IMG/VR virus record: IMGVR_UViG_3300036806_000389
Location: 1-56,537 of that record
Strand: one strand, 5' to 3'
From: a virus
DNA length: 56,537 nt
Shown here: one piece after another, positions 1-56,537 of the stretch
Layout of the letters: each line of letters begins with the position of its first letter
How positions within the stretch are numbered: position 1 is the first letter of the stretch
The notes under the pieces: model-generated
The model's input: only the letters and a program-made list of their open reading frames with translations
What the model was told of the DNA's origin: nothing
Databases searched by the model: none
Translations under genes and position numbers: made by a program

Positions 1-377
1 TGCTCGGACGAGTGCTGCCTTGGTCGTCGGTACCGGTACGAGCTCGAGTGGCCTACCGGTCACCCAGGCGGTTCGATGGCCCCGTGTTCCGCGTCACCGC
101 CGCGGGTGTCGCGTCGCTCGGTAACTACGAGCCTCTGCCTGAAGGGAGTGGGCTCCGCGACTATTGGCTCCGCCAGCTCGGTGCCGGGGTGCCACAGAAG
201 ATCTTCAGCGTGCTCGTCGAGCGGTACCCGAACGGCGTCAATCGATCCGAGATCGGCGAACTAGCGGGCGTCAGCACCGGGAGCAGCACGTTCCGCAACG
301 CGCTGACCCGGCTGAAGAACCTTCAGGTGATGGAGGCACATGGCAACGCGTTCCGGATGAGCCAGGAATTGAGCTAA
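1..377 (+). CDS. C-terminal part of a winged-helix protein (5' end outside window)
   Basis: The reading frame is open to the left edge, so the GTG at 12 is probably not the true start and the gene is incomplete. The last 50 residues contain a helix-turn-helix-like stretch (motifs NRSEIGELAG and STFRNALTRLKNL) that looks like the winged helix found at the C-terminus of some bacterial and phage ATPases. DNA binding is inferred from that fold only. It is followed by two small co-directional genes and then a terminator, so it belongs to the end of a rightward operon. In a circular genome this operon could be the continuation of the rightward operon at the other edge of the window. The upstream domain, and hence the function, is unknown. 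Confidence 0.6.
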   Translation, partial: LGRVLPWSSVPVRARVAYRSPRRFDGPVFRVTAAGVASLGNYEPLPEGSGLRDYWLRQLGAGVPQKIFSVLVERYPNGVNRSEIGELAGVSTGSSTFRNALTRLKNLQVMEAHGNAFRMSQELS

Positions 378-388
378 CGTGCCGGCGC

Positions 389-607
389 GTGTCGACCTTC
401 CCCGATTGCCCTCACGCGCCCCGATGCTGCGCCGCTACCGGCTGTCACGATGGCAGCGTCCCAAACGGGTGGGGGACACTGGTCGAGCTCAGAGACGGCG
501 TGTGGCTGGCTTTCGCGTGGCAGGCGCCTCGTGAGAGCATCATGCACCGATCCGCCGCTGGAGAGCCGTTGGCCGGGCCGCCGAAGTGGGCTCGCCGCCG
601 GCAATGA
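389..607 (+). CDS. Small cysteine-rich hypothetical protein
   Basis: A 72-residue frame can start at GTG 389, just after the preceding stop, and end 12 bases before the next gene. The N-terminus has a Cys cluster (motif CPHAPRCCAATGC) that could bind zinc. The remainder (motif LVELRDGVWLAFAWQ) reads like folded protein rather than a shadow frame. No clear ribosome binding site precedes the GTG, so the start is uncertain. I recognise no family. It is supported mainly by the absence of a better frame here and by tight packing with its neighbours. Confidence 0.4.
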   Translation: MSTFPDCPHAPRCCAATGCHDGSVPNGWGTLVELRDGVWLAFAWQAPRESIMHRSAAGEPLAGPPKWARRRQ

Positions 608-619
608 ACTGGAGAACGC

Positions 620-895
620 ATGACGATCGAGCAAGACAGGTTTCTCCCGTTGGCGCAGTGGCCAACGGCGGGAAATAACGTGAGCGAGTGGCAGGAGATC
701 GGCAAGCGCTGCTCAGCGGGACGCCGCACAATGTGGATCCGCTTCGAGCGCGGTCCGGGAGAGGCGATCGCGGCGTTCGAGCTATGCGCGGGTCGCGAGG
801 GAGGCGATGGGTTTGTGCGCGTCACCGACGGCAACCCGCAATTCGCCGAGCTTCTCGCGGTGCTCGAGGACGCGGTTTTCGCTGCGACGTCGTGA
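620..895 (+). CDS. Hypothetical phage protein, 91 aa
   Basis: The ATG at 620 follows a good ribosome binding site (TGGAGA), which supports the gene. The product is acidic, without signal peptide or membrane segment. It has alternating strand-like stretches (motifs MWIRFERGPGEAIAAFEL and DGFVRVTDGNPQF) compatible with a small alpha/beta domain. It is the last gene of the left-edge plus-strand operon, and a strong hairpin follows 10 bases after its stop. I do not recognise the family and assign no function. Confidence 0.6.
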   Translation: MTIEQDRFLPLAQWPTAGNNVSEWQEIGKRCSAGRRTMWIRFERGPGEAIAAFELCAGREGGDGFVRVTDGNPQFAELLAVLEDAVFAATS

Positions 896-900
896 AAACG

Positions 901-931
901 AAAAAGCCCTCGCCGGCGAACCGGCGAGGGC
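901..931 (-). terminator. Intrinsic terminator of the leftward late operon
   Basis: An 11-bp perfect stem (906-916 with 921-931, core CCCTCGCCGG) closes on a 4-base loop. Read on the minus strand it is followed by a run of Ts (the As at 901-905 and just before). It therefore ends the long minus-strand late operon. It sits between convergent genes and may also slow plus-strand transcription, but the plus side lacks a T run. Confidence 0.85.
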
Positions 932-955
932 ATGGTGCTGGGCAGCGAGCCGCGA

Positions 956-1309
956 CTAGTTTTGCGCAACGCGGAGCTGGATCGTGTGGTCCCACTCGTC
1001 GCCGCTCGAGTCCGTGACGTGGAAGCGCAGCACGTACTTCGTGCTCTGCGGGTTTGCTGGGTCCACGAAGCTCGCGCGGAAGCTGATCGCCTGCACGCCG
1101 TTTCCGGCGTCGCCCCAGGCCAGCGAGGAGACCACGAGGTCCGAGTCCGGAAGGACTACGGTCGACGTCGAGTCGACCACGTCCGGCCCGGTGACGTTCG
1201 CGATCGTCAGCGCGCCAAGGTCAAACGGGATGTTAAACGTCTTGTCGTCGTTCGGGTCCAAAGCCTCGGCCGGAGACGGCCATGTTCGATCGGGAAACGT
1301 CACGGTCAT
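956..1309 (-). CDS. Phage fibre/tail adaptor-like protein
   Basis: This 117-residue beta-rich protein starts at ATG 1309, in a 4-base ATGA overlap with the preceding gene; longer readings of the frame are shadow sequence. The layout resembles the small fibre-tail adaptor proteins of caudoviruses: an N-terminal segment mentioning velocity-like constants (FNIPFDLGALTIANV), then a strand pattern ending in YVLRFHVTDSSGDEWDHTI. Those proteins join receptor-binding fibres to the baseplate. It is the last gene of the late operon, right after the repeat-rich fibre protein, which fits that role. Family assignment is from pattern memory only; function is inferred. Confidence 0.6.
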   Translation of the reverse strand: MTVTFPDRTWPSPAEALDPNDDKTFNIPFDLGALTIANVTGPDVVDSTSTVVLPDSDLVVSSLAWGDAGNGVQAISFRASFVDPANPQSTKYVLRFHVTDSSGDEWDHTIQLRVAQN

Positions 1310-2946
1310 TTTCGCACCAACGGCAGCATGCGTTTTCGTGGGGAGCGGTCCGCGAGCGGTGTGGACCTTGGAACGGGCGCGAGGACGAAGGTAGCCGTCG
1401 CGGTGCACTCGCCCGCGGCCGTCGCACCAAAGGACGAGCAAGCCGCCGCCCCGGAACCGACGATTCCGGCCGTCTCGAACGCCGAGCAGACCGCGCCAAA
1501 GGACGCGCGCGCCGCGCCGCCTGTGCCGCGGAAGCGCTCTACGGCGGCGGCGAGCGCCCCGAACGCCGCGCGGGCCGCCGATGCGACGGCGGAGAACGCG
1601 TTCCGCTCAGAGCCAGTGCCGGCGGCCATGAAACCGGGCCTAGAGGCGCTCCCGGAGCCGACGGCCCCGTTTGCCTCGTGCCCCGCGCCGGACGCCGCAT
1701 TCGGGCTCCTGGCCGCCGCGCCTGAGCCCGAGAACCATTCGCTGCCGACAGCCGTGGCAGCGTTCGGCGAGCATGCCGCGGCTCCGATCCCTTTGAACTT
1801 CTCGGCGCCGGATGCGGACGCAGCGAAGGATGCTTGAGCCGCGGAGCCCGAGCCTGCGATTCCGACCGTCTTCGCCCCGGTGCCGGCGGCGGCGAAAGGC
1901 TGTCGGGCCGCGGTACATGCGCCGTGCATCTGCAGCGCGCCCGTTCCCGCGCACGCGAACGACGCGCGGGCTGCGCTTCCGGAGCCGCGAAACCGCTCTG
2001 CGCCGTTCGCAGCCGACGCGAAGCTGTGCAGGGTCGCCGATCCTGACCCCTTAAGGCTCTCCTTGCCCACGCCCGATGACGCGAACGGAGATTCGGCGCC
2101 GGCCGCCGACGCCCCGACGTCGATCGACATGAAACGTTCCGCGCCAGCGCCCGCAGCGGCGAAGCTCTGCCGCGCCGCCGATCCGCTCCCGGTGCGAGCC
2201 GACGCGCCCTCCGTACCGGACCCAGAAGAGGCGAATGTCGCGCGCGCTGCGCTCGCGCCGGCCGCGAAGCGTACGACCCCCGACGCGCTCGCCGCGTTCG
2301 AGTGCTCGGCAGCGGAGCCGGTGCCGGAAAACGTCGTGACGGCCGCCTTGAGGACGAGCGCGATCACGACGGACTTGGTGTAGGTGCCGGGGCTCACTCC
2401 GAGCGTCGTGCTGCCCGGCGCCGAGGTGAACATCTTGTCGCCGGCGAAGAAGCCGCCAGTGGTTCGATCCGTCCAGCCGCCGTCGATCGTCCCGCTGTTG
2501 TTGAACGTGGCTTGCACGACGAACGCGCCGTTCGTCTCGGTCGGATTGATGGTCACATCGCACGCGCCCGTCGTGGCCGTCGCGCTGCCGTGCTCTCCAA
2601 CCGGCGACGCTGTATCCGCGCCCGAGTACTCGAGGCAGATCGAGGTGTCCTGCGTCATCGCGCCCGAAAAGTTCACGGTGATCGTCGGCGTCGTGCCGCC
2701 CGTGATGTTTTTCGCGACGAAGCACTGGAGGAACCCGTCGACGGGTCGCGCGATGCGGCCCTCACCGCAATCGGTGTACGTGTTTCCCTGCGAATCAGTG
2801 ACCGAAGTGATCGTGACGTTGTTCTTCCAGAACATGAAGAACACGATGCAGTTGCCCGTCGTCGTGTTCGAGCCCCACGTGATGGTGCTCGACGTGCCTC
2901 CGAGTTCCAGGTCGTTGACCTGGTCTTGGACGAATGCGACTGCCAC
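1306..2946 (-). CDS. Lectin-like tail protein with 14 Gly/Ala/Ser-rich repeats
   Basis: Residues 1-200 form a beta-rich domain (motifs SSTITWGSNTTTGN, VVQATFNNSGTIDGGW) of the jelly-roll type common in phage fibre and adhesin proteins. From about residue 206 to 520 there are some 14 imperfect units of 18-26 residues with the pattern G-x-G-(S/A)-A-A-R-x-S-F-A-x-(A)-G-x-G-x-E-x-F. The last 25 residues are basic. The gene lies between a glycoside-hydrolase-like protein and a fibre adaptor, so a virion fibre or stalk is likely. The repeats probably form a repetitive beta rod. The GC-rich repeats keep long false frames open on the plus strand. Confidence 0.65.
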   Translation of the reverse strand: MAVAFVQDQVNDLELGGTSSTITWGSNTTTGNCIVFFMFWKNNVTITSVTDSQGNTYTDCGEGRIARPVDGFLQCFVAKNITGGTTPTITVNFSGAMTQDTSICLEYSGADTASPVGEHGSATATTGACDVTINPTETNGAFVVQATFNNSGTIDGGWTDRTTGGFFAGDKMFTSAPGSTTLGVSPGTYTKSVVIALVLKAAVTTFSGTGSAAEHSNAASASGVVRFAAGASAARATFASSGSGTEGASARTGSGSAARQSFAAAGAGAERFMSIDVGASAAGAESPFASSGVGKESLKGSGSATLHSFASAANGAERFRGSGSAARASFACAGTGALQMHGACTAARQPFAAAGTGAKTVGIAGSGSAAQASFAASASGAEKFKGIGAAACSPNAATAVGSEWFSGSGAAARSPNAASGAGHEANGAVGSGSASRPGFMAAGTGSERNAFSAVASAARAAFGALAAAVERFRGTGGAARASFGAVCSAFETAGIVGSGAAACSSFGATAAGECTATATFVLAPVPRSTPLADRSPRKRMLPLVRK

Positions 2947-2952
2947 GATTGA

Positions 2953-4344
2953 TCAGATTCCCAGCGCGAGCAGCGCGGGCCCGGAAAACGGGGGAGTGAA
3001 CGTGTGCGAGCCGGATCCAACGGTCACGCTTCCAGTGCCGTTCACCACGCGCCCGACGACGTCGTACCACTCGAACGTGTAGGTGCCCGCGACCATGGTC
3101 ATCGTGAACGCGCCCGAAGAGTTCTGCAGAGCGAGGTATTGCGAGCCGGGATTCGCGAGACAGAATCCCGTCGAGCTCAGCGCAGCGTTCGGGACGCAGA
3201 GCTTCAGATTCACCCTCTGCGCGTACGACCGCGCGTCACCGAGCGCGAACCGGATCCCCTCCCACTTCATATCGACGCTAGTTCCGTAGCCGTCGGAAAT
3301 CGTGCCGCCGGGCGCGTTCCGGCCACCGTTCGACCAGACCCACAGGTAGGGGTCCATGAACGCCGGCGAGCAGCCCTGGCATAGCACCTGGAACGGCCAC
3401 GCGGCGCGGGCCGAGGCTCCGTCGGTCAGCATCTGCGGCCACGAGTAAGCGTGGTCCGTGTCGATGATGACGACCTTCGTGCCGTCGGAGACGAACGTCG
3501 ACGCGCTTGGCGAGATCCAGTCGGCGTTGCTCGCCAGCAGATCCGAATCGCTTCCGCCGCTGAACGCGAACGTATAGCCGACCGGATGCTGCAGCGGCTT
3601 GCTGGACTCGTAGGTGTGGACGAAGTCGATGAAATGGCGTTGCCACGCATCGCTGCCCGATCCGGCCTCGTTGCTGATCTCGAACATGACGTTGTCGAGA
3701 TCTCGAACCGAGTCGACGAGCTTCGTGACGTACGCCTCTTGGATCGTCGTCACGCCCGAGTTGTTGAGCGTGAGAAAGTCCGCCTCGGAGATCGCGACGC
3801 CGTTGATGTTGTTCCCGCTGACGAACGGAAACGCATCTCGCCCGGAGCGCAGCGCGAATTGCTGCTGGTAGCCAGAGAAGAGCATCACGGAGACCCAGAT
3901 CCCGCGGGCTCGAGCGGCGAGACAACGCGCGCGCACGCGGTCGAAATACGCCTGGTTGAACAACGTCAGATCGGCCTTGGGACCTCCGTCGTCAGCTGTT
4001 CCCGGGCCCGTTCTCTGCCAGGGGAGCTGCGCGTAGAACCAGTCGACGCCGGAGCCGTCGTCGGGCTCCTCGTAGACGTGATCCATGTATCCCGTCCAAA
4101 GACGGATCCAATTCGCTCCGCGCGCGACGAGAAAGTCCAGGTGCCCCGGGAAGCCGAAGACCGGGGGCGGCTCGGCGGATCCCTGGTCGATCGCGTTGGA
4201 CCAATGATGCGGCCCCACGAGGAACACGGGCGTTCCGTCTGGCTTCGCAAAATAGCGCGGGTTGTCGGTGCTCGCCTTGAGGAGCATGGAGTTGCCGCCA
4301 CTGCCCGCGACAGCGGCGGCAAACGAAGCCATGCGTGCGGGCAC
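2953..4344 (-). CDS. Glycoside-hydrolase-like TIM-barrel protein (DUF4038/apiosidase-like)
   Basis: The 463-residue product starts at GTG 4344 after GAAGGA. An N-terminal strand region (motif NPRYFAKPDGTPVFLVG) resembles the opening of DUF4038-type barrels. The motif VMFEISNEAGSG places an Asn-Glu pair at 225-226, where clan-A glycoside hydrolases keep the acid/base. IIDTDHAYSW (293-302) may supply further active-site residues. The last 85 residues are a beta domain similar in place to the 'collagen-binding' domain that follows DUF4038. No signal peptide is evident. In the fibre cluster it could be a virion depolymerase cutting host capsule or lipopolysaccharide. Fold is fairly sure; substrate is unknown. 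Confidence 0.65.
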   Translation of the reverse strand: MPARMASFAAAVAGSGGNSMLLKASTDNPRYFAKPDGTPVFLVGPHHWSNAIDQGSAEPPPVFGFPGHLDFLVARGANWIRLWTGYMDHVYEEPDDGSGVDWFYAQLPWQRTGPGTADDGGPKADLTLFNQAYFDRVRARCLAARARGIWVSVMLFSGYQQQFALRSGRDAFPFVSGNNINGVAISEADFLTLNNSGVTTIQEAYVTKLVDSVRDLDNVMFEISNEAGSGSDAWQRHFIDFVHTYESSKPLQHPVGYTFAFSGGSDSDLLASNADWISPSASTFVSDGTKVVIIDTDHAYSWPQMLTDGASARAAWPFQVLCQGCSPAFMDPYLWVWSNGGRNAPGGTISDGYGTSVDMKWEGIRFALGDARSYAQRVNLKLCVPNAALSSTGFCLANPGSQYLALQNSSGAFTMTMVAGTYTFEWYDVVGRVVNGTGSVTVGSGSHTFTPPFSGPALLALGI

Positions 4345-4353
4345 GACGTTCCT

Positions 4354-4647
4354 TCACTCCGCCGGCGTGACGATGCCGATGCCGGCCGCCACGAGCTTCG
4401 GCGCGCCCGCGTCGTTCTCGAGTTGCTCTGACGGTTCTCCGGGAACTTCGAAGACAGGGATGTCGTCGGGACCCATGAGCTCCACCTCGACGACGCGCAC
4501 CCAGCCGGTAGCCCTTCCAGGGCGGCCGTGAATGCGCTCCGCCTCTGCGGCGATCGGAGCAATCTGCTCTTCGCTCGGCGGCTCCGAGAAGGCGTGAGAA
4601 GTCACCACTCCGTGGTGCTGGTGTCGAACCATGTGGACCTTAGCCAT
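4354..4647 (-). CDS. Hypothetical protein, 97 aa
   Basis: The ATG at 4647 has a strong ribosome binding site (CAGGAG). The frame remains open much farther upstream, but that extension is Arg-rich shadow of the two preceding genes and was left out. The product starts with a His-rich stretch (KVHMVRHQHHG), then an acidic middle (WVRVVEVELMGPDDIPVFEV) and no membrane segment. It lies between a small structural-type protein and the glycoside-hydrolase-like gene. I do not recognise it; a minor virion or assembly role is possible from position only. Confidence 0.6.
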   Translation of the reverse strand: MAKVHMVRHQHHGVVTSHAFSEPPSEEQIAPIAAEAERIHGRPGRATGWVRVVEVELMGPDDIPVFEVPGEPSEQLENDAGAPKLVAAGIGIVTPAE

Positions 4648-4658
4648 GCTTGCTCCTG

Positions 4659-5075
4659 TTACGCAGCCTGCGAGATGGTCAACGACGTGATCGAACACGT
4701 CGCGCCGCTCGCGAAGGCCACCGAATTGAAGTTGACGTTCGCGCCGGACGTCCCCGCCGACATGTCCGTCACGGTATCGGTGATTCGCACACCACCGCTC
4801 TTGAGCAACGTGCACCACGCGGCGGTGCTCGTCGCGTTGATGCTCGTGTCGTCGCCGATCGTGTTTGCCACCTTCGAACCGGCAGAGGCCGCGGCAAACG
4901 CCGTCGCTCCGAAGGTGTTGTCCGCGAGATCGACCTGGGCGCCGAGCGCCGTGTCCGCGTCCGTCGGCTGCGTGCCGTCGTACGTGCGGAAGAATCCGCT
5001 GTTCAGCGCGTCGAAGACGTTGTTCAGCGAGACGTTGCGGCCGTTGACCGTGCTGGTCTTGGGGTTCAGGGCCAT
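4659..5075 (-). CDS. Putative small virion protein, 138 aa
   Basis: A good ribosome binding site (AGGGAG) precedes ATG 5075. The sequence is Ala/Thr/Ser/Asn-rich with few charged residues, typical of beta-rich phage structural proteins (motifs VFDALNSGFFRTYDGTQ and TSGANVNFNSVAFASGA). It follows the coiled-coil gene by 3 bases, so the two are probably co-translated. It could be a fibre-associated or decoration protein. No named family recognised. Confidence 0.6.
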   Translation of the reverse strand: MALNPKTSTVNGRNVSLNNVFDALNSGFFRTYDGTQPTDADTALGAQVDLADNTFGATAFAAASAGSKVANTIGDDTSINATSTAAWCTLLKSGGVRITDTVTDMSAGTSGANVNFNSVAFASGATCSITSLTISQAA

Positions 5076-5078
5076 GGA

Positions 5079-5468
5079 TCACTCCCTTTCCGCGAGCTTC
5101 GCCCGCAGCTTTTCGAGCTCCGCGTCGCGGGACTCGATCAAGCCGACCATCGCGTCGATCTCGGCGAGCAACGCCGCCCGCGACGCGATGAACGGCAATT
5201 CCTTGGCGTCGAGGCGAGTGCGACGCTCGGATCCCGCCTTGATCTTGTTGTAGCGGACTTGCTTGGCATCGACTTCGACGGTCGTGATGACGTCGAGGCC
5301 GTGGCGCCACTCACAGCGCGCGCCGTGGAGCTCGCCACGCTCGAGCCGGTCGGCGAGCTCGCGGAACTTCGCGATCGCAGCTTCCCTCGGCTCCGCGCCG
5401 GTGCGCGTGACCTCCGACGGGACGATGGGGAGTACAGATGCGGCAGAGCCGCCGTGTCCGTGTGCCAT
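5079..5468 (-). CDS. Hypothetical protein with C-terminal coiled coil
   Basis: ATG 5468 follows GAAAGGA, and the 129-residue product begins MAHGHGG. The N-terminal third is Ala/Gly/Pro-rich and flexible. The middle (TTVEVDAKQVRYNKIKAGS) is strand-like. The last 35 residues (motif LLAEIDAMVGLIESRDAELE) form a clear heptad-type coiled coil. Such proteins often serve as fibre assembly chaperones or trimerisation partners. It lies in the fibre/lysis part of the late operon, directly before the small virion-type protein. Function is not known. Confidence 0.55.
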   Translation of the reverse strand: MAHGHGGSAASVLPIVPSEVTRTGAEPREAAIAKFRELADRLERGELHGARCEWRHGLDVITTVEVDAKQVRYNKIKAGSERRTRLDAKELPFIASRAALLAEIDAMVGLIESRDAELEKLRAKLAERE

Positions 5469-5571
5469 TGAACGGTTCCTTTCGCGCTCCTCGGCGCGGG
5501 CTCGTGGACGCACGTGTGCAGCCGCGCTTTCGCGCGTCAGAGGGCGTGCGCGGCCCTCGGTGATTGATCAG

Positions 5572-6078
5572 CTACCCGCGGCGGGGCGGCAGCTGCGGCC
5601 GGTACGGCGGCAGCCCTTCGGGGGGCGTGCTCGGCGCGTGCGGGTCCTTACCCGCGTTGTATCGACGGAGTGGCCGCTCGAGCTCGTCAACCTTCTGGCG
5701 CGCGTACTCGGAATCTTCCGCGTCTCGCATTCGACGGCGCCGCTCGAGCTCTTGGTCGAGAGGGTTCCGGGCGGACCGTTCTCGCTCGAGTTGCTCGGCT
5801 CGCGCCCGCACGCGACGTTCCTCAAGGAACAGGTTCACGGTGTCCTCAGGGGGTCGCGCCGGCGGCGGCGCCGAAGGAGCGCCGTCGAGTTCCTGGCAAA
5901 ACACCTGACTCGCCCGGATTGCCGACTTCGCGATCGTCTTCAGCCGCTCGGCTTCGCGCCGCGCGCGAGATGCCACGAGGATGCTCGCGCCGCCGGCGAC
6001 GAGTCCGCCGACGAAAGCGCCGACACCAGCGGACATCTGCACCAAGGTCCAGAGTTCTGCTGCCGGGTCGGCCATCAC
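5572..6078 (-). CDS. Membrane-anchored coiled-coil protein (spanin-like candidate)
   Basis: The start codon overlaps the previous stop as ATGA. Residues 15-37 (motif SAGVGAFVGGLVAGGASILV) form one transmembrane segment. The rest is highly charged, with long helices (RARAEQLERERSARNPL and similar) and a Pro-rich tail. Single-span proteins with a charged coiled coil near the endolysin often act as inner-membrane spanins. That is a positional inference here, because a paired lipoprotein is not adjacent. An alternative is a late-operon membrane protein of unknown role. Confidence 0.55.
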   Translation of the reverse strand: MMADPAAELWTLVQMSAGVGAFVGGLVAGGASILVASRARREAERLKTIAKSAIRASQVFCQELDGAPSAPPPARPPEDTVNLFLEERRVRARAEQLERERSARNPLDQELERRRRMRDAEDSEYARQKVDELERPLRRYNAGKDPHAPSTPPEGLPPYRPQLPPRRG

Positions 6079-6392
6079 AGTCCGTCGGACGACGGCCGAT
6101 CCGCGAGCCCGATGTGGATCTTGATCCGCCGGATCTCATCCGCGTGCGCGTCGAGCCGCCTGGTCGTCCGGTCGTAGTGCTCGAGCACGGTTGTTCGCAG
6201 GCTATTCAACGCCGTTCCGATCGTTCGGTTGTGCTCTTCGGACGCGCGTCTCACCTGCTCGATAGCGTCGAAGACGGCGCCTAGTTCCTCGGGCTCCGTC
6301 GAAGGCGCTTCGATCTCCGGCACTCCTGCCGGACCGGGAAGCCGCGTCGATGCCGTGGGCGGTCGCGTGTCGCGCAAATCCTGGTCGCTCAT
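6075..6392 (-). CDS. Hypothetical helical protein, 105 aa
   Basis: ATG 6392 has an excellent ribosome binding site (AAAGGAG). The first 35 residues are Pro/Thr-rich. After that one long helix is expected (motifs LGAVFDAIEQVRRASEEHN and HADEIRRIKIHI). No membrane segment or enzyme motif is visible. The stop overlaps the start of the membrane-anchored coiled-coil gene, and the GH25 muramidase gene ends 17 bases upstream. It is thus part of the lysis cluster by position. It could be a soluble partner of the membrane protein, but nothing in the sequence shows this. Confidence 0.55.
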   Translation of the reverse strand: MSDQDLRDTRPPTASTRLPGPAGVPEIEAPSTEPEELGAVFDAIEQVRRASEEHNRTIGTALNSLRTTVLEHYDRTTRRLDAHADEIRRIKIHIGLADRPSSDGL

Positions 6393-6409
6393 CGCCGATT
6401 CGTTCTCCT

Positions 6410-7093
6410 TTATCGGATCGTCGGAAGCGCTCGATAGATGCGTGACTGATCGATCTGCGCGCCGCCCTTGAAGAACCCGGCAGGTCCCCGCGGATCGACG
6501 GGGCCGACGCGGTGTTGCCACATGCCCGGGACCACGTCGCCAGGCGTCGCGGGCGTCGCGAGATTCGGATCGGCGGGATACTCCGCGCACCAGAGGCAAG
6601 CGTTCGCGTCGGTCGCGCCGTCGAGCCCCGAGGACATGTCGATCACCCACTCGGGCGCACCGAGCCCGACGTGCCAATCGCGCTGCGTGATGTAGAGGCG
6701 AGCTCCGCCGTAGTTGTCGAGGATCGCCTGAAAGAACGCACGCAACGCCTCGCTGTCGTCCGGCGCGAGCGTCGCTTTCACGTCGGGCTCGACGTCGAGA
6801 GCCGGCGCGACGTCGCCCGCGCGGAATCCCGCGGCGTCGCAGTCACGCCGGAAGGCGTCGAACTGGATGTCGAACGGCTGACGCCGCCAGAAGTGATATC
6901 CGCCGACCGTGAGATTCGCGGAGCGGAACAGCCTCACGAACGCCGCCGCGCGGTCGTCGGCGGTTGTCCCGTAGTCGATGCGCACGTCCGCGTGAGTGAC
7001 GCCGAGCTGCGCCCACGCGCGCGCGTCGATGGCGCTCGGATCCTGAAAGTGGGACACGTCAACGCCGTATCCGACCTGCGCGGGTAGAATCAT
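6410..7093 (-). CDS. Endolysin, glycoside hydrolase family 25 muramidase
   Basis: The 227-residue protein carries the GH25 (Chalaropsis-type lysozyme) signatures. They are VDVSHFQ with Asp12 near the N-terminus, the central GGYHFW strand, and the catalytic Asp-x-Glu in APALDVEPDV (Asp100, Glu102). GH25 enzymes cut the MurNAc-GlcNAc bond of peptidoglycan. It is a single-domain enzyme of the usual catalytic length, without signal peptide, so it probably needs a holin for release. It overlaps the 84-residue gene upstream by ATGA, with a tiny membrane protein before that, a typical lysis cassette. The catalytic assignment is strong; the holin partner is inferred. Confidence 0.85.
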   Translation of the reverse strand: MILPAQVGYGVDVSHFQDPSAIDARAWAQLGVTHADVRIDYGTTADDRAAAFVRLFRSANLTVGGYHFWRRQPFDIQFDAFRRDCDAAGFRAGDVAPALDVEPDVKATLAPDDSEALRAFFQAILDNYGGARLYITQRDWHVGLGAPEWVIDMSSGLDGATDANACLWCAEYPADPNLATPATPGDVVPGMWQHRVGPVDPRGPAGFFKGGAQIDQSRIYRALPTIR

Positions 7094-7344
7094 CGGTTTT
7101 GCCTTTTTCCTTCGTCGAGGTGGGCCGTGACGAGCGACGCGCGGAAGGCGGGTTCGGAAGGAGGCCGAGGGTTGCTCCGCTTCGTGGGCAGCTCTTCGAG
7201 CTTTCCGCCCAGCGCGACGTACGCCTCGCACAGTCGCCGTTCCTTGTTCACGGCATCGATCGACGCCTGCCGCGCCGCGAGCAGCTCTTCTTCGACGATC
7301 TCGCACGCGACGCGGATCGCCTCTTTTTCGACCTCGTTGCGCAT
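7090..7344 (-). CDS. Small helical lysis-cassette protein, 84 aa
   Basis: ATG 7344 overlaps the stop of the 41-residue membrane protein as TGATG, and its own stop overlaps the muramidase start as ATGA, so all three are translationally coupled. The first 50 residues are one charged amphipathic helix (motifs EKEAIRVACEIVEEELLAA and IDAVNKERRLCEAYVALGG); the tail is basic. The long upstream extension of this frame is shadow of the peptidase gene. It may be a regulator or scaffold for lysis. No family recognised. Confidence 0.6.
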   Translation of the reverse strand: MRNEVEKEAIRVACEIVEEELLAARQASIDAVNKERRLCEAYVALGGKLEELPTKRSNPRPPSEPAFRASLVTAHLDEGKRQNR

Positions 7345-7469
7345 CACGATTCGCCGCAGAGTCGCCGCGATAGAGCGGCGATCGGCCACGCCGCTGCGAC
7401 GATCGCGAGGCCCCCGATGAACACCGCGACCGAGAACGCGTCCAGCGCGTTCGACGCGATTGATTTCAT
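7344..7469 (-). CDS. Tiny membrane protein next to endolysin (holin candidate)
   Basis: This 41-residue frame is supported by a strong ribosome binding site (CCAGGAG, 7 bases before ATG 7469) and by coupling to the next gene through TGATG. Residues 11-33 (motif AFSVAVFIGGLAIVAAAWPI) form one hydrophobic span, with a short basic C-terminus (LSRRLCGES). Size, topology and position two genes before the muramidase fit a class III-like holin or pinholin. Sequence alone cannot tell a holin from another small membrane protein. Confidence 0.55.
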   Translation of the reverse strand: MKSIASNALDAFSVAVFIGGLAIVAAAWPIAALSRRLCGES

Positions 7470-7553
7470 TGCGCGCTCCTGGGGAAGCGCCGCGCCGCGG
7501 GCTCGGCGGAAAGAATGTACCGCTCGAGCCCGGGACGCGGCCGGGTTGGTCGA

Positions 7554-8324
7554 TCAGGTCGCGACGGCTCGGAGCGTCCAGAAGTCCGAGGAAAGACCTG
7601 GATCCAACAGATAGGCATACGGAATGGTAAAATATCCGCGCTGCCCCCACGATGCTGACCACGAGTTGCGCACGATGAACCGCTGTATCGAGTCGTCGTA
7701 TCCGACGGCGAGCACGGCGTGACCGCCGAGCACCTCTTCGCCCTTCGAGGGCATCGGCACCGCGCCCGTTTGCGCGACCTGCTGGCTCTCGAAGCTTTCG
7801 TAGACGGTGAAGCCGAAGACGAACGGGAAGCCGCTCGCGAGGCAGGCCTTCATGTCCGCGAGCTGCTGAGCGACGCGCTCGTAGCTCGTCACGCGGTGCT
7901 TCAGCGCGGCCAAGAAGACGGACTTCGGCGGCTTCTTCGTGAAGACGCCCGGGTTCGCGTCGCTGTACGGATAGAGCGTCTCCGGAGGCGCCCCGAGCAC
8001 CGCGCAGGCCTTCACGCCGTCGCGGATCTGCGCTCCGGAATCCTGCCCGACCGTCCCCTCCATCGACCGCTCGTTGTAGTAGATGAACAGGCGCGACGGA
8101 GTCCCGCTCGAGACCGCTTGCTTGAGCAGGTCGAACTCGATGCCCGCGGCGATGCTGTTCGCCGTGCAGCTCCCGAGCTGGCCCTGGTCGTAGACGACCT
8201 TGGGGCACTGCGGGCGAAGATCGATCTTCGGCGGCGTGCGCATCACCTTCGGCGCGTAGTGGTGGTCGCGGTGATCAGGATGGTCGGGAACCCAGCCGTA
8301 GCGCGCGATTTTGCGAGGGTTCAT
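7554..8324 (-). CDS. Papain-like cysteine peptidase (family C1A type)
   Basis: The C1A active-site layout is complete in this 256-residue protein. Gln47 for the oxyanion hole and Cys53 lie in DQGQLGSCTANS, six residues apart as in papain. His202 is in GGHAVLAVGYDD, and Asn220 is in RNSWSASWGQRGYF. There is no signal peptide and no long propeptide; only about 45 residues precede the catalytic core. Overlap with the preceding gene is ATGA. In the lysis cluster, between a lipoprotein/membrane pair and the muramidase, it might cleave peptide material during lysis or process a virion protein. Fold and catalysis are near certain; the target is unknown. Confidence 0.85.
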   Translation of the reverse strand: MNPRKIARYGWVPDHPDHRDHHYAPKVMRTPPKIDLRPQCPKVVYDQGQLGSCTANSIAAGIEFDLLKQAVSSGTPSRLFIYYNERSMEGTVGQDSGAQIRDGVKACAVLGAPPETLYPYSDANPGVFTKKPPKSVFLAALKHRVTSYERVAQQLADMKACLASGFPFVFGFTVYESFESQQVAQTGAVPMPSKGEEVLGGHAVLAVGYDDSIQRFIVRNSWSASWGQRGYFTIPYAYLLDPGLSSDFWTLRAVAT

Positions 8325-8560
8325 TTGGCCTCGCAGGCGGTGAAGTCCAAGTAGAACTCCTTGCCCAGTTCGAATTGCGCCATCGCCTCGGGATTCGTGA
8401 TCGTCATCTTCAGCGAGCCGCTGGGCGTGTATTTCGACCAGCTCTTATTTTCCTCACTGCTGCCGATCACCGGCTGCATCTCGACCGATTCCTGCTTTTC
8501 GCATCGGTGGTGCTGCACACTTGAAACGCTCACCACCACGAACTTGGCACGTACACTCAT
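8321..8560 (-). CDS. Conserved small phage protein, 79 aa
   Basis: ATG 8560 follows CAGGAAA. The product begins MSVRAKFVVVSVSSV and has the motifs SKYTPSGSLKMTITNPEA and FELGKEFYLDF. I have seen this pattern in a small protein common in tailed phages, but its function is not established. It is beta-rich and soluble, with no Cys pair of note. The overlap with the peptidase start suggests coupled translation. Longer upstream readings of this frame are antisense-type shadow. Confidence 0.6.
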   Translation of the reverse strand: MSVRAKFVVVSVSSVQHHRCEKQESVEMQPVIGSSEENKSWSKYTPSGSLKMTITNPEAMAQFELGKEFYLDFTACEAK

Positions 8561-8562
8561 GG

Positions 8563-8856
8563 TCAATTTCCTGCATCTGCGCATTCGTGCGCGGTATCGA
8601 GGGAATCGAGGAATCGCTGCGCCGCGGCGAGGCCGGAGGCGGAGCAAACGGAGTCGACCTGGGCCAGCAAGGCGCCCTCGCCGGCGTCACGCTCCTCGGC
8701 AACGCAGACGATGCGCGCGCCGAGATTGTCGCAGGGTGACGTCGGGGGCACCGGGCCCGCGTCCGCGAAAGACGTTGGCGCCGGCGGAGTCACCGGAGAG
8801 ACGCTGCGGCAGCCGCAAAGAGCGACCACCGCAGCAAACCAGAGAGCGAGCCTCAC
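8563..8856 (-). CDS. Small lipoprotein (outer spanin candidate)
   Basis: The start is GTG 8856, in a GTGA overlap with the preceding membrane protein gene. A short signal peptide (LALWFAAVVALCGC) ends in a lipobox-like LCGC, so the mature 80-residue protein is probably lipid-anchored. The mature part starts Pro-rich (SPVTPPAPTSFADAGPVPP) and has four more cysteines. A lipoprotein overlapping a membrane-protein gene inside a lysis cluster is the classic outer-spanin arrangement. It is longer than typical Rz1-type proteins, so this remains a candidate. Confidence 0.6.
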   Translation of the reverse strand: MRLALWFAAVVALCGCRSVSPVTPPAPTSFADAGPVPPTSPCDNLGARIVCVAEERDAGEGALLAQVDSVCSASGLAAAQRFLDSLDTAHECADAGN

Positions 8857-9494
8857 GGCGCCCCCGCGTCGTGCTCTGCCGCTTTCATGGCCGCGCGTTC
8901 GCGGATCGTCTCCATGTTGGCGGCTTTCATCGCTGCCAATCCGGCGCCGTGCGCGTCGGCTTCGCTTCCGCCCTTCGCCGCGACGGACGAGCATTCGTCT
9001 CCGGCTAAGATCTCGAGCGCATCGACGCAAAGAGGAGCCAGCGGACCGCAGTACTCCGCTGCCTGCGCCTCAGCCTGCGCGATCTCCGTTTCCGTGAGAG
9101 CGCACGTGAACGACTGCGCGCCGGGGTCGGAGAAGTGCAGGAATGACAAGCAAGCGACCAGGAATGCGCTCGCAACGATGCATCCAAAGAAGAAGACGCA
9201 CGCTACCGTGGTCGTCGCCTTGCGAAGCGCGACTCGTCTTACCATCGCGACCTGTCGCCGCGACTGCAGCCACGAGAGCACCTGCTGCGTAGCGGTCGCA
9301 ATCGATCCGACGGCGTTTGCAACTCGCGTGAAGAACGCATCGATCGCAAGCGCCTTCGCTGAGCCGGTGAACATGCCGAAGATGGTCGCGAAGAACATCG
9401 CGATCGCCTGCACGCCAGTGAGAACCATCACGATGGCGCCGACGAGCGCCGCGTACGGAATCGATTGAAGCTTGTTCAGGATGTCGGAAAACAT
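8853..9494 (-). CDS. Two-span membrane protein with cysteine-rich outer domain
   Basis: ATG 9494 follows GAAAGGA. Two strong hydrophobic segments are visible, at about residues 15-45 (YAALVGAIVMVLTGVQAIAM) and 92-122 (TTTVACVFFFGCIVASAFLV). A basic stretch lies between them. A C-terminal region of about 90 residues has paired cysteines (FTCAL, EYCGPLAPLCVD, GDECSS). It may be a holin or an inner-membrane spanin partner of the overlapping lipoprotein. A 6-bp hairpin (9510-9515 with 9522-9527) lies just upstream in the 70-base gap. Confidence 0.6.
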   Translation of the reverse strand: MFSDILNKLQSIPYAALVGAIVMVLTGVQAIAMFFATIFGMFTGSAKALAIDAFFTRVANAVGSIATATQQVLSWLQSRRQVAMVRRVALRKATTTVACVFFFGCIVASAFLVACLSFLHFSDPGAQSFTCALTETEIAQAEAQAAEYCGPLAPLCVDALEILAGDECSSVAAKGGSEADAHGAGLAAMKAANMETIRERAAMKAAEHDAGAP

Positions 9495-9564
9495 GGATGT
9501 GTCCTTTCGCGTCGGCGCGAGCCGACGTGCCAATTTGCTGCGCTCAACAGAGCGAGCGTCGTTG

Positions 9565-11145
9565 TCAGGGCAGCAGATCGACGATCGCGTTCGCGAAGTC
9601 GTACGCCATTCCGTGAATCATGTTGAAGCCCTGCGCGGTGTAGTGGAGCTTCGGCGTCCCGAACGTCGGATACGAGTCCGTCGGATGCGCGTAGACGTTG
9701 CTGCGCGTACTCGTGACAGCGAGCTCGGCTGCCTGAACCGTCAACAGGTTGTTCGCCGCCGGAATGTCGTGGACCATCGCGATGTGGAAGTCGACGTTCG
9801 ACAATCCCGATTGCGCCCGGACCCCGTCGATGAACTGCTCGAGATGCGTCTGGTAGGACAACGCTTCCGGATCATCGAGCGGCAGGTTCGTCTCGAATTC
9901 TCCCTGGTCCCAGATGAAGTGTGGGCGAATCGCTCGACCAGGGTATTGAGCGGCGATGAGCGGCTGCACCGTCGCCCAGTCGGCGACGAAAGCGTTCCAG
10001 CCGCTCGTCGACGGCGGCAGCCACTCGTCCTGCAGCGAGGTCGCGCCCTTGGCCACCTTGAAAATGAATGGCGTGAGCCCCACTCCAGCAAGAAGCGTGG
10101 CGAGGCGCAGCTCGATGCCGTGCGCGTTCACGCCATCGTACGGGCCGAGCGGAGCAAATCCGGTGCTGCTCACGCCGACGATGTGCTGCCACATGAAAAA
10201 GCCCGGAGGGATGATCGGCGGCCTGTCGGCAGCTCCGACGGCGTTCGATTGACCCATGACGATGATCACGTCTACGACGTGCGGGTTTGGCGTAGGCTTT
10301 CGGATCGGCGTCTCGACAAGGCGCGCGCGCTCGGCGAGCCACGCCGTAACGGCCAAAAACTCCGTCTGCGACAAGGCGCGGTTGTAGACGAGCAGTTCGC
10401 CTATCTTGCCGCTGTAGAATTTGTCCGGGACAGAATTTGGCCGACTGAACAGCGCGCCTCTATTGGGAGACGACGAACCGAGCGTGCGCACTGCCGCGTT
10501 CGGGTCCGCCCAAATGCCGTCTACGTACCTGGATTCGGTAGCACCGTCGCCGATCCACATGACGACGTGCGCTCCTCCGTCGATCGGCGTCGCCGCCTCG
10601 TTCGAATCGGAGAGCGTGGTTCCACCGCTGTCGATTGCTGTCGTGTTCCAATACGCGATGCTTCCGGCGGCGATGATCTGCCCCCATGTGCGCGTGCTGT
10701 TGTTGGCTACGCCGCTATTTCCCACGCCCAAAACCGCCTGAGTGGCGCTGAGGTTTTGCGCCTGCTCGACGTAGAAAATCGTGTAAGGGTTCGGAGGCGT
10801 GAGTGCAGATAGCACCGCGGGCTCCGAGAACACGAGTTGCTGAGTGGCCCCGTCTCCCTGCAGCGCGACGGAAGAACCGACGGATGCAACCGTCGGACCC
10901 GCACCGAGTGCGGTCCAAGGCACTCCGGTCACCTGGTTCGCCGCGGAATTGACGTTCGCTCCGGACATTACGAGCGAGCCCTGATCCGAAGGGTTCAACC
11001 AGGCGACCAGACCGCTACGGATCGGCGGCAGGCTCTGTGCGCCATCGGCGCGACGGGTCGTGGAAAAAAAGTACGGGTTGGGAATTGGTGGTTCTCCCGA
11101 GCAGCAGACCAATGCGCAGCAACACAGCAGGACGAACCACTTCAT
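9565..11145 (-). CDS. SGNH/CE6-type esterase with LamG-like domain
   Basis: The 526-residue protein starts with a hydrophobic, Cys-rich leader (residues 3-15, then CCSG), suggesting export and possibly lipidation. Residues about 45-275 are a LamG/concanavalin-like domain (motifs SGLVAWLNPSDQG, KIGELLVYNRALS). Residues about 290-526 match the sialate O-acetylesterase/CE6 branch of SGNH hydrolases. They include the nucleophile Ser300 in IIVMGQSNAVG, GATSLQDEW, IWDQGEFE (414-416) and catalytic His501 in KLHYTAQG. Such enzymes remove acyl groups from polysaccharides. It could trim host glycan as a tailspike, or alter the lysogen surface if the leader works. Overlap with the upstream gene is ATGA. 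Confidence 0.75.
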   Translation of the reverse strand: MKWFVLLCCCALVCCSGEPPIPNPYFFSTTRRADGAQSLPPIRSGLVAWLNPSDQGSLVMSGANVNSAANQVTGVPWTALGAGPTVASVGSSVALQGDGATQQLVFSEPAVLSALTPPNPYTIFYVEQAQNLSATQAVLGVGNSGVANNSTRTWGQIIAAGSIAYWNTTAIDSGGTTLSDSNEAATPIDGGAHVVMWIGDGATESRYVDGIWADPNAAVRTLGSSSPNRGALFSRPNSVPDKFYSGKIGELLVYNRALSQTEFLAVTAWLAERARLVETPIRKPTPNPHVVDVIIVMGQSNAVGAADRPPIIPPGFFMWQHIVGVSSTGFAPLGPYDGVNAHGIELRLATLLAGVGLTPFIFKVAKGATSLQDEWLPPSTSGWNAFVADWATVQPLIAAQYPGRAIRPHFIWDQGEFETNLPLDDPEALSYQTHLEQFIDGVRAQSGLSNVDFHIAMVHDIPAANNLLTVQAAELAVTSTRSNVYAHPTDSYPTFGTPKLHYTAQGFNMIHGMAYDFANAIVDLLP

Positions 11146-11891
11146 AGAAGTACGCCTGCACCGTACTTGGACGTGACGGCGGAGTCGAGCGCAGCAAGTT
11201 CAGACGTGTTTGGCTCGCCTTGGCAGATGAGCAGCGCCGCGATCGAGAAGCTTGTCCACGCGGACGTGCCGTTGTTTCGGCCTAGGAAGAAGCCGGCGCT
11301 CGGCGCCGAGTTGCCCGCGCTCGCACCGGTGATCTTGCTGGCGCCGAGCTTCAAATAGTCGGACGTCGACCCGGTGAACTTGCAAGCGCCTCGCGCCCAC
11401 GAACTGACCGGCGCCCCGCTGTTGAGGTTGGATACCGTCGTGTTCTGCATGCCGATCTGCGGCGTGGCCGTGTTCTGCAGAATGGAGAGCCGAGTCGTGC
11501 CGGTGGCGGAAATGATGATGCGATTGCTCGCCCACACGTCCTGTCGAAACACGAACCAGTAAAACGTCGGCGCCGTTCCCGGCGTCGGAAGCGTCAGGGT
11601 CGTGTTGTTGAGCGCGTTCTGATTCGCGGCAACTAGGCTGATGGTCGGGAACCCGTTCAGTCCAGAAGCCGTGTATCCGGGGAGCGTCGTTCCCGCGCCG
11701 TTGATGACGTTGCCGTTGCCTGTCTGGTCGGCCCACACGCTCATGGTGCCGCCGCTCTGCGTGACTCCAAGATCGGTTTGATACGCGGCGAGCACCGGAA
11801 TGCTCGACACGAAGGCGGCGAAATTGATCACCGGCGGTCCCGCCGCGCCTCCCGCGCAGCAGCCGATCATCGACATGAGCCCGAGTCTCAT
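11142..11891 (-). CDS. LamG-like fibre protein
   Basis: The 249-residue protein shares its architecture with the first half of the downstream esterase: a short Cys-containing N-terminus (MIGCCAGGAAGPP), then a LamG-like fold. Relevant motifs are MSVWADQTGNGNVINGAG, FFLGRNNGTSAWTSFSIAAL and the end signature ELAALDSAVTSKYG. These domains bind carbohydrate and are common in phage host-recognition proteins. It is linked on both sides by ATGA overlaps. The resemblance suggests an ancient duplication of the LamG part. Confidence 0.6.
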   Translation of the reverse strand: MRLGLMSMIGCCAGGAAGPPVINFAAFVSSIPVLAAYQTDLGVTQSGGTMSVWADQTGNGNVINGAGTTLPGYTASGLNGFPTISLVAANQNALNNTTLTLPTPGTAPTFYWFVFRQDVWASNRIIISATGTTRLSILQNTATPQIGMQNTTVSNLNSGAPVSSWARGACKFTGSTSDYLKLGASKITGASAGNSAPSAGFFLGRNNGTSAWTSFSIAALLICQGEPNTSELAALDSAVTSKYGAGVLL

Positions 11892-12943
11892 GGACCGGCC
11901 ACATATACGCCCGTTCCGTCACTCCATACCGTCCAAGTTCCCCTGTTCGTCGCGAGCGCCCTGTCGGCCGCAGTGCCTTCGATCGTTTCCGACCCGGCAC
12001 GGTGAAGCGTGATGTTGTTGGTCGACGCCGTTCCGGACGTGTCCTTGACGCAAAAAATGTAGCACTTGCCCACAACAGGCAGGTTGAGCCGACCAGGTGT
12101 TCCGCCGAAGTTTACCTCGAGGATCTCGTCGCTCATCAGAACGCTGTAAGGAGACGACGTAACTGCAGTGACGCGCGCGGTTCGCTGGTTCTGCGCGAGC
12201 GACCCAGATAGCGCTTCGGCGACTCCAAGTCCGGCGTCCGCCGAAGCTCCCGAGGACACCTCGACCACTGGAGCGAAAATCTTGCAGGAGCCGATCGACG
12301 TGTCTGGTGTGAACGGAGTCATGAGACCCGTCGCCTGGTTGCGGAAGTAGAACCACGGGTGCCACTTGAGATTTGCTCCCAAGTCGGACCGGAACGACCA
12401 GAAGACCACGACCGGTGCTGCGACGCTGTCCGGGAAGGAGAGCTGCGCACCGGATAGCATCTCGATCAGCGCGGGAGGCTGTCCGTTAGGCTTCAGCAAC
12501 GGACCGAAGAAACGGCCCCCGGGGAAGTCGACCGTGTTGTAGGGCTGCAGCGCGGACGCAGTCGATCCGAGGCCCGCTTGTCCTGATGCCGTGCCCGTTT
12601 CGGCAGTGGAACTCGAGAACGATCTGGCGATGATGCCGACGGTGCCAGTGGGGCCAGGGCCTGCCGATCCGCCGAGCACGAAACTCGCCATCAACGAATC
12701 AGCGATCGCGCCGGGTTGCGAAGTGCCGGTAGTGAAAGCGTCCGTGATCTTCACGTAGGAAGAAGTGAACGCGCTGCCTCCTCCTCCGCCTCCGGAATCC
12801 GGGTTCAGCACCGACACTACTACAATCGACTCGGGAATCCCCGTCCCCGGATAGCCGACGCCTCCGTAGTCAGCGGCGCTCGAAATCCACGAGTACAGCG
12901 TGCCGTCCGTGCTCGACACGGCTTGCATGAGAAAACTCGACAT
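11888..12943 (-). CDS. Tail fibre-type structural protein, 351 aa
   Basis: Gly/Ser/Thr-rich, low in Lys, with a hexaglycine turn near residue 51 and many strand-like stretches. It ends in a domain (EVNFGGTPGRLNLPVVG, YIFCVKDTSGTASTNNITL, GTWTVWSDGTGVYV) resembling the small beta caps at the tips of phage fibres. No enzyme motif is seen. It sits between other fibre components in one overlapping run, so a receptor-binding or fibre role is likely but unproved. Confidence 0.6.
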   Translation of the reverse strand: MSSFLMQAVSSTDGTLYSWISSAADYGGVGYPGTGIPESIVVVSVLNPDSGGGGGGSAFTSSYVKITDAFTTGTSQPGAIADSLMASFVLGGSAGPGPTGTVGIIARSFSSSTAETGTASGQAGLGSTASALQPYNTVDFPGGRFFGPLLKPNGQPPALIEMLSGAQLSFPDSVAAPVVVFWSFRSDLGANLKWHPWFYFRNQATGLMTPFTPDTSIGSCKIFAPVVEVSSGASADAGLGVAEALSGSLAQNQRTARVTAVTSSPYSVLMSDEILEVNFGGTPGRLNLPVVGKCYIFCVKDTSGTASTNNITLHRAGSETIEGTAADRALATNRGTWTVWSDGTGVYVAGP

Positions 12944-12949
12944 GGCGTT

Positions 12950-13348
12950 TCAGCTGAGAGATGCGGTGAACATGGTTCCGAAGAAGTCGTCTCCGGATCC
13001 GCCGGTGCATTCGGCGACGATTTGGTAAATGTGGCCTCCGGTGAGATCAACGGCGCCGGACACCTGGCGGTTCACAGTGGTGGTACCAGCACCGTGCATT
13101 GCTACGAGGCTACCGCTCACGTCGGCGTTCACCGTCGCGTCGAACAGCTTCGCGCGCATCGTCAGAGTGAGATCCGAAAGAGCTCCGAGGATGTCCAAGC
13201 TCGCTAGACACGACAACGGCAAGTAGAAGGCTCCGACCACTTGCCACCCCGGTGACAGGTTGACGGCCGCGAGCGTCGTCATAGGCGCGGCGTACGCGCA
13301 GATGACCTCCGCTGTAGTGCCTTCGGTCAAGGCGAATCCGTTCGGCAT
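12950..13348 (-). CDS. Putative fibre-associated beta protein, 132 aa
   Basis: The product has no charged helices. It reads as a compact beta domain (motifs NLSPGWQVVGAFYLPL, LTLTMRAKLFDATVNADVSG, GAVDLTGGHIYQIVAECTG). It lies 6 bases before the next fibre gene and 1 base after the beta-propeller gene. It may be an accessory subunit or a tail-tip domain. Not recognised as a named family. Confidence 0.55.
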   Translation of the reverse strand: MPNGFALTEGTTAEVICAYAAPMTTLAAVNLSPGWQVVGAFYLPLSCLASLDILGALSDLTLTMRAKLFDATVNADVSGSLVAMHGAGTTTVNRQVSGAVDLTGGHIYQIVAECTGGSGDDFFGTMFTASLS

Positions 13349-13349
13349 C

Positions 13350-14549
13350 TCACCACCTCATGGACGTGTGGATGCCAAGCGAGCTTTTCGCCAGCATGCG
13401 TTTGCTTCCACCGACGGTGTCGACCCAGGTAGTGAACGTCGTGATGGCGTTGTCGCTTCGATCTTTCTTGGCGAACTTGCTCGTTGCGAACACGTCGTCG
13501 CTGGCGAAAATCTCGAAGTCTCCGCTCTGCCCAATGCCGACTGTCGCCCAATAGTCGATGCCGCCGATCCCGCGCGCCGGCACACCGAAGTCCACATTCT
13601 GAAAAGCGAGCGTCGTCGGGTCTGGCGTGTAATAGACCTTCGTGCCCGAAGTGAACACGTACATGTTCAGACCGGCCAGGTAAACTCCGGAAGAAATGGA
13701 GTCGAAACCGATCGAACCGGTAGCCGTCCACGTCGTTCCGCCGTTGTCCGAGTACCAGAGCTTTCCACCGCCGTTGATCGCTGCCGCATTCGCCCAAGCC
13801 CACAACCTCGATGACGCTCCGATGATGATGCGCGAGAGAAATGTGATGCTGTTCGTGACGGCGCCGACGATGTTGGTCGTCCAGCTCGTTCCGCCGTTCG
13901 TCGACGTCCAAGCGAGGTGGTTTCCGTCACCGCCGCCGACGACGATCGCAGTGCCGCCGAAATCCACCGCGTCCTGCGCCTGCACGTGCGCCGTGTAGGT
14001 GCCGGGGAGGTTACTCTTCGTCCACGTCGAGATCGGCGCTGTGGACGCGGCGTAGACGGGTCCGGACCCGGCACCGAGCAGGTCCGAGTTGACGAGGATG
14101 GCGTGACCGCCCGATGAACACCCAAACGAGAACTTCGGAGGCGACGCAACGCCCGTCGTCGCCTTCACGAAGATGCCGTCGTCTCCCGCGTAGTAGTCGC
14201 CGGCCGTGTTCGATCCGCAGATGATCCACTGCTTGGTGAGCGGGTCCCAAAATGCCGCCGATGAGCCGTCCGCGCGGGCGAAAGTCGTGTCGAAAGGATT
14301 GCCAGAGTTGTCCGCGTACGTGGACTGCCAGTTCAGCACCGGCGTCATACCGGCGTATCCGACCCAACCGCACAGCGAGTTGAGGATCCAGTTCACCCAT
14401 TTCGCCGGCGGTCTCTTGCCCCGGAAAAATCCTTGAGCGATCGATCCAGAGATGGGCTGCAGCTTCGTCGGCTGCCCGACGTCTGGACCACTTGAGAAAG
14501 TGTCGTCTGTCGCCCACGAAGGTAACGGGTATTTCGGGGTGCTTGCCAT
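13350..14549 (-). CDS. Beta-propeller-type tail fibre protein with Asp-box repeats
   Basis: The 399-residue protein opens with a short domain typical of fibre bases (MASTPKYPLPSWATDDTFS, then AKWVNWILNSLCGWVG). A series of about 45-residue beta repeats follows. Two have the bacterial neuraminidase/Asp-box pattern S-x-D/N-x-G-x-T-W (AWTSTNGGTSWTT and WYSDNGGTTWTA). Further blades are seen in KQWIICGSNTAGDYYAG and NMYVFTSGTKVYYTPD. The Asp box marks the propeller fold, not catalysis. The position downstream of the gpI-like gene is where a phage keeps its fibres. Confidence 0.65.
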   Translation of the reverse strand: MASTPKYPLPSWATDDTFSSGPDVGQPTKLQPISGSIAQGFFRGKRPPAKWVNWILNSLCGWVGYAGMTPVLNWQSTYADNSGNPFDTTFARADGSSAAFWDPLTKQWIICGSNTAGDYYAGDDGIFVKATTGVASPPKFSFGCSSGGHAILVNSDLLGAGSGPVYAASTAPISTWTKSNLPGTYTAHVQAQDAVDFGGTAIVVGGGDGNHLAWTSTNGGTSWTTNIVGAVTNSITFLSRIIIGASSRLWAWANAAAINGGGKLWYSDNGGTTWTATGSIGFDSISSGVYLAGLNMYVFTSGTKVYYTPDPTTLAFQNVDFGVPARGIGGIDYWATVGIGQSGDFEIFASDDVFATSKFAKKDRSDNAITTFTTWVDTVGGSKRMLAKSSLGIHTSMRW

Positions 14550-14558
14550 GTCTGATTT

Positions 14559-15152
14559 TCAGAGAACGTCCACGAACTCGCCGCCGACTGTGGAGGCGTC
14601 GTCGGCGAAGCCTCGGTCGATGTCATCTTCTTGGTCGTCGCCGTCCGCGAACGTGAAGGAATTGTCCTCCGTCGATGACGCGAACAAGAGCGCCGATCCG
14701 ATGCCGGCGCCTCGCGTGATCCCGATGATCGATGCGACGCTCGGCGCGTCCACTGTCATCGGCTCCGTGACATCGACCACGAACGACGCCGGGTAGTAGT
14801 CGTCGTACGTGAACGAGAGACCCTGCAGCACGAGCTGCGCGACCTGAATGATGTCGTCGGCGCGTCCGTTGGAGACGTTTGCGCGAATCCTCGCAAGGAT
14901 CCACAGCCTGTAGATGTCGTCCGTGGCACCGATGCGCGGCTGCCCAACGATCCTGCCTAACGTGTCGAGCTGCGCGTCCTTGGCGTTCGCGATGTACCGT
15001 TTCGTAAGAACGTCAAAGAAGACGTTCTCGATCTCCTGAATCTGGTTCAGGTACGACGAGGTCAGAGCCGCAAGGTTCGGCTTGTTCTGAAAATACTCGA
15101 TGAAGAGCGCCAGACCCTGCGCGACGTGGTCCGTGACCTGGGCGGGAATCAC
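14559..15152 (-). CDS. Baseplate/tail protein of DUF2612 type (gpI analogue)
   Basis: The motif KDAQLDTLGRIVGQPRIG, then IYRLWILARIRANVSNG, is the core of DUF2612 and gpI-like proteins. These connect the baseplate wedge to the fibres. Length (197 aa) fits, with an extra acidic tail (DGDDQEDDIDRGFADD). It directly follows the gpJ-like gene with an ATGA overlap, the same order as I after J in P2. Confidence 0.75.
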   Translation of the reverse strand: MIPAQVTDHVAQGLALFIEYFQNKPNLAALTSSYLNQIQEIENVFFDVLTKRYIANAKDAQLDTLGRIVGQPRIGATDDIYRLWILARIRANVSNGRADDIIQVAQLVLQGLSFTYDDYYPASFVVDVTEPMTVDAPSVASIIGITRGAGIGSALLFASSTEDNSFTFADGDDQEDDIDRGFADDASTVGGEFVDVL

Positions 15153-16333
15153 GGCGTCACCGAGATCCTCGACGTGTCGAATCGAGCGATCCCGAAGGTC
15201 CCGATCGCGATGTTGCTCGCTGCCGAGGGCGACGGCGCGGTTCCGATAGCGAACGCAGTGACGTCGAGCACGCCGAGTTGTGCAAGCGGAAGAGCTCGCA
15301 CGAACAGCGCGATCACGGTTTGACCTGCTTCCTTGAACTGCGCGTTGCAGGCGGAGGCCACGGCGGCCGCGACCGCTGCGGCTCCGATGTATCCCGGCCC
15401 GGTCGAAAGCGTGTACGAGATGTAGATCGGCGTTGCGACTGCGCGCGAAAACGGCACGGCCCTGGTGATGCCGAGCTTGTCGACCGCGTTGCCCGAGGTG
15501 TTTCCGACAGGACGGATGCCGCCCGGACGGAAGTTCCAGATCACCTGCGCGATCGCGTCGTTGTTCGTGGGCGGTGGCGAATCACCGTCGTAGATGAGCG
15601 CTTCGAGCGAATGACCAGGAAGCCCGTTCCCGTCGGGCGTATCGCCCGTGTTCTCGAAGACCGTGCAGGTCTGCACGAAGTCGAGGTCGTCGAGAAGATG
15701 CGAGCGAATCGCGTCGGTGGTTGAAGACCCACGTTCAGCGAGGCCGGTCTCTTGCGACAGCCGGTAGTCGCCGTCGCTCTGCACGTCGGAACCTACGTCG
15801 GCGTCCAGCGCGTTCGTGACGCTGTTCCATCCGACGACGGGAGTCGCGATCACCGAAAGCGTCCCCGCATCAGCCTCGATTGCTCCCGTGTTCTCCGCGC
15901 GGAATACGACGTCGTGCGTCCCGTCCGAAGTCGCAGTGAAGTCGGCATCTGGCGTGAATCGAACGGACGGGTTCCCTGCGACGCTCGCGAAGTTCGTTCC
16001 GGAAAGCAGTGTCACTCCGTTGTCGACGTTGCAGGAGCACGTCACGAGCGAGTAACTCGCACCCTGCCGATCTGTGCCGCGTAGCTTGCCAAGATTGTCG
16101 AGCGAAGCGTCCTCGGCCGAATCGGGATCGAACGAGTTGTAGACGTCCTGCGCTAGCTCCCACAACGCAGCCAAGCGCTGCGAGTAGATGCCGTTCATCT
16201 GACCGATCGGCGTGTCCGCGGAGACGTCGATCAGTCCCGAGATGTTCGCGCGCTGGTCCTGCTCGATCTCCTGCAGGATCACGGACTGCGGCTTCAGCAC
16301 GAAGCCGGTTGGTGTGACGCCGTAGTCTGTCAT
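15149..16333 (-). CDS. J: Baseplate J-like protein
   Basis: The 394-residue protein has the baseplate_J layout: an N-terminal helix segment (IGQMNGIYSQRLAALWELAQ), the DSAEDASLDNLGKLRG motif, a middle beta domain and a C-terminal domain (PLAQLGVLDVTAFAIG). J-like proteins form the wedge of contractile-tail baseplates. The start at ATG 16333 overlaps the gp25-like stop as ATGA; the 85-residue upstream extension is shadow. Order gp25-J-I is the usual baseplate module. The J symbol is by analogy to P2. Confidence 0.85.
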   Translation of the reverse strand: MTDYGVTPTGFVLKPQSVILQEIEQDQRANISGLIDVSADTPIGQMNGIYSQRLAALWELAQDVYNSFDPDSAEDASLDNLGKLRGTDRQGASYSLVTCSCNVDNGVTLLSGTNFASVAGNPSVRFTPDADFTATSDGTHDVVFRAENTGAIEADAGTLSVIATPVVGWNSVTNALDADVGSDVQSDGDYRLSQETGLAERGSSTTDAIRSHLLDDLDFVQTCTVFENTGDTPDGNGLPGHSLEALIYDGDSPPPTNNDAIAQVIWNFRPGGIRPVGNTSGNAVDKLGITRAVPFSRAVATPIYISYTLSTGPGYIGAAAVAAAVASACNAQFKEAGQTVIALFVRALPLAQLGVLDVTAFAIGTAPSPSAASNIAIGTFGIARFDTSRISVTP

Positions 16334-16710
16334 GGGGAAATGTCTACGAGAAAGTCTTCGTCCGTTGGAGACACAACGACGGCACCGCCACCGATCAGCT
16401 TCGCGATGAAACGAAACGTGCAGTGCCGCGATGAATGGTCGAACAGCAGCGCGAAGTCCGGGACATAGGCGACGCCGGGCGTCGTCGCGACGACCTTCCG
16501 AAATAGCGCTTGGATGACGGCGAGATTCGGATTCTTGCCGAGAACGTTCTGGAAGTACGGGATGCCCTGGCGGAGGTCGAGGAACCACTCACCCTTGAAA
16601 AACTGGAACCGTGCCGCGATCTTTTGCCGCACGAAAATGGGCCCCTGCGTGAGTGGGGCCGTGCCGTTTTGGATCAGCAGGTCCCCGGCGGGGATCGTCC
16701 GGATGATCAT
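16330..16710 (-). CDS. Baseplate wedge protein, GPW/gp25 family
   Basis: Motifs LTQGPIFVRQKIAARFQFFKG, EWFLDLRQGIPYFQNVLG and the C-terminal TPGVAYVPDFALLF match the gp25/P2 gpW wedge proteins. I chose ATG 16710 (MIIRTIPAGDLLIQNG) because family members begin about ten residues before the DLL motif. ATG 16743 in the same frame is possible and lies just outside the divergent lipoprotein gene. Neither start has a strong ribosome binding site. The protein is lysozyme-like in fold only; it lacks obvious catalysis. Confidence 0.8.
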   Translation of the reverse strand: MIIRTIPAGDLLIQNGTAPLTQGPIFVRQKIAARFQFFKGEWFLDLRQGIPYFQNVLGKNPNLAVIQALFRKVVATTPGVAYVPDFALLFDHSSRHCTFRFIAKLIGGGAVVVSPTDEDFLVDISP

Positions 16711-16762
16711 GACGTCGGATTCCGCGATTGCGTCGCTGCCCATTGGGCAGCATGCTTGATTG

Positions 16763-17443
16763 ATGCGACGCGCGGCGACTTGGGCAATTGTTGCAACCCT
16801 CTTGGTCGGATGCGGCGGCGGTGCTGGCGGCTCGCTATTCACTGCGTCGGCGAGCGCCGAGACAGACGCGGGACGGATCGTCCAACCGGATCCCGGTCAA
16901 CCGGTGTCGGGCGGCGCGCCGACAGCCGTAGCGGGCGACGAAGCCGGTAAGGCAGGAACCGGCGGGAGCAGTGGTGCTGGGGTCCAGCCGGCCGCCAGTG
17001 GCGGTGCCAAAGACGTAGTGATGGGCTCAGCTGACGCTGGCCCGCTCGTCGTGTCGACGGGCGGCGCGTCCGCTGTCTTCGGCTCCGGCTCTCCTGACAG
17101 CGGTACGCCCACTAGCTCGGCCGGCGCGGCTGCGACGGGTACTGGATGCGCCGAAGACGCAGGATTGATGTGGACCGTCTACACGGTCGATCCTGGACAT
17201 TGTCTCGACGCGGGTAGCTCGACGTGGGTGGGTCCCTTCATTTGCAACGATCGAACTCCCGATGATGGCGTGTGCGACTCGGAGTGCAGCGACTATCTAA
17301 ATGTGAAGGTGCCACTCGCGGGGAATGCAGTCCGAATCGCCGTGCTCGTCACGCAAGGCACTGTACGAGAGGGAACGTTTATCGACGGCGATCCAAACTA
17401 CGCTGGTTGGTGTTACACGCAGCTGAGCGGGATCGGGAACTGA
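16763..17443 (+). CDS. Plus-strand lipoprotein moron
   Basis: This is a convincing gene on the opposite strand to the tail operon. A signal peptide (RRAATWAIVATLLVGC) ends in lipobox LVGC. About 110 residues of Ala/Gly/Ser/Thr-rich linker follow. A C-terminal domain has seven cysteines (motifs VDPGHCLDAGSSTW, FICNDRTPDDGVCDSECSDY, YAGWCYTQLSG). Such linker lipoproteins are typical of myxobacterial secretomes. The ATG at 16763 has only a weak ribosome binding site; TTG 16760 is also possible. Its position and orientation suggest a gene expressed from the prophage, possibly affecting the lysogen surface. Function unknown. Confidence 0.7.
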   Translation: MRRAATWAIVATLLVGCGGGAGGSLFTASASAETDAGRIVQPDPGQPVSGGAPTAVAGDEAGKAGTGGSSGAGVQPAASGGAKDVVMGSADAGPLVVSTGGASAVFGSGSPDSGTPTSSAGAAATGTGCAEDAGLMWTVYTVDPGHCLDAGSSTWVGPFICNDRTPDDGVCDSECSDYLNVKVPLAGNAVRIAVLVTQGTVREGTFIDGDPNYAGWCYTQLSGIGN

Positions 17444-17446
17444 GCT

Positions 17447-18151
17447 TCACTCCGCCTTAACCTTCGCCGCTGCGGTGGATGCTGGCGTCGGCGGCGTGGC
17501 ACTGAATGGGACCGTGAATGTTCCCGCGCTACCGGCGACGCCGATGCCTCCCGTCAACGTGGCCTTCACTGCGCCAAGAAAACTAGCGATGTCGGACAGC
17601 CCGGCATCGACCTTCGCCGCGCGCGCCACGAAGTCTGCCGACGCTCCTCCCAGCCGAATCAACGTCGGCCCATCGATCCGCGCCTCGTCGTCGGTGACTG
17701 GAGGATCGAGCGGCTGCGTGTCGGGCCCGATCCCGGGGTAGAACTTCCCGTAGGAGAGATCGTGCCGGCGCAGGTCGCCCGGCTCCGACAAATCCCCGCT
17801 GACGCGCCAGTTACCGTCGGCAGCCTCGGAGAAGATGACGAGCCCCGTGTCGCCTTTGCGAAGCGGAAACTGTAGCGAATACCCGCCACCACGGGGCCAC
17901 GCGACCGGCACGCTCGGGAGCACCGCGTACGTCTCGAGCAGCACCGTACCGTCGCTCACGGGCGCCGGATGCAGCACCAGGAGCTCCACCGTCGCGATCT
18001 GCGTCGCCTTGTCGTACGTGAGAATGCGACCGGGCAGCGCCGTGTGCACGTCGAGTAGACGCGAGTCGATCGCTTCGCGGATGAGTTCGGCGAACGTCGG
18101 GTTGCCCGCGAGCGGCGGCGGTGAAGCTCGCTTCCTTGGTCGTGCCGCCAT
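17447..18151 (-). CDS. Baseplate spike protein, Gp138 N-terminal domain type
   Basis: The 234-residue protein shows the Gp138/gpV-like N-terminal OB fold. Motifs are LPGRILTYDKATQIATVELLV, VPVAWPRGGGYSLQFPLRKGD, LVIFSEAADGNWRVSGD and RRHDLSYGKFYPGIGP. A short C-terminal beta part rich in Gly/Ala/Thr could form the needle. These proteins puncture the outer membrane. It overlaps the hub gene by TGATG. The stop is 3 bases past the convergent moron's stop. Confidence 0.8.
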   Translation of the reverse strand: MAARPRKRASPPPLAGNPTFAELIREAIDSRLLDVHTALPGRILTYDKATQIATVELLVLHPAPVSDGTVLLETYAVLPSVPVAWPRGGGYSLQFPLRKGDTGLVIFSEAADGNWRVSGDLSEPGDLRRHDLSYGKFYPGIGPDTQPLDPPVTDDEARIDGPTLIRLGGASADFVARAAKVDAGLSDIASFLGAVKATLTGGIGVAGSAGTFTVPFSATPPTPASTAAAKVKAE

Positions 18152-19056
18152 CAGTACCTTTGCGCCTGAAAGTCGATGAACCAGTTCGTTGCGGCGGTGT
18201 CTCCGGACCAGACGGCCTTCTGGATTCGGTACGTGCCCTTGATTCGCTCCGCGTCGACAGTGACGAGCGCGCCGATCCGCACGTCGGGAATCATGAGCAT
18301 ACGCGCCGTGAGTAGACCGTTGTTGTCGACGGTCGGAGAGTCGACGAGCCCGGTGTCTCGAGTGAGACGAAGAGCCTGGCCACCGATCGCCGCGCCGATG
18401 TCCGTGAACTGGAGCGCTCCGTCTTGGACGGTGACTTCGAGCTGCGCGGAGCGAGCGAAGTCAGTGAGCTGCCGCGACGCAGCCGCCGAGACTACGCAGC
18501 CGATCGGGTAGATGGCCGATCCGGCCTGCTGCAACTTCGAGACGACCTTCGAAAGGTTGCCTTCGCCGACGCCGAGCGCGCGCACGATGGCACGGAGCGC
18601 CGTGTCGATGCTGGTCTTGGGCCCGTAGGAGACGTGGAGGCGAGCGTTCTGCCACGCCTTCTCACCGTCGCCCGAGGAGAGCTGAGTCACCCAGTCCGGG
18701 CCATCGCGAACGGTCTGCACCGTGCGCAGGTCGCCGAGCCAAACGAGCGAAGTGCCGGATGCATATCCAGCCTCGATGCGGCACGGGATTCCCTTCGTCG
18801 CTAGCGCCGCCTTCTGCGCCTTCGTGGTCTTCGCGCCCGCGACGCCCGAGAGAGACTTGCCCTTCGGTCGCTGCCCGAGCTGCTCGAGCTGAGCCTGGTG
18901 GTCCTGCGTCAGATTGTAGATGACGAGGTCGCAGGTGTTCGGCTCCGGCTTGATGCTCTTTTCGATCTTGAATTCGCAGTCGAGCGCGTCGAACTCGATC
19001 GTGTCGACGGTGACTTTGACGCGACGATCGAAGAGCGCGATCGGACTCTGCGTCAC
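18151..19056 (-). CDS. Baseplate hub protein (gpD/gp27-like)
   Basis: The motif EKSIKPEPNTCDLVIYNLT at residues 32-50 is characteristic of hub proteins in compact contractile tails. It is followed by AGYASGTSLVWLGDLRTVQTV and a C-terminal domain ending in RIKGTYRIQKAVWSGD. The 301-residue length and place directly before the spike agree with the hub, which carries the spike and interacts with the tube end. Assignment to gpD/gp27 is by fold analogy. Confidence 0.75.
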   Translation of the reverse strand: MTQSPIALFDRRVKVTVDTIEFDALDCEFKIEKSIKPEPNTCDLVIYNLTQDHQAQLEQLGQRPKGKSLSGVAGAKTTKAQKAALATKGIPCRIEAGYASGTSLVWLGDLRTVQTVRDGPDWVTQLSSGDGEKAWQNARLHVSYGPKTSIDTALRAIVRALGVGEGNLSKVVSKLQQAGSAIYPIGCVVSAAASRQLTDFARSAQLEVTVQDGALQFTDIGAAIGGQALRLTRDTGLVDSPTVDNNGLLTARMLMIPDVRIGALVTVDAERIKGTYRIQKAVWSGDTAATNWFIDFQAQRY

Positions 19057-19406
19057 AGGGCCTCGATGGCGGCGAAGTCGGTGCTCTCGAAGTAGGTGAG
19101 TTCCACGCGCTGGCCGACGCCGAGCTCGTCAAGGCCGGCCGGTGATCCGTCACCGGTAAGGTCAGCCGCCATGAGCTCTCCGGGCGGCATGTCCGCGTTC
19201 CAACGGTAGTGCCGGAGCAAGGGCCAGTTCGAGACGAGCGTGATTCCCGAACGTATCGGGTTGTCCTCGTCGTCGTTGATGTCGAGGTGCCAGAGCTCTT
19301 CGCGCTGATTCCACGACAGATGAAAGACGAAATCCCTACCTTCCAGCCGAACCTTGAAGATCTGAAAAGGTACCGACGGGGTGGTAGGGACGAGCAGCGT
19401 GGCCAT
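19053..19406 (-). CDS. Baseplate plug protein (cyanophage Pam3 gp18-like)
   Basis: The 117-residue protein has the pattern of the Pam3 gp18/DUF6983 plug family: VPFQIFKVRLEGRDFVFHL, an aromatic LSWNQREELWHLDINDDE, and RSGITLVSNWPLLRHYRWN. In Pam3 this protein plugs the hub. The start overlaps the preceding region by position (stop at 19053 over the hub start at 19056). It lies between Dit-like and hub genes, as in other short contractile tails. The match is from memory of the family pattern. Confidence 0.7.
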   Translation of the reverse strand: MATLLVPTTPSVPFQIFKVRLEGRDFVFHLSWNQREELWHLDINDDEDNPIRSGITLVSNWPLLRHYRWNADMPPGELMAADLTGDGSPAGLDELGVGQRVELTYFESTDFAAIEAL

Positions 19407-19421
19407 TTGATTTGGCGGGGA

Positions 19422-20225
19422 TTACGGCGCGCCGGAAAGGTCACCCGTCTGCTGGTGTAGGAGCGACTCCTTCTGAGCCGCATTCGGGTCGTCTTTCGTC
19501 GACTGCGAGCCGAGGCTCTTGGTCGATGCTCCGCGGGCTTCAGCTGGCTGCGGCGATTGCACCGTCTGCGACTGGGCGATCCGAATCCGGCGAAGGTCGA
19601 TCGAGAACTTCGTGGCCGTTCCGTCACCGGTCACGCGAGGCTTCGCGATCCGCTCGATGAGCATGTCGAAGTATTCGCGCTGGCTCGACTCGACAGTCAC
19701 GAGCGCGCGCGACGTACGCGCATCGAGAAGCTTCTGATACGCGATCCGCACACGGTCGCGGCTTGTCGGCGATTGCAGCGCATGAGCGGCGACGTTCACC
19801 GTGGTCGGAGCAGGCGCACGAAGCACCTGTGCCGTGCGGTTCGGTCCGCCGGTGATCAGGTTTCCCACCGCTTGCACGCCTGCTTGCAGGAGTCCTGACT
19901 CGGAGATTTCTAGGGGCGGATCCGGTACGTCGAGTTCGATGGAATCGTTCGAGTAGTCGCCCATCTGCTTCGCCTGCAGATTCACCGGCGAATCGACGTG
20001 GTCGTCTTCTGGAGTCAGGTTGCCCTTGTGAGGCGTGTTGGTGATGTACCCCTCGATCGTGATTCGTTCCGGCTCATCGCGCGCGTGGTCGACGATGTTC
20101 GCGCCTTGCTCGACGGGATGGTCGGTGATCGTGAGCGAGTCCTGTGGATCCTCCGACGTAGTCGCGTCGAACTTCACCACGATCAGGTCGCCTGTGTTCG
20201 GGTCGTCCCAGAAAAGACTGGACAT
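19422..20225 (-). CDS. Dit-like phage tail protein
   Basis: The first 75 residues show the Dit-like N-terminal pattern: VVKFDATTSEDPQDSLTITD, HPVEQGANIVDHARDEPERI, IEGYITNTPHKG. Another strand region at 155-215 (RIAYQKLLDARTSRALVTV) is followed by a disordered tail rich in Gln/Ser. Dit proteins form the hub ring between tube and spike. It follows the tape measure gene by 6 bases. The family match to the N-terminal domain is fairly clear; the rest is less certain. Confidence 0.75.
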   Translation of the reverse strand: MSSLFWDDPNTGDLIVVKFDATTSEDPQDSLTITDHPVEQGANIVDHARDEPERITIEGYITNTPHKGNLTPEDDHVDSPVNLQAKQMGDYSNDSIELDVPDPPLEISESGLLQAGVQAVGNLITGGPNRTAQVLRAPAPTTVNVAAHALQSPTSRDRVRIAYQKLLDARTSRALVTVESSQREYFDMLIERIAKPRVTGDGTATKFSIDLRRIRIAQSQTVQSPQPAEARGASTKSLGSQSTKDDPNAAQKESLLHQQTGDLSGAP

Positions 20226-20231
20226 TGTCCT

Positions 20232-22016
20232 CTATCCAGCCTGCGGGACGAGCGCCGCTCGAGCGGAGCGCAGGTCGACGGTCTGTTGCGTTGCGTGCCC
20301 TGTAGCTTCGGCGACGTCGTGCGCGAGGTCCTCGGGAGTTCCGGGCGGCACCGTCACGTTGTTCGTGATCTTGTTCGTGGTGTTGACGGTCGTGGTCACC
20401 TTGCTGACGGGAGCAGTGGCGACTGCTGCGGGCGCGCCTACAGGTCCAGCGTTGTTCAGCGCGTCCCGATACTGCTTGTCGATATCGGCGCCTGGCCCCT
20501 TCTGGTCCTTCAAGTTCTTCAGGAACGGGATCGAGTCGAGCCACGACGTCGGACCACCCTGCACCGGCGCGTTCGGCGTCGGAAGCTGAGGGAGCCCGTT
20601 CTTCCGTCGGTACTCCTCGTCGATGGCCGGTGCGGGGCCGATGCGATTGCGAAGTGCGGCGAGGCCCGGAATAGAGTTCAGGAAGCTGTCGGCGTTCTTT
20701 TGATCCGGATCTTGCGTCCGATCGACGTCAGCCTGCGTTTTCGGCGCGCCCGTGTCGGCGTCGAATCCTTGACCCGTCAGCAGTCGCTTGAGTGCCGCGG
20801 AAAGCTTGTGCGCGAAGTCACCGGGAGCGATCAGCAGGTCCGTCCAGAACTGCGACCAGTCGGACAGTGCGCCGTCGCCGAAGATGAACTTCCAGAACGT
20901 GCCGTTGCGTAGCCCGTTGAACGCGATGTCCATCGAGTCGAGGAACCGCTTCGGGTCGCCGCCGATCTCTCCGAAGAGCCAGTCGACCGACGACTTTACG
21001 TCATCGACGAACTTGCGGACCTTCGCCGAAGTTCCCTTCCCGAAGAAGCGCTCGAGCAGATCGCCCGTGACGCTCTTGCCTCCCGCGAGGAACGTGAGCA
21101 CGTCCTCGAGCAGCAGGAACGGGATGATGGTCTTGAAGACCGCGCCTCCGAGCACCCGCAGAATTCCGGACAGTCCGCCGAGCTTCCCGCTCAAGGCGAA
21201 TACTCCGCGACCCGTGAGCGCGATGAGAGCGGCTTTGAACGCCTCGCTGTTCTTCAGCGAAGCAACCAGCCATTTGGTGAACTTGATGCCTTCCTCGGTG
21301 ATCTCGACGAGCTCTGGCAGCATTGGCCCGAGCGCCTGAATGACGATCCCCTTGAGGCCCTTTTTCAGCCTGTCGAGATTGTGGAGGATGTCCTCCGAGT
21401 TCTCGATGAACGCGTCGTCCATCCCGAAGCCGAGTTCCTCGACTTCGCCGGTGAGCTCCTTGATGCCGTCGCCGCCCTTGAGCAGCAACGGGAGCAGTCG
21501 CGCGTAGCTGCGTCCAAATACCTGGCTCGCGACGCCGGCGCGTTCGGTCGGGTTCTTGATGTCGGCGATCTTCGCCGCGACATCCGTGAAGACCTCGCCC
21601 GTCGTGCGCGCGTGGCCCTGGCTGTCCTTGAGGTCGACACCGAGCTTCTTGAACGCCGTACCCGCGCCCGCTGCTCCCTTGCCGCCCGCTCCCGCCGCTT
21701 CCCTCTGGAGGCGGGCGAGCGCCGAGTGGAGCTCGTCGACGCCTACTCCCGATTGCGTGGCGGCATGGTCGAGACCTTGGATCTCGTCGGTCGTAAGACC
21801 GAGCGCGATCGCCGTGACCTTCGCCTGCTCGGCCGACTCGAGGAGTTCCTTTCCGAACTCGATGACCTTCTCGGTCGCGAAGGCGCCGATCGCTACTTCG
21901 CCAAGCTCCTTGAGCTTGCCGATCGCCGATTCGACCTTCGAATGGCCCTTGTCGAGCTCCTTCGAATCGAACTCGACGCCGAATCGAGCGAGTATTTCGC
22001 GCAGTGCCGACGACAT
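20232..22016 (-). CDS. Tail tape measure protein
   Basis: The 594-residue protein is long and helical, with alternating coiled-coil and hydrophobic stretches. It starts with a helix pattern common to tape measures (SKVESAIGKLKELGEVAIGA) and has hydrophobic runs at about 260-320 (IIPFLLLEDVLTFLAGG). The C-terminal third is Pro/Gln-rich with repeated SFLNSIPGLAALRN-like and SWLDSIPFLKNLKD-like segments. By the usual relation of about 1.5 angstrom per residue, the tail would be roughly 90 nm. It follows the two-frame chaperone, the standard order. Confidence 0.85.
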   Translation of the reverse strand: MSSALREILARFGVEFDSKELDKGHSKVESAIGKLKELGEVAIGAFATEKVIEFGKELLESAEQAKVTAIALGLTTDEIQGLDHAATQSGVGVDELHSALARLQREAAGAGGKGAAGAGTAFKKLGVDLKDSQGHARTTGEVFTDVAAKIADIKNPTERAGVASQVFGRSYARLLPLLLKGGDGIKELTGEVEELGFGMDDAFIENSEDILHNLDRLKKGLKGIVIQALGPMLPELVEITEEGIKFTKWLVASLKNSEAFKAALIALTGRGVFALSGKLGGLSGILRVLGGAVFKTIIPFLLLEDVLTFLAGGKSVTGDLLERFFGKGTSAKVRKFVDDVKSSVDWLFGEIGGDPKRFLDSMDIAFNGLRNGTFWKFIFGDGALSDWSQFWTDLLIAPGDFAHKLSAALKRLLTGQGFDADTGAPKTQADVDRTQDPDQKNADSFLNSIPGLAALRNRIGPAPAIDEEYRRKNGLPQLPTPNAPVQGGPTSWLDSIPFLKNLKDQKGPGADIDKQYRDALNNAGPVGAPAAVATAPVSKVTTTVNTTNKITNNVTVPPGTPEDLAHDVAEATGHATQQTVDLRSARAALVPQAG

Positions 22017-22026
22017 GGTTCCGCGC

Positions 22027-22277
22027 CTACTCGTTTCTCATTCGCTCGTGTTTCCGCGCATCTAGCTCGTCCACTACGTCGAGCGCCATGTGCGCGTTGA
22101 CGAGGTCAGCGAGGCTCCACTGCTGCTGAATCTCGTAGAGCGTCGCCTTGGTTCGCTCGTGAATCGCGACGCGCCAGATGAACCAAGGCAGCCCCGCCGG
22201 AACCTCTACGGCGACGGCGCCTTCGTTGCGATCCTTTGGGCGCCTTGCTTCTGCTTGGCGCCGGCGATCCATCTGGA
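22027..22277 (-). CDS. Frame -1 extension of tail assembly chaperone (T part)
   Basis: This segment has no good start of its own. It is read after a -1 shift from the upstream frame at 22278-22284. The extension adds about 83 residues (motifs VPAGLPWFIWRVAIHERTK, QQQWSLADLVNAHMAL) and ends 11 bases before the tape measure start. The joined product would be about 211 residues, comparable to lambda gpGT or P2 E+E'. The extended chaperone is thought to recruit tail tube protein to the tape measure. Confidence 0.7.
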
Positions 22278-22661
22278 TAAAAAATCCGCGAAGTTCACCT
22301 TCAGGCACGCGAGCACCCAGGACGTCCAATGGAGGTAGCGACCCGCGAAATGGTCGTCGTACATCTCGCCGGACATCTCGACCCAGAGCTGCGCGCCGCC
22401 GGCGCTCGCCCCGATTCGACACGTCTTCGCAAAGACGCGGCTCAGACGCTGCATCGTTCCCGTCGGAAGCGCGGAGAGCGACTTGAAGATGAGCGCCGCG
22501 ACCAGCTCTTCGGCGCCTCCGGATGCCGGTGCATCGCCCGCGAAAGCTTTCTGAGCGACGTTGACCAGCTCCTCGTAGAGAGCGAGTCCTTCGTCCGTCG
22601 GAAGAGGGGTGATCTCGTACGACGTGTCGTCGACCTGCACTACCTGCGCGACACGGGCCAT
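22206..22661 (-). CDS. Tail assembly chaperone (G part, zero frame)
   Basis: The 151-residue zero-frame product is helical, with motifs VVQVDDTSYEITPLPTDEGL, VAALIFKSLSALPTGTMQRL and GRYLHWTSWVLACLKVNFAD. Its place between tail tube and tape measure is that of the G-type chaperone. The frame continues 24 codons past the slip site, so both short and extended forms would be made. It starts at ATG 22661 in a TAATG overlap with the tube gene. Confidence 0.75.
   Translation of the reverse strand: MARVAQVVQVDDTSYEITPLPTDEGLALYEELVNVAQKAFAGDAPASGGAEELVAALIFKSLSALPTGTMQRLSRVFAKTCRIGASAGGAQLWVEMSGEMYDDHFAGRYLHWTSWVLACLKVNFADFLSRWIAGAKQKQGAQRIATKAPSP
22278..22284 (-). promoter_or_regulatory. Programmed -1 frameshift slippery site TTTTTTA
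   Basis: On the minus strand the heptamer T TTT TTA lies in exact zero-frame register (codons TTT at 22283-22281 and TTA at 22280-22278). The -1 frame is then open to 22027. It is followed within a few bases by a short ATCC/GGAT stem. The position, near the end of the chaperone frame and before the tape measure, is the classic one. Confidence 0.75.
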
Positions 22662-23089
22662 TAGTGCGACCCGACGAAGCGAACGTTAGGCCCGACGATG
22701 AACTCCCAGGTGACGTCGTCGGCTTCTGCGCCGACCTTCTCGTCAGGGAGCTTGGTCAGCATCGCGGCGACGCCGACCATCTTTGAGGTGCCTTTGCGGT
22801 CTTCGTACGCCAGAGGACCGGGCAAGCCGTCGGCCGCCTGGCTCGCGTTGTAGTATGCCGAGAGCAGCGCGTTCGTCTTCGACGTCTGCAGGTACGTCGC
22901 CTTGATGCGTGTGACTCCCTGCGGCTTCTGGTTGAACGCGACCTCGCCGTCCAATCCAACGACGGTCGTGACCGATTCCTCCTCTTGCGTGATCTCGAGG
23001 AATCCGCCCTTGCCTAGGCCCTGCGTGCAGTCGATGCCGGCGAAGTTGAAGGTCCAGACGTATCCGGCCCAAACGGTGCTTCTTTGCAT
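22661..23089 (-). CDS. Tail tube protein (DUF3277/KPP10-like)
   Basis: The 142-residue protein has the look of the DUF3277 tail tube family: an N-terminal VWAGYVWTFNFAGI, then FLEITQEEESVTTVVGLDG and EVAFNQKPQGVTRIKATYLQ, ending in TWEFIVGPNVRFVG. It sits between the sheath and the chaperone, the conserved order. Tube proteins stack to form the inner channel. No contrary signs. Confidence 0.8.
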   Translation of the reverse strand: MQRSTVWAGYVWTFNFAGIDCTQGLGKGGFLEITQEEESVTTVVGLDGEVAFNQKPQGVTRIKATYLQTSKTNALLSAYYNASQAADGLPGPLAYEDRKGTSKMVGVAAMLTKLPDEKVGAEADDVTWEFIVGPNVRFVGSH

Positions 23090-23181
23090 GGTGTGCCGAT
23101 CCGTTTGCGGGCGAGAGCTCGCGTTCTTCGCCGACGCGGAATGCGCGGACGGAAACGCGGGCGCGACGCGCCGCTATGGCT

Positions 23182-24507
23182 TCAGACTGTGATGGTCCCG
23201 TCGACGCTGACGCTGTGGAGCGCGCCGCTCAGACGGTAGTGGTACTTGAACCCTGGAGCTTTTCGCTGCGCTCGATTCGACGCGCCGATCGCGGCGAGCG
23301 TCGGAACGGTGACCGTCGGCGGGTCGTCCACCCCGTCGATGCCGTCGGCGACTACGCCCTTCTGGAGTGAACCCTCGAGCACGAGACCTACGCGGGACAA
23401 TCCCTTGCTCGTGAACGGTTCCTTCGGGAGGCCCTGCAGCTCCTGGAAGATGTCGAAGTCGATCGTCGACGTCTCGAAGTCGATGAACCGCGTCGAGTCG
23501 AAGTAGCGGCCGCTGCCGGCCTTGCCCTCCCAGAAGATCGGCGTGCCGTGCGACTTGACGTAGATGTTGCCGTTTTTCGCGTCGATCGCGGACTTCACCG
23601 AGCTCGGGATCACGTCGAACGTCACCGTCGCGACGGTCTTGAACGCCCAAGTCTCGGCGCCAGGATCGACGGCCAGGCGCCCCGCCATGATGCCCGCTGC
23701 GAGCCATTCCGTTCCGCCGAGTTGCGTGTGGTACGCGACGCCGGTGCGCGTGTACGACGCGGCCTGGATCGCGAACATGACGTCCGTCGTCGAAGCCGGA
23801 TCTCCGCATGCCGAGTCTGAAGATTGAGCGACGCCGATCGCGGTCTTCGGCTCCATCGCGGCGGCGAGCAACAGCGCAGTAGCCTTGCTGTGCGAGTCGC
23901 ACACGACGGCGCCGTAATAGCTCGTGTCCTGCCCGTCGAGCTCATGGTCGATCGCGGCGATCGTGTCGTCGGTCGTCGTGTCCGCAGTCGTGTCGGCGAA
24001 GTTGAGCCACTGCCCCGGATTCACGTCCACCGGTGCGCCGGCGACGTCGGCGGTCACGGTGACGAGCGTGCTCGATGCGGTCGAAGCCACTCCCGCCAGG
24101 GCCGTGATGATCGTCGATAGAGCGGTGCACACGGTCGCAACCGTCGCCGATCCCGGCACTGTGTACGTGAACGGTTGGCCGTTGATCGTGCCAGCGTAGA
24201 TCGCGCCCTGGGTGGTGTTTGTGGGCCCGAGCGTGAACGTCTGCGTGAGCGCCGCCGCCCTCCGGCCGATCATGATCTGCGTCGGCGACGGCTGCTGACT
24301 GAGCGCAGTGCTTGCCGCTCGGTAGAGGTAGTCGTCCGTGGCGAACCCGTCGTCGATCAGCTCGTCGAGGCCCGAGTAGAGCTTCGAGAATCGATCGGTC
24401 CACACGGTGTGAAAGCCGATCAGGAGCGGAATGCCGAAGCTCGGGCGCGTCGGCTCGACGTCGGTGATGGTGTTCGTAACCTGGACGATTTCGTCGACTG
24501 AGCTCAT
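23182..24507 (-). CDS. Tail sheath protein (DUF3383)
   Basis: The 441-residue protein fits DUF3383, the contractile sheath of Pam3- and Bcep-like phages. It has an N-terminal strand (SVDEIVQVTNTITDVEPTRP), a surface insert rich in Thr/Ala at about 95-185 (TYTVPGSATVATVCTAL), and a conserved C-terminal core (VATVTFDVIPSSVKSAIDAK, GSGRYFDSTRFIDFETSTI). Presence of a sheath makes this a myovirus. The start ATG 24507 has only a modest ribosome binding site. A hairpin lies in the 70-base gap before it. Confidence 0.85.
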   Translation of the reverse strand: MSSVDEIVQVTNTITDVEPTRPSFGIPLLIGFHTVWTDRFSKLYSGLDELIDDGFATDDYLYRAASTALSQQPSPTQIMIGRRAAALTQTFTLGPTNTTQGAIYAGTINGQPFTYTVPGSATVATVCTALSTIITALAGVASTASSTLVTVTADVAGAPVDVNPGQWLNFADTTADTTTDDTIAAIDHELDGQDTSYYGAVVCDSHSKATALLLAAAMEPKTAIGVAQSSDSACGDPASTTDVMFAIQAASYTRTGVAYHTQLGGTEWLAAGIMAGRLAVDPGAETWAFKTVATVTFDVIPSSVKSAIDAKNGNIYVKSHGTPIFWEGKAGSGRYFDSTRFIDFETSTIDFDIFQELQGLPKEPFTSKGLSRVGLVLEGSLQKGVVADGIDGVDDPPTVTVPTLAAIGASNRAQRKAPGFKYHYRLSGALHSVSVDGTITV

Positions 24508-24547
24508 TTGGCGTAGCTCTCCCTTCCGCGGGCTAACCGCGAAGGAC

Positions 24548-24565
24548 GCCCGCTCTCACGCGGGC
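24548..24565 (-). other. Intergenic hairpin before the sheath gene
   Basis: GCCCGC and GCGGGC form a 6-bp stem over a 6-base loop in the 70-base gap between neck and sheath genes. There is no T run on the minus strand, so it is not an intrinsic terminator. An RNA processing or pausing site is possible. Confidence 0.35.
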
Positions 24566-24577
24566 TGGTGGGGCGCG

Positions 24578-25219
24578 TCAGATCGACGCGGGGATCGGTT
24601 CGTCTTCGACGTTTGGCGGCGAAGGCAACGTGAGTCCGTCAACGTCCACGATGTCGGACGTGACCGTGATTTGCTGGATCCAACCCGTGGGGATCGGGTC
24701 GTCGTCGTTCACGACGGTGCCGAGGATGAAGTCCATGCTCGCGCACGAGACGACGCGGCCGTTGTCGCGGAACGACGTCTTGACGGCCTGCTTGATGTCG
24801 ATGATCGAGATGTCGTTGTCGATCAGGTAGTCCGTCACCCGCGTGCGGCAGATGCGGGTCCGGATCCTCTCCGTGGCCGCCATGGCCCATTGCACGTCCG
24901 TGTGCTCGGGAACGATAGCCTGCACCTGCAGCGTGAACTTGCGCTGCCCCACCGCGCTCGTGCGCATGTTGCCTAGATACGGCTGATCCGCGGGATCAGT
25001 CGACGACGGGTCCACGTACTCGTAGCGCTCCTCGTCCGTGCCGATACCCACGACGGACGTGACCTTCAGCAACAGCGAAAGCTTTTGCTGGTCGTGCGTG
25101 ATGCCGCGCTGTCCCTCTTTCCACTCTGCGGCAAATCTGTCACTCAGTCGCGCCGTGTCGACGGCCGCGGTCGTGAACACGTCGATCAGGACGGGGCATA
25201 TGTTCGACCAGCCGATCAT
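24578..25219 (-). CDS. Tail terminator / neck protein (LIC_12616-like)
   Basis: This 213-residue protein lies between the HK97-gp10-like gene and the sheath. It resembles the neck terminator family: QKLSLLLKVTSVVGIGTDEE, GQRKFTLQVQAIVPEHTDV, and a strand near the C-terminus (TGWIQQITVTSDIVDVDG). Terminators cap the finished tail and dock to the head. It overlaps the previous gene by ATGA. I am fairly sure of the role from position and pattern. Confidence 0.7.
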   Translation of the reverse strand: MIGWSNICPVLIDVFTTAAVDTARLSDRFAAEWKEGQRGITHDQQKLSLLLKVTSVVGIGTDEERYEYVDPSSTDPADQPYLGNMRTSAVGQRKFTLQVQAIVPEHTDVQWAMAATERIRTRICRTRVTDYLIDNDISIIDIKQAVKTSFRDNGRVVSCASMDFILGTVVNDDDPIPTGWIQQITVTSDIVDVDGLTLPSPPNVEDEPIPASI

Positions 25220-25713
25220 TCTTCACCGTCGCTCGAGTCCTGGTCGCTCACCTTGTGGCTCACGCTGGTCCAGAGTTTCCCCTTGTCGATCAAGGGAGTT
25301 GACGAACCCTTGCGGCGCACCGTCTCTTCATCATCAGGCGGATCTATGCCGGCCTTGATGCGCTGCTGAACCTCTCCGACGCAGCGAACGCCGAACCGAT
25401 CGAGCGCTTGGTCGACGCTCTCGACGGACCCGTCTACGACAGCACGCCCGATCGACCGCAGCTGCTCCTTGTGCTGCGCGTCGCTCTCGTCCTGCCAGTC
25501 GACGATGAACGAGCGTCGTGGCACGCCGAGCCCGAGCTCGTTGAACGTGGCGACGTCGCCGACGGTGACGCCGTCCTCGTACTCCGCCGCGGCCTGCTCA
25601 TCGTGGATCCCGACCGTGACCTGCTTCGCCTTGGCCTGGAGCCGCTTGAAGAGATCCGAGTAGCCACGATCCGTGTCCTTGACGAACCGTCCGTGGCTAT
25701 CTCGAGAAGGCAT
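25216..25713 (-). CDS. Neck / tail completion protein (HK97 gp10-like)
   Basis: The motifs QVTVGIHDEQAAAEYEDG, NELGLGVPRRSFIVDWQDE and STPLIDKGKLWTSVSHK match HK97 gp10/virion-morphogenesis proteins. In those, the P-x-R-x-F and STPLIDTG motifs are conserved. Length is typical. They act at the head-tail joint. The gene starts 5 bases after the DUF4054 gene and overlaps the terminator gene. Confidence 0.8.
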   Translation of the reverse strand: MPSRDSHGRFVKDTDRGYSDLFKRLQAKAKQVTVGIHDEQAAAEYEDGVTVGDVATFNELGLGVPRRSFIVDWQDESDAQHKEQLRSIGRAVVDGSVESVDQALDRFGVRCVGEVQQRIKAGIDPPDDEETVRRKGSSTPLIDKGKLWTSVSHKVSDQDSSDGEE

Positions 25714-25717
25714 GGAG

Positions 25718-26008
25718 CTACGTCACGAGCATGGGTATGACGAGGCGTCGCCGCGCGTCGGCAAGTCGCTGCGCGTAGGGGCTCGCTACTGGCTCGTTTT
25801 GCTTCGTGTCGTCGACTCGCCGCATCGAAGCGCCGAACGGCGAGAGCCACAGGATGTCGGCGGTGAGCAGTGCGTGCGCCGTGTCGTAGTTCTCGCCCCA
25901 CGCTTCCGCGCTCGTCTGCCCCGCGGCCTCCGCCAGTGCCCCGTTCACGAGGCGATCCGACGCCTGGTCGAACTCGGGGAATCGCTGGCGGAACGTGTCC
26001 AGATCCAA
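25718..26008 (-). CDS. Head-tail connector, DUF4054 type
   Basis: At 96 residues it has the DUF4054 pattern: LDTFRQRFPEFDQASDRLVN, a WGENYDTAHALLTADIL helix and a basic C-terminal helix. These small helical proteins stack on the portal as a connector ring. It is placed after the capsid and before the neck genes, as expected. Confidence 0.75.
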   Translation of the reverse strand: MDLDTFRQRFPEFDQASDRLVNGALAEAAGQTSAEAWGENYDTAHALLTADILWLSPFGASMRRVDDTKQNEPVASPYAQRLADARRRLVIPMLVT

Positions 26009-26017
26009 GGCGATCGC

Positions 26018-26266
26018 CTACTTTTTCGACGTCTTCGGTGAAGCGAGAGCAGCTTCAGATTCCCCAGGCTGCGACTCCTCCGCCTTCGGGCGCTTGTCCG
26101 GCACGCGTTCGACGACCATCTGCCCGCACTCGTGGTAGGGCGCGAGCAGACGTTCGATCAGGTTGCGGCGGGTAGCATCCCCGTCGGGGATCTGGTTTTC
26201 CCCGAGGGTGATTTCGATGCCGTAGGCCGGCCACATGCGACCGACGGTGCTCTTGACTTTGAACAT
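26018..26266 (-). CDS. Small head-module protein, 82 aa
   Basis: The frame lies between the capsid and the connector genes. It begins MFKVKSTVGRMWPAYGIEI, has a central helix (RNLIERLLAPYHECGQMVV) and a disordered Lys/Glu-rich tail. An unlabelled small gene here is common in phage head modules. No family recognised. The tight packing supports coding. Confidence 0.6.
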   Translation of the reverse strand: MFKVKSTVGRMWPAYGIEITLGENQIPDGDATRRNLIERLLAPYHECGQMVVERVPDKRPKAEESQPGESEAALASPKTSKK

Positions 26267-26297
26267 GGGGAATCGACCCTTTCGGCGCTCCGACGGA

Positions 26298-27284
26298 TCA
26301 GGTCGGGTCGCAGTAAGAAACGGCTTCCGGGTGGTAGAGCTTCACGCCGCCGACGCGCGCGATGCAGTTGGTGATGAGCTCGAGCCCCTGCGCCTGAGGC
26401 GGAAGCTGCTCGAACAGGAGGGGGACGACGCCTTCGAGTACGAGCGGCGCCATTCGGTAAACAAGGATGCGCGGACCGGTGCCGGCCGCGTTCGCGGTCG
26501 CCAGCTTGTTCCACTGGCGGACGTCCTTGATGTACGGGTTGTTCCGCTTGAACCACTCGAGCACGGACAGGTCGCTCGTGTTGCCCACCGGCGTGGTCGC
26601 CGCGATGTCGTACATCGAGGACGGCATCACCATCAGGTTGGGGAGCAGCGTCGACTTGTTCTGCAGCGTGGCGTTGAGGAGCGCCGCCGGCTTGTTGAGC
26701 GCCGCGAGCTGCGTCGCCGCTGGAGTTGCCCCCGTCCAAGGGGTGAACGACGTGGTGTCGACGGCGACCGCCGGGTTGTTGGCGAGGCCCGTCACGTTCA
26801 GGCTGAACGCCTGATCGTGCGTCTGCCCGAACGCCAGCACCTGATCGATCTCGTCGTCGATCGAGGCTCGCGCGTTCTGCGCCTTCCACATCTCGATCGG
26901 AAGGTTCAGACGAGCGGCGTTCCGGAGCTCCATGAGTTCGAAGCCGTACGAGTCCGCGACGGTGTAGACCTGTCCGAGGATTTCGTCCTTCTTCAGGTCG
27001 ACCCGCGGAATGTCGGTGACGCCGTTGCCGATGATCTTGGCGCGGCCCGTGCGGTCGAGCACCGGAGTGGAGTACGTCTTCGCGTCCGGCGCGATGTCCG
27101 TTGCGAGGGGAACGAACGTCATGGCGACGTTGTCCGCGTACTGGACCTCGTAGAGCTTCGCGCGAAGCTGGGTCAGCTCGCGCTCGAGGAACGCGGTTTC
27201 GTTCGCATCGAAGCGAACGTCCGACGAGGAGCCAGCCTGCTCCACCATTCGCGCAAGCGCGCGAGCGAGTCTCATGTTTCTCAT
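26298..27284 (-). CDS. Major capsid protein (DUF2184 type)
   Basis: The product (328 residues from ATG 27284; ATG 27275 is an alternative) shows the DUF2184 capsid pattern. Motifs are AFLERELTQLRAKLYEVQYAD, then TFVPLATDIAPDAKTYST, and YGFELMELRNAARLNLPIE, consistent with an HK97-like E-loop and spine helix. The C-terminal A-domain includes LVYRMAPLVLEGVVPLLFE. DUF2184 capsids occur in Bcep781-like and Pam3-like phages, matching the tail type. A nested hairpin and a 17-base palindrome precede the start and may control expression. Confidence 0.85.
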   Translation of the reverse strand: MRNMRLARALARMVEQAGSSSDVRFDANETAFLERELTQLRAKLYEVQYADNVAMTFVPLATDIAPDAKTYSTPVLDRTGRAKIIGNGVTDIPRVDLKKDEILGQVYTVADSYGFELMELRNAARLNLPIEMWKAQNARASIDDEIDQVLAFGQTHDQAFSLNVTGLANNPAVAVDTTSFTPWTGATPAATQLAALNKPAALLNATLQNKSTLLPNLMVMPSSMYDIAATTPVGNTSDLSVLEWFKRNNPYIKDVRQWNKLATANAAGTGPRILVYRMAPLVLEGVVPLLFEQLPPQAQGLELITNCIARVGGVKLYHPEAVSYCDPT

Positions 27285-27295
27285 GACCTGGGATT

Positions 27296-27348
27296 CCCTT
27301 TTTGAAAAAGGGCGCACCTCCGCGCTTCGCCGGAGATGAGCGACGCCC
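27296..27348 (-). promoter_or_regulatory. Terminator-like hairpin and SD-pairing palindrome upstream of capsid gene
   Basis: Read on the minus strand, GGGCG (27348-27344) can pair with CGCCC (27314-27310) around an inner CTCCG/CGGAG stem, followed by TTTTT. The same CCCTTTTT also pairs perfectly with AAAAAGGG at 27303-27296, the purine run ahead of the capsid start. The two pairings share bases and exclude each other. This could be a partial terminator, an RNA processing site or a translational control element. Confidence 0.45.
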
Positions 27349-27431
27349 CTCGTTGAGTTGTGCGGTGTGTGTGAGGGGCTCGACGCGGCTACGCGCTCAG
27401 CGGCGCGTACTCTCGAGTCGAGCCGTCAGGA

Positions 27432-27911
27432 TCAGCCGGTGAGCTCGAGCACGGGCGGAGAAGTCGTTCCGCCGCCCTTGAAGAGGCGAGCGTTCGGCAG
27501 CGCGACACAGGTCGCCGTGTCGGCGTCGTTACGGAACGCGCCGAGCTGAGTGCCGGTGCCGGCGGCGAACCGACAGAACGGCGTGTCGGTGACAACCACG
27601 GTCTCTTCCGCCACCGCGAACGCGCGGCCACGGACCATGACGCGCATCGCGTCACCGGTCTTATAGCCAGCCGTCGTTGGCAGGCTCTTGTCGCGGAGCA
27701 CGAGGCCTCCGTTCGCGATGCCCGTGACGTCACCGGTGGCCGCCGGGGAGGTGCCTTTGCCCTCGGTCTTGAACGAGACCCAGACGCCGAAGGGTGTGTC
27801 CTGGGCCGCGATCTTCGTGACGATGTCCATGGGCGTGTCGTCGTACGGGTCGCCCGGAACTCCGATGATCGCGTTCTGCGCGACGCTGGATTGAACGGCA
27901 GTGATCGACAT
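27432..27911 (-). CDS. Head cement/decoration protein (gp24-like)
   Basis: At 159 residues, with the pattern of structural cement proteins found next to DUF2184 capsids: AQNAIIGVPGDPYDDTPMDI, FGVWVSFKTEGKGTSPAAT, and a C-terminal strand region (AEETVVVTDTPFCRFAAGTG). The place just before the capsid gene in transcription order fits. Cement proteins stabilise the capsid. Confidence is moderate because the match is by pattern. Confidence 0.7.
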   Translation of the reverse strand: MSITAVQSSVAQNAIIGVPGDPYDDTPMDIVTKIAAQDTPFGVWVSFKTEGKGTSPAATGDVTGIANGGLVLRDKSLPTTAGYKTGDAMRVMVRGRAFAVAEETVVVTDTPFCRFAAGTGTQLGAFRNDADTATCVALPNARLFKGGGTTSPPVLELTG

Positions 27912-28040
27912 GAGTTTGGTCTTTCCTGTGCTTCAGGGTGTTTTGGTCAGTGCGCACCGGCGGAACGAAGGGGCCCGGGCTCCTCGACGCAAAGGGCGCC
28001 GAGACTTACCTGGTCTCTTCGGGCTCGCCGGCGAGCGTCC

Positions 28041-30035
28041 TCAGCCCGCCGCCGTCTTCGGCTTGTGGGCACCGTGCGCGCGCTTGTACATCCCGTCCCG
28101 CGCCGCGGACTCGGGGTCTTCGCCGCCGTCGCCGACGGGGCCCTTCTTGATCCGCTCCACGGTGCGCACCACCGCGTCGACGCTGTCTTTGCGCTCCACC
28201 GACTTCTTCTTCATGACGATGTCGTAGGTGGCGGAGACGTAGTCGTCGCTCCGGTCCTTCCCGTCGAAGTCGTCGAAGTCCGCGTCCGTGCGGATGACCT
28301 TGATCTGGATCTCGCGGTCGGAGAGCTTCTCGAGCTCGGCGAGCGTGCCGTCGAGCTTCACGTCGTCGTTGGCGTCCATGTTCATGGTGCCGCTGTCCTC
28401 GTCGCCCTCGTCGTCGAGAACTCGGAGCGCGCGAACGAGCAGACGGGACCGCGCCCGGTAGGACTTGTCGCGCGCCGCGGATTGCACCGCCGCGTCGTCC
28501 ACTGCCTTCTTCGCTGCCTTGTCCGCCGCGTCGACCCTGGCCTGCAAGGCGTCGTTCTCTGCCTTGAGCTTCTTGGTCTCTTCCGTGTGCTCGCGCTCGC
28601 GCGCGTCGTAGCGCGTCTCGAGGTGTTGCACGTGCTCCTTGGAGCCGTATTCGACGTCTTTTCCGTCGAGCTTGATGAGCACCTTGGTATCTGATTTTTC
28701 GGCCATGTCGGTCTCCTCGACGAGGTCGTCGTCGTTTGAATCGAGCCGGAGACCCACGTCGGCCCCCGCTCTGCCACGCCCCGGCGGGAGAACCGCCACG
28801 TGGTTGTATTTGATGTCGCGCTGAATGCAGTCGTAGTGCTCGCCGTTGTAGGTCCCCGGCGTCCACTCGAGGCGCGCGCGGTACCCGGCGGAACACTCCT
28901 TCAGCGAGCCGTTTTCGAGACGCTCGATCGCGTCCGCGTCGTTCACGATGACGTCGGCGGCGATGAAGTCCCCGTCGCGTCGCACGTTCGAGACGTGCCC
29001 GAACGAGACGTCTCGGAAGTTCTCCGTGTCGATGAGCGAGCGGTGTCCCTCCAGGTCCGTGACCGGCGCGTTGTCGAGCGACGCCATCGAGTCCTTTCGG
29101 AACACGTCTTCGGGCAGGCGCAGCTCCCGACGCTCGGTTTTGCCTGGCGGCATGGGGCCGGTCCGGTAGACCATGACTCCCGTGCGCGCGATCCGTGCAG
29201 GAACCTTGACGCCCCCGACCTGCGTCCGTTCGCACTTGCCGAGCTTGCCGGCGTAGTCGAGCCGCTCGACGTCTTCGGACGACGAATCGGTGCGCACCTT
29301 GCGGCCACCCGCGAGCGCCCTACCAGCCGACGAAAGACGTCGCTGCCGGAGGTCGTCTTCGGCAGGTGGCGCGCCGATCAGCGCGTCTTCGTCCTGGCCG
29401 ACTGGCACCAGCGAAACCTCGCGGAGCTCGGCGTTGCGCCGGACGACGATCTGCTGACCGTCCCGGGTTTCGTCCGTGTCCTCGCCCGGGCCGAACCCGA
29501 CGGACACGCCTCGGATGATCTTCTCTTTGAGTCCGTTCCAGATCTGCTCGGCCTTCGGATTCGCCTTCTCGCTCGCGAGGACGATCCGCATCTTCAGGCC
29601 TTCAGGGCCTTGTTCGATGGACTCGGCGCGGCCGATCGGGATCTCCTTCGGGGAGTGCGCCCAAAGGATCACCGGGTTTTTGAGGAAACGTTCGGTGTTC
29701 CAGGACGCGATCGAAAGCGGTACCTCGATGGGCTCGCCGTCGGGCCCCTGCGTGACGGTCGACAGAGGCGCGTCCGTCGATGCGGTCAGGGCGACGCTGC
29801 GGGTGAGCTCGTCGACGTCGCCTACGATGAACGACCGACGAACGGCACGGGTAGCCGCCGCGGCGCGCGCGGCGTTGCTGCCGTACTTCGCCTTGATGTA
29901 CCCGCAAATCTTCGCTGCCGATTCGGAGCTCGAGCCCTTGGCTTCCTGGTCCGCGATGCACTCGTCCCAGGGGTAATGCTCCCTAGCGGAGCGGCTTCCC
30001 CCGCAGATGCAGCTCGCGTCGGTGCAGTCGGCCAT
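28041..30035 (-). CDS. Fused prohead proteases with scaffold domain
   Basis: The 664-residue protein has four parts. Residues 1-52 are a Cys-rich segment with the phage motif YPWDECIADQ and AAKICGYIKAKYG. Residues about 65-215 are an HK97-type prohead protease (His127 in ILWAHSPKE, Ser178 in IIRGVSVGF). Residues about 280-432 are a DUF2213-type protease (His331 in DLEGHRSLI, Ser382 in KECSAGYRAR). Residues about 445-664 are a helical, charged scaffold-like domain (motif ENDALQARVDAADKAAKKA). Both protease types normally act alone to mature the head. Two candidate active sites in one chain are unusual. It lies between the Mu-gpF-like and cement genes. Confidence 0.75.
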   Translation of the reverse strand: MADCTDASCICGGSRSAREHYPWDECIADQEAKGSSSESAAKICGYIKAKYGSNAARAAAATRAVRRSFIVGDVDELTRSVALTASTDAPLSTVTQGPDGEPIEVPLSIASWNTERFLKNPVILWAHSPKEIPIGRAESIEQGPEGLKMRIVLASEKANPKAEQIWNGLKEKIIRGVSVGFGPGEDTDETRDGQQIVVRRNAELREVSLVPVGQDEDALIGAPPAEDDLRQRRLSSAGRALAGGRKVRTDSSSEDVERLDYAGKLGKCERTQVGGVKVPARIARTGVMVYRTGPMPPGKTERRELRLPEDVFRKDSMASLDNAPVTDLEGHRSLIDTENFRDVSFGHVSNVRRDGDFIAADVIVNDADAIERLENGSLKECSAGYRARLEWTPGTYNGEHYDCIQRDIKYNHVAVLPPGRGRAGADVGLRLDSNDDDLVEETDMAEKSDTKVLIKLDGKDVEYGSKEHVQHLETRYDAREREHTEETKKLKAENDALQARVDAADKAAKKAVDDAAVQSAARDKSYRARSRLLVRALRVLDDEGDEDSGTMNMDANDDVKLDGTLAELEKLSDREIQIKVIRTDADFDDFDGKDRSDDYVSATYDIVMKKKSVERKDSVDAVVRTVERIKKGPVGDGGEDPESAARDGMYKRAHGAHKPKTAAG

Positions 30036-30041
30036 TGTTTC

Positions 30042-30869
30042 TCAGGCTGCGTCTTCGTCAGCGTCGTCGTCTTCTTCAGCCGAGTCGCCGTCGAGCTCTT
30101 CGAGCACAGGGAAAGCGACGCATCGGCAGTTGTACGGATCGCCGGGGATCGCCTCTTCGTCGTCGACGAGTGGCGGATCGTCCCAGTCGCATTCCTGCCC
30201 GTCGATCTCCGCGTGAGATTCGCGCACGCGCTCGTCACCCGTCGTCGTCCAGACGAATCGGGTCACGCCTGCTGATGTCTGCCGTTCCCGCGTGAGGTGC
30301 CCGTTTAGCGTGAGGACGTCGTCGTGAGCAGCGGTGTCGAGCTTCGACTTGGTTACCTCTAGCCGATCGTCGATTCGGTCCTGCAGTTCGTCAGGTGTAC
30401 GGTCCTCGGAATCGGATAGGAGCTGCACGATCGTGTCGCGCTCGCGAGCTAGGATCTTCTCGACACGCGCCGCGGAGTCGGAGCGCCATGAATCGCGTAG
30501 CCGGTCGAGGTTTGGCTCGTCCCTGATCTCGATGCCGAGTCGTTTGAACTCTTGCTTCGAATGCCGCACGGCCTTTTCGGCTACGCCTGCCGAGGCACGC
30601 AGAATAGTGTCTGTCGAAAAAGAAACTCCGTCGAGCGCGTCGCCGGCTTCTTCTTCAGCCGCATCCGTGCGTTTCGCAAAGTCCGTCAGGCGGCCGCGCA
30701 GCGCGGACCGGACCTTCTTGGCGAACTGCTCCGCTACGCCCCGCAAGGCGATTCTGTACGAAAGGATCGCACCATCGGGGATGCTGGGCGAAAGAGCATG
30801 CCTTTGGGCACGCGACAGCTTTCTGCGAGCTGGTCTCGAGCGCCGCGCTAGACGTGAGCGGACCAACAC
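30042..30869 (-). CDS. Head morphogenesis protein (Mu gpF/SPP1 gp7-like)
   Basis: The C-terminal 75 residues carry the Phage_Mu_F signature: FVWTTTGDERVRESHAEIDG, then DPPLV and GDPYNCRC. The preceding 190 residues are helical and charged. In SPP1 and Mu such proteins are minor capsid proteins associated with the portal. It starts at GTG 30869, overlapping the preceding frame by 22 bases; a later start is possible. Position after the portal is canonical. Confidence 0.8.
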   Translation of the reverse strand: MLVRSRLARRSRPARRKLSRAQRHALSPSIPDGAILSYRIALRGVAEQFAKKVRSALRGRLTDFAKRTDAAEEEAGDALDGVSFSTDTILRASAGVAEKAVRHSKQEFKRLGIEIRDEPNLDRLRDSWRSDSAARVEKILARERDTIVQLLSDSEDRTPDELQDRIDDRLEVTKSKLDTAAHDDVLTLNGHLTRERQTSAGVTRFVWTTTGDERVRESHAEIDGQECDWDDPPLVDDEEAIPGDPYNCRCVAFPVLEELDGDSAEEDDDADEDAA

Positions 30870-31216
30870 CCCGCCGCCGTGCCGCGCTTCACGCCGGTGA
30901 CGATCTGAATGTGCTTCGGAGTCCGCTCTTCGGCGCCATCGCCGTCTCTCTTGGCGAGTTCTCGCACGAGATGCTTGGTCCCGGCGCGATGCGGAAGCAC
31001 CTTCAGGGTCGCAGTTCCGTCGGCCGCGATCGCAGTCACCACGGCGTGGAAGTGCTTGTGCTCGCTGCGGTGTACGATGTCTCCGTGCTTATTCCGCACT
31101 TCGTGCACGAATCGTTTCTCGAGCTTGTATCGCACGACGCGCCCGACCATCTCGGCGAACTCAGTCGTCAGCTTGGCCGGAGCGGGCGCCTGTTCTTCGC
31201 TTTTCGATTCCGGCAT
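30848..31216 (-). CDS. Hypothetical protein, 122 aa
   Basis: ATG 31216 overlaps the portal stop as TGATG. The frame starts MPESKSEEQAPAPAKL. The middle (VGRVVRYKLEKRFVHEVRN, SEHKHFHAVVTAIAADG) looks like a small beta domain with several His residues. The C-terminus has TPKHIQIVTGVKRG. It sits between portal and gpF-like genes. No family recognised; a minor head component is possible. The N-terminal extension of the frame is shadow. Confidence 0.6.
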   Translation of the reverse strand: MPESKSEEQAPAPAKLTTEFAEMVGRVVRYKLEKRFVHEVRNKHGDIVHRSEHKHFHAVVTAIAADGTATLKVLPHRAGTKHLVRELAKRDGDGAEERTPKHIQIVTGVKRGTAAGCWSAHV

Positions 31217-33177
31217 CACGAATCCCTTTCGATGACGGTGCAGCCGCGAGCGATCAGCTCGCCGCGGATCTCGTTCCAAACCTTCGCGACGTCTTTCGAC
31301 ATCCGGCGTTGCTGGTCCGTTTGCGGGGACACGGCGCGGCCGAAGTAGACGACTGTCGCGTCGAGCTTCTTGTCCGGGTTCGCGCGCATCCACTTGCGCA
31401 GCGCGCGCGGAGCTGCGACGCCTTCGATGATGTACTTCGGGTCGTCGATCCACCGAGCTATTTCAGCGGAGGCCTCGATCCATCCGTGCGAATCGCTCAG
31501 CGCGTCGGTGCTACGGATGTCCCGCCGATACCGCTCGCCGGCGCGAGCCGAAGTGGTCGACTTTCCGGTGCGAGGGCCGCCCGCGATGATGGCCCGCTCC
31601 GCTTTGCCGACCACGTCGACGAGGTCTTCGCCCGCGTCCGTCCGTTGCTCGCCGCCGGTTGCCGCGGTGGGCGCCGCCTTGGGCGGCTGAATCGACGCTT
31701 TGACGGCTGCCGCGGCAGCGTTTGCGCCGCCGTTTGCCGGCGCCGGCGGCACTGGGTCCGGCGGGTTCAGCTCGTCTTCGAGGTTCTCCTCGAGCATCTT
31801 CTCGCGCACCTCGCGCCCTTCCTTCGTCAAGGTGATCTCCTCGCCGAACGTCGGACCGCCGAAGCGGGACAGCGCGACTTCTTCGGGCGTCAGGATGCCC
31901 GCATTGACGTACGCCGCGTCGCCGGTGGCCAACGCGAGCCGTCGTGCCCCCTCGTCCTTCGGGCTCTCGCTCCAAAGGTTCGGGAACGTGATCTTGATTG
32001 CACTCGGATCCTTCTGCGCGCGCAGGGCCTTCGTGCGCGTCATCACGCGAACGAGTTTGCGTACCCGCGGGGTGAGGATCAGGTTTTGCTGCGACCGGAT
32101 ACGGCTGTAGAACCAGCGGTAGTCCGCGTCGCCAGTCGCGTTCTCTCCGGCGGGAGATTGCCCGTAGAGGATCGTCGCTGGGATCTGCACTGCCGCGGCG
32201 AGCCGCAGCATGAAGCGGTCGAGCGTCGCAGGGTAGTCGGTGAGCGTGACTTGCTGCCGCTCGAACGACTCGGCGCCGCCCTTCGTCTCGGGATCGCCAG
32301 CGTCGACGACGAGCGCCCGCATGACGCTCCGGTACAGGTCCATCGTCTGCAGACGTGCCTGCAGTGCCGATTCGCCGTTCGCGCCGATGAGCTCGGCGAG
32401 GCCCTGCATCTTGAAGACGGCCTGGTTGCCGTCAGCGAGCAGGATCTCCACCGACTTCCAGCCGGTGTTGAAGGCGCGCAGCGCTTCGAAGGCACGTTGC
32501 AGGACCGATCGGTCGTACCCGAAGTTAGCGATCCGCTCCCAGATTCCGGTAGTCGAACCACCGAACATCAGGAGCCGCGACTCGTGGACCTCCTGGTACT
32601 GGCCGAGCATCGTGTAGGGCGATGCCGAGCCGACGAGGTACGTCCGCGGCCGTCCGAGCTTCGGATCCCCAGCGTCCGTGTACCAGGTCAGCGGGTACAG
32701 AAGCCGCTTGTCGAGCTCGTACAGGTACGAGACGCCGTTCGCGCGCTCCGGGATGAGCTCCTTCGACGCTGGCCTTCCGTCGTCCGCCCCGATGAGCAGC
32801 GCGCCGGCGCCGAACAGCCTTCCCCAGCGGATTGCGTTCGCGAGCTTCTCACGCGCACCGAGCGCCTCGAGCTGATCGGAGAGCTCGGTGTCCTGACCCG
32901 CGTCGCCGAGGTCGACCGAGAAGCCCTCTCGGAGCATCTCGTCGGGCACGATGTCGACCATTCGCTGGGCGAGATCGTCACCGTGATAGATGTTCGAGAG
33001 TTGCTGATCGGACAGGTAGTCGACGCCGCAAAACGCCGTGTAGCTCGTCTTGTCGCGTGGCGTCCCGGCGCCAGTGACCTCGTTCGTCCACGAGTCGAGG
33101 CGCTCGACGAGCACGTTGCGTGCGATCTGGGCGATACGACCGGGCGCTACGCTGCGCAGTGCTTCGACGAGTTTCAC
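31216..33177 (-). CDS. Portal protein (DUF1073) with C-terminal P-loop domain
   Basis: Residues 1-470 are a portal of the DUF1073 type: AFCGVDYLSDQQLSNIYHG, AQRMVDIVPDEMLREGF, IPATILYGQSPAGENATGD, and the tail-end AYVNAGILTPEEVALSRFG. Residues 470-515 form a Pro/Ala/Asn-rich linker. Residues about 525-653 add a compact alpha/beta domain with a Walker A motif (GGPRTGKST, Gly533 to Thr541), then IIEGVAAPRALRKWM and KLDATVVYFGRAVS. It resembles small P-loop kinases and is not part of usual portals. It could serve an NTP-dependent step at the portal vertex or a host-directed function. It overlaps both neighbours (TGATG, ATGA). Confidence 0.8.
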   Translation of the reverse strand: MKLVEALRSVAPGRIAQIARNVLVERLDSWTNEVTGAGTPRDKTSYTAFCGVDYLSDQQLSNIYHGDDLAQRMVDIVPDEMLREGFSVDLGDAGQDTELSDQLEALGAREKLANAIRWGRLFGAGALLIGADDGRPASKELIPERANGVSYLYELDKRLLYPLTWYTDAGDPKLGRPRTYLVGSASPYTMLGQYQEVHESRLLMFGGSTTGIWERIANFGYDRSVLQRAFEALRAFNTGWKSVEILLADGNQAVFKMQGLAELIGANGESALQARLQTMDLYRSVMRALVVDAGDPETKGGAESFERQQVTLTDYPATLDRFMLRLAAAVQIPATILYGQSPAGENATGDADYRWFYSRIRSQQNLILTPRVRKLVRVMTRTKALRAQKDPSAIKITFPNLWSESPKDEGARRLALATGDAAYVNAGILTPEEVALSRFGGPTFGEEITLTKEGREVREKMLEENLEDELNPPDPVPPAPANGGANAAAAAVKASIQPPKAAPTAATGGEQRTDAGEDLVDVVGKAERAIIAGGPRTGKSTTSARAGERYRRDIRSTDALSDSHGWIEASAEIARWIDDPKYIIEGVAAPRALRKWMRANPDKKLDATVVYFGRAVSPQTDQQRRMSKDVAKVWNEIRGELIARGCTVIERDS

Positions 33178-34607
33178 TGTTTTGCGCTCGCCATCTTGAG
33201 CAGCGCTTCCGCCATCGGGTTAGCGCGTCGAGTGAGGGAGTCGTAGGCAGCCGCGAGCGCGTCGACCTCGTCGTCCTGTGGATCGTTCTTGCCGGTGAAG
33301 TGGCAGATCACGCGCACGCAGTCGTCGACCCATGCCGGCGGATTGTCGCCGCCCGGGAGCAACACGTTACCGAGGTTCCACGCCTCAGCGACCGGCTGCG
33401 CTCGCGTGTACTTGTCGGACGACGCTGGCCGCGTCTTGAAGCGCGAACCGATCTTCTTCCGGATGAACTGCTCGCCGCCCTTCTCGGTGCCGCTCGGGTA
33501 CCACCAGATCGGGCCGGGCTCTTTCGTCTCGCGGACGAGCAGCTCGAGGAAGTCGGGCACCTCGCCCTGACGTCTCTCGAAGTGGGTGACGTAGAACTTG
33601 CCGCCGTGGGCGATGATCTTGAACAGCACCGACCAATCGGCGCTCGTCTTGGCCGTGTACGCCAAGTCGATGCCGTAGCCGACGCGGTATCCGACCTTCG
33701 GGAGCTCTGACGGATCGTAGAAGTGGGGCTCGCCGAAGAGCGCGCCGCCGCGCGGGCGCGGTTCGCCCTGGTACAGCGACGCGAATTTGTAGACGTTCGC
33801 GCGACGAATCCGGTCGAGGTACTCGAATCCCCAGACGTCCGGCAGAAGCGGCTGGTCCTCAGCTTCGCCGCTGAGGGCCTTGATGTTCGTGCCGCGCCAT
33901 TCCTCGCGCTTCGAGAACCGGCCAATCGCGTCGTCGGGGTGCCAACGAGCGTGGATCAGGAAAGCGCAGCCGTCAGGCGTGAGGCGCGTGAGGATGTCTT
34001 CGTCGATCGACCGGTAGATCTCTTCGCGCCGCGCCGGGCTCTCCGCGTCTGCGGCGCGACGGAACGGGTCGTCGATGACGATCAGCCTGAAACCGCGGCC
34101 CGTGACTTCGCCACCGATGCCGCGAGCGACGAGGCCGCCGCCCTGCTCGAGCTCCCACTCGTCCTGGCGGTTCGTCTCCCGCGAGAGGGCCAGTCCGCCG
34201 CGGTCCGCGAGCTTCCGGATCGCCCGAGAGTTCTTGTTCGCGAACTTCTGGGTGTGGGTGACGTACGCGACCTCTTCTTCGGGCCACGTCTCGAGATGGG
34301 CCGCGATCGCGTGTCGAAGCGTGAAGGTCTTCCAGTGCCGCACCGGCACCGAGCACCAGTAGAACCGCTGCCCCACGTGCGGGGCGATCGCTGCGTCGAG
34401 CTCGACCGCCAACGGGTCGAGGTGCCTCGGCTCGCGAAGCTGCGGGCTCAGCCGTCGGAAGGTGCCGTAGACGGTTTCAATTGAGCGAGGGCCGCTCGGT
34501 GTCTCCTGGCTTGCCGTCGCCGCGGGACGCTCCTCCCGCTCGGGCTCCGGCAGCGCTCGCGCTATCCGTCTCTCGAGCCTGTCGAGCCTGTCGAGAAATT
34601 CGAGCAT
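33174..34607 (-). CDS. terL: Terminase large subunit
   Basis: The 477-residue protein has ATPase and nuclease domains. Walker B is RLIVIDDPF (Asp179-Asp180). The nuclease acidic residues are Asp314 in YGIDLAY, Asp324 in SADWSVL and the Asp/Glu group in DDEVDALAAA (445-449). The expected Walker A region reads VPVRHWKTFT (87-96): Lys93-Thr94 are present, but the usual Gly before Lys is Trp92. The enzyme packages DNA through the portal and cuts it. The start overlaps the small subunit by 131 bases, and the stop overlaps the portal by ATGA. Confidence 0.85.
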   Translation of the reverse strand: MLEFLDRLDRLERRIARALPEPEREERPAATASQETPSGPRSIETVYGTFRRLSPQLREPRHLDPLAVELDAAIAPHVGQRFYWCSVPVRHWKTFTLRHAIAAHLETWPEEEVAYVTHTQKFANKNSRAIRKLADRGGLALSRETNRQDEWELEQGGGLVARGIGGEVTGRGFRLIVIDDPFRRAADAESPARREEIYRSIDEDILTRLTPDGCAFLIHARWHPDDAIGRFSKREEWRGTNIKALSGEAEDQPLLPDVWGFEYLDRIRRANVYKFASLYQGEPRPRGGALFGEPHFYDPSELPKVGYRVGYGIDLAYTAKTSADWSVLFKIIAHGGKFYVTHFERRQGEVPDFLELLVRETKEPGPIWWYPSGTEKGGEQFIRKKIGSRFKTRPASSDKYTRAQPVAEAWNLGNVLLPGGDNPPAWVDDCVRVICHFTGKNDPQDDEVDALAAAYDSLTRRANPMAEALLKMASAKQ

Positions 34608-34953
34608 CTAGGAGCTTCCAGGACATCGCGACCTCCGAGAGCAGCTTCAGCGCTCCGGCCACCGAGTGAATCGCGTCGGGACTCTTCGGGTCCGCCTGCT
34701 CCCCCGCTTTGCGCAGGAATTCGATGCTCGACTTCAGCGCCCCCGGTATCTCCTCGGCCCACTGAGCTTCGAGGATGGCCTTTTTGGCGCCGACACTGGC
34801 CGCCAGCGTGGTGTCGTCTTCGGGCTCGATGCCCTTCCTCCACCGCTGCAACGTGCGAGAACTTATGCCGTATTTCTGGCATGTCGCCTTGTCGCCAGCG
34901 ACTGTCGCCTCAACGATGATCTTGGCGATCTTCTCGCGCTTCTCGGCTTTCAT
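34477..34953 (-). CDS. terS: Terminase small subunit
   Basis: The N-terminus holds a helix-turn-helix (DKATCQKYGISSRTLQRWRKG, about residues 21-41), as expected for DNA recognition. Helices for oligomerisation follow (AIHSVAGALKLLSEVAMSWK), and then an Ala/Gly-rich tail. It is 158 residues long. It overlaps both the 62-residue gene upstream (ATGA) and terL downstream. The 10-bp repeat array lies about 350 bases upstream and is a candidate binding site. Confidence 0.75.
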   Translation of the reverse strand: MKAEKREKIAKIIVEATVAGDKATCQKYGISSRTLQRWRKGIEPEDDTTLAASVGAKKAILEAQWAEEIPGALKSSIEFLRKAGEQADPKSPDAIHSVAGALKLLSEVAMSWKLLDARISRQARQARETDSASAAGARAGGASRGDGKPGDTERPSLN

Positions 34954-35138
34954 CGGACACCGCGAAGCGAAGCCCGCTCGCCAAGCGTTGCGGTCAGCGG
35001 CGGCCGTTCACGCCGCTCGATGGGCCGTCGCGTTCGGCGCTCGTCCCGGAGTTCCGCGCGCCTCTCGGCGGCGACGTCCACGATTCTGCGTCGGGCCGCT
35101 GCCGCCTTGCCGGCTGTCGCCCGTTTTTCGTTCGTCAT
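34950..35138 (-). CDS. Small basic protein before terS
   Basis: A 62-residue Arg/Ala-rich product begins MTNEKRATAGKAAAARRR; its stop overlaps the terS start by ATGA. It might bind DNA through charge. The AGGAAAC stretch and CCAGG ahead of ATG 35138 can serve as a ribosome binding site. Its composition resembles shadow frames, so it is only moderately supported. Confidence 0.45.
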   Translation of the reverse strand: MTNEKRATAGKAAAARRRIVDVAAERRAELRDERRTRRPIERRERPPLTATLGERASLRGVR

Positions 35139-35241
35139 CGAGGGACCTGGTTTCCTGGACGCATCCTGACGCCGTTCGGCACGTGCGGAACTCGTCGAGG
35201 ATCTGTTCGCGTAGCGACTCGGTGTCGCGTGCTGCCCACAT
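35008..35241 (-). CDS. Possible small gene between repeat array and terS
   Basis: The first 40 residues from ATG 35241 (MWAARDTESLREQILDEF and on) look like real protein. The remainder overlaps the previous entry and becomes Arg/Gly-rich. A TTG start at 35316 inside the repeat array is also open. Either this is a short gene, or its first half joins the overlapping frame by an error or shift. Included at low confidence. Confidence 0.3.
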   Translation of the reverse strand: MWAARDTESLREQILDEFRTCRTASGCVQETRSLDDERKTGDSRQGGSGPTQNRGRRRREARGTPGRAPNATAHRAA

Positions 35242-35300
35242 CTGCCGTCTGAGGGCAGGTTGGAATCGCGCGCCCTTACCCTCTATGAGCTGAAACGGGA

Positions 35301-35380
35301 GGGCTACGATGGGCAATGACGGGCGATCATGGGCTACCGCGGGCTACGATGGGAGACGATGGGCAATGACGGGCGATCAA
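35301..35380. repeat. Eight tandem 10-bp repeats, each beginning GGG
   Basis: Eight consecutive decamers begin GGG at exactly 10-base steps (35301, 35311 and so on to 35371). The consensus is near GGGCTACGAT, with variants GGGCAATGAC and GGGCGATCAT. The order of the first three is repeated among the last four. Period 10 is not a multiple of 3, so it is not made by coding. The array lies upstream of terS and could be the packaging start (pac) or another protein-binding site. Confidence 0.75.
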
Positions 35381-35583
35381 CGCGGTGCGTCTTCGGCGGC
35401 CCTCGGCTGCGTGTAGTAGCCGAAAACGTCCTGATAAACGCTGCGAAGGCGCGCGCGGAGCCGCTCACGATCGACGTACAGGAACGCGCCCTCTTTTTGC
35501 AGGATGCCCGCGCGACTCAAGAGCCCGCGAGCTTCCTTCCACGAGTACTTCGAGGCACGCGCCACGACCCAGACTGGGATCAT
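35377..35583 (-). CDS. Small putative DNA-binding protein
   Basis: From ATG 35583 the product (68 residues) has the pattern of a short winged helix: IPVWVVARASKYSWKEARGL, LSRAGILQKEGAFLYVDRE and LRARLRSVYQDVFG. TTG 35619, overlapping the upstream stop, is an alternative start. Its end lies in the last repeat of the decamer array. It may regulate late genes or bind the array, but this is speculation. Confidence 0.5.
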   Translation of the reverse strand: MIPVWVVARASKYSWKEARGLLSRAGILQKEGAFLYVDRERLRARLRSVYQDVFGYYTQPRAAEDAPR

Positions 35584-35615
35584 GGGCGGCACGCTCGATC
35601 GGCGTCTTCGTTGAT

Positions 35616-36716
35616 TCAAGCGCCGAGCGCCTCAGCGAAGGCCTCACGTGCGGCGCGCAGGAGCTCGACGGATTCCTCGTCGGCATGGGAAACGAGCCAC
35701 GCGTGGAGCTCGTTCGGCGGCTCGGCGCGTTCGACGGCATCCCGCATGACGGCGAGGATCTCGAGCGGCCTGCTCCCTAGCGAGCGGCGGAGCTCCTCGG
35801 GGGCGCTCGCGAGCAGACGAGCGCCGGATGGCGTCCGAGGCCAGAGGACGAAGATCCGCCCGTATGGGTGACCGTGGTCCCAACGGTTGCCGGCGGGCCC
35901 GCGATAGTCATGGAGCGCTCGGGCGAGCGACGGGTCTCGCCGAGAGAACCGTTCGAACGCGTCGAGCACCCCGTCGTCGTGGACGACTCGAGGCCGATCG
36001 GCGGCCTCGAACGATGATGCCGCGGCCGCGTCGCCGGAGAGAGCGCGCCCAGAACTCCCTTCGCGCTCGCTCGCGCCGGCGCTGAACTCCGGCGGCGGCC
36101 CGTGCTTCGTGCTTCCGGTCGACCTCGCCGTGACCGGAATCGTGCACGACGCGCCGTCGCAGAGCGGACAGACGTCCTGCCGATTCTCGTCGAAGACCTC
36201 GGAGCAGCCGCGGCAGCGCGGGCAGCGCGCCGTGGTGAACATCGAGTCCATCACGCCCAGGACGACGTCGCCTGCTCCTCGGCACGTCCTGCATGTCTCG
36301 CCCCGGCGATCCTGGCCGCGGCCGAAGCACTCGTCGCAGGGCGATCGCTGAATGCCCTTCGCGCGCTTCGGAGCCTGGCGCGCGCCGCTCCCTTTGCACA
36401 TCGGGCAAACCGACTCTCGAGCATGGCGGGTGCGCAGATTTTCGCGAGCTATGGGGTCCTTCGAACTGTCGATCTTCCGCTGCCGGCGCTCGAGTTCGGC
36501 GGCGGATACGTCGCGGCAACCCGAGCCGTGGCACTTCGGGCATGGCCTCGTGAAGTTCCGCTCCTCGACGATCCGATCGCACATCGCGTCGTAGTTCGAG
36601 TCGAGCGGGGGCTCGTCGATGTCCCTCTCGAACTCCGCTTCGAGCCGCGCCTCGCACGCGTCGACGTCGTCAACGACCGGATCCGTGACCTCGACTTGAA
36701 CAAATTCGGCCATCAT
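35616..36716 (-). CDS. DnaJ-type zinc-finger protein
   Basis: The product is 366 residues from ATG 36716, after GAAAGGA. Between residues about 55 and 195 there are at least six CxxC motifs, several with the DnaJ CxxCxGxG form: CPKCHGSGCRD, CPMCKGSGARQ, CDECFGRGQ, CRTCRGAGD, CPRCRGCSE, CPLCDGASC. They likely bind three or more zinc ions. There is no J domain. The C-terminal region (about 230-366) is helical, with motif GNRWDHGHPYGRIFVLWPRT. It stands between replication and packaging genes. Role unknown; a DNA-, RNA- or protein-binding function is plausible. Confidence 0.7.
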   Translation of the reverse strand: MMAEFVQVEVTDPVVDDVDACEARLEAEFERDIDEPPLDSNYDAMCDRIVEERNFTRPCPKCHGSGCRDVSAAELERRQRKIDSSKDPIARENLRTRHARESVCPMCKGSGARQAPKRAKGIQRSPCDECFGRGQDRRGETCRTCRGAGDVVLGVMDSMFTTARCPRCRGCSEVFDENRQDVCPLCDGASCTIPVTARSTGSTKHGPPPEFSAGASEREGSSGRALSGDAAAASSFEAADRPRVVHDDGVLDAFERFSRRDPSLARALHDYRGPAGNRWDHGHPYGRIFVLWPRTPSGARLLASAPEELRRSLGSRPLEILAVMRDAVERAEPPNELHAWLVSHADEESVELLRAAREAFAEALGA

Positions 36717-36757
36717 GTCAGGGTTCCTTTCCAGCCGCCCGCGAAGCGCTCGAATGG

Positions 36758-36782
36758 AACCCGCCCACGTGGCGGGTTTTTT
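36758..36782 (+). terminator. Intrinsic terminator on the plus strand
   Basis: AACCCGCC (36758-36765) pairs with GGCGGGTT (36771-36778) over a 5-base loop and is followed by T to 36782. Direction is plus, opposite to the flanking genes. On the minus strand it lacks a T run. It may stop antisense transcription within the operon. Confidence 0.65.
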
Positions 36783-36784
36783 CG

Positions 36785-37120
36785 TTACAGCGGACCCGCG
36801 TCCCAGTCCGTCTCCGATCGCATCTTGCGGCGCCCTTCTCGCACGTCGATTGCGGATCGGCCTGGGAGAGTGAATCGAAAGTTCGGAAGTGCTCTCCTCA
36901 ACCACCCGATCACCCAAGGCATACGGGGATCCGGGGCAAATATCTCCCGTGAGAGCTGTACGACTATCGCTTCCTTGCTCGTGCACTGGCAGATCTTCGA
37001 CACGCCGCACACCGCGCACTTTCGCGGCGCCATGTGCCCCATGCTGCACACCTCCGCGCCGGGCGCGCGCCTCGCGCATTCGCTGCAGATCGGAAACTCG
37101 AAGTTCTTCGTCTTGCTCAC
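36785..37120 (-). CDS. Zinc-ribbon-like hypothetical protein
   Basis: GTG 37120 follows a strong GGGAGG, 4 bases upstream. The 111-residue product has eight Cys in the first 45 residues (FPICSECARRAPGAEVC, RKCAVCGVSKICQC), likely a zinc ribbon. A helical C-terminus with motif MPWVIGWLRRALPNFRF follows. It follows the DnaB helicase gene closely. The upstream extension of the frame is shadow. Confidence 0.65.
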   Translation of the reverse strand: MSKTKNFEFPICSECARRAPGAEVCSMGHMAPRKCAVCGVSKICQCTSKEAIVVQLSREIFAPDPRMPWVIGWLRRALPNFRFTLPGRSAIDVREGRRKMRSETDWDAGPL

Positions 37121-37140
37121 GGCAACCTCCCATCCGTCGG

Positions 37141-38562
37141 CTATCGCCCCTGAAACATCCCCGTCTGTCGTCGCGCGTACGGGTCCGCGTTGCCGAACGC
37201 CATGCTCGGCGCGTGGAACGACAGCGCGACGCTCCCGGCGGGCCCGTTCTTGTGCTTGCCGACGATGACCTCGCACTCCTCGATCTCCGTCGCGTCGTTC
37301 GAATCGCCGCGCTCTGCGCGCTCGTAGTACTTCGGCCGGAACGGGAAGAGGATCCCGTAGGCGTCCTGCTCGATCGCGCCGCTCTCGCGCAAGTCGCGCA
37401 TGATCGGCCGCTTGTCGGGGCGATCGTCCGGCCCCCGGTTGAGCTGCGCGTCGAGGATCAGCGGGCAATCGAATTCGCCGGCCATCCACTGGATCTCCCG
37501 CGACAGCCGCGCGACTTCGCTCTCTCGGTTCTCGCCTTTGCGCGACTGCGCGTCGAGGTGCTGCAGTTGGTCGATCGAGATCAGACCGAGCTGCAGCGAT
37601 CCGCACTGCATGCGCAGCTTCCCGACCGCCCGGCGAATCGCGCTCCGGATCTCACCGATCGTCGGCGCGACCAAGAAGTCGATCGAAAGCGGCAGCTTTC
37701 GCAGCCACTCGGCCTTCGTATACACGCGCTCCCACTGCTTTTCGGTCAAAGCCTGCGCAGCCTCGAGCGCCTTGTACGACACGCGAGCCGTCTGCGCGAT
37801 CTTCCGGAGCGCGAGTTCGCTTCGTTTCTGCTCGGTCGAGATCTCGACGACGAACATCTGCTCTTGCTGGCCGTCGCCGGCGGCGATGTTCGTTCCGATC
37901 TGCCCGGTGAGCGACGTCTTGCCCATGCCCGGGCGCCCCGCGACGATGTACGTCTTCCCGCGTTTGAGGCCGTTCAAGCGACTATCGAGCTCCGTGAATC
38001 CGGTTCGGATTCCGGGCGCCTCCGACTCGTTCCGCCGGCGCGCGTCGAGTTCGGAGAGCGCGTCCGGAACCACGACGGCCATCGTCCCGTTGTCGTCGAC
38101 GCCGACTCGATCCGACGCTGCGGCGTAGACGCCCTCCTCGACGCGCTGTGACCATTCCCACGGGTCGCCGACGTCGCCGTACCCTTCCGCTGCGTGACGC
38201 TGCAGCTCGGCCACCAGTCGCCGCTGGTGCGCCTTGCCGGCGACGGTGCGCGCGTGGTCGGCGAGGTTCGCGGTCGCAGGCGTGGAGTCGATGAGCTGCG
38301 CGAGGTACGGCGTCCCGCCGATCTGGCCGAGCCGGTCGCTGTCTCGAAGCACCGTGGCGACCGCCGTGACGTCGATGCCCTTCCGTTCGCTCTCGAGCCG
38401 CTCGATCGCTTCGAAGATCCGCCGATTGGCGTCGGAGTAAAACGCGCGGGAGTTCAGGATCGGCTGAATGTCGTAGAACCGCTCGGGCCGCTCGAAGATC
38501 GCCGAGAGCACGACGGCTTCGGCGTCGAGGTCGTGGGCTGGAATGCGCACGTTTTCGGTCAT
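37141..38562 (-). CDS. dnaB: Replicative DNA helicase, DnaB family
   Basis: The 473-residue enzyme has the DnaB N-terminal helical domain (AHDLDAEAVVLSAIFERPER, DVTAVATVLRDSDRLGQIGG). Its RecA-like core has Walker A AGRPGMGKTSL (about 208-218), Walker B LGLISIDQLQ, and the QLNRGPDDR loop. It unwinds DNA at the phage fork. The start overlaps the initiator gene as ATGA; the coupling supports joint replication roles. The upstream extension is shadow. Confidence 0.9.
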   Translation of the reverse strand: MTENVRIPAHDLDAEAVVLSAIFERPERFYDIQPILNSRAFYSDANRRIFEAIERLESERKGIDVTAVATVLRDSDRLGQIGGTPYLAQLIDSTPATANLADHARTVAGKAHQRRLVAELQRHAAEGYGDVGDPWEWSQRVEEGVYAAASDRVGVDDNGTMAVVVPDALSELDARRRNESEAPGIRTGFTELDSRLNGLKRGKTYIVAGRPGMGKTSLTGQIGTNIAAGDGQQEQMFVVEISTEQKRSELALRKIAQTARVSYKALEAAQALTEKQWERVYTKAEWLRKLPLSIDFLVAPTIGEIRSAIRRAVGKLRMQCGSLQLGLISIDQLQHLDAQSRKGENRESEVARLSREIQWMAGEFDCPLILDAQLNRGPDDRPDKRPIMRDLRESGAIEQDAYGILFPFRPKYYERAERGDSNDATEIEECEVIVGKHKNGPAGSVALSFHAPSMAFGNADPYARRQTGMFQGR

Positions 38563-39563
38563 CCGATCCCTTCGACGATCTTCGTCGGGTCGACGGCGCC
38601 GGAGATCTTGATTCCGCGCCGGCGGAGCTCTTCGGAGGCTTGCTGCGACTCGAACTCGACCTGCTCGTCGAAGGCTCGCTGGAGTTCGATCTCGCGCTTC
38701 GACCGGGCATCGGCGTCGCTCGGCGCCGGCTTCGACGGACGCCGCTTCGGGTCGTTCCAATCGCGCCGGACCCACTTCGCGACGGCCTGGTTCCACGCGA
38801 CGTTGGTTCGAACGTCCGAGCGATCGGCGGCATAGTGCGTGCGCGCCACCGCAACGATCGCGTCGATCGCCCACAAGGGAATCAGGCTGAGATTGAGCGA
38901 GGCTCTGGTCTCGTGGTCGATCGTCCACCCGGCGTGCATCGGGATCCGTCCGTATTCGTCCGGTTCCGGGGATTGGGTCGATCGCGTCTCCGCCGACGCG
39001 TCTCCGTCTTCGGCTAGGCTAGGCTCAGCTAAGCTAGGCAGAGCTAAGCTAGGAGTGACGTTTTGTGACGTCCGTGATTCCTCGTGACGATTCGTCACGG
39101 TTCGTGACTGATCAGTAACGGTGCGTGATGCAACGTCACGATTTGTGCTCTCTGGAGACTGCTCGTCACGGACAGTCGGCTGCGCCACGGAACTGTCGTC
39201 AGCGTCACGTGGCGTGACGACTCCGTCGCGCCTCCGAGCCCGAAACTCCGCCGCGCGCACCTTGTCGGACCGTCGTGCTGTCTGCCCTTCGAGCCACCGG
39301 GGCCATACCAGCTTCGAGTCCCGGATGATTAGAGTCTTCGTCCGAAGCAGACGATCAAGGCCCACCTCGACCACTCCGCGCGGTAGTCCGGTGACGAGCT
39401 CGATCGCGTCCACCGGAGAGTCGGCGCCAGGGTCGAAGATTCCGGCCCGATCCAGCTCGTAGTGCAGCTCGTGCATCACCGCTCGACCCTCCCACCCGAG
39501 GCGCCGATTGGTCGTGGTTCGCCGCGTGTAAAGTCGCGTGTACGGTTCGTCCTCGAAATCCAT
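38559..39563 (-). CDS. Replication initiator (DnaD/replisome-organiser-like)
   Basis: The 334-residue protein starts with a winged-helix-type domain (LGWEGRAVMHELHYELDRAG, LPRGVVEVGLDRLLRTKTL). A Ser/Thr/Arg-rich linker (about 110-185) includes three PSLAE-like repeats. A C-terminal helical part with WNQAVAKWVRRDWNDP follows. It stands directly upstream of dnaB with an ATGA overlap, like lambda O-P. The linker DNA carries a phased GTGACG repeat array that probably is the origin. A helicase-loading role is inferred. Confidence 0.75.
   Translation of the reverse strand: MDFEDEPYTRLYTRRTTTNRRLGWEGRAVMHELHYELDRAGIFDPGADSPVDAIELVTGLPRGVVEVGLDRLLRTKTLIIRDSKLVWPRWLEGQTARRSDKVRAAEFRARRRDGVVTPRDADDSSVAQPTVRDEQSPESTNRDVASRTVTDQSRTVTNRHEESRTSQNVTPSLALPSLAEPSLAEDGDASAETRSTQSPEPDEYGRIPMHAGWTIDHETRASLNLSLIPLWAIDAIVAVARTHYAADRSDVRTNVAWNQAVAKWVRRDWNDPKRRPSKPAPSDADARSKREIELQRAFDEQVEFESQQASEELRRRGIKISGAVDPTKIVEGIG
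39013..39052. repeat. AGCTAAGCTAGG-type tandem repeats
   Basis: Three copies of a roughly 15-bp unit built on GCTAAGCTAGG encode the PSLAE-like repeats of the initiator. They touch the GTGACG array and are less GC-rich than the surroundings. A role as the opening zone of the origin is possible. Confidence 0.55.
39055..39219. repeat. Helically phased GTGACG/GTCACG boxes (candidate origin)
   Basis: Boxes of GTGACG, GTCACG or close variants recur at about 10-base steps: 39055, 39065, 39074, 39084, 39094, 39104, 39115, 39125, 39135, then 39165, 39204 and 39214. They lie inside the initiator gene, as lambda iterons lie in O. Period 10 and mixed orientation argue for protein binding on one helix face. 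Confidence 0.7.
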
Positions 39564-39770
39564 TCAGCCTTTCGACTCCTCGCGCTTCAGCGCTTCGATC
39601 CCTCTCCGGAGCACCGAGACCTCGACGGCGCGCCGGACGTCCTCTTCGGGCTCTTGGTTGCGCCGCGCGAAGGACTCGACGAGTTGGTCGATCTCGACGG
39701 AAAGAGCGTCAGGGACGGCGATGCACCGCCTCTCGAGGCGGTCTGAGACACGTCGCGCGGGGCGGTTCAC
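39564..39770 (-). CDS. Small ribbon-helix-helix-like protein
   Basis: GTG 39770 overlaps the resolvase stop as GTGA. The 68-residue product has a basic N-terminus (NRPARRVSDRLERR), then a strand and two helices (AVPDALSVEIDQLVESFARR and RRAVEVSVLRRGIEALKRE). These fit a ribbon-helix-helix DNA-binding fold. It is coupled to the initiator gene. Function may be local regulation. Confidence 0.6.
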   Translation of the reverse strand: MNRPARRVSDRLERRCIAVPDALSVEIDQLVESFARRNQEPEEDVRRAVEVSVLRRGIEALKREESKG

Positions 39771-40339
39771 GCTGCTCTCCGGCGCGGGCGCTTCTCTTCC
39801 ACCGGCGGCTCGACCAGGAACGCGAACCCCCCGCGCTCGGCTGCGAGGTAGTTCGCTACCACGAACGCGTCGGCCTCGTCGTTGCTCCACTCGAGTGGCA
39901 TTCGCATTCGCGTGAGAGCCGCCACAACGGCTACCTTCACGTCCCGTCGCGGTAGCTTGCCCAGGATGAGCTTCCGCGCGCTGGACGGCGCAACGACGTC
40001 GGGCACCAGCCCGAGGGCTTGCACGAGCTGGTGCTTTACGACGCCGCCGAGTTCGCCGAGCGCGTGCGCCTGCGCATTGGCCATCGTCCCGCCCCCGGGT
40101 CGCAGCGAGTACTGCTCGATGATCGCGGCTGTGCACGAATGCGTGCGAGCGAAGGCGATGACGTCCGATGCGACGCGGTGGAGGCGCCCTACGCGCAACG
40201 CCTCCTTTGCATCGCGCGGCAGGCTCTCTCCCGCGGTGTAGCGCTGCACCTTGGACCAGTCGCCACCCCAATCGAACGGGAGGGCGACCATGCCGGCGCC
40301 GCGAAGCGACAGATCCAGGCCGAGCGCCACTTCGGTCAT
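39767..40339 (-). CDS. RuvC-like Holliday junction resolvase
   Basis: The 190-residue protein shows the RuvC/RNase H-fold acidic residues: Asp9 in ALGLDLSLRGAG, Glu75 in AAIIEQYSL, and the Asp/Glu group in WSNDEADAFVVANY (154-157). KLPRRDVKVAVVAAL is the helix usually following. The enzyme resolves branched DNA before packaging. It has a basic tail (EEKRPRRRAA). It lies within the replication genes. Confidence 0.8.
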   Translation of the reverse strand: MTEVALGLDLSLRGAGMVALPFDWGGDWSKVQRYTAGESLPRDAKEALRVGRLHRVASDVIAFARTHSCTAAIIEQYSLRPGGGTMANAQAHALGELGGVVKHQLVQALGLVPDVVAPSSARKLILGKLPRRDVKVAVVAALTRMRMPLEWSNDEADAFVVANYLAAERGGFAFLVEPPVEEKRPRRRAA

Positions 40340-40341
40340 CG

Positions 40342-40980
40342 TCAGGCCGCCTCGTCGTTCTCGTTAGACTCCACGACTTCGACCGGGAGCGGTTTGATCA
40401 GGCCCAATCCGCTCGTGTCCTTGTCGTGACCGACGGTGAAGATCATCGGGCCGGCGGCCGCAGCAGGCGAATAGAAGTGCGCCACCTCGACGTCGACGGC
40501 CTGCGCCGCGAGCATGACGAGCTTCAGGTATGGCGTGCTGATCGCGGAGCAGTGAGCGATCTTCCGGCGTTCAGCAGGGATCGACAGCTCGTCGGTCTCC
40601 CACGGAAACGATACCTGACGGATCGAAGCATCGTCATCGGATTGCCACATGCCAAGCTTCTTGTCGTTCTCGAGCACCGTGCCCTCATGCAGCGAGGCGC
40701 CAGCGAACTCGAGGCGAAGTACCTGCTTCGTCCCTAGAGGCTTCTGTGCGTCGACCAGAAACTTGCGACCTACCATCCACTCTTGATCCGACCGACCCAG
40801 GTTGATGCCGGTAAGCTCGAAGCTGGCGAATCCGTTCATCGCTCGGGCCCGCACAGAGTCTCCTTTCACGTGGAAGTGCACCCCCCACTTGTTCTTGTCG
40901 GCCTCCTCCTGGGAGGCGAAAGCGAGAAGCGCCGTTAGCTCGACGCGGGAGAGAGAGATTCCGTCTGCTGTGCTTTTCAT
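40342..40980 (-). CDS. Sliding-clamp-like protein
   Basis: The 212-residue product follows GAAGGAA at ATG 40980. Motifs WGVHFHVKGDSVRARAMNG, FASFELTGIN and the end GPMIFTVGHDKDTSGLGLI look like a shortened beta-clamp. A full bacterial clamp is about 370 residues, so this has perhaps two of three domains. It is near helicase, initiator and resolvase genes. If right, it would tether polymerase or repair enzymes to phage DNA. Needs structural comparison. Confidence 0.5.
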   Translation of the reverse strand: MKSTADGISLSRVELTALLAFASQEEADKNKWGVHFHVKGDSVRARAMNGFASFELTGINLGRSDQEWMVGRKFLVDAQKPLGTKQVLRLEFAGASLHEGTVLENDKKLGMWQSDDDASIRQVSFPWETDELSIPAERRKIAHCSAISTPYLKLVMLAAQAVDVEVAHFYSPAAAAGPMIFTVGHDKDTSGLGLIKPLPVEVVESNENDEAA

Positions 40981-40994
40981 GGTGTTTTTCCTTC

Positions 40995-42104
40995 TTATGT
41001 TGCGTTTGCCGCGTTGTTCATCGGCGTGTCGAAGAGACTTCGTTGTTCGTCGATTGGGAGGCAGTGGGGCGAAAACCAGATGCGCTCGAGCTCCCTGTTG
41101 TCGTTGTCCTCGCCGGCGTATCCCCTCGCACCACGCCATTCGTGCTTGCTCCACGAACCGGGCATGTCGTGCTCACCCTCATAGCCGCAGAGAGCGATTC
41201 GCAGATCCGGGTCCTCGCCGTGCTCGGTGCACCACTCGCGCACGAGCCTGGAAATCTCAGGATCGTCTTCGGAGTACATGCCTGGCTTTCGGAGCTCGGG
41301 CGCGTACGGGGGATCGAAAAAGACTGCTGTTGGTCGTCTGCCCCCTACGTTTTTTCCCTTGCCGAGGACCGACTCACCGAGCACACGTCGCCAATCGCCG
41401 CAGATGATGCGCGTGTGGCGTAGCCGGTCACTGAGCGCAGTGAACCACTCGAGGCAAGGCGGCGCGGCGAGTCCGTTGATTCCGCGGTCGTTGCCAATCG
41501 CGGGCAAGTTCGCACGGAAGACACCGCCAGTTCCCGAGGCGCCATCCGAGACGGATATCTTAGGGATTTGCGCAGCCGCCGAGTGCACACCCATTCCTCG
41601 GTGATCTCCGCTGGCGTGAGGTCTCGCCTCCCACGCGCCGCGCGCGTGAATCCCTTGTCCGCTATTCAGATTCGGTCTCGGACGTCCTCGCTTGATGCCG
41701 CCGCACCAGCCCGTGCCGATCCATTGGCATATGCCCCACACCCACCATCCGGCTACCTTTGCGTCGAAGAACTCAGGGTCCGCACGGAGCTCCTCTTTCA
41801 TGCTGTCCAAGCGAGCCATGAGCCAAGCGTGCCTCGCGTGCAGGTCGAGCTCTGAAACGGGCCAGTTGCACCAGTGAGCGGCCGCCTCGGGGTCCTTGGC
41901 GATGCATCGCCAAAAGTTGACGACGCCCCCGTCGATGTCGTTGATCGTTTCGATCTTCCCCGGATGCGGACGTCCGAGGAGCACGGCTCCGCTGCCGAAG
42001 AACGGCTCTATGTAGTTCGGTGGGTCGCCGAGAGCTCTCCAAGCGACATGGGCGACGCGACGTTTGCCGCCCATCCAAGGGAACGGGGCGCGTAACTCTT
42101 TCAC
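40995..42104 (-). CDS. DNA adenine methyltransferase (Dam/D12 class)
   Basis: The 369-residue enzyme has the D12-class order of motifs: PFPWMGGKRRVA at the N-terminus, SAM-binding YIEPFFGSGAVLLG (31-44), INDIDGGVVNFWR, and catalytic FFDPPYAP. Length is longer than usual Dam, with a Gly/Asn-rich insert at about 150-200. It methylates N6 of adenine, likely to protect the phage from host nucleases or regulate. Start overlaps the SNF2 gene by ATGA. Confidence 0.85.
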   Translation of the reverse strand: MKELRAPFPWMGGKRRVAHVAWRALGDPPNYIEPFFGSGAVLLGRPHPGKIETINDIDGGVVNFWRCIAKDPEAAAHWCNWPVSELDLHARHAWLMARLDSMKEELRADPEFFDAKVAGWWVWGICQWIGTGWCGGIKRGRPRPNLNSGQGIHARGAWEARPHASGDHRGMGVHSAAAQIPKISVSDGASGTGGVFRANLPAIGNDRGINGLAAPPCLEWFTALSDRLRHTRIICGDWRRVLGESVLGKGKNVGGRRPTAVFFDPPYAPELRKPGMYSEDDPEISRLVREWCTEHGEDPDLRIALCGYEGEHDMPGSWSKHEWRGARGYAGEDNDNRELERIWFSPHCLPIDEQRSLFDTPMNNAANAT

Positions 42105-43849
42105 GCCGCCCTCTTCCGCAGCAGTTCTTCCGCAAGCCTCTTGATGCGCTCGCGCGTGGTGTCTTCGACCGCCTCCGCGGTCTCACCGAACGGATTCCGG
42201 ATACCGTCGAGCTGCTCCCGCTTGATGCCGAGCACGTCCATCACGACCGGGTCCGAGCCCGAATCGCTCACGAGGTAGAGCGCGAGCACCGGTTCGGGCT
42301 GCCCATCACGATGAATGCGCCCGGTTAGCTGCTCGTGTACGGCGTAGGCCCAGTCGAGCTCCCCGAAGACGACGGTCTTGCAGCCGCTGTATTGCAGCCC
42401 GTCGAGGCCGGCACCGCTGCGGAGCGACATGATCATGACGCGCGAGTCGCCCTCGCAGAACGCTTTCTTCGCGCCGTCCTTCTGACGGTCGGACTCGGTG
42501 CCGGTGAAGAGTACCGGGTTGAACTCCTTGAGCTGATCCAGCCACACGTCGAAGACAGCTCGGTGCCATCCTGCGAGCAGGATCTTCGGCTCCGACTCGA
42601 GCATCATCTTCACGTACGTCGCGACGTGCGGAGCCTTGGCGATCCCCGTTGCCTGACGGATCTTCCAGTCGAACTCGCCGGCGGCGCGGAACTGCTCGCC
42701 CTTCGCAAGATCACGGCCCGCTTGGTTCAGGATGATGCGCGCGAGCTCGGTAGCCGAAGACGTGAGGGCGTCGAGCTGGTCTGGATCCGCGTCCACGAAC
42801 TCCGTGGCCTTCGTGAGGCGGGGGATCTCCCGAGCAACTTCCTTCCGCGTCTTCCGCACCATGAAGCCCTGAGCGCGCAGAAAGGATCCGAATGCCTCCG
42901 GATCCTCGAGACGCGCCTTGTCCCCGCCGCCGGCGCACCATTCGCGGCGGAACTCCTCCGCGGTGCCGAACTCCCAGGGCTTCAACGCTTGGAGCACCCA
43001 GTAGATCTCGCCGCCGTAGTTGAAGATCGGCGTGCCGCTCAGGCCGAGGCGGAAGAGCGCGGCGTTCGAGATCTGCTGCGCCGCGGTGCACTTCGCCGAG
43101 CCCTTCAGGTTTTCACCGTTGCCTCGGAGCGGCCCGGATCGGAGCTCGTGTACCTCGTCGTAGATCACGCTCTTCACGACGCCCGCGAGCGTTTCGGCCC
43201 ATCCGACGAGCTTCGCGTAGCTAGTGATCAGAACGTCCGGGTGCGCGGACTCCACCGGCAGCTTCAGACCCTTTCGCTGCCGCTTCGTGACGTAGTCGTA
43301 TGGCGTGCCGCGCTTGAGCACGTGGGTCGTGAGCTGCGGCGCGAACTCGGCGAACTTCTCCGCCCACTGTCTCTGCAGGTGCGTCGGGCAAACGACGAGC
43401 GCGGGCCTCGTGCGCGGATCGGTGAGCATCGCGATCCCGGTCACCGTCTTGCCAACACCCAGCTCCGATCCGTCGAGGAGCCCACGACCCGCCAGCGCGA
43501 GCTCCGCACTCTCCCGCTGGTAATCGCGAGCCGGCCTGGCCAGATCGAACGACAGTGCCGGCGCGCACCCAGCGAGCACGTCGGCGACCAGGTTCTCGCG
43601 CGCGAGCTGCTCTTGCGACCTGGTGCGCAGCCGCTCCAAACGACCGGGGTCGATCTCGAGCGGATAGCGTTCGAGAAACCACAGGATGTCTCGGCAGTTC
43701 GACACCGTGTCGGGGATCGAAAGCGTGCCAGTCTCGCTGTCCTTCAACAGGCCGGTGAAGACGCGCTTCGCCCGCATGGCGACGTGAGGCTCGAGCGTCA
43801 GGAACCACCGACGCTTCTCGAGCACGCAGCGTCCGAACGTCTTCGTCAC
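42101..43849 (-). CDS. SNF2-family DNA helicase/ATPase
   Basis: The 582-residue protein has superfamily 2 motifs: Walker [12 protein letters not shown] (127-137), [16 protein letters not shown] box in [12 protein letters not shown] (231-234), LSGTPIFN, and motif [13 protein letters not shown] (about 511-521). The family translocates on double-stranded DNA. The N-terminal 100 residues are not a known domain. It lies between an adenine methyltransferase and a nuclease, in an overlapping operon, suggesting joint action in recombination, repair or defence. Confidence 0.85.
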
Positions 43850-44196
43850 AGCCGCCCTCCGACGTACGAGACGTGCACGGGCTTTCCGCGCAGCGTCTTC
43901 GGCACCTTCGTGAGCTGCACGCGGCTCGTCACGAGCAGCAGTTCAGCGACGCGTTCGTAATCGGCGTAGCGAGCGAGCTGCCGCGTTACCGCGTTCAGTG
44001 CGCCGTCGATCTTCACCTCTACTGCGATCGCGCCGACGAGAAAGTCGGGTCGGTCCTTGGCCGAAAGGCGGAACTCGCGCTCGTGCACGACGTTCGAAAC
44101 GAAGAGGAGTTTCGAGATCGCACCCTGGAGTTGCGCCTCGGTCGCCGTCGGCATGCGGCCGGACTCGAGCAGCTTAGCGAGGGCTTCGGCCATCAT
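43846..44196 (-). CDS. PD-(D/E)XK-type nuclease
   Basis: The 116-residue protein has a PD-(D/E)XK core in [18 protein letters not shown] (Asp then Glu-Val-Lys), preceded by a helix with a conserved Glu ([12 protein letters not shown]) and followed by [13 protein letters not shown]. The size suits a Holliday-junction or VRR-NUC-like nuclease domain. It overlaps both the SNF2 and MT-A70 genes by 4 bases. A role with SNF2 helicase in phage recombination is plausible. Confidence 0.7.
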
Positions 44197-44735
44197 TCCG
44201 CGGCCTCGACGCTCGGCAGTTCGTCGCCGATCGATGTCCATCCTTTGCGCCGCTCGCGCGCGAAGAGCTCGAGATACGGCCCGGGCGCGAGCTTCTCGAC
44301 CATCGGGAAGAAGTTCCACGGCTTCGCCGAGTGGGCCCCGATTACCCCTTCGAAGACGCTCTTGACCGAGTGACTCCGAATGATCGACTTGCCGCGACGA
44401 GCGATGAGGCAGCTCTCGTGTGAGTTCCGGACATATCGGCCCATGCCGAAGTGCCGAATGCCGCTTCTTTCGATCTTCACCCACACGATCTCCGACTTGG
44501 GTTCGAAGCCCCAAGCGCGGGCGACGGCGTAGGCCTCTTCGACCATCGAGGAGACGCGCCAGAGGAACAGGAGCGCGTCGTCGGCGATCGGCAGGCCGAG
44601 TCCGGGCAAGTACGCTTTGATTTGCTCGACGGACATCGTCGAGTAGTTCTTCGCCGCGCCGCGGCTTTTGCCCGGAAGACGATCTTTGAATCTCCACGGC
44701 GGATCTGCCGAGATGGTTCGAAACGGTTCAGCCAT
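44193..44735 (-). CDS. MT-A70-type adenine methyltransferase
   Basis: The 180-residue enzyme begins with the catalytic [12 protein letters not shown] (Asp11-Pro-Pro-Trp), followed by [14 protein letters not shown] and [21 protein letters not shown], then [16 protein letters not shown]. It ends in the SAM-site motif [17 protein letters not shown]70 phage enzymes methylate N6 of adenine in DNA. With the Dam-like enzyme, the phage has two different adenine methyltransferases. Confidence 0.85.
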
Positions 44736-45201
44736 TGCGAGAAGCCCCCACGAGCCGCTCGGACTCGCCGTCTAGCGCCATTTGGACTCGAGCCGAGAAT
44801 GCGGAATCGACCTGCGCGACGTCGCCGAGGAGCACGCCTACGTCGCCGCCGGCGCCGAACTCCCACTCGCCCTGCACGGCGTTCCGGAGCGTGAGCGGCG
44901 ACCGGAATATCGGCATCCGCCGCCGCACAGCCTCGATAAACTCTTCCTTTGATCCCTTCGAGCGGTGCCACCCTTCAACCAGGAAGAGCCCGTCGCAGCG
45001 TCGCAGGAGCTCGAGGGTCCCCTCGTACCAGAACTCGAGCGTGAGCTGCCCGTGGAAGAGGTGCGTGTTCGCGTGCGGGATGAGCGGCATGGCGCCGGCG
45101 TGCGCAACCTCGAGTCCGGCGCGCTCGGCGTTCCGAACGTTCTCGGCGACATCCCACGAGGTGGGACCGTTGAATGGACCGGCGACGTAGACGACTTTCA
45201 T
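44728..45201 (-). CDS. DUF4406/nucleoside deoxyribosyltransferase-like protein
   Basis: ATG 45201 (MKVVYVAGPFNGPTSWDVAE) is preceded by GGGGGTT, favouring it over GTG 45213. The N-terminal half has the DUF4406 pattern: VAGPF, PLIPHANTHLFHG, RCDGLFLVEGWHRSKGSKEE. The fold is that of nucleoside 2-deoxyribosyltransferases. The C-terminal 50 residues (FGAGGDVGVLLGDVAQ) are unlike the family. It may act in nucleotide modification. Confidence 0.7.
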   Translation of the reverse strand: MKVVYVAGPFNGPTSWDVAENVRNAERAGLEVAHAGAMPLIPHANTHLFHGQLTLEFWYEGTLELLRRCDGLFLVEGWHRSKGSKEEFIEAVRRRMPIFRSPLTLRNAVQGEWEFGAGGDVGVLLGDVAQVDSAFSARVQMALDGESERLVGASRNG

Positions 45202-45458
45202 TCGAACCCCCAAATGCGAATCGCCCCCGGCTCACACCCGAGATCGATCGCGGCCTGTTTCTTCGCTTCGAAAGCGCTCTGTGAGATCTGATAGGTCGAG
45301 CGACCGCTCACGGGGCCCGCGACCCAGCATGTCCAACGGACTGGACCCGAGGGCGGTGCGTTCACCGCATCGCTCGGAACAGCGCGCCCGAATCCGCTAG
45401 AGAGACTCGCGAGCGGGCGAGTTCGGCGGAGGACGGCGATCTTTGCGTCGGTAATCAC
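45198..45458 (-). CDS. Hypothetical protein, 86 aa
   Basis: GTG 45458 overlaps the previous stop as GTGA, and its own stop overlaps the following start region. The C-terminal half (VRWTCWVAGPVSGRSTYQIS, QSAFEAKKQAAIDLGCEPGA) looks like a small domain of the kind seen in phage metabolic operons. No family identified. Tight overlap supports the gene. Confidence 0.55.
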   Translation of the reverse strand: MITDAKIAVLRRTRPLASLSSGFGRAVPSDAVNAPPSGPVRWTCWVAGPVSGRSTYQISQSAFEAKKQAAIDLGCEPGAIRIWGFE

Positions 45459-46231
45459 GATCGCACCTCGGGCATCTCTGCCCACCGCCGCCCATCGAGC
45501 ATCGGCAGTGAGACCTTGCGGCCCTTCGTTTCGTCCGTCTGCTTGTAGAAAAACGAGACGCCGGCGACCGTGCAGTTGTCGCGAATCGACCGGACCCATT
45601 CCTCGCGAGTCGGTCGTGCGCGAAACCCGCTCTCTCCGCCGACGATGACCAGATCGACGGGGCGTCCGTCACCGTCACGGTGGGCGATGTCCATCGGATC
45701 GAAGTCGACGTCTTCGAGCAGAGGCTCCATCGAGACGAAACGTCGTTTCGCTGGATGGCGCATGAGAAACTCGACGCGCTTCAAGCCTGCGACCGTGCCG
45801 GCGGAGACGCCGAGCCAAGATCTTTGGATGACGTCCAGTGGGATCAGGCGCTCGATGTTCTGTGGACGCTTGGTCAGAAACAGAAAGTCGAGCTGCGACG
45901 TCGCCCGCACCAGATCCCACAGGCGTGCTCGGGTGGCGTCGAGATCGCGGCGGTCTTCGCACACGTCACCTAGCGACGCGCAGAACACTCGGTGACGTTC
46001 GCCAGCGGCGATTGCGTCCCTGTTCCAACGAAGCGGCTTCTTCCAGTTGTCCGCGGAAGTGACGTGACGATGCGCGCCTGGGCCCCAGAGCTCGACACCG
46101 TGCGCGCGTTGCACGCGAACGAACGTCTCGGACTCCGCGTAGCAGTTGTCGCACAGAGGGTCGCACTTCTCGCACCCGATCCAAGGGTTGAACGTGTGGT
46201 GCGTCCACTCGATCTTGGAGTTCTCGCCCAT
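45455..46231 (-). CDS. Phage Gp37/Gp68-type protein (DUF5131)
   Basis: The 258-residue protein matches the Gp37/Gp68 family: KIEWTHHTFNPWIGCEKCDP, a Cys group CEKCDPLCDNCYAE, then HRVFCASLGDVCED, LDFLFLTKRPQNIERL and DLVIVGGESGFRARP. The Cys arrangement near the N-terminus looks like radical-SAM iron-sulfur ligands, and the barrel-like core supports this. The chemistry is not established. Start ATG 46231 overlaps the 70-residue gene's stop as TGATG. Confidence 0.8.
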   Translation of the reverse strand: MGENSKIEWTHHTFNPWIGCEKCDPLCDNCYAESETFVRVQRAHGVELWGPGAHRHVTSADNWKKPLRWNRDAIAAGERHRVFCASLGDVCEDRRDLDATRARLWDLVRATSQLDFLFLTKRPQNIERLIPLDVIQRSWLGVSAGTVAGLKRVEFLMRHPAKRRFVSMEPLLEDVDFDPMDIAHRDGDGRPVDLVIVGGESGFRARPTREEWVRSIRDNCTVAGVSFFYKQTDETKGRKVSLPMLDGRRWAEMPEVRS

Positions 46232-46443
46232 CAGACAGCGCTCCTTTCGGTGGGCTTGGCGGCCACTGCATTCGCTCGCTTCGCCGCCTCGAGTCTCTCC
46301 GGGCACACGCCGCGGAGATGCCGGCGAACCGCACGCGCGCCGACGCAGCGAACGCGGGGAGCGGCGCCGCATGCCGGGCAAGGAAGCTCGGTCGCGCGCT
46401 TCAATTGCTCCACCCCCCGCGGGTGCCGCGGAAGAAGATCCAC
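46231..46443 (-). CDS. Small zinc-finger protein
   Basis: GTG 46443 gives a 70-residue product with CPACGAAPRVRCVGARAVRRH and the following GVCPERLEAA. These four Cys plus His ligands are of the type found in small phage/actinobacterial zinc fingers. It overlaps the tiny membrane gene at its start (a different frame). It may bind DNA. The start is not certain. Confidence 0.6.
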   Translation of the reverse strand: MDLLPRHPRGVEQLKRATELPCPACGAAPRVRCVGARAVRRHLRGVCPERLEAAKRANAVAAKPTERSAV

Positions 46444-46514
46444 ACGAAGGCGATCGGGACGAAGAGGTCCACGACCATGTCGAGGAAGAGCATGGCGAAG
46501 AAGAGGTTCAGCAC
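46401..46514 (-). CDS. Tiny membrane protein, 37 aa
   Basis: GTG 46514 has a good GGAGG, 7 bases upstream. The product (VLNLFFAMLFLDMVVDLFVP and on to WIFFRGTRGGWSN) is almost wholly hydrophobic with a basic end, a single membrane span. It overlaps the ends of both neighbours in other frames. Function unknown. Confidence 0.5.
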   Translation of the reverse strand: MLNLFFAMLFLDMVVDLFVPIAFVWIFFRGTRGGWSN

Positions 46515-46990
46515 GCTTCGTCCTCCATCTGCCCGTCGAGCTTCGCGAGCAGCTCGAGCAGGCCTTTGCGCACTGCCGCTTCGCGCGCGCGGCTATCGAG
46601 ATAGGCGCGTGCGAGGTTCGGGATCAGCCGGCCGCCCTGATATCCGGTGTCGAAGCGACGCTCGAGGCGAAGTTCCGAGCGTGCATAGCGCTCTGCAGCC
46701 TCGTGGTCGGGCGAACGTTCCCCAGCGGGCTTCTGATCCTCTTGCTCGACCGGCTTCGGACCAAGCGCGCAGCCGGCGACGCTGCAACCGAACGGACCCG
46801 ACCTCGGATGACCGCACAGGGGCCTGTCAGGTTCATTGGCATTGCCAACGTTCGCGACCGCGAAGCGACACCCGAAGACTGTGCAGACGCCGAGCATTCC
46901 CAGCGGCGCTCCGCACGCACACCGGCCGCGCTTCGCCTCCAGCGGCCAGCTCGGGTGACCAGGACCCCAGACGATCGGCGTATCGCTCAC
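46508..46990 (-). CDS. Cysteine-rich hypothetical protein, 160 aa
   Basis: The N-terminal half has seven Cys (RGRCACGAPLGMLGVC, FGCRFAV, LCGHPRSGPFGCSVAGC), likely a zinc fold. The C-terminal half is helical and acidic, with RREAA-like LRLERRFDTGYQGGRLIPNL. The start ATG 46990 overlaps the integrase stop. No family recognised. Confidence 0.6.
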   Translation of the reverse strand: MSDTPIVWGPGHPSWPLEAKRGRCACGAPLGMLGVCTVFGCRFAVANVGNANEPDRPLCGHPRSGPFGCSVAGCALGPKPVEQEDQKPAGERSPDHEAAERYARSELRLERRFDTGYQGGRLIPNLARAYLDSRAREAAVRKGLLELLAKLDGQMEDEAC

Positions 46991-48315
46991 GGTCGCCCCC
47001 CGTCCGTCCCGTCGAGCAGGCGCGCGCCCTCGCGGACCAGGTCGAGCACCCGGGCCTTGGCGAGCGGACTCCGGCCGGCGCCGTACGCGCGGCGGGTCGC
47101 CTCGAGCGTTATGGCGGCTAGTCGGCTATCCCGCGCCGTGGAACGGCGGTGGAATTCTTCGACGGCAAGTGCCGAGAATCCTTCGAGGTGCCTCGGATTC
47201 GTAAACCGTAGGTCTCGAGTTCGAATCTCGAAGGTGGCTCGATACTTAGCGGCCTCGTCCGCTCCGTCGTGGGATTCCACGGTTCGCGCCGCCGCGCCGC
47301 GAAGTGTCTCGTTCAGGAAGTGGGCGTAGCGCTCCGTCGTCTTGATCGAAGCGTGCCCGAGCAGCCCCTGGATCTCGGCGAGGGTCCACGCGGGACCCCA
47401 CCACCCGGCGAGCAGAGACGTCGCGCACGAGTGCCGGAGGTCGTACCAGCGGAAAGACGGATCCAGGCCGGCCGCCTTGACCCACTCCTTCCAGTGGGTC
47501 GGATCGCTCGAGTCCGCGCGACGGTCGTTCGACCGCGGGGAGGGGAAGACGTACTGACAGGAGCCCTTTCGCCCGTGCTCGGCAGCCCGGAACGCCTCCA
47601 GCGCCAGGCCGAAAAGGGGAAGCCTCCGCACCTGGCCCGTCTTGGTCGGCTTGCCGCGGCGCGAGAAGCGGATCGAGACCTGCCGTGCGTCGAGGTCGAC
47701 GTCGTTCCAGGTGAGCCGCCACTGCTCGGAGTTCCGCAGCCCGAGACCGAGGGCCGCCGCGACGGCAGGCCACTCCTCTGGCGCCGTCGCTTCGAGGAGC
47801 GCGAGTTGCTGTTCGGGCATCGCGACGAGCCACGGATCGTCCGAACGCGCCTCCTGCGTCTTCGGCAGACGGATCTCGCGCGCGGGGTTCTCGGTGAGGA
47901 TCTCATCGTCGACAGCGTCGTGGAGCACCACGCGGACGAGGTTCAGCGCGTTGCGCCGCGTCTGGGCCGCGAGCCCCTTGTCGTGCATCCACGCGAGCCA
48001 ATCCTTGAAATGCCGCCGCGAGAGATCTCGAACAGGGATTTTCCCGATTGCGTGCTGCTCGACGTAGAGCGCCCAGCGGTTCTCCTCGTTCGCGTGGTCG
48101 CGCACGAGCGTGCGCCGGCGTCGCGAAAAGTCGTCCCAGAGCGCCTCGAGCGTCGGCCCTTTTCCCTTGACCGGAAACGGCCGCTCGAGAGCGAGCTCCG
48201 CCTCGCGCTCCGTGTCGAACGTGCCTGCGCTCGCATACCTTCCCGTGCTCGGGTGCAGCCGGCGCGCGCGGAATCGGCCTGACGGAAGCTTCTCAACGGA
48301 ACCGCGGCGCTTCAA
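46987..48315 (-). CDS. int: Tyrosine recombinase integrase
   Basis: The 442-residue integrase has an arm-type N-terminal strand region (SGRFRARRLHPSTGRYASAG), a SAM-like core-binding domain (about 60-150) and the catalytic domain. Catalytic candidates are Arg194 in LGLRNSE, Arg294 in YDLRHSCAT (Tyr291 replaces the usual His), His321 in LLGHASIKTTERYAH and nucleophile Tyr330. Residues 359-373 are encoded by a tRNA-like attP core, so the last 85 residues lie beyond it. Overlaps the next gene upstream by ATGA. It would integrate the phage at a host tRNA-Thr gene. Confidence 0.9.
   Translation of the reverse strand: MKRRGSVEKLPSGRFRARRLHPSTGRYASAGTFDTEREAELALERPFPVKGKGPTLEALWDDFSRRRRTLVRDHANEENRWALYVEQHAIGKIPVRDLSRRHFKDWLAWMHDKGLAAQTRRNALNLVRVVLHDAVDDEILTENPAREIRLPKTQEARSDDPWLVAMPEQQLALLEATAPEEWPAVAAALGLGLRNSEQWRLTWNDVDLDARQVSIRFSRRGKPTKTGQVRRLPLFGLALEAFRAAEHGRKGSCQYVFPSPRSNDRRADSSDPTHWKEWVKAAGLDPSFRWYDLRHSCATSLLAGWWGPAWTLAEIQGLLGHASIKTTERYAHFLNETLRGAAARTVESHDGADEAAKYRATFEIRTRDLRFTNPRHLEGFSALAVEEFHRRSTARDSRLAAITLEATRRAYGAGRSPLAKARVLDLVREGARLLDGTDGGRP
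47198..47240 (+). other. attP core: 3' half of a tRNA-Thr(CGT)-like gene inside int
   Basis: The plus strand reads as the 3' part of a tRNA starting at anticodon loop TTCGTAA. It has a T-arm with perfect TCGAG/CTCGA stem around TTCGAAT, followed by an acceptor strand AGGTGGC. No 5' half or D-arm lies upstream, so it is not a complete tRNA. This is the typical attP core of tyrosine integrases using tRNA 3' ends. Confidence 0.75.
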
Positions 48316-48488
48316 TTGGCCCTCGGTGCGACCACGCGCTCTGGCACAAACGCCGTGATGAACTCCTCGCCGCCCTTCAGCGTAATCGTTTCGTCGTCGT
48401 ACTGATCGCGGGACGTGACGAGCAATACGACGACCCGATACATCTCGGCGCCAACGCGGATCTTGGTGGGCTTCTTCGGGGCGCTCAC
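48312..48488 (-). CDS. Hypothetical protein, 58 aa
   Basis: GTG 48488 overlaps the ASCH-type gene's stop as GTGA, and the stop overlaps the integrase start as ATGA. The product (PTKIRVGAEMYRVVVLLVTS, ETITLKGGEEFITAFVPERV) is a small beta protein. It might modulate the integrase or be an excisionase-like factor, but it lacks helices for the latter. Function unknown. Confidence 0.6.
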   Translation of the reverse strand: MSAPKKPTKIRVGAEMYRVVVLLVTSRDQYDDETITLKGGEEFITAFVPERVVAPRAN

Positions 48489-49129
48489 GCTGCCTTCGCT
48501 TTCTCGAGCACCCTTCGAAACTCGATCACCCACACCCACGGGTTCCCGAACCAATCGACTCGGTCGCTGTTGATCGAGTCCCACAAGATCGCGAAGGCGA
48601 GAGTATTCGGATGCGACCCCTTCGTACGCCAAGGAGCGCTCTCAATGATCGGCTGGTCATCAGCGAAGCTGCTCACGGTATTTAGGTCGACGCCTTCGGA
48701 GCGCGCATCATCTTCCGAAATGTCCCGCAACCGCTCGACGCGCACACCGGTGATCTCGAGCGTGATGCGCGACGCCCAGCGCGGCATGTGGATGGACGGC
48801 GTCCATCGGATAGCTCCATGGACTCGCTCGGGTTCCGTCGCGCGGTACCAGACGGTTCCTCCGGGAACCTCACCGCGGAGATGTGTCTCGCGAACCCACA
48901 GCCGATCTCCGGTGACTCCATACGGACATAGCGTGAGTGCATTGCCTTTGCCGTCGCGACCGAAAGCTCCCAGCCAAGCTCCCCGCTTCCCGTACACGTC
49001 GAACGTAGACTCGTTTGACGGATTCGGCCCCGCGACTTCGTGTTTTACGATCCGCCTCGTCTGCGTCTTCCGACTGTCGAGAATCGCTCGCACCATCGGC
49101 GCCGAAAAAATGATCGGTCGCTCTTTCAT
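48485..49129 (-). CDS. ASCH/PUA-like phage protein
   Basis: The 214-residue product begins KERPIIFSAPMVRAILDSRK followed by TQTRRIVK, the N-terminal signature of ASCH-type phage proteins. Later motifs are GDRLWVRETHLRGE, WASRITLEITGVRVERLRDI and WDSINSDRVDWFGNPWVWVI. PUA/ASCH domains bind RNA or modified bases. Start ATG 49129 overlaps the upstream stop (TGATG). Confidence 0.75.
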   Translation of the reverse strand: MKERPIIFSAPMVRAILDSRKTQTRRIVKHEVAGPNPSNESTFDVYGKRGAWLGAFGRDGKGNALTLCPYGVTGDRLWVRETHLRGEVPGGTVWYRATEPERVHGAIRWTPSIHMPRWASRITLEITGVRVERLRDISEDDARSEGVDLNTVSSFADDQPIIESAPWRTKGSHPNTLAFAILWDSINSDRVDWFGNPWVWVIEFRRVLEKAKAA

Positions 49130-49395
49130 CAGACGATCCACGTCCCGTCGTTGAGCCGATCGAGTTCCGCCTTGAGCATTGGCAACAATGAACCAGGATT
49201 CGGTGCGTCGTCCGGAGACAGCAGCACCGCCGCGAGATGCGCGCGGGCCTGTCGCTCGTCCTTGCAGACGCCGCTTTCGACCAGCAGAGCGCACATGCCG
49301 CTAACGATCGTGATGAGCGCTACGGCCGCGTTCTCATCGAGAATCGCCGCGTTAACGCGCGACCAAATCTCCTGGTTCGGCTTGATCTCGAGCAT
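49129..49395 (-). CDS. Hypothetical helical protein, 88 aa
   Basis: ATG 49395 overlaps the preceding stop as TGATG. The product is mostly helical (IWSRVNAAILDENAAVALIT, RQARAHLAAVLLSPDDAPN) and contains two Cys. No motif suggests a function. Upstream extension of the frame is shadow. Confidence 0.55.
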   Translation of the reverse strand: MLEIKPNQEIWSRVNAAILDENAAVALITIVSGMCALLVESGVCKDERQARAHLAAVLLSPDDAPNPGSLLPMLKAELDRLNDGTWIV

Positions 49396-49754
49396 CAGGT
49401 GCCGACCCTCTCGGTCGTGCCTTCCCAGATGAATTCCCCGTCGGCGCCGACGGGCAGGTGCTTCCGGCACGCAACGCAGAACGTCCCGGAATAGAAGTAG
49501 GGGTTTCGCGCATACGTCTCGGCGAGCTCGCGGCCCATCGTTGTTCTGGTCCCGCACGCAGGCGGATCCGGTTTGATGAGCACGTGGCCGTGCATCTGCG
49601 GGTTCTTTCCCACATGCAGATACGTTTCACGCACCGGTCGCACGAACCCTTTGGCTCGCTCTTCCTCTGGAAGCACGTAGTACTCGCGTTGCTGGCCCGT
49701 GGCGGGGTCGATGGACCGATCGATGTCGTCCTTGGGGTAGTTCTTGAGAGTCAC
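49395..49754 (-). CDS. Conserved phage zinc-binding protein, 119 aa
   Basis: GTG 49754 overlaps the membrane gene's stop as GTGA. The end has the motif GRELAETYARNPYFYSGTFC followed by VACRKHLPVGADGEF, a conserved phage segment with a CxxC pair; an earlier Cys is in PPACGTRTT. The N-terminus mentions DRSIDPATGQQREYYVLPEE. Role not known. Confidence 0.65.
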   Translation of the reverse strand: MTLKNYPKDDIDRSIDPATGQQREYYVLPEEERAKGFVRPVRETYLHVGKNPQMHGHVLIKPDPPACGTRTTMGRELAETYARNPYFYSGTFCVACRKHLPVGADGEFIWEGTTERVGT

Positions 49755-50002
49755 GCCGTTCCTTTCGTCGCCGCATCCTTCGCCCGCGCCCGCATGCCGA
49801 TCCACCGTTCTCGATTCCGCTCGAACTCCGCGTCACGCATCTCGCGGTACTCGCGCGCGTAGGCCGCGAGCCGCGCGTCTTCGTCTCGGCTCGCGCGACG
49901 CCACTGACGAAGCGCGCTCACCAGGATGTAGACCGGGTACGCGAGCGCCGCGCAGAGGCACGCGCCGAGTAGCAGGACGTCTCCGGTTGTCAGGGCGCTC
50001 AT
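49751..50002 (-). CDS. Single-span membrane protein with charged helix
   Basis: A very good ribosome binding site (GGAGGT) precedes ATG 50002. Residues 9-30 (VLLLGACLCAALAYPVYILV) span the membrane. The remaining 50 residues form a charged helix (motif RLAAYAREYREMRDAEFERN). The topology resembles small phage membrane proteins of unknown function, possibly superinfection exclusion. Unproved. Confidence 0.65.
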   Translation of the reverse strand: MSALTTGDVLLLGACLCAALAYPVYILVSALRQWRRASRDEDARLAAYAREYREMRDAEFERNRERWIGMRARAKDAATKGTA

Positions 50003-50461
50003 GCGACCTCCAAAAGTTGCCGTGCCACGGAGACCGTTGCGGCAGATTCCCGATTAGACAGCCACGTCCGTTTTACGAGTAGCGCCCTACACGGGCGCCA
50101 AGTGGCTCTCGCTCGATTGCCATCCGGGTTGCAGGTCTCGCGTCGCGTCCCGCCCAATCCACGGCGCGGCACGGCTGGAAAACGACTCACCCCCGCACGG
50201 CGAGCAAACGGGGTGGCGCGCTCCGTCGAGCGCGTGCTTCCACCTCCGTGTCGCTCGTGGCTTCCGTGCGGGCCGGGCCGGTTGCCCGGTTGTTCCCGTG
50301 GGCTATGCGAATCGCCCGGTGATTGAACGTGCGACCACGCTGCTTGTCGGAGCAGGCGCGCCACGCGAACAGGCCGACATTTGCGGACTACGACGCGCAC
50401 GCCCCGTCCGCGGACAGCCGGCGCTGCTGACACTCCGTGCAGGAGGGCGGCCATCGTCTTC
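50003..50461. other. 459-base stretch without a confident gene
   Basis: Frames here are open because of GC bias but are Arg/Pro/Gly-rich and lack ribosome binding sites. I see no terminator with a T run. The stretch may hold a promoter for the genes to the left or an unrecognised small RNA; nothing decisive is visible. Confidence 0.5.
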
Positions 50462-50878
50462 TCAGCCGGCCTTCCGCGCGCAGCGAACCTGGTCGATGTG
50501 AACGCGAATCGCTTCGCCCTGGGCTTCGGCGGGAAACGCCTCAAGAAGCCACCCCGGGACGTTTCGCGAGCCGTCGTAGCAAGCCTGTACGTGCTCGACC
50601 GTGCACTCGGCCTCGCGTGCGATCCGGCGCCACGACCAGCCGTGCGAGAGCACGTAGTCGCACATGGCCCGGTACCTGCAGAGGACGCCGCGGTTCAGTT
50701 CGGCGCGACGAGCACTCGATGGAGAGACCTTCACCGGCGGACGGAGCGCGCGAGCGAGGTCGTCCGCCATTTCTTCGAGTGACCGAGCGCGCTCGCCGGG
50801 CAGAGCCGGGGGCACCGAAGAGATCGGTCGCTCGCCGTGGCGGAGGAGCGAATCGAGGAGGTCGCGACGGTCGGCCAT
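50462..50878 (-). CDS. Helix-turn-helix-type phage protein, 138 aa
   Basis: The product has an N-terminal helical part (ADRRDLLDSLLRHGERPISS) and a helix-turn-helix-like region at about 80-110 (LSHGWSWRRIAREAECTVEH, VQACYDGSRNVPGW). The latter also resembles sigma-like motifs. It may be a transcription regulator of the leftward operon. It is the first gene of that run, with the divergent moron next to it. Confidence 0.65.
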   Translation of the reverse strand: MADRRDLLDSLLRHGERPISSVPPALPGERARSLEEMADDLARALRPPVKVSPSSARRAELNRGVLCRYRAMCDYVLSHGWSWRRIAREAECTVEHVQACYDGSRNVPGWLLEAFPAEAQGEAIRVHIDQVRCARKAG

Positions 50879-50971
50879 TCAGCGTCGCCCCGCAATTTCT
50901 GACAGCCGCGCCGCGATCACATTCGGGCGTTCAGTTCGCCGAACCAGAGAGCGCTGATACCTTCCGCCCGC

Positions 50972-51463
50972 ATGAGGGAAAGAGTCTTGGTCGTCGGTCT
51001 GTACATCGTGGCGGCCGGAACGACGGCGAGCGCCGCGCTCACGGCATTCACCATGAAGGACGCGCGCGACTACCGAGCGAAGATGGACCGCGACCAGAAA
51101 CAACGCGACGACGCCTATGCGAAGGAACGCGCCGAGCAGGCGGAAGCCTCCAAGTCGCACAACGTCTCGATCAAGAACTACTGTTCCGCGAACGGGTTCT
51201 CGTACAACTGCACGTTCACCAACATGCACCCCCAGCGAGCAACGCCGATCTGCTCGCACGGAAAGCTCGCGCAGAAGGCCAATCCCGGAGTCACGCTGCT
51301 TTCGATGCCCACGTGCTCCGGCACTCTGGAGCCGATGGAGACCAAACAGGTGAGCGCGCCGTGGATTGGCGGCGACCCGGACGCCGTCTGCAACAAGCCG
51401 AACGGATACGGCGGCACGGTGCTCGACTGGAGCACGTGCCTCTTCAACAGCGTCGAAGACTGA
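50972..51463 (+). CDS. Membrane-anchored Cys-rich protein (moron candidate)
   Basis: A hydrophobic N-terminus (VLVVGLYIVAAGTTASAALT, about residues 5-25) acts as signal anchor. A coiled coil follows (AKMDRDQKQRDDAYAKERAE), then a compact domain with six Cys (NYCSANGFSYNCTFTN, ICSHGK, PTCSG, AVCNKP, STCLF). It is on the plus strand between two leftward gene groups, typical of a lysogenic-conversion gene. The start ATG lacks a strong ribosome binding site. Function unknown. Confidence 0.65.
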   Translation: MRERVLVVGLYIVAAGTTASAALTAFTMKDARDYRAKMDRDQKQRDDAYAKERAEQAEASKSHNVSIKNYCSANGFSYNCTFTNMHPQRATPICSHGKLAQKANPGVTLLSMPTCSGTLEPMETKQVSAPWIGGDPDAVCNKPNGYGGTVLDWSTCLFNSVED

Positions 51464-51552
51464 AGGCACGCTACCCGACCTCGACGACGAGCAAGTCCGC
51501 CAGGATTTCCCGAGCGGCAGCGCGTAGCGCGACGGTGGTCAGGTACGGCATT

Positions 51553-51954
51553 TCAGGCCGCTCTCCGGCACAACATGTCGTGGAGTCGTTCGAAAAAACC
51601 GCCGACTATCCCGTTTCGGTCGTACCACTCGCGGTAGAGGCGCTCGGGGGCAAATCGCGCGTGAAGCGCCTTCTCGTCGTGCACACACGAATCGGGCAAT
51701 ACCAGCATGACGTCCAACGGACGCTCTCCCATGAGCCATCGCAAGCGAGAACGCTCCGTTACAGAATTGAGCCCTCCGATGCGATCGTTGGGGCGGACCG
51801 AGCTGCCGATTTTCACTACGCGCTCATTCGCCGCGAAATAGGTCGTGGCGAACCAAACGCTGTCCCGGCAACGGCATTTGACAGTGCGACGACCGAAGAT
51901 CTCGTCGAAGCTGCCGTTCGGCAGCTCGAACACGCGATCGGAATAGGCGAGCAC
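51553..51954 (-). CDS. GIY-YIG-like / T5orf172-type protein
   Basis: Start at GTG 51954 overlaps the upstream stop as TAGTG. The 133-residue protein has the pattern of T5orf172/MUG113 domains: VWFATTYFAANERVVKIGSS, VRPNDRIGGLNSVTER and HDEKALHARFAPERLYREWY. Catalysis is expected to use the Tyr/Arg/Glu set of GIY-YIG nucleases, but the first motif is degenerate. It belongs to the early leftward cluster. Confidence 0.7.
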   Translation of the reverse strand: MLAYSDRVFELPNGSFDEIFGRRTVKCRCRDSVWFATTYFAANERVVKIGSSVRPNDRIGGLNSVTERSRLRWLMGERPLDVMLVLPDSCVHDEKALHARFAPERLYREWYDRNGIVGGFFERLHDMLCRRAA

Positions 51955-52151
51955 TACGCCGCTTCCCCGCTGGTCCAACGGAACCGCTTCACGACCTTTC
52001 GGTCGCGGATGAACTCGGTCACGTTCACCCGGCCTCGGCCACCGACGAGCCGCACGCACACGAAGACCTTCGCCAGAAGCGCGCGGCGCACCTCGGCGAT
52101 CGCTGCGTCCACAGCTTCCAGCTTTGACGGAAAGCTCTCAGCGGGTGGCAT
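51954..52151 (-). CDS. Small early protein, 65 aa
   Basis: ATG 52151 has TGGAGAAGGA upstream. The product (SKLEAVDAAIAEVRRALLAK, FVCVRLVGGRGRVNVTEFIR) is a small alpha/beta protein. It overlaps the Cro-like gene by 14 bases and the GIY-YIG-like gene by one. Part of the early leftward cluster. No family recognised. Confidence 0.6.
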   Translation of the reverse strand: MPPAESFPSKLEAVDAAIAEVRRALLAKVFVCVRLVGGRGRVNVTEFIRDRKVVKRFRWTSGEAA

Positions 52152-52479
52152 TGTCCTTCTCCAGCCGCCGCTCACGAACCGCCCGTGCCCGCTCCTGCGC
52201 CGCCTCGCGCCGCTTCAGGCGCTGCGCCTCGCGCATCTCCTCTTCAGGGATCCAGAGCTTCGCCTCGACAACCCCCTCCGTCGCCTCTTCGATGTCGAAG
52301 GCGAGTTCGACGGAGACGCGCTGAAGGCGGCCGTTCAGGAGCTTTTGGATCGCGAAGCGATCGAGCCCGTGAACCTCGCACCAGTCCGGAATGCTGAGTC
52401 CGGCGAGGTCGACGCAGCGGCGCAGGCAAGACGCGCCGGGGAGTGGACGTTGGTCATCAGGTTCGGATTCGGTCTCCAT
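52138..52479 (-). CDS. Cro-like helix-turn-helix regulator
   Basis: The 113-residue product starts at ATG 52479, 7 bases after the likely transcription start. Its helix-turn-helix (SIPDWCEVHGLDRFAIQKLL, about residues 30-50) and the following NGRLQRVSVELAFDIEEATE have a Cro-type layout, followed by a charged tail. It is the first gene of the leftward early transcript and faces the repressor gene. A Cro role is inferred from position. Confidence 0.7.
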   Translation of the reverse strand: METESEPDDQRPLPGASCLRRCVDLAGLSIPDWCEVHGLDRFAIQKLLNGRLQRVSVELAFDIEEATEGVVEAKLWIPEEEMREAQRLKRREAAQERARAVRERRLEKDNATR

Positions 52480-52492
52480 GCTGTCCGAACCA

Positions 52493-52521
52493 GCAATAGC
52501 GTGCCGAATAGCACGTGTCAA
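52493..52521 (-). promoter_or_regulatory. Leftward early promoter with operator
   Basis: On the minus strand TTGACA (52521-52516), a spacer of 16-17 and CTATTG/TATTGC. The first 22 bases match the rightward promoter at 19 positions. The palindrome-like TAGCACGTGTCA (52509-52520) covers the -35 box. Transcription would begin about 7 bases before the Cro-like ATG. Confidence 0.65.
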
Positions 52522-52543
52522 GCGCCGCGTGCCGGTTGGCTCG

Positions 52544-53083
52544 ATGACACCAGGCGGCAGAGAGGGTACTAATCAGCACGTGCAGACGGTTGCAGAGCGA
52601 TTCAAGGCCTTGCGCGAGCATCTCGGGTGGAACCAGGACGACTTCGAGGGCGTCCATCGAACCGAGGTCAACAAGATCGAGGGCGGCGGGAACCAGCTCA
52701 CGGGCGGCGACCTACGCGATCGCGTCGCGCGCTCACTAGGCGTCTCCATTGAAGACCTGGTGGCGTACGTCTCGGGGAAAATGCCGCTAGCTCAGCTCGC
52801 CGCGAAGCGAGCCAAAAAGCCGACGCTGGTGCCTGCTTCGGCGGCGAAATGGGTAACCGTAGACGCCGAGACGCGCCGAAAGGCCACCGTCTATTTGAAG
52901 CAGCCCCCGCAGGCTTTCAGCGATGAGGCGATCGCGTTGGCGTTCGAGGAGCTGCGGATCGCGGACCCGGAAGTCGCTAAGAGTCCGCGACGCGTTGCCG
53001 ACGCGGTCCGGGTGGTGATCCTCGGAATCATCGCTTCCATGCCCTCGGAAGCTCCGCTCGCGGGTACTCGCCGCTCGAAGTAA
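52544..53083 (+). CDS. XRE-family phage repressor
   Basis: The product is 179 residues from ATG 52544; GTG 52580 is an alternative at the operator. The N-terminus has an XRE helix-turn-helix: VAERFKALREHLGWNQDDFE, then HRTEVNKIEGG and RSLGVSIEDLVAY. The C-terminal part is helical (DEAIALAFEELRIADPEVAK) and lacks a LexA-like Ser/Lys peptidase. Flanked by two similar promoters with CACGTG operators, it is probably the lysogeny repressor. Induction may not be by RecA-type cleavage. Confidence 0.75.
   Translation: MTPGGREGTNQHVQTVAERFKALREHLGWNQDDFEGVHRTEVNKIEGGGNQLTGGDLRDRVARSLGVSIEDLVAYVSGKMPLAQLAAKRAKKPTLVPASAAKWVTVDAETRRKATVYLKQPPQAFSDEAIALAFEELRIADPEVAKSPRRVADAVRVVILGIIASMPSEAPLAGTRRSK
52574..52585. 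promoter_or_regulatory. CACGTG operator at repressor start
   Basis: CAGCACGTGCAG is an imperfect palindrome with the same CACGTG core as the promoter operators. It lies over the possible GTG start (52580) of the repressor gene and could mediate autoregulation. Confidence 0.5.
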
Positions 53084-53210
53084 CGGGCTCGACCAGGTAC
53101 CACTCGCCGCTCCAGCGGACGAGAATGGGAGAATCGCAGAGCGTCGAGCGCCTGCATCGATCGGGCCCTAGTTCGTCGCGGACCCGCTGAAGTTCCACCT
53201 GTGCGACCAC
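53028..53210 (-). CDS. Small protein convergent with repressor
   Basis: GTG 53210 is preceded by GGAGGG, 7 bases upstream. The 60-residue product (VAQVELQRVRDELGPDRC, ILVRWSGEWYLVEPVTSS) looks like a small folded protein. Its 3' end overlaps the repressor 3' end by 56 bases tail to tail. Antisense overlap could reduce repressor expression. Moderate support. Confidence 0.5.
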   Translation of the reverse strand: MVAQVELQRVRDELGPDRCRRSTLCDSPILVRWSGEWYLVEPVTSSGEYPRAELPRAWKR

Positions 53211-53234
53211 GCTGCGTCCCTCCTCACCAAGGAT

Positions 53235-53257
53235 CGGGTGGCGGTTTTCGCCGCCCG
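53235..53257 (+). terminator. Hairpin after repressor gene
   Basis: CGGGTGGCG pairs with CGCCGCCCG (one G-T) over a short loop; a T-rich stretch (TTGTTGCAATTTT) follows on the plus strand. It could end the repressor message. The T run is imperfect. Confidence 0.4.
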
Positions 53258-53318
53258 TTGTTGCAATTTTGGACCGCGCAAGATGCCACCCTGACCGGTG
53301 AAAGAAAATAGCGACGCT

Positions 53319-53330
53319 TAGCACGTGCTA
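53319..53330. promoter_or_regulatory. Perfect operator palindrome TAGCACGTGCTA
   Basis: A 12-bp perfect palindrome lies just upstream of the rightward promoter. Its CACGTG core is 14 bases from that of the neighbouring site over the -35 box, suggesting cooperative binding. Repressor or Cro-like protein is the likely ligand. Confidence 0.65.
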
Positions 53331-53331
53331 G

Positions 53332-53359
53332 TTGACACGTGCCATTCGGGGCGTATGAT
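53332..53359 (+). promoter_or_regulatory. Rightward early promoter with overlapping operator
   Basis: TTGACA (53332-53337), 16-base spacer and TATGAT (53354-53359) give a near-consensus sigma-70 promoter. The operator TGACACGTGCCA (53333-53344) overlaps the -35 box. The predicted start falls at or next to ATG 53367, so the message is probably leaderless. Confidence 0.75.
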
Positions 53360-53366
53360 GGGTCGC

Positions 53367-53576
53367 ATGCTCGACCCCAAGCCCACCCTCTCCCGCGCCC
53401 GCTCCGCCACGTCGGCCCGGCTCCGCGGCATGGAGCTACCCGACTGCTTCGCCTCGGCCACGGTCGCGGCAGAGGCCCACCTGCTCGCGCGGCGGACCCT
53501 CCGCCGGGGTGATGCCGCCGACCTCCGGAGGGCCGCCGACAAGGCGCGCCGGCTCGAAGGGTCGGTGCGGCCGTGA
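53367..53576 (+). CDS. First gene of the rightward operon, small basic protein
   Basis: ATG 53367 lies about 8 bases after the -10 box, so translation would be leaderless. The 69-residue product (SRARSATSARLRGMELPDCF, VAAEAHLLARRTLRRGDAAD) is helical and basic. The stop overlaps the next start as GTGA. Could bind DNA; not recognised. Confidence 0.6.
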   Translation: MLDPKPTLSRARSATSARLRGMELPDCFASATVAAEAHLLARRTLRRGDAADLRRAADKARRLEGSVRP

Positions 53577-53845
53577 GCCGCCATCCGACCGTCATCGGTG
53601 TCGCGCCGCTCGCGGCCGGCAGCGCCCCCGCGCCGACCCGGAGCCAGACGCCGACGGGACGGTACCGGTTCGTCGCCTCCGAGAGCGCCAGCGAGTTCGT
53701 CGGGTCGCCGCAGTCCATCGACTTCACGCGCGCCGACGGGCGCATCGAGCGAAAGCTCATGTATCCGGTGCGTCTGCGGCCGTCGGTCGACGCGGACATG
53801 CCGATCGTGCGTTGGGTGGATCGCGATGAGGCGGTGCGGCCGTGA
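53573..53845 (+). CDS. Hypothetical protein, 90 aa
   Basis: GTG 53573 overlaps the previous stop as GTGA, and the stop overlaps the following GTG in the same way. The product has strand-like motifs (TGRYRFVASESASEFVG, RKLMYPVRLRPSVDADMPI). Small beta protein of unknown role. Confidence 0.55.
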   Translation: MSRHPTVIGVAPLAAGSAPAPTRSQTPTGRYRFVASESASEFVGSPQSIDFTRADGRIERKLMYPVRLRPSVDADMPIVRWVDRDEAVRP

Positions 53846-54252
53846 GCGAACCTCTCGATCTCCTTCGTGCCTCCCAGGCGCTTCGGATCCTCGACGCGCT
53901 CGAGAACGCGAAACTGCCGTTCTCGCTGGCGCCTCTCGCGCCCATGGTCGGATGGCGCGCGAACGTCGAAGGGATCGGCGAGGCCCGCGGCGACACGATC
54001 ACGATCGCGCTCGCGCAGCTTGCCACGGCGATCACGCTGGGGGTGGCTCCGTCTCCGGATACGTTCGTCGAACCGCGTACGACAACGCGGAACAGAGCGA
54101 TCGCGTCGCTCGATGAGGCAGTAGTCGCGCTCGGATACTACGCGGAGCGACACGGGCAAATGCCAGCGCTGCTGGCGGATCTGCGGGACCTTCGCGCGCG
54201 ATTCGAGCGCGCATCGGCAATCGAAGCGAACGAGAAAGCGGGTGGGCAGTGA
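53842..54252 (+). CDS. Hypothetical helical protein, 136 aa
   Basis: Starts at GTG 53842 in a GTGA overlap. Helical throughout (LLRASQALRILDALENAKLP, IALAQLATAITLGVAPSPD, SLDEAVVALGYYAERHGQM). No known motif. Likely an early phage protein of the rightward operon. Confidence 0.55.
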   Translation: MSEPLDLLRASQALRILDALENAKLPFSLAPLAPMVGWRANVEGIGEARGDTITIALAQLATAITLGVAPSPDTFVEPRTTTRNRAIASLDEAVVALGYYAERHGQMPALLADLRDLRARFERASAIEANEKAGGQ

Positions 54253-54842
54253 GCGACTCCCCGAACCCGTGCCCCGCTTGCGAGGGCTCAGGAAAGGTGC
54301 CATCGACCTGGCGGGAGTGTGCCCGATGCGCTGGCTGCGGGCGTGACGATGTTACTTCGCCCAGTGCGCACGGCGATCCGAATGCATCGCTGAACCTCGA
54401 TGGAATGCTCGGCGCGCCCGAGCCCGAGGCGACGGTCCAGGAGAGCGACGTGCGCAGGTTGGTCTCATCGTGCATGGATTCGTCTCGCGGAACGATCGTC
54501 GGGTTCGCTTTTGAGGCCATCTACGAACTCGCCGCGGAGGTCATCTCGCAGCGTTCCAGGGTCGCGACGTTCAACGAGTTTTTGAAACATGTTCCGCAAG
54601 AGGTTCGGCTGCAGATCGAAAACCGAGACGCTCACGCTAAGTCGCTTCAAAAGCTCGTCGTCCGCCTCCGTCTCTTCATCCACAACGACGCTGGCATAGC
54701 GATCGCAGATACGGACGAATTCGAGGCGATCGACCACGAGATCGCGCGCGTGGGTCTCGACGGTGAGGTGCTGGACGCGATCGGGAAGTCGTCGGTGGAT
54801 TGGTTCGAGAAACGCAGCATGGCGAAGGCGGGTGAGTCGTGA
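54249..54842 (+). CDS. Zinc-finger protein with helical C-terminus
   Basis: The 197-residue product begins with a DnaJ-like zinc site: NPCPACEGSGKVPSTWRECA, then RCAGCG. The rest is helical (GFAFEAIYELAAEVISQRS, LQKLVVRLRLFIHNDAG). It overlaps the previous gene by GTGA. Possibly nucleic acid binding. No family known. Confidence 0.6.
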   Translation: MSDSPNPCPACEGSGKVPSTWRECARCAGCGRDDVTSPSAHGDPNASLNLDGMLGAPEPEATVQESDVRRLVSSCMDSSRGTIVGFAFEAIYELAAEVISQRSRVATFNEFLKHVPQEVRLQIENRDAHAKSLQKLVVRLRLFIHNDAGIAIADTDEFEAIDHEIARVGLDGEVLDAIGKSSVDWFEKRSMAKAGES

Positions 54843-55072
54843 TCTACGGACGATTCGGACAAGCGCTGACGATTCTGCGCGTGGCGACAGAGGCCGACGT
54901 GCGCCAAATCGAAGGGCGCAAATTGAACAAGACCGACCGTGAAGCGCTCGCGAGTGGGTCCTATGTCGTCGTGGCTGAGGAGGAGTCCGAGCGCCTCTAT
55001 CACCAGGCTTTTCTTCGTGCCGACGGTGGCTCCGTAGAAATCACTCGCGCGCTGGAGGCGCTTATCCCGTGA
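54839..55072 (+). CDS. Hypothetical protein, 77 aa
   Basis: Starts at GTG 54839 (overlap GTGA). The product (FGQALTILRVATEADVRQIE, DREALASGSYVVVAEEESER) is alpha/beta and soluble. It is tightly packed between neighbours. No function visible. Confidence 0.55.
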   Translation: MIYGRFGQALTILRVATEADVRQIEGRKLNKTDREALASGSYVVVAEEESERLYHQAFLRADGGSVEITRALEALIP

Positions 55073-55251
55073 GTCGCGCTGCTCTCGCCCGTGAAGGCCG
55101 CGCGTTCGCGCGTCTCAACTGCAACCGCGTCGCGCTCCGACTCGCCACCGGGCTCTCCGTGGACCTCTTCGGCGGGACCATCGAAGACGCCGCGGAGATT
55201 TGGCACGACGTCACCGCGTGGGCGGGGCCGGCGGGAGGTGCGTGGTCATGA
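55069..55251 (+). CDS. Hypothetical protein, 60 aa
   Basis: GTG 55069 overlaps the previous stop. The short product (VALRLATGLSVDLFGGTIED, IWHDVTAWAGPAGG) reads as a small domain. Coupled to the next gene through ATGA. Not recognised. Confidence 0.5.
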   Translation: MSRAALAREGRAFARLNCNRVALRLATGLSVDLFGGTIEDAAEIWHDVTAWAGPAGGAWS

Positions 55252-55559
55252 GCCTCTGTGGACCCGACTATCGCCATGACCAGCATCGTCGCCCCGAGCC
55301 GATCGACACGTGGCTCTCGAAATCCCGCGCGCGCAAGCTTGCGGGCTTCTCCGGCGTCAGCGCTATTGGGCAGCGGTGGTGGCGCGTGGAGCTGCACGAG
55401 TACGACGAGATCGTCGGCATCGGCCGAGGCCCGACAGCCGATGAAGCGACCGCAAACGCGCTCAACGACCTGTTCGCTCGCGAGCACGCGGGCCATGTCG
55501 AGAACGACGAGTGCGACAGGATTTTCGAAACGCAGCGGCGGGAAACGGAGTGGGCGTGA
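55248..55559 (+). CDS. Hypothetical protein, 103 aa
   Basis: ATG 55248 overlaps the previous stop (ATGA). The middle (WRVELHEYDEIVGIGRGPTA, DEATANALNDLFAREHAGH) has the look of a small alpha/beta domain (ubiquitin- or dsRBD-like in pattern). Upstream extension left out. Function unknown. Confidence 0.55.
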   Translation: MSLCGPDYRHDQHRRPEPIDTWLSKSRARKLAGFSGVSAIGQRWWRVELHEYDEIVGIGRGPTADEATANALNDLFAREHAGHVENDECDRIFETQRRETEWA

Positions 55560-55750
55560 TGCTGATCGAACGCGAGTTCGCCGCGGAGTGCGTAATCACA
55601 GTAGACGACGGACTCCGTTGCTACAGCGGCAAGCGCGGCGTCGAGGTGGTCTGCAAGGACGGCCCGCGTGATGCCGCCGTTGTGCTCGATCGCACCGATG
55701 CGATCAACCTCGCCAGGTGGCTACTCGAAGTTTGCGAGGCATCGTCGTGA
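55559..55750 (+). CDS. Hypothetical protein, 63 aa
   Basis: ATG 55559 overlaps the previous stop as TGATG (GTG 55556 is also possible). The product (ECVITVDDGLRCYSGKRGVE, RTDAINLARWLLEVCEASS) is a small alpha/beta protein. It overlaps the next gene by GTGA. Confidence 0.5.
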   Translation: MLIEREFAAECVITVDDGLRCYSGKRGVEVVCKDGPRDAAVVLDRTDAINLARWLLEVCEASS

Positions 55751-55986
55751 CCTACCTCGCGGCATTCATAGCCGGTCTCGTTCTCGACGGGACTGCCGTC
55801 TTTTGGGTGCACTTCTCAGAGCGCGGCCGCGCGTTGCCGACTGCGGCAATCGCGATGCTCCAAGCCGTCGCGCAGGTCGTAGGCATCGGCGAATCCGTTC
55901 ACGATTGGCACGCCGGACCAGTTTTCGTTCTTGGATACGGCATCGGAGCTGGACTCGCGGTGCGAGTGAAGGGACTGCTGACGTGA
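55747..55986 (+). CDS. Small phage membrane protein
   Basis: GTG 55747 gives a 79-residue product with hydrophobic segments at the N-terminus (TYLAAFIAGLVLDGTAVFWV) and near the end (VFVLGYGIGAGLAVRV), probably two or three spans. A similar small membrane protein family is common in tailed phages, with unknown role. Overlaps both neighbours by GTGA. Confidence 0.6.
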   Translation: MTYLAAFIAGLVLDGTAVFWVHFSERGRALPTAAIAMLQAVAQVVGIGESVHDWHAGPVFVLGYGIGAGLAVRVKGLLT

Positions 55987-56228
55987 CCCCCCGTTCGAGC
56001 TGCCCCCACTGCCTCGGCACCGGCCGTGTCACATATCAGTCCGATTCGGGCACGTGGCGGCCGACCCCGGGTGACCGCGACGAGTGCCAGGAGTGCGACG
56101 TGCCGTGCGTGGGTTGCGGCGCCGACGAGCAGCACGAGGCTTGCGCGGGTTGCGGGCGCTGCGCGGTCGACGAGGCGACGGAGCTCGTGGTCAGCGTGAC
56201 GGACCAGGAGCGGTACTTGTCGCTGTGA
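55983..56228 (+). CDS. Small zinc-binding protein
   Basis: GTG 55983 overlaps the stop before it. The 81-residue product contains CPHCLGTGRVTYQ (DnaJ-like), DECQECDVPCVGCGAD and CAGCGRCAVD, together about ten Cys. Several zinc ions are likely. It is the last of the overlapping run; a 126-base gap follows. Confidence 0.6.
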   Translation: MTPRSSCPHCLGTGRVTYQSDSGTWRPTPGDRDECQECDVPCVGCGADEQHEACAGCGRCAVDEATELVVSVTDQERYLSL

Positions 56229-56354
56229 CTTGCCGTTCTTAAGCGCGTCGCTTCATCGCGTGCGCGAGCTGACGACCAACGACGACCGTCCGATCGGCGA
56301 CCGCGAGGTCGAACCAGGACGAAACGAACCACCGTACTGAAAGGAAACACGCAG

Positions 56355-56537
56355 ATGAATCCGAGCGATTTCGCAATGTGGCCCATCCTGGGAGCGATCA
56401 TCGAACAGGCGTGCGCGCGCATCTTCCTGGGTGAGGATCGGCCGCTCGACCTCACGGATGCAGACTTACGAGGAGCGAGCCTCGACGGAGCGAGCCTCGA
56501 CGGAGCGAGCCTCGACGGAGCGAGCCTCGACGGAGCG
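56355..56537 (+). CDS. Pentapeptide-repeat protein (3' end outside window)
   Basis: ATG 56355 follows GAAAGGA. After about 40 residues with a helical lead (FAMWPILGAIIEQACARIFL) come DLTDADLRGASLDGASLDGA-like pentapeptide repeats continuing off the window. The fold is a right-handed beta-helix. Some such proteins mimic DNA and bind gyrase, but this is not shown. The repeats are also almost identical at DNA level (15-bp unit). Confidence 0.75.
   Translation, partial: MNPSDFAMWPILGAIIEQACARIFLGEDRPLDLTDADLRGASLDGASLDGASLDGASLDGA
56474..56537. repeat. 15-bp tandem repeats in pentapeptide gene
   Basis: GGAGCGAGCCTCGAC is repeated at least four times without visible change, up to the window edge. 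Identity at third positions suggests recent slippage or assembly of a repetitive region. Confidence 0.7.

Follow-up and report, generated by a model that had tools for sequence, protein, structure and literature searches.

Architecture of the fused portal gene

The DNA analyzed here is the complete 56,537-nucleotide IMG/VR record IMGVR_UViG_3300036806_000389 (hereafter the window). As listed in Table 1, a single minus-strand frame of 653 amino acids with no internal stop codon spans positions 31216 to 33177, and its product consists of a portal body, a low-complexity linker, and a domain with the predicted fold of P-loop kinases (PL). The GTG start codon overlaps the stop codon of the gene for the terminase large subunit (TerL) in the sequence GTGA, and the stop codon overlaps the start of the following gene, as expected for coupled late genes. 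The portal body matches PF06381 (DUF1073, Phage_portal_3) at residues 59 to 419 (E = 7e-68), and its score of 229 bits against a gathering score of 33.8 places it in this Pfam family; phrog_146 matches residues 25 to 500 (E = 1e-89). The C-terminal P-loop domain is what sets the protein apart from other Phage_portal_3/DUF1073 portals (PF06381, phrog_146). The first-pass annotation had described a portal body and a separate P-loop domain within one protein; the intact open reading frame, the PF06381 match, and the kinase fold of the AF2 model bear this out, and its coordinates and residue numbers, including the exact position of the Walker A motif, are correct.

Table 1. Features of the portal locus in the window.
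Feature	Position	Strand	Evidence or remark
Fused gene: PF06381 portal, linker, and P-loop kinase-fold domain	31216..33177	-	Intact ORF, 653 aa
Stop codon of the fused gene	31216..31218	-	Overlaps ATG of next gene (TGATG)
Portal body, residues 1-465	31783..33177	-	Pfam Phage_portal_3 at residues 59-419
Pro/Ala-rich low-complexity linker, residues 471-514	31636..31767	-	Predicted disordered, pLDDT<50
P-loop kinase-fold domain (PL), 139 aa, residues 515-653	31219..31635	-	AF2 model and family alignments
Walker A motif GGPRTGKST, residues 533-541	31555..31581	-	Sequence
Small gene, 122 aa, MPESK..., between fused gene and MuF-like gene	30848..31216	-	Sequence
MuF-like minor head protein, 275 aa	30042..30869	-	In-house profile common to PF04233-positive proteins
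TerL, phrog_38, Walker A variant PVRHWKT	33174..34607	-	PHROG and sequence
Putative small terminase subunit, HTH-like, upstream of TerL	34477..34953	-	Position and sequence

The Walker A motif of the window TerL has a tryptophan where relatives have glycine or serine (PPRHGKS, PPRHSKS); PPGSSKS is a further form among the relatives. The earlier description of this motif as degenerate therefore holds at one position, whereas the Lys-Thr pair and the Walker B motif DDP are kept. A scan of viral contigs with the window TerL protein gave no close relative. The identification of PL as the small terminase subunit was rejected, given the kinase fold of PL and the presence of a separate HTH-containing, TerS-like gene upstream of TerL.

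Predicted structure and conserved residues of PL

The AF2 model of residues 521 to 653, for which 71 relatives were aligned, has a pLDDT of 93.9 and a pTM of 0.87. The secondary structure elements are predicted in the order b1-a1-b2-a-a-b3-a-b4-a-b5, with the Walker A motif between strand 1 and helix 1 of a five-stranded alpha/beta fold. The best Foldseek matches in the PDB are shikimate kinases, gluconokinase, adenylate kinase, and polynucleotide kinase, with E-values of approximately 2e-4 to 6e-4. Structural superposition with VIA gave gluconokinase (3t61; Z = 10.0, 118 aligned residues, 2.8 Å), adenylate kinase (5x6j; Z = 9.9, 125 aligned residues, 3.3 Å), and polynucleotide kinase (4jt2; Z = 9.1, 122 aligned residues, 3.3 Å). 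The model confidence together with the Foldseek and VIA matches supports a P-loop kinase fold. The five-stranded fold and the Walker A motif are common to PL and the adenylate, shikimate, gluconate, and polynucleotide kinases, whereas the sequence identity to these enzymes is only approximately 10 to 17%. Profile comparison of PL with Escherichia coli adenylate kinase aligns the Walker A motif and strand 2 with a probability of 93%.

In PL, the motif EGVxxxRALRK is found where adenylate kinase has DGFPR, and the LID segment with its arginines is missing; in the model, only approximately eight residues connect strand 4 and the next helix, and an invariant glutamine and a near-invariant methionine occupy the place of the LID. 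Since the LID arginines are absent, phosphotransfer by PL is uncertain, and its catalytic activity is putative. The adenylate-kinase-fold ribosome-assembly ATPase AK6/Fap7 (Foldseek match 4cw7) has a similar fold and provides a precedent for a kinase fold that serves as an assembly factor; however, it acts in a different complex, and the support for common ancestry with PL does not extend beyond the fold.

Gly533, Gly538, and Lys539 of the Walker A motif are kept in all 102 non-redundant relatives listed, and Glu585 (of EGV), Arg591, Arg594, Lys595, Gln623, Trp566, and Met626 show no or almost no variation. The search patterns were built around AGGPR[TA]GK and EGVxxxRALR, so that part of the conservation at these sites reflects how the sequences were found; Trp566, Gln623, and Met626 lie outside both patterns. 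Four relatives that were found via their portals (L108, L112, L113, and L115; L numbers designate related loci) independently keep the motifs, apart from single changes.

PL is not assigned to any family of Pfam, PHROGs, or NCBIfam, and the matches are below the cut-off or weak and generic for P-loop proteins. The best Pfam match is AAA_18, with 16 bits against a cut-off of 29.4, and phrog_800 matched four PL members weakly. The adenylate kinase models do not match the window domain. Of 72 members, 5 match the zeta-toxin model PF06414 (best E = 0.034), and the window domain is not one of them. The anti-phage defense models of PADLOC gave no match for the window domain and weak matches to P-loop proteins for other members (best E = 7e-06). 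PL is a real domain beyond a chance motif, as the family of 102 sequences and the confidence of the model indicate.

PL in close relatives of the portal

A scan with the portal body yielded ten related contigs besides the window (L005, L033, and L108 to L115; L033 and L107 are the same contig). PL is fused in frame to the portal in three of them (L005, L033, and L108), as in the window. It is encoded by a separate gene that starts within the portal stop codon in two others (L112, GCATGA; L113, CCGTGA); in L115, the gene is more distant and follows MuF. The remaining four (L109, L110, L111, and L114) have no PL domain, and the domain is therefore dispensable. Two of these PL-less relatives (L109:3992-6394 and L111:2189-4687) carry instead a coiled-coil-like C-terminal extension of approximately 340 to 360 residues, which comes after the segment DDNGRFASS or a similar one.

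The fused portals form one clade in the portal tree, with support values of 81/94 for all four and 98/97 for three of them. The other fusion contigs are 53 to 60% identical to the window, and the P-loop domains of the fusion proteins are 47 to 59% identical to each other. Identity in the linker is 25 to 33%, compared with 47 to 66% in the flanking domains. Among the window, L005, and L033, the P-loop domain has a dN of approximately 0.4 and a dS of approximately 1.0 to 1.4, which indicates purifying selection. Four divergent contigs with the in-frame fusion, together with this selection, mark this as an old, selected fusion and not an artifact.

The separate genes of L112 and L113 are what an assembly or annotation artifact that joined two genes would predict, and a separate gene with an intervening stop codon in relatives had been named as grounds for discarding the fusion. 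Such a gene literally exists in these two contigs; however, the fusion stands despite the split, because it is in frame in three other contigs that group with the window in one clade. A frameshift or assembly error was rejected, since independent contigs carry the identical in-frame arrangement; GC3 is continuous at 0.80 to 0.90 from the portal through the linker to the P-loop domain and shows no sign of a frameshift. With four independent contigs and purifying selection also against it, the chance of an artifact is practically negligible. The fusion would most simply have been made from two adjacent genes.

Distribution of the PL family

A viral scan with the window PL domain alone gave no relatives, and a homologue from MW202476 was needed as the query. 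This homologue (UOF77383.1 of MW202476.1, Caudoviricetes sp., Manatee Spring), found by tblastn, is the only one in INPHARED, where 1,150 records have a portal match. It is clearly homologous to the window PL (37.5% identity, E = 3e-12), but it is encoded by a separate gene that overlaps a DUF4055 portal gene, in contrast to the fusion in the window. This gene (L002:5950-6399) is annotated as "ADP-ribosylation factoR-binding proteiN", for which no support was found and which appears to be a mis-annotation.

From IMG/VR, the best 80 of 118 relatives in one scan and the best 80 of 83 in another were taken, and the merged set comprises at least 183 loci in at least 102 non-redundant groups. Nearly all of these relatives are in uncultivated phages, and the family is spread over many environmental phages that are unrelated to each other. 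No PL was found in a plasmid scan. Two scans of genome contigs gave none and a single MAG contig (L116), respectively, and the PL domain of the latter is at least 95% identical to that of viral contigs.

Fusion partners and genomic context

Neighbor profiles were built from the PL neighborhoods and then named through PHROGs and Pfam. Because the loci were found by their PL sequence, and only a few by their portal sequence, adjacency to head genes was mostly not selected for. Fusions of PL to portal, MuF, scaffold or scaffold-like proteins, or TerL account for 15 of the 102 listed relatives. The commonest class is fusion within MuF minor head proteins (6 of 102), whose partners have PF04233 in both of the two that were scanned and phrog_324 in L163. 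Four of the listed relatives are fused to the C-terminus of a portal. In another four, PL is N-terminal to a scaffold-like protein; head scaffolding phrog_206 matches three of these (L149, L151, and L158; 3e-38 to 7e-27), and L143 is assigned tentatively from its close PL kinship and coiled-coil appearance. One fusion (L055, a single contig) has PL N-terminal to a phrog_38 TerL (2e-58), which keeps its own intact Walker A motif, APRGHGKT.

Elsewhere among the 102 listed loci, PL is encoded separately. In 40, the distance to a portal, MuF, or TerL frame is at most 300 nucleotides; in 13, PL adjoins the C3 gene (at the portal position after TerL); and in 11, a head gene is located within 3 kb. 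At the remaining 23 loci, no head gene was recognized within 3 kb, and some of these are near genes for tail sheath, nucleotide pyrophosphohydrolase, or RtcB-like proteins. The portals found together with PL belong to at least four annotated families (PF06381, DUF4055, phrog_113, and phrog_156). The C3 family (L010, L013, L046, L050, L062, and others) consists of proteins of approximately 470 residues encoded directly after TerL; it has no Pfam or PHROG match and is possibly an undescribed portal family.

In the PL tree, in which few columns leave the deep forks weak, the portal-fused (95/94), MuF-fused (99/98), and scaffold-fused (100/99) members form separate clades, and the TerL-fused member is placed elsewhere. 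These separate clades and the TerL event indicate four or more independent origins of the association. The MuF fusions are nested, in the order MuF N-terminal segment, PL, and MuF core, and in L102, L159, L164, and L179 the PL gene directly precedes an intact MuF gene whose product has an N-terminus like that segment. The nested position of PL requires more than a lost stop codon or read-through.

Further domains were observed in proteins of these loci. The MuF fusions of L083, L099, and L163 also end in an HExxH metalloprotease-like region (for example, LHEWGH, VHEQLH, or AHEEIH). Three PF06381 portals of approximately 780 residues (L069:5378-7714, L076:3005-5329, and L094:5258-7624) are fused to a second, different NTPase, in which an HTH-like segment and a sigma-54-activator-type AAA+ ATPase with its lid (PF00158 and PF25601 for L069) form the C-terminus; the PL gene is the next recognized gene downstream in each case. 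A DUF4055-type portal (L049:8392-10455) has a C-terminal ParB/sulfiredoxin-like region, recognized by eye from the motif ADGHHR, and PL is directly upstream.

Discussion

The window gene is a genuine DUF1073 portal fused to a compact, LID-less domain of the P-loop kinase fold. PL is normally a small gene of the head and DNA-packaging module, and independent fusions have joined it to portal, MuF, scaffold, and TerL. The last two do their work ahead of packaging or in the course of it, and neither is ordinary virion cargo; scaffold is presented in this way in PMC12005531. Since assembly and packaging, and not a fate as cargo, are what the four partners share, a role in assembly or packaging is favored, and we give close to an even chance to the explanation as a whole, in which PL is an NTP-dependent head-assembly or packaging factor needed at the portal vertex. 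Approximately twelve PL domains would hang from the portal C-termini on flexible tethers of approximately 45 residues, on the lumenal side to judge from portal architecture. In T7, the C-terminal regions of the portal form the lumenal crown inside the capsid (PMC6702177), so that the PL copies of the window should face the capsid interior. PL may bind and turn over NTP in procapsid assembly or the initiation of DNA packaging; alternatively, it may phosphorylate a phosphate-bearing ligand held by the conserved arginine pair. Fusion to any protein that reaches the portal vertex would guarantee its delivery there. Counting against an assembly factor are the missing LID arginines, the close relatives that do not have PL, the 23 of 102 listed loci with no recognized head gene within 3 kb, the single contig behind the TerL fusion, and the ease with which neighboring genes fuse; moreover, domains fused to MuF or portals are usually read as injected effectors (PMC5512222, PMC9503650).

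This last point leads to the explanation that PL is enzymatic cargo, packed in the head via portal or MuF and either injected or active in the capsid on a host nucleotide, RNA, or signaling molecule. ART, Nudix, 2H, PBECR, and zeta-like kinase domains on MuF and/or portal proteins are described in PMC5512222 and PMC9503650, and PL is likewise found fused to or beside portal or MuF. MuF fusions are the commonest class, several of their partners bear a C-terminal HExxH metalloprotease-like region, and portal C-termini face the lumen (PMC6702177). On the other hand, portals are not ejected, the TerL (L055) and scaffold (L149, L151, and L158) partners normally leave or never enter the virion, and PL lies inside the N-terminal region of MuF and not at the usual C-terminal position of effectors. 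We regard cargo as the main rival, less likely than an assembly or packaging factor. An ordinary small nucleotide or metabolite kinase (a moron) in the late operon, with fusions as tolerated accidents of adjacency, would agree with the predicted fold of NMP, shikimate, gluconate, and polynucleotide kinases, with the loci where no head gene was recognized nearby, and with the losses in close relatives. It is improbable, because approximately two thirds of the listed loci are fused to or directly beside head or packaging genes, compared with a roughly estimated 15% at random, and because fusions have been inherited over long divergence, the insertion in MuF is nested, and the LID is absent. The first-pass annotation had suggested that the extra domain might gate the portal in an NTP-dependent manner and had linked it to the window TerL; gating, or compensation for weak ATPase activity of TerL, would fit the position of PL on the portal and the tryptophan in that TerL. 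The link is not supported, and compensation was rejected, since the TerL Walker A motif is canonical in the fusion phage L033 (PPQHGKT) and in the PL-fused TerL of L055. Relatives with the same portal family have PL split off or missing, and PL also accompanies several unrelated portal families, TerL, and scaffold, which speaks against a gate specific to the window portal; this explanation is very improbable.

Enzymes on portals are of an already known kind. In PMC5512222 and PMC9503650, MuF- and portal-fused "polyvalent" or packaged effectors similarly bring an accessory enzymatic domain, with genes beside terminase and portal, and include a zeta-toxin-like kinase on MuF, whereas PL fails the zeta model; the passages on such effectors consulted there do not name the PL family. 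PL differs from them as a distinct, smaller, LID-less P-loop family that in most cases has a gene of its own and that also occurs on TerL and scaffold. As far as shown by the literature and libraries searched, this P-loop family, its scaffold and TerL fusions, and its breadth are undescribed. In packaging models, TerL is the one motor NTPase, and the portal, scaffold, and minor head proteins are passive. It is conceivable, and we propose it tentatively, that PL is a widespread, phage-specific second conserved NTPase or kinase of the packaging apparatus besides TerL, one that accompanies unrelated portals and reaches the vertex through its fusion partners. A conserved P-loop family repeatedly fused to portal, MuF, scaffold, and TerL would point to an unrecognized nucleotide-dependent step at the vertex or, alternatively, to a new kind of head-packaged kinase, and either meaning can be tested on a domain of 130 residues.

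Follow-up and report, generated by a model that had tools for sequence, protein, structure and literature searches.

Replication origins that lie inside phage genes are already known. In phage lambda, ori-lambda is located in gene O, where dimers of the O protein bind the iterons, a neighbouring tract opens and DnaB is then loaded, as set out in the accessible part of PMC5043065. According to the available portions of PMC5703833 and PMC7145576, the origin of plasmid pSK41 occupies the centre of rep, the N-terminal domain of the initiator binds the iterons, and its C-terminal domain differs by host genus; the same portion of PMC7145576 identifies 4pta and 4pt7 as RepA_N structures. For phage 80alpha, the accessible text of PMC5499656 reports that ORF20 could not be complemented in trans and that ORF20 and ORF21 together replicate a plasmid, while an excerpt of PMC7924643 describes a putative lambda-like origin in Francisella phage KIRK, with four repeats inside the replication gene fhv_0043. 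Within the titles and abstract openings of the open-licence literature, we found no description of boxes spaced by 10 bp combined with a 5-bp array in phage initiator genes, and the available parts of PMC6669507 and PMC9394477 contained nothing relevant to box and pentamer arrays.

The DNA analysed here (hereafter the window) is the 56,537-base IMG/VR record IMGVR_UViG_3300036806_000389, from a tailed phage with portal, terminase and tape measure genes, a strongly matched integrase and a weakly matched repressor gene. Its initiator (replisome organiser) gene is an ORF of 334 aa at 38559–39563 on the minus strand, matching the PHROGs family phrog_1408 ('replication initiation protein', E = 4.8e-7) over residues 109–296. 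The product comprises an N-terminal winged helix (residues 1–113; 39225–39563, minus strand; delimited from alignment A3 and an AlphaFold2 model), proposed as the putative box reader, a repeat-coding linker, and a C-terminal region (residues 195–334; 38562–38981, minus strand), DnaT-like by weak profile match only and proposed as a candidate DnaB partner. A dnaB-type replicative helicase gene comes next (37141–38562, minus strand; PF03796, E = 1.7e-64; phrog_19, E = 1.3e-76), its ATG overlapping the initiator stop codon (ATGA). The gene after dnaB (35616–37133, minus strand) encodes a 505-aa protein whose CXXCXGXG zinc region is of the DnaJ type (PF00684, E = 1.3e-8). Host DnaJ and DnaK are required for DnaB release in lambda, and given that need, a phage DnaJ-like gene beside dnaB is suggestive. 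At the end of the record, a perfect 15-bp tandem repeat (4.4 copies, 56472–56537) runs up to the very last base and represents either a terminal feature or an assembly stop. Searches with tblastn among 50,697 phage records returned no match to the window initiator, to its C-terminal region or to the initiator of one relative (L154).

An earlier note on this DNA described an array of GTGACG/GTCACG-like boxes in the initiator linker next to dnaB, and this description holds. Positions 39055–39230 carry nine exact GTNACG boxes on a grid of about 10 bp (starts 39055, 39065, 39084, 39094, 39115, 39135, 39165, 39204 and 39214), ten exact GTNAC boxes (39055–39218, in reading frames 0, 1, 1, 1, 0, 2, 0, 1, 2, 0), and boxes with one mismatch both on the grid (39104, 39125, 39184 and 39225) and off it (39130 and 39209). 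The array offers about 18 grid places at 10 bp, with a mean box unit of 10.14 bp, and because the box (CGTNACG) is nearly palindromic, the mixture of GTGACG and GTCACG amounts to one site read on either strand. With at most one mismatch, strictly one phase and 18 consecutive 10-mers, the phased-box score was 7 in the window; the 20 simulations of its full length under a third-order Markov model all scored 4 or 5. Phased GTSAC pairs in the gene numbered 4; when its codons were shuffled synonymously 200 times, the mean fell to 0.56 (p = 0.005, the lowest value this test can give). Simulations and shuffles together rule out a chance origin of the box array. GC skew, which had been suggested as a check, showed no turning point at the array in the window.

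The boxes starting at 39055 are only part of the feature, as a 5-bp array abutting them at 39014–39053 had been overlooked. Here, on the minus strand, eight pentamers directly follow the last box (GTCACT), and all eight match CYNWR (CCTAG, CTTAG, CTCTG, CCTAG, CTTAG, CTGAG, CCTAG and CCTAG on the gene strand). This array scored 8, whereas 60 synonymous shuffles averaged 2.8 (p = 0.016, again the lowest attainable value), and Tandem Repeats Finder reported a 5/15-bp repeat at 39012–39053. Both arrays sit between the segments coding for the N-terminal domain and the C-terminal region. Judging from the sequence, we consider it very probable that 39014–39230 is the replication origin of the phage, embedded where its own initiator gene codes for the linker, with boxes that would be bound by the N-terminal domain, pentamers that would be opened or held, and a C-terminal domain that would hand over DnaB. 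A compact in-gene origin resembling lambda O and ori-lambda had been suggested before, and it is the best-supported reading, though not a proven one. The pentamer array, the indication that the boxes accompany the N-terminal and not the C-terminal domain, a sister class with 11-bp spacing and a possible slow drift of the boxes around the helix go beyond that first description.

Scans of the collection for four GTNACG boxes at 10, 11 or 12 bp returned at least 120 loci each; such arrays are common in the collection, and their densities at the three spacings are not comparable. When the window initiator was compared with all ORFs of 466 loci, 19 loci matched: the window itself, L001 and L002 (identical in DNA), and 16 others. 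Fourteen of these 16 relatives contain a 10-bp four-box array inside the gene, L005 and L010 have boxes 9–10 bp apart, and the matches listed by the 11- and 12-bp scans contributed none of them. With repeat codons masked, a search with just the first 105 residues recovered the same 16 relatives at E < 0.01. A separate N-domain sample, obtained with an alignment of five N-domains without the linker (A2), comprised 34 viral loci and two MAG loci (Burkholderiales and Chloroflexi) and overlapped with the box-selected loci only in the five seeds and their duplicates; after removal of duplicates and a truncated gene (L497) and addition of the window, 33 genes were retained. At least three phased steps, each within 1 bp of one to three times 10.5, were present in 31 of the 33 genes and, once the window and the seeds were excluded, in 25 of 27. 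The box unit ranged from 10.0 to 10.5 bp per gene (median 10.14 in the 29 genes with at least four units), close to one helical turn. The earlier claim that the boxes lie on one face of the helix is therefore fair as 'about 10 bp, roughly one face'; with mean spacing differing by gene, the boxes may spiral slowly and not keep strictly to one face.

Some linkers carry additional material. In L475 and L491 (also L171 and L480), an extra stretch that presumably resembles a GIY-YIG or T5orf172-like segment separates the N-domain from the array, which lies on its far side. The L483 linker has a motif directly before the boxes, which we take to be HNH-like and which is perhaps a homing-type insertion near the origin.

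The second element recurs among the relatives, where the last box is mostly GTCACT (gene strand) and is followed directly by CYNWR pentamers (CCTAG, CCGTA, CTGTG, CTTAG and others). After an anchor of GTCAC, then T/C/G, C and C/T, which could be set in 30 of 34 rows, C recurred at every fifth base in 93, 90, 93, 83, 80, 66 and 63% of the 30 genes, figures that are favoured by the procedure because the anchor fixes the first C and, among several anchors, the one with most pentamers was taken. With these pentamer-favouring anchors, lag-5 self-identity past the box array was 0.53 versus 0.375 (z = 12.4). Three anchored genes (L481, L488 and L498) lack any pentamer. Summed across the 33 genes, with the position re-optimised in every shuffle, the pentamer score reached 159 versus 84.3 ± 4.3 in 100 synonymous shuffles (maximum 94), which places it 17 SD above them. 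Gene by gene, the floor of the test was reached in 14 of 33, and p was above 0.2 in eight (L479, L481, L484, L485, L488, L494, L498 and L499). A 5-bp unit does not fit a whole number of codons, so the pentamer array, which writes the SLAVPSLAVP tracts, cannot be put down to codon repetition; in aggregate it is constrained at the DNA level. A DNA-only search for the box–box–pentamer junction yielded eight contigs, every one of which carries this initiator: the N-domain profile was run on five (all E ≤ 2.6e-44), and the other three (L154, L155 and L191) were already members. The newcomers L517 and L519 matched none of the other loci compared.

One alternative accepts the boxes as an initiator-binding site and leaves the pentamers outside the origin, as a simple repeat prone to slippage, which a disordered linker can accommodate. 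Consistent with it, the short units past the array differ by branch (CYNWR, AGANN, ACAGAG and AGATAC), and the eight genes with high p values show little pentamer array. However, the recurrence of C at every fifth base, albeit favoured by anchor choice, and the aggregate excess over synonymous shuffles both argue against slippage, and the units within one array differ from each other, which would be unexpected from recent slippage. On balance, we regard this alternative as unlikely.

If both arrays belong to the origin, as we prefer, copies of the N-terminal winged helix of the initiator would bind the CGTNACG boxes, one per helical turn, and would build a nucleoprotein scaffold ending at the last box, GTCACT. 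At the abutting CYNWR array, the strands would then open and/or one strand would be held, after which the C-terminal domain would pass on the phage's DnaB, the product of the next gene. The sequences themselves show the two arrays, their conservation as DNA, the junction between them and the occurrence of the box array together with the N-domain; binding, strand opening and helicase loading are inferred. With an AT content of 0.40 in the 60 bp past the last box versus 0.36 in the gene, the pentamer stretch is hardly AT-rich, and so is not a classical melting element; because its sequence and register are nonetheless preserved, a role of the pentamers as a specifically recognised single strand would be attractive. 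The origin reading itself is made likely by the occurrence of the same plan in lambda, 80alpha ORF20, pSK41 and the phi 11 gp15 arrays.

The AlphaFold2 model of the N-domain, based on the 42 N-domain sequences of alignment A3, is a confident winged helix (pLDDT 90.9). Foldseek searches with this model gave no strong match (best E = 0.15, a Crp/Fnr protein). VIA-align superposed it on the initiator entries 4pql, 4pt7, 5kbj and 4pta over 96–101 of 113 residues (rmsd 4.8–6.8 Å) with Z of 6.8–7.3, a range that is below the trust level of the tool and also holds general winged helices; the first row was a CRP-type winged helix, a CO-sensing regulator (Z = 7.5). RepA_N was absent from the PDB sequence search. 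The C-region could only be modelled poorly (pLDDT 68.5, from two sequences), and it had no PDB match; Foldseek with that model returned four rows in all, none of them DnaT (best E = 6.4). Residues 208–271 of the initiator matched the DnaT DNA-binding domain (PF17948) only weakly, with E = 0.012 and 15.7 bits, below the cut-off of 25. DnaT places five subunits on 10 nt, or 2 nt each, in the accessible text of PMC4132743, and the available part of a further DnaT paper (PMC13377028) leaves that picture unchanged. On this ground we dropped the idea that the 5-bp unit reflects a DnaT-like C-domain covering 5 nt; 2 nt per DnaT subunit, as given in that part of PMC4132743, does not explain it.

A natural domain swap indicates which part of the protein the boxes accompany. 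The C-terminus of the L001 initiator is 44% identical to the C-domain of the window, its N-terminus is different, and the closest DnaB among the loci compared belongs to L002 (E = 1.9e-103). The L001 initiator gene, in the only relative found to share just the C-domain, holds three scattered GTNAC boxes and neither phased boxes nor a 10-bp array. In this single swap, then, the boxes accompany the N-domain, and the C-domain accompanies the helicase. The same association bears on the possibility that the array serves the N-domain or a repressor as an operator of the replication operon, regulating its transcription and not the start of replication. An array of winged-helix sites inside an operon could block transcription, and the phage does have an integrase and a putative repressor. 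Nevertheless, the array lies mid-gene and travels with the N-domain of the initiator itself, and a second short-unit repeat is joined to it, as in ori-lambda and 80alpha gp20. An operator in place of an origin therefore appears improbable; autoregulation and origin function could coexist.

We give still less credence to a repeat selected at the protein level, in which a disordered tether rich in Val-Thr, Ser-Arg or Arg-Asp-His is what the linker needs and the DNA pattern simply follows from it. In its favour, the linkers have a repetitive protein sequence (RDVASRTVTDQSRTVTNRHEESRTSQNVTP), synonymous shuffles keep a residual excess at 10, 20–21 and 30 bp, and steps of 20–21 bp in the 33 genes are no commoner than in shuffles (25 versus 27.8). 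Steps of 10 bp, in contrast, number 139 versus 16.6 (mean of 50 synonymous shuffles), an eightfold difference, and those of 11 bp 19 versus a shuffle mean of 3.8. Moreover, the 249 phased boxes rotate through all frames (112/75/62), and linker residues, compared by eye, vary among relatives while the boxes persist. Tested one by one, 27 of the 33 genes had more phased GTSAC pairs than their synonymous shuffles at p ≤ 0.01; with the window and the five seeds set aside, 21 of 27 did. The six of the 33 that missed this level were L470 and L494, which have GTTAC/GTAAC in place of GTSAC, L489 and L498, with one phased step each, and L475 and L483. Since 10 bp is not a multiple of three, all frames are used and shuffling destroys the array, codon repetition is ruled out as its cause, and the protein-level explanation is largely refuted. 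The two refuting outcomes named in the earlier note thereby failed to appear: the boxes persist in relatives whose linker protein is different, and the pattern is not accounted for by codons. Least credible is a centromere-like partition site with repeats bound by a ParR/TubR-type protein: partition arrays often have steps of 10–12 bp, but no ParM, ParR, TubZ or TubR match was present among the 19 window proteins scanned with Pfam, and the array lies in the initiator gene and goes with the N-domain across phages.

The origin reading acquires a wider context from iterated searches with the N-domain. After eight iterations, the masked profile, which may have drifted, matched genes overlapping the array in 42 of 120 loci with 10-bp, 41 of 120 with 11-bp and 8 of 121 with 12-bp spacing, among the matches listed. 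Through such iterated searches, the window family appears as a possible distant relative of Phage_rep_org_N (PF09681): the window protein itself gave no PF09681 row at E ≤ 0.1, and L154 scored 17.7 bits (cut-off 23.3). At E ≤ 0.01, PF09681 was found in 10 of 34 members with 11-bp arrays (best 9.1e-49), 2 of 42 members of the window clade (best 0.0012) and 1 of 23 other 10-bp members. The idea that the 11-bp members are largely Phage_rep_org_N is ruled out by that first fraction, and members reached by profile without PF09681 may be distant kin or other winged helices. Among the 42 clade members, PHROGs searches at E ≤ 0.01 hit two different families, with one member each.

On a tree of 87 N-domains (60 with 10-bp and 27 with 11-bp arrays), built from few columns by a quick method and including many pattern-chosen rows, some of doubtful kinship, the box period needs 5 changes versus 23.4 in shuffles, with 0 of 500 as low; from an initial 105 rows, 10 that lack two equal steps, 6 with 12-bp spacing and 2 ties had been dropped. 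As second element, units of 6 bp (ACAGAG, AGATAC) are more frequent past 11-bp arrays and units of 5 bp past 10-bp arrays. This coupling gave a Fisher p of 3.9e-5 on 68 rows (18 weak-repeat rows dropped) and 0.0024 on 46 pattern-selected rows; only three phylogenetically independent pairs fall on supported branches, the sign test is empty, and the pairing of 10 with 5 bp and 11 with 6 bp is not established. Purine-rich 6-bp (in some cases 5-bp) repeats lie directly past the array in L286, L061, L324, L342, L336 and other 11-bp loci, where they encode ETETET and DTDTDT tracts; in 30 genes, the purine fraction of repeats past 11-bp arrays was 0.69 versus 0.54 in the rest of the gene. Short box runs occur in phi 11, Javan584, VEsP-1, A500 and phiRg519T2. 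No clear 10–11 bp array was present in Bacillus phage 035JT001, or in phi297, PseuP_224, YMC P54, Shimadzu and SOVA965; the search led to these last five mainly by way of the L191 C-terminus, and they therefore provide no test of the N-domain.

It is conceivable, though we would hold it only tentatively and with considerable doubt, that winged-helix phage initiators, including Phage_rep_org_N, share a bipartite in-gene origin. Such an origin would combine duplex boxes of one turn (10 or 11 bp) with abutting single-strand units of 5 or 6 nt, their lengths coupled (10 with 5, 11 with 6), as a counterpart of the DnaA-box and DnaA-trio arrangement, and the linker sequence of many phages would be dictated by the origin. 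If the origin reading is true, the origin of phages with this initiator could be read from sequence, as boxes plus an adjoining short-unit array in the linker. Likewise, linkers rich in VT, SR and RD, followed by SLAVP, ETETET or EIEIEI tracts, would be DNA sites that happen to be translated, and the locus would offer a small two-element system for DNA opening by an initiator that has no recognisable ATPase domain.

Compared with lambda O and ori-lambda, the window shares a repeat array within the initiator gene, between a proposed N-terminal reader and a proposed C-terminal partner domain. Lambda, however, has four 18-bp iterons, with annotated starts 20–24 bp apart, and a 40-bp A+T-rich tract, whereas in the 33 genes the commonest step is 10 bp, followed by 11 bp, unlike iterons of about 18–20 bp that are each a dimer site, and the pentamer tract of the window is hardly AT-rich, with no A+T-rich tract adjacent. 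Neither did the window initiator match Phage_rep_O, nor the iterated N-domain profile match lambda O. Phage_rep_org_N proteins (PF09681/TIGR01714) such as Staphylococcus phage phi 11 gp15 resemble the window in linker GTNAC boxes 10–12 bp apart, followed by a short-unit repeat, and in an N-domain related by iterated profile. In phi 11 gp15, GTAAC boxes lie 11 and 10 bp apart and GTTAC boxes overlap, before a GA-rich stretch; the protein was matched at E = 6.3e-24 in a 4-sequence search, with a profile that already contained Phage_rep_org_N members. The group differs in that several members have 11-bp boxes and 6-bp repeats, and in that the window protein lacks a PF09681 match at E ≤ 0.1. Among the RepA_N plasmid initiators (pSK41 and pTZ2162), pSK41 has its origin inside rep, and the window N-domain model aligns nearly end to end with 4pql, 4pt7, 5kbj and 4pta, though at a Z below the trust level; in contrast, RepA_N iterons are inverted repeats around a poly-A tract.

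In Staphylococcus phage 80alpha, as far as the accessible description goes, the origin is apparently embedded in the initiator gene ORF20, where the record also annotates a rep_origin, with boxes followed by TAATAA-type short repeats. Its gp20 was, however, not matched by the N-domain profile and belongs to another family, with 15/30-bp repeats that fit codons; that the best genetic case belongs elsewhere, with 15-bp repeats, weighs against the origin reading. Two loci outside the N-domain profile, L516 (80alpha, 2675–2900) and L503 (TP901-1 rep), have codon-compatible 15-bp linker repeats of about 1.5 turns. Phage KIRK, set beside the window by its partial published description only, differs in its four longer repeats and AT-rich region. 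The bacterial DnaA-trio has a 3-nt unit and an AAA+ initiator, whereas the window array has a 5-nt unit and its initiator showed no AAA+ match in Pfam; by analogy only, DnaA boxes with the DnaA-trio and the window array have in common double-strand boxes joined to an adjacent short-unit array.
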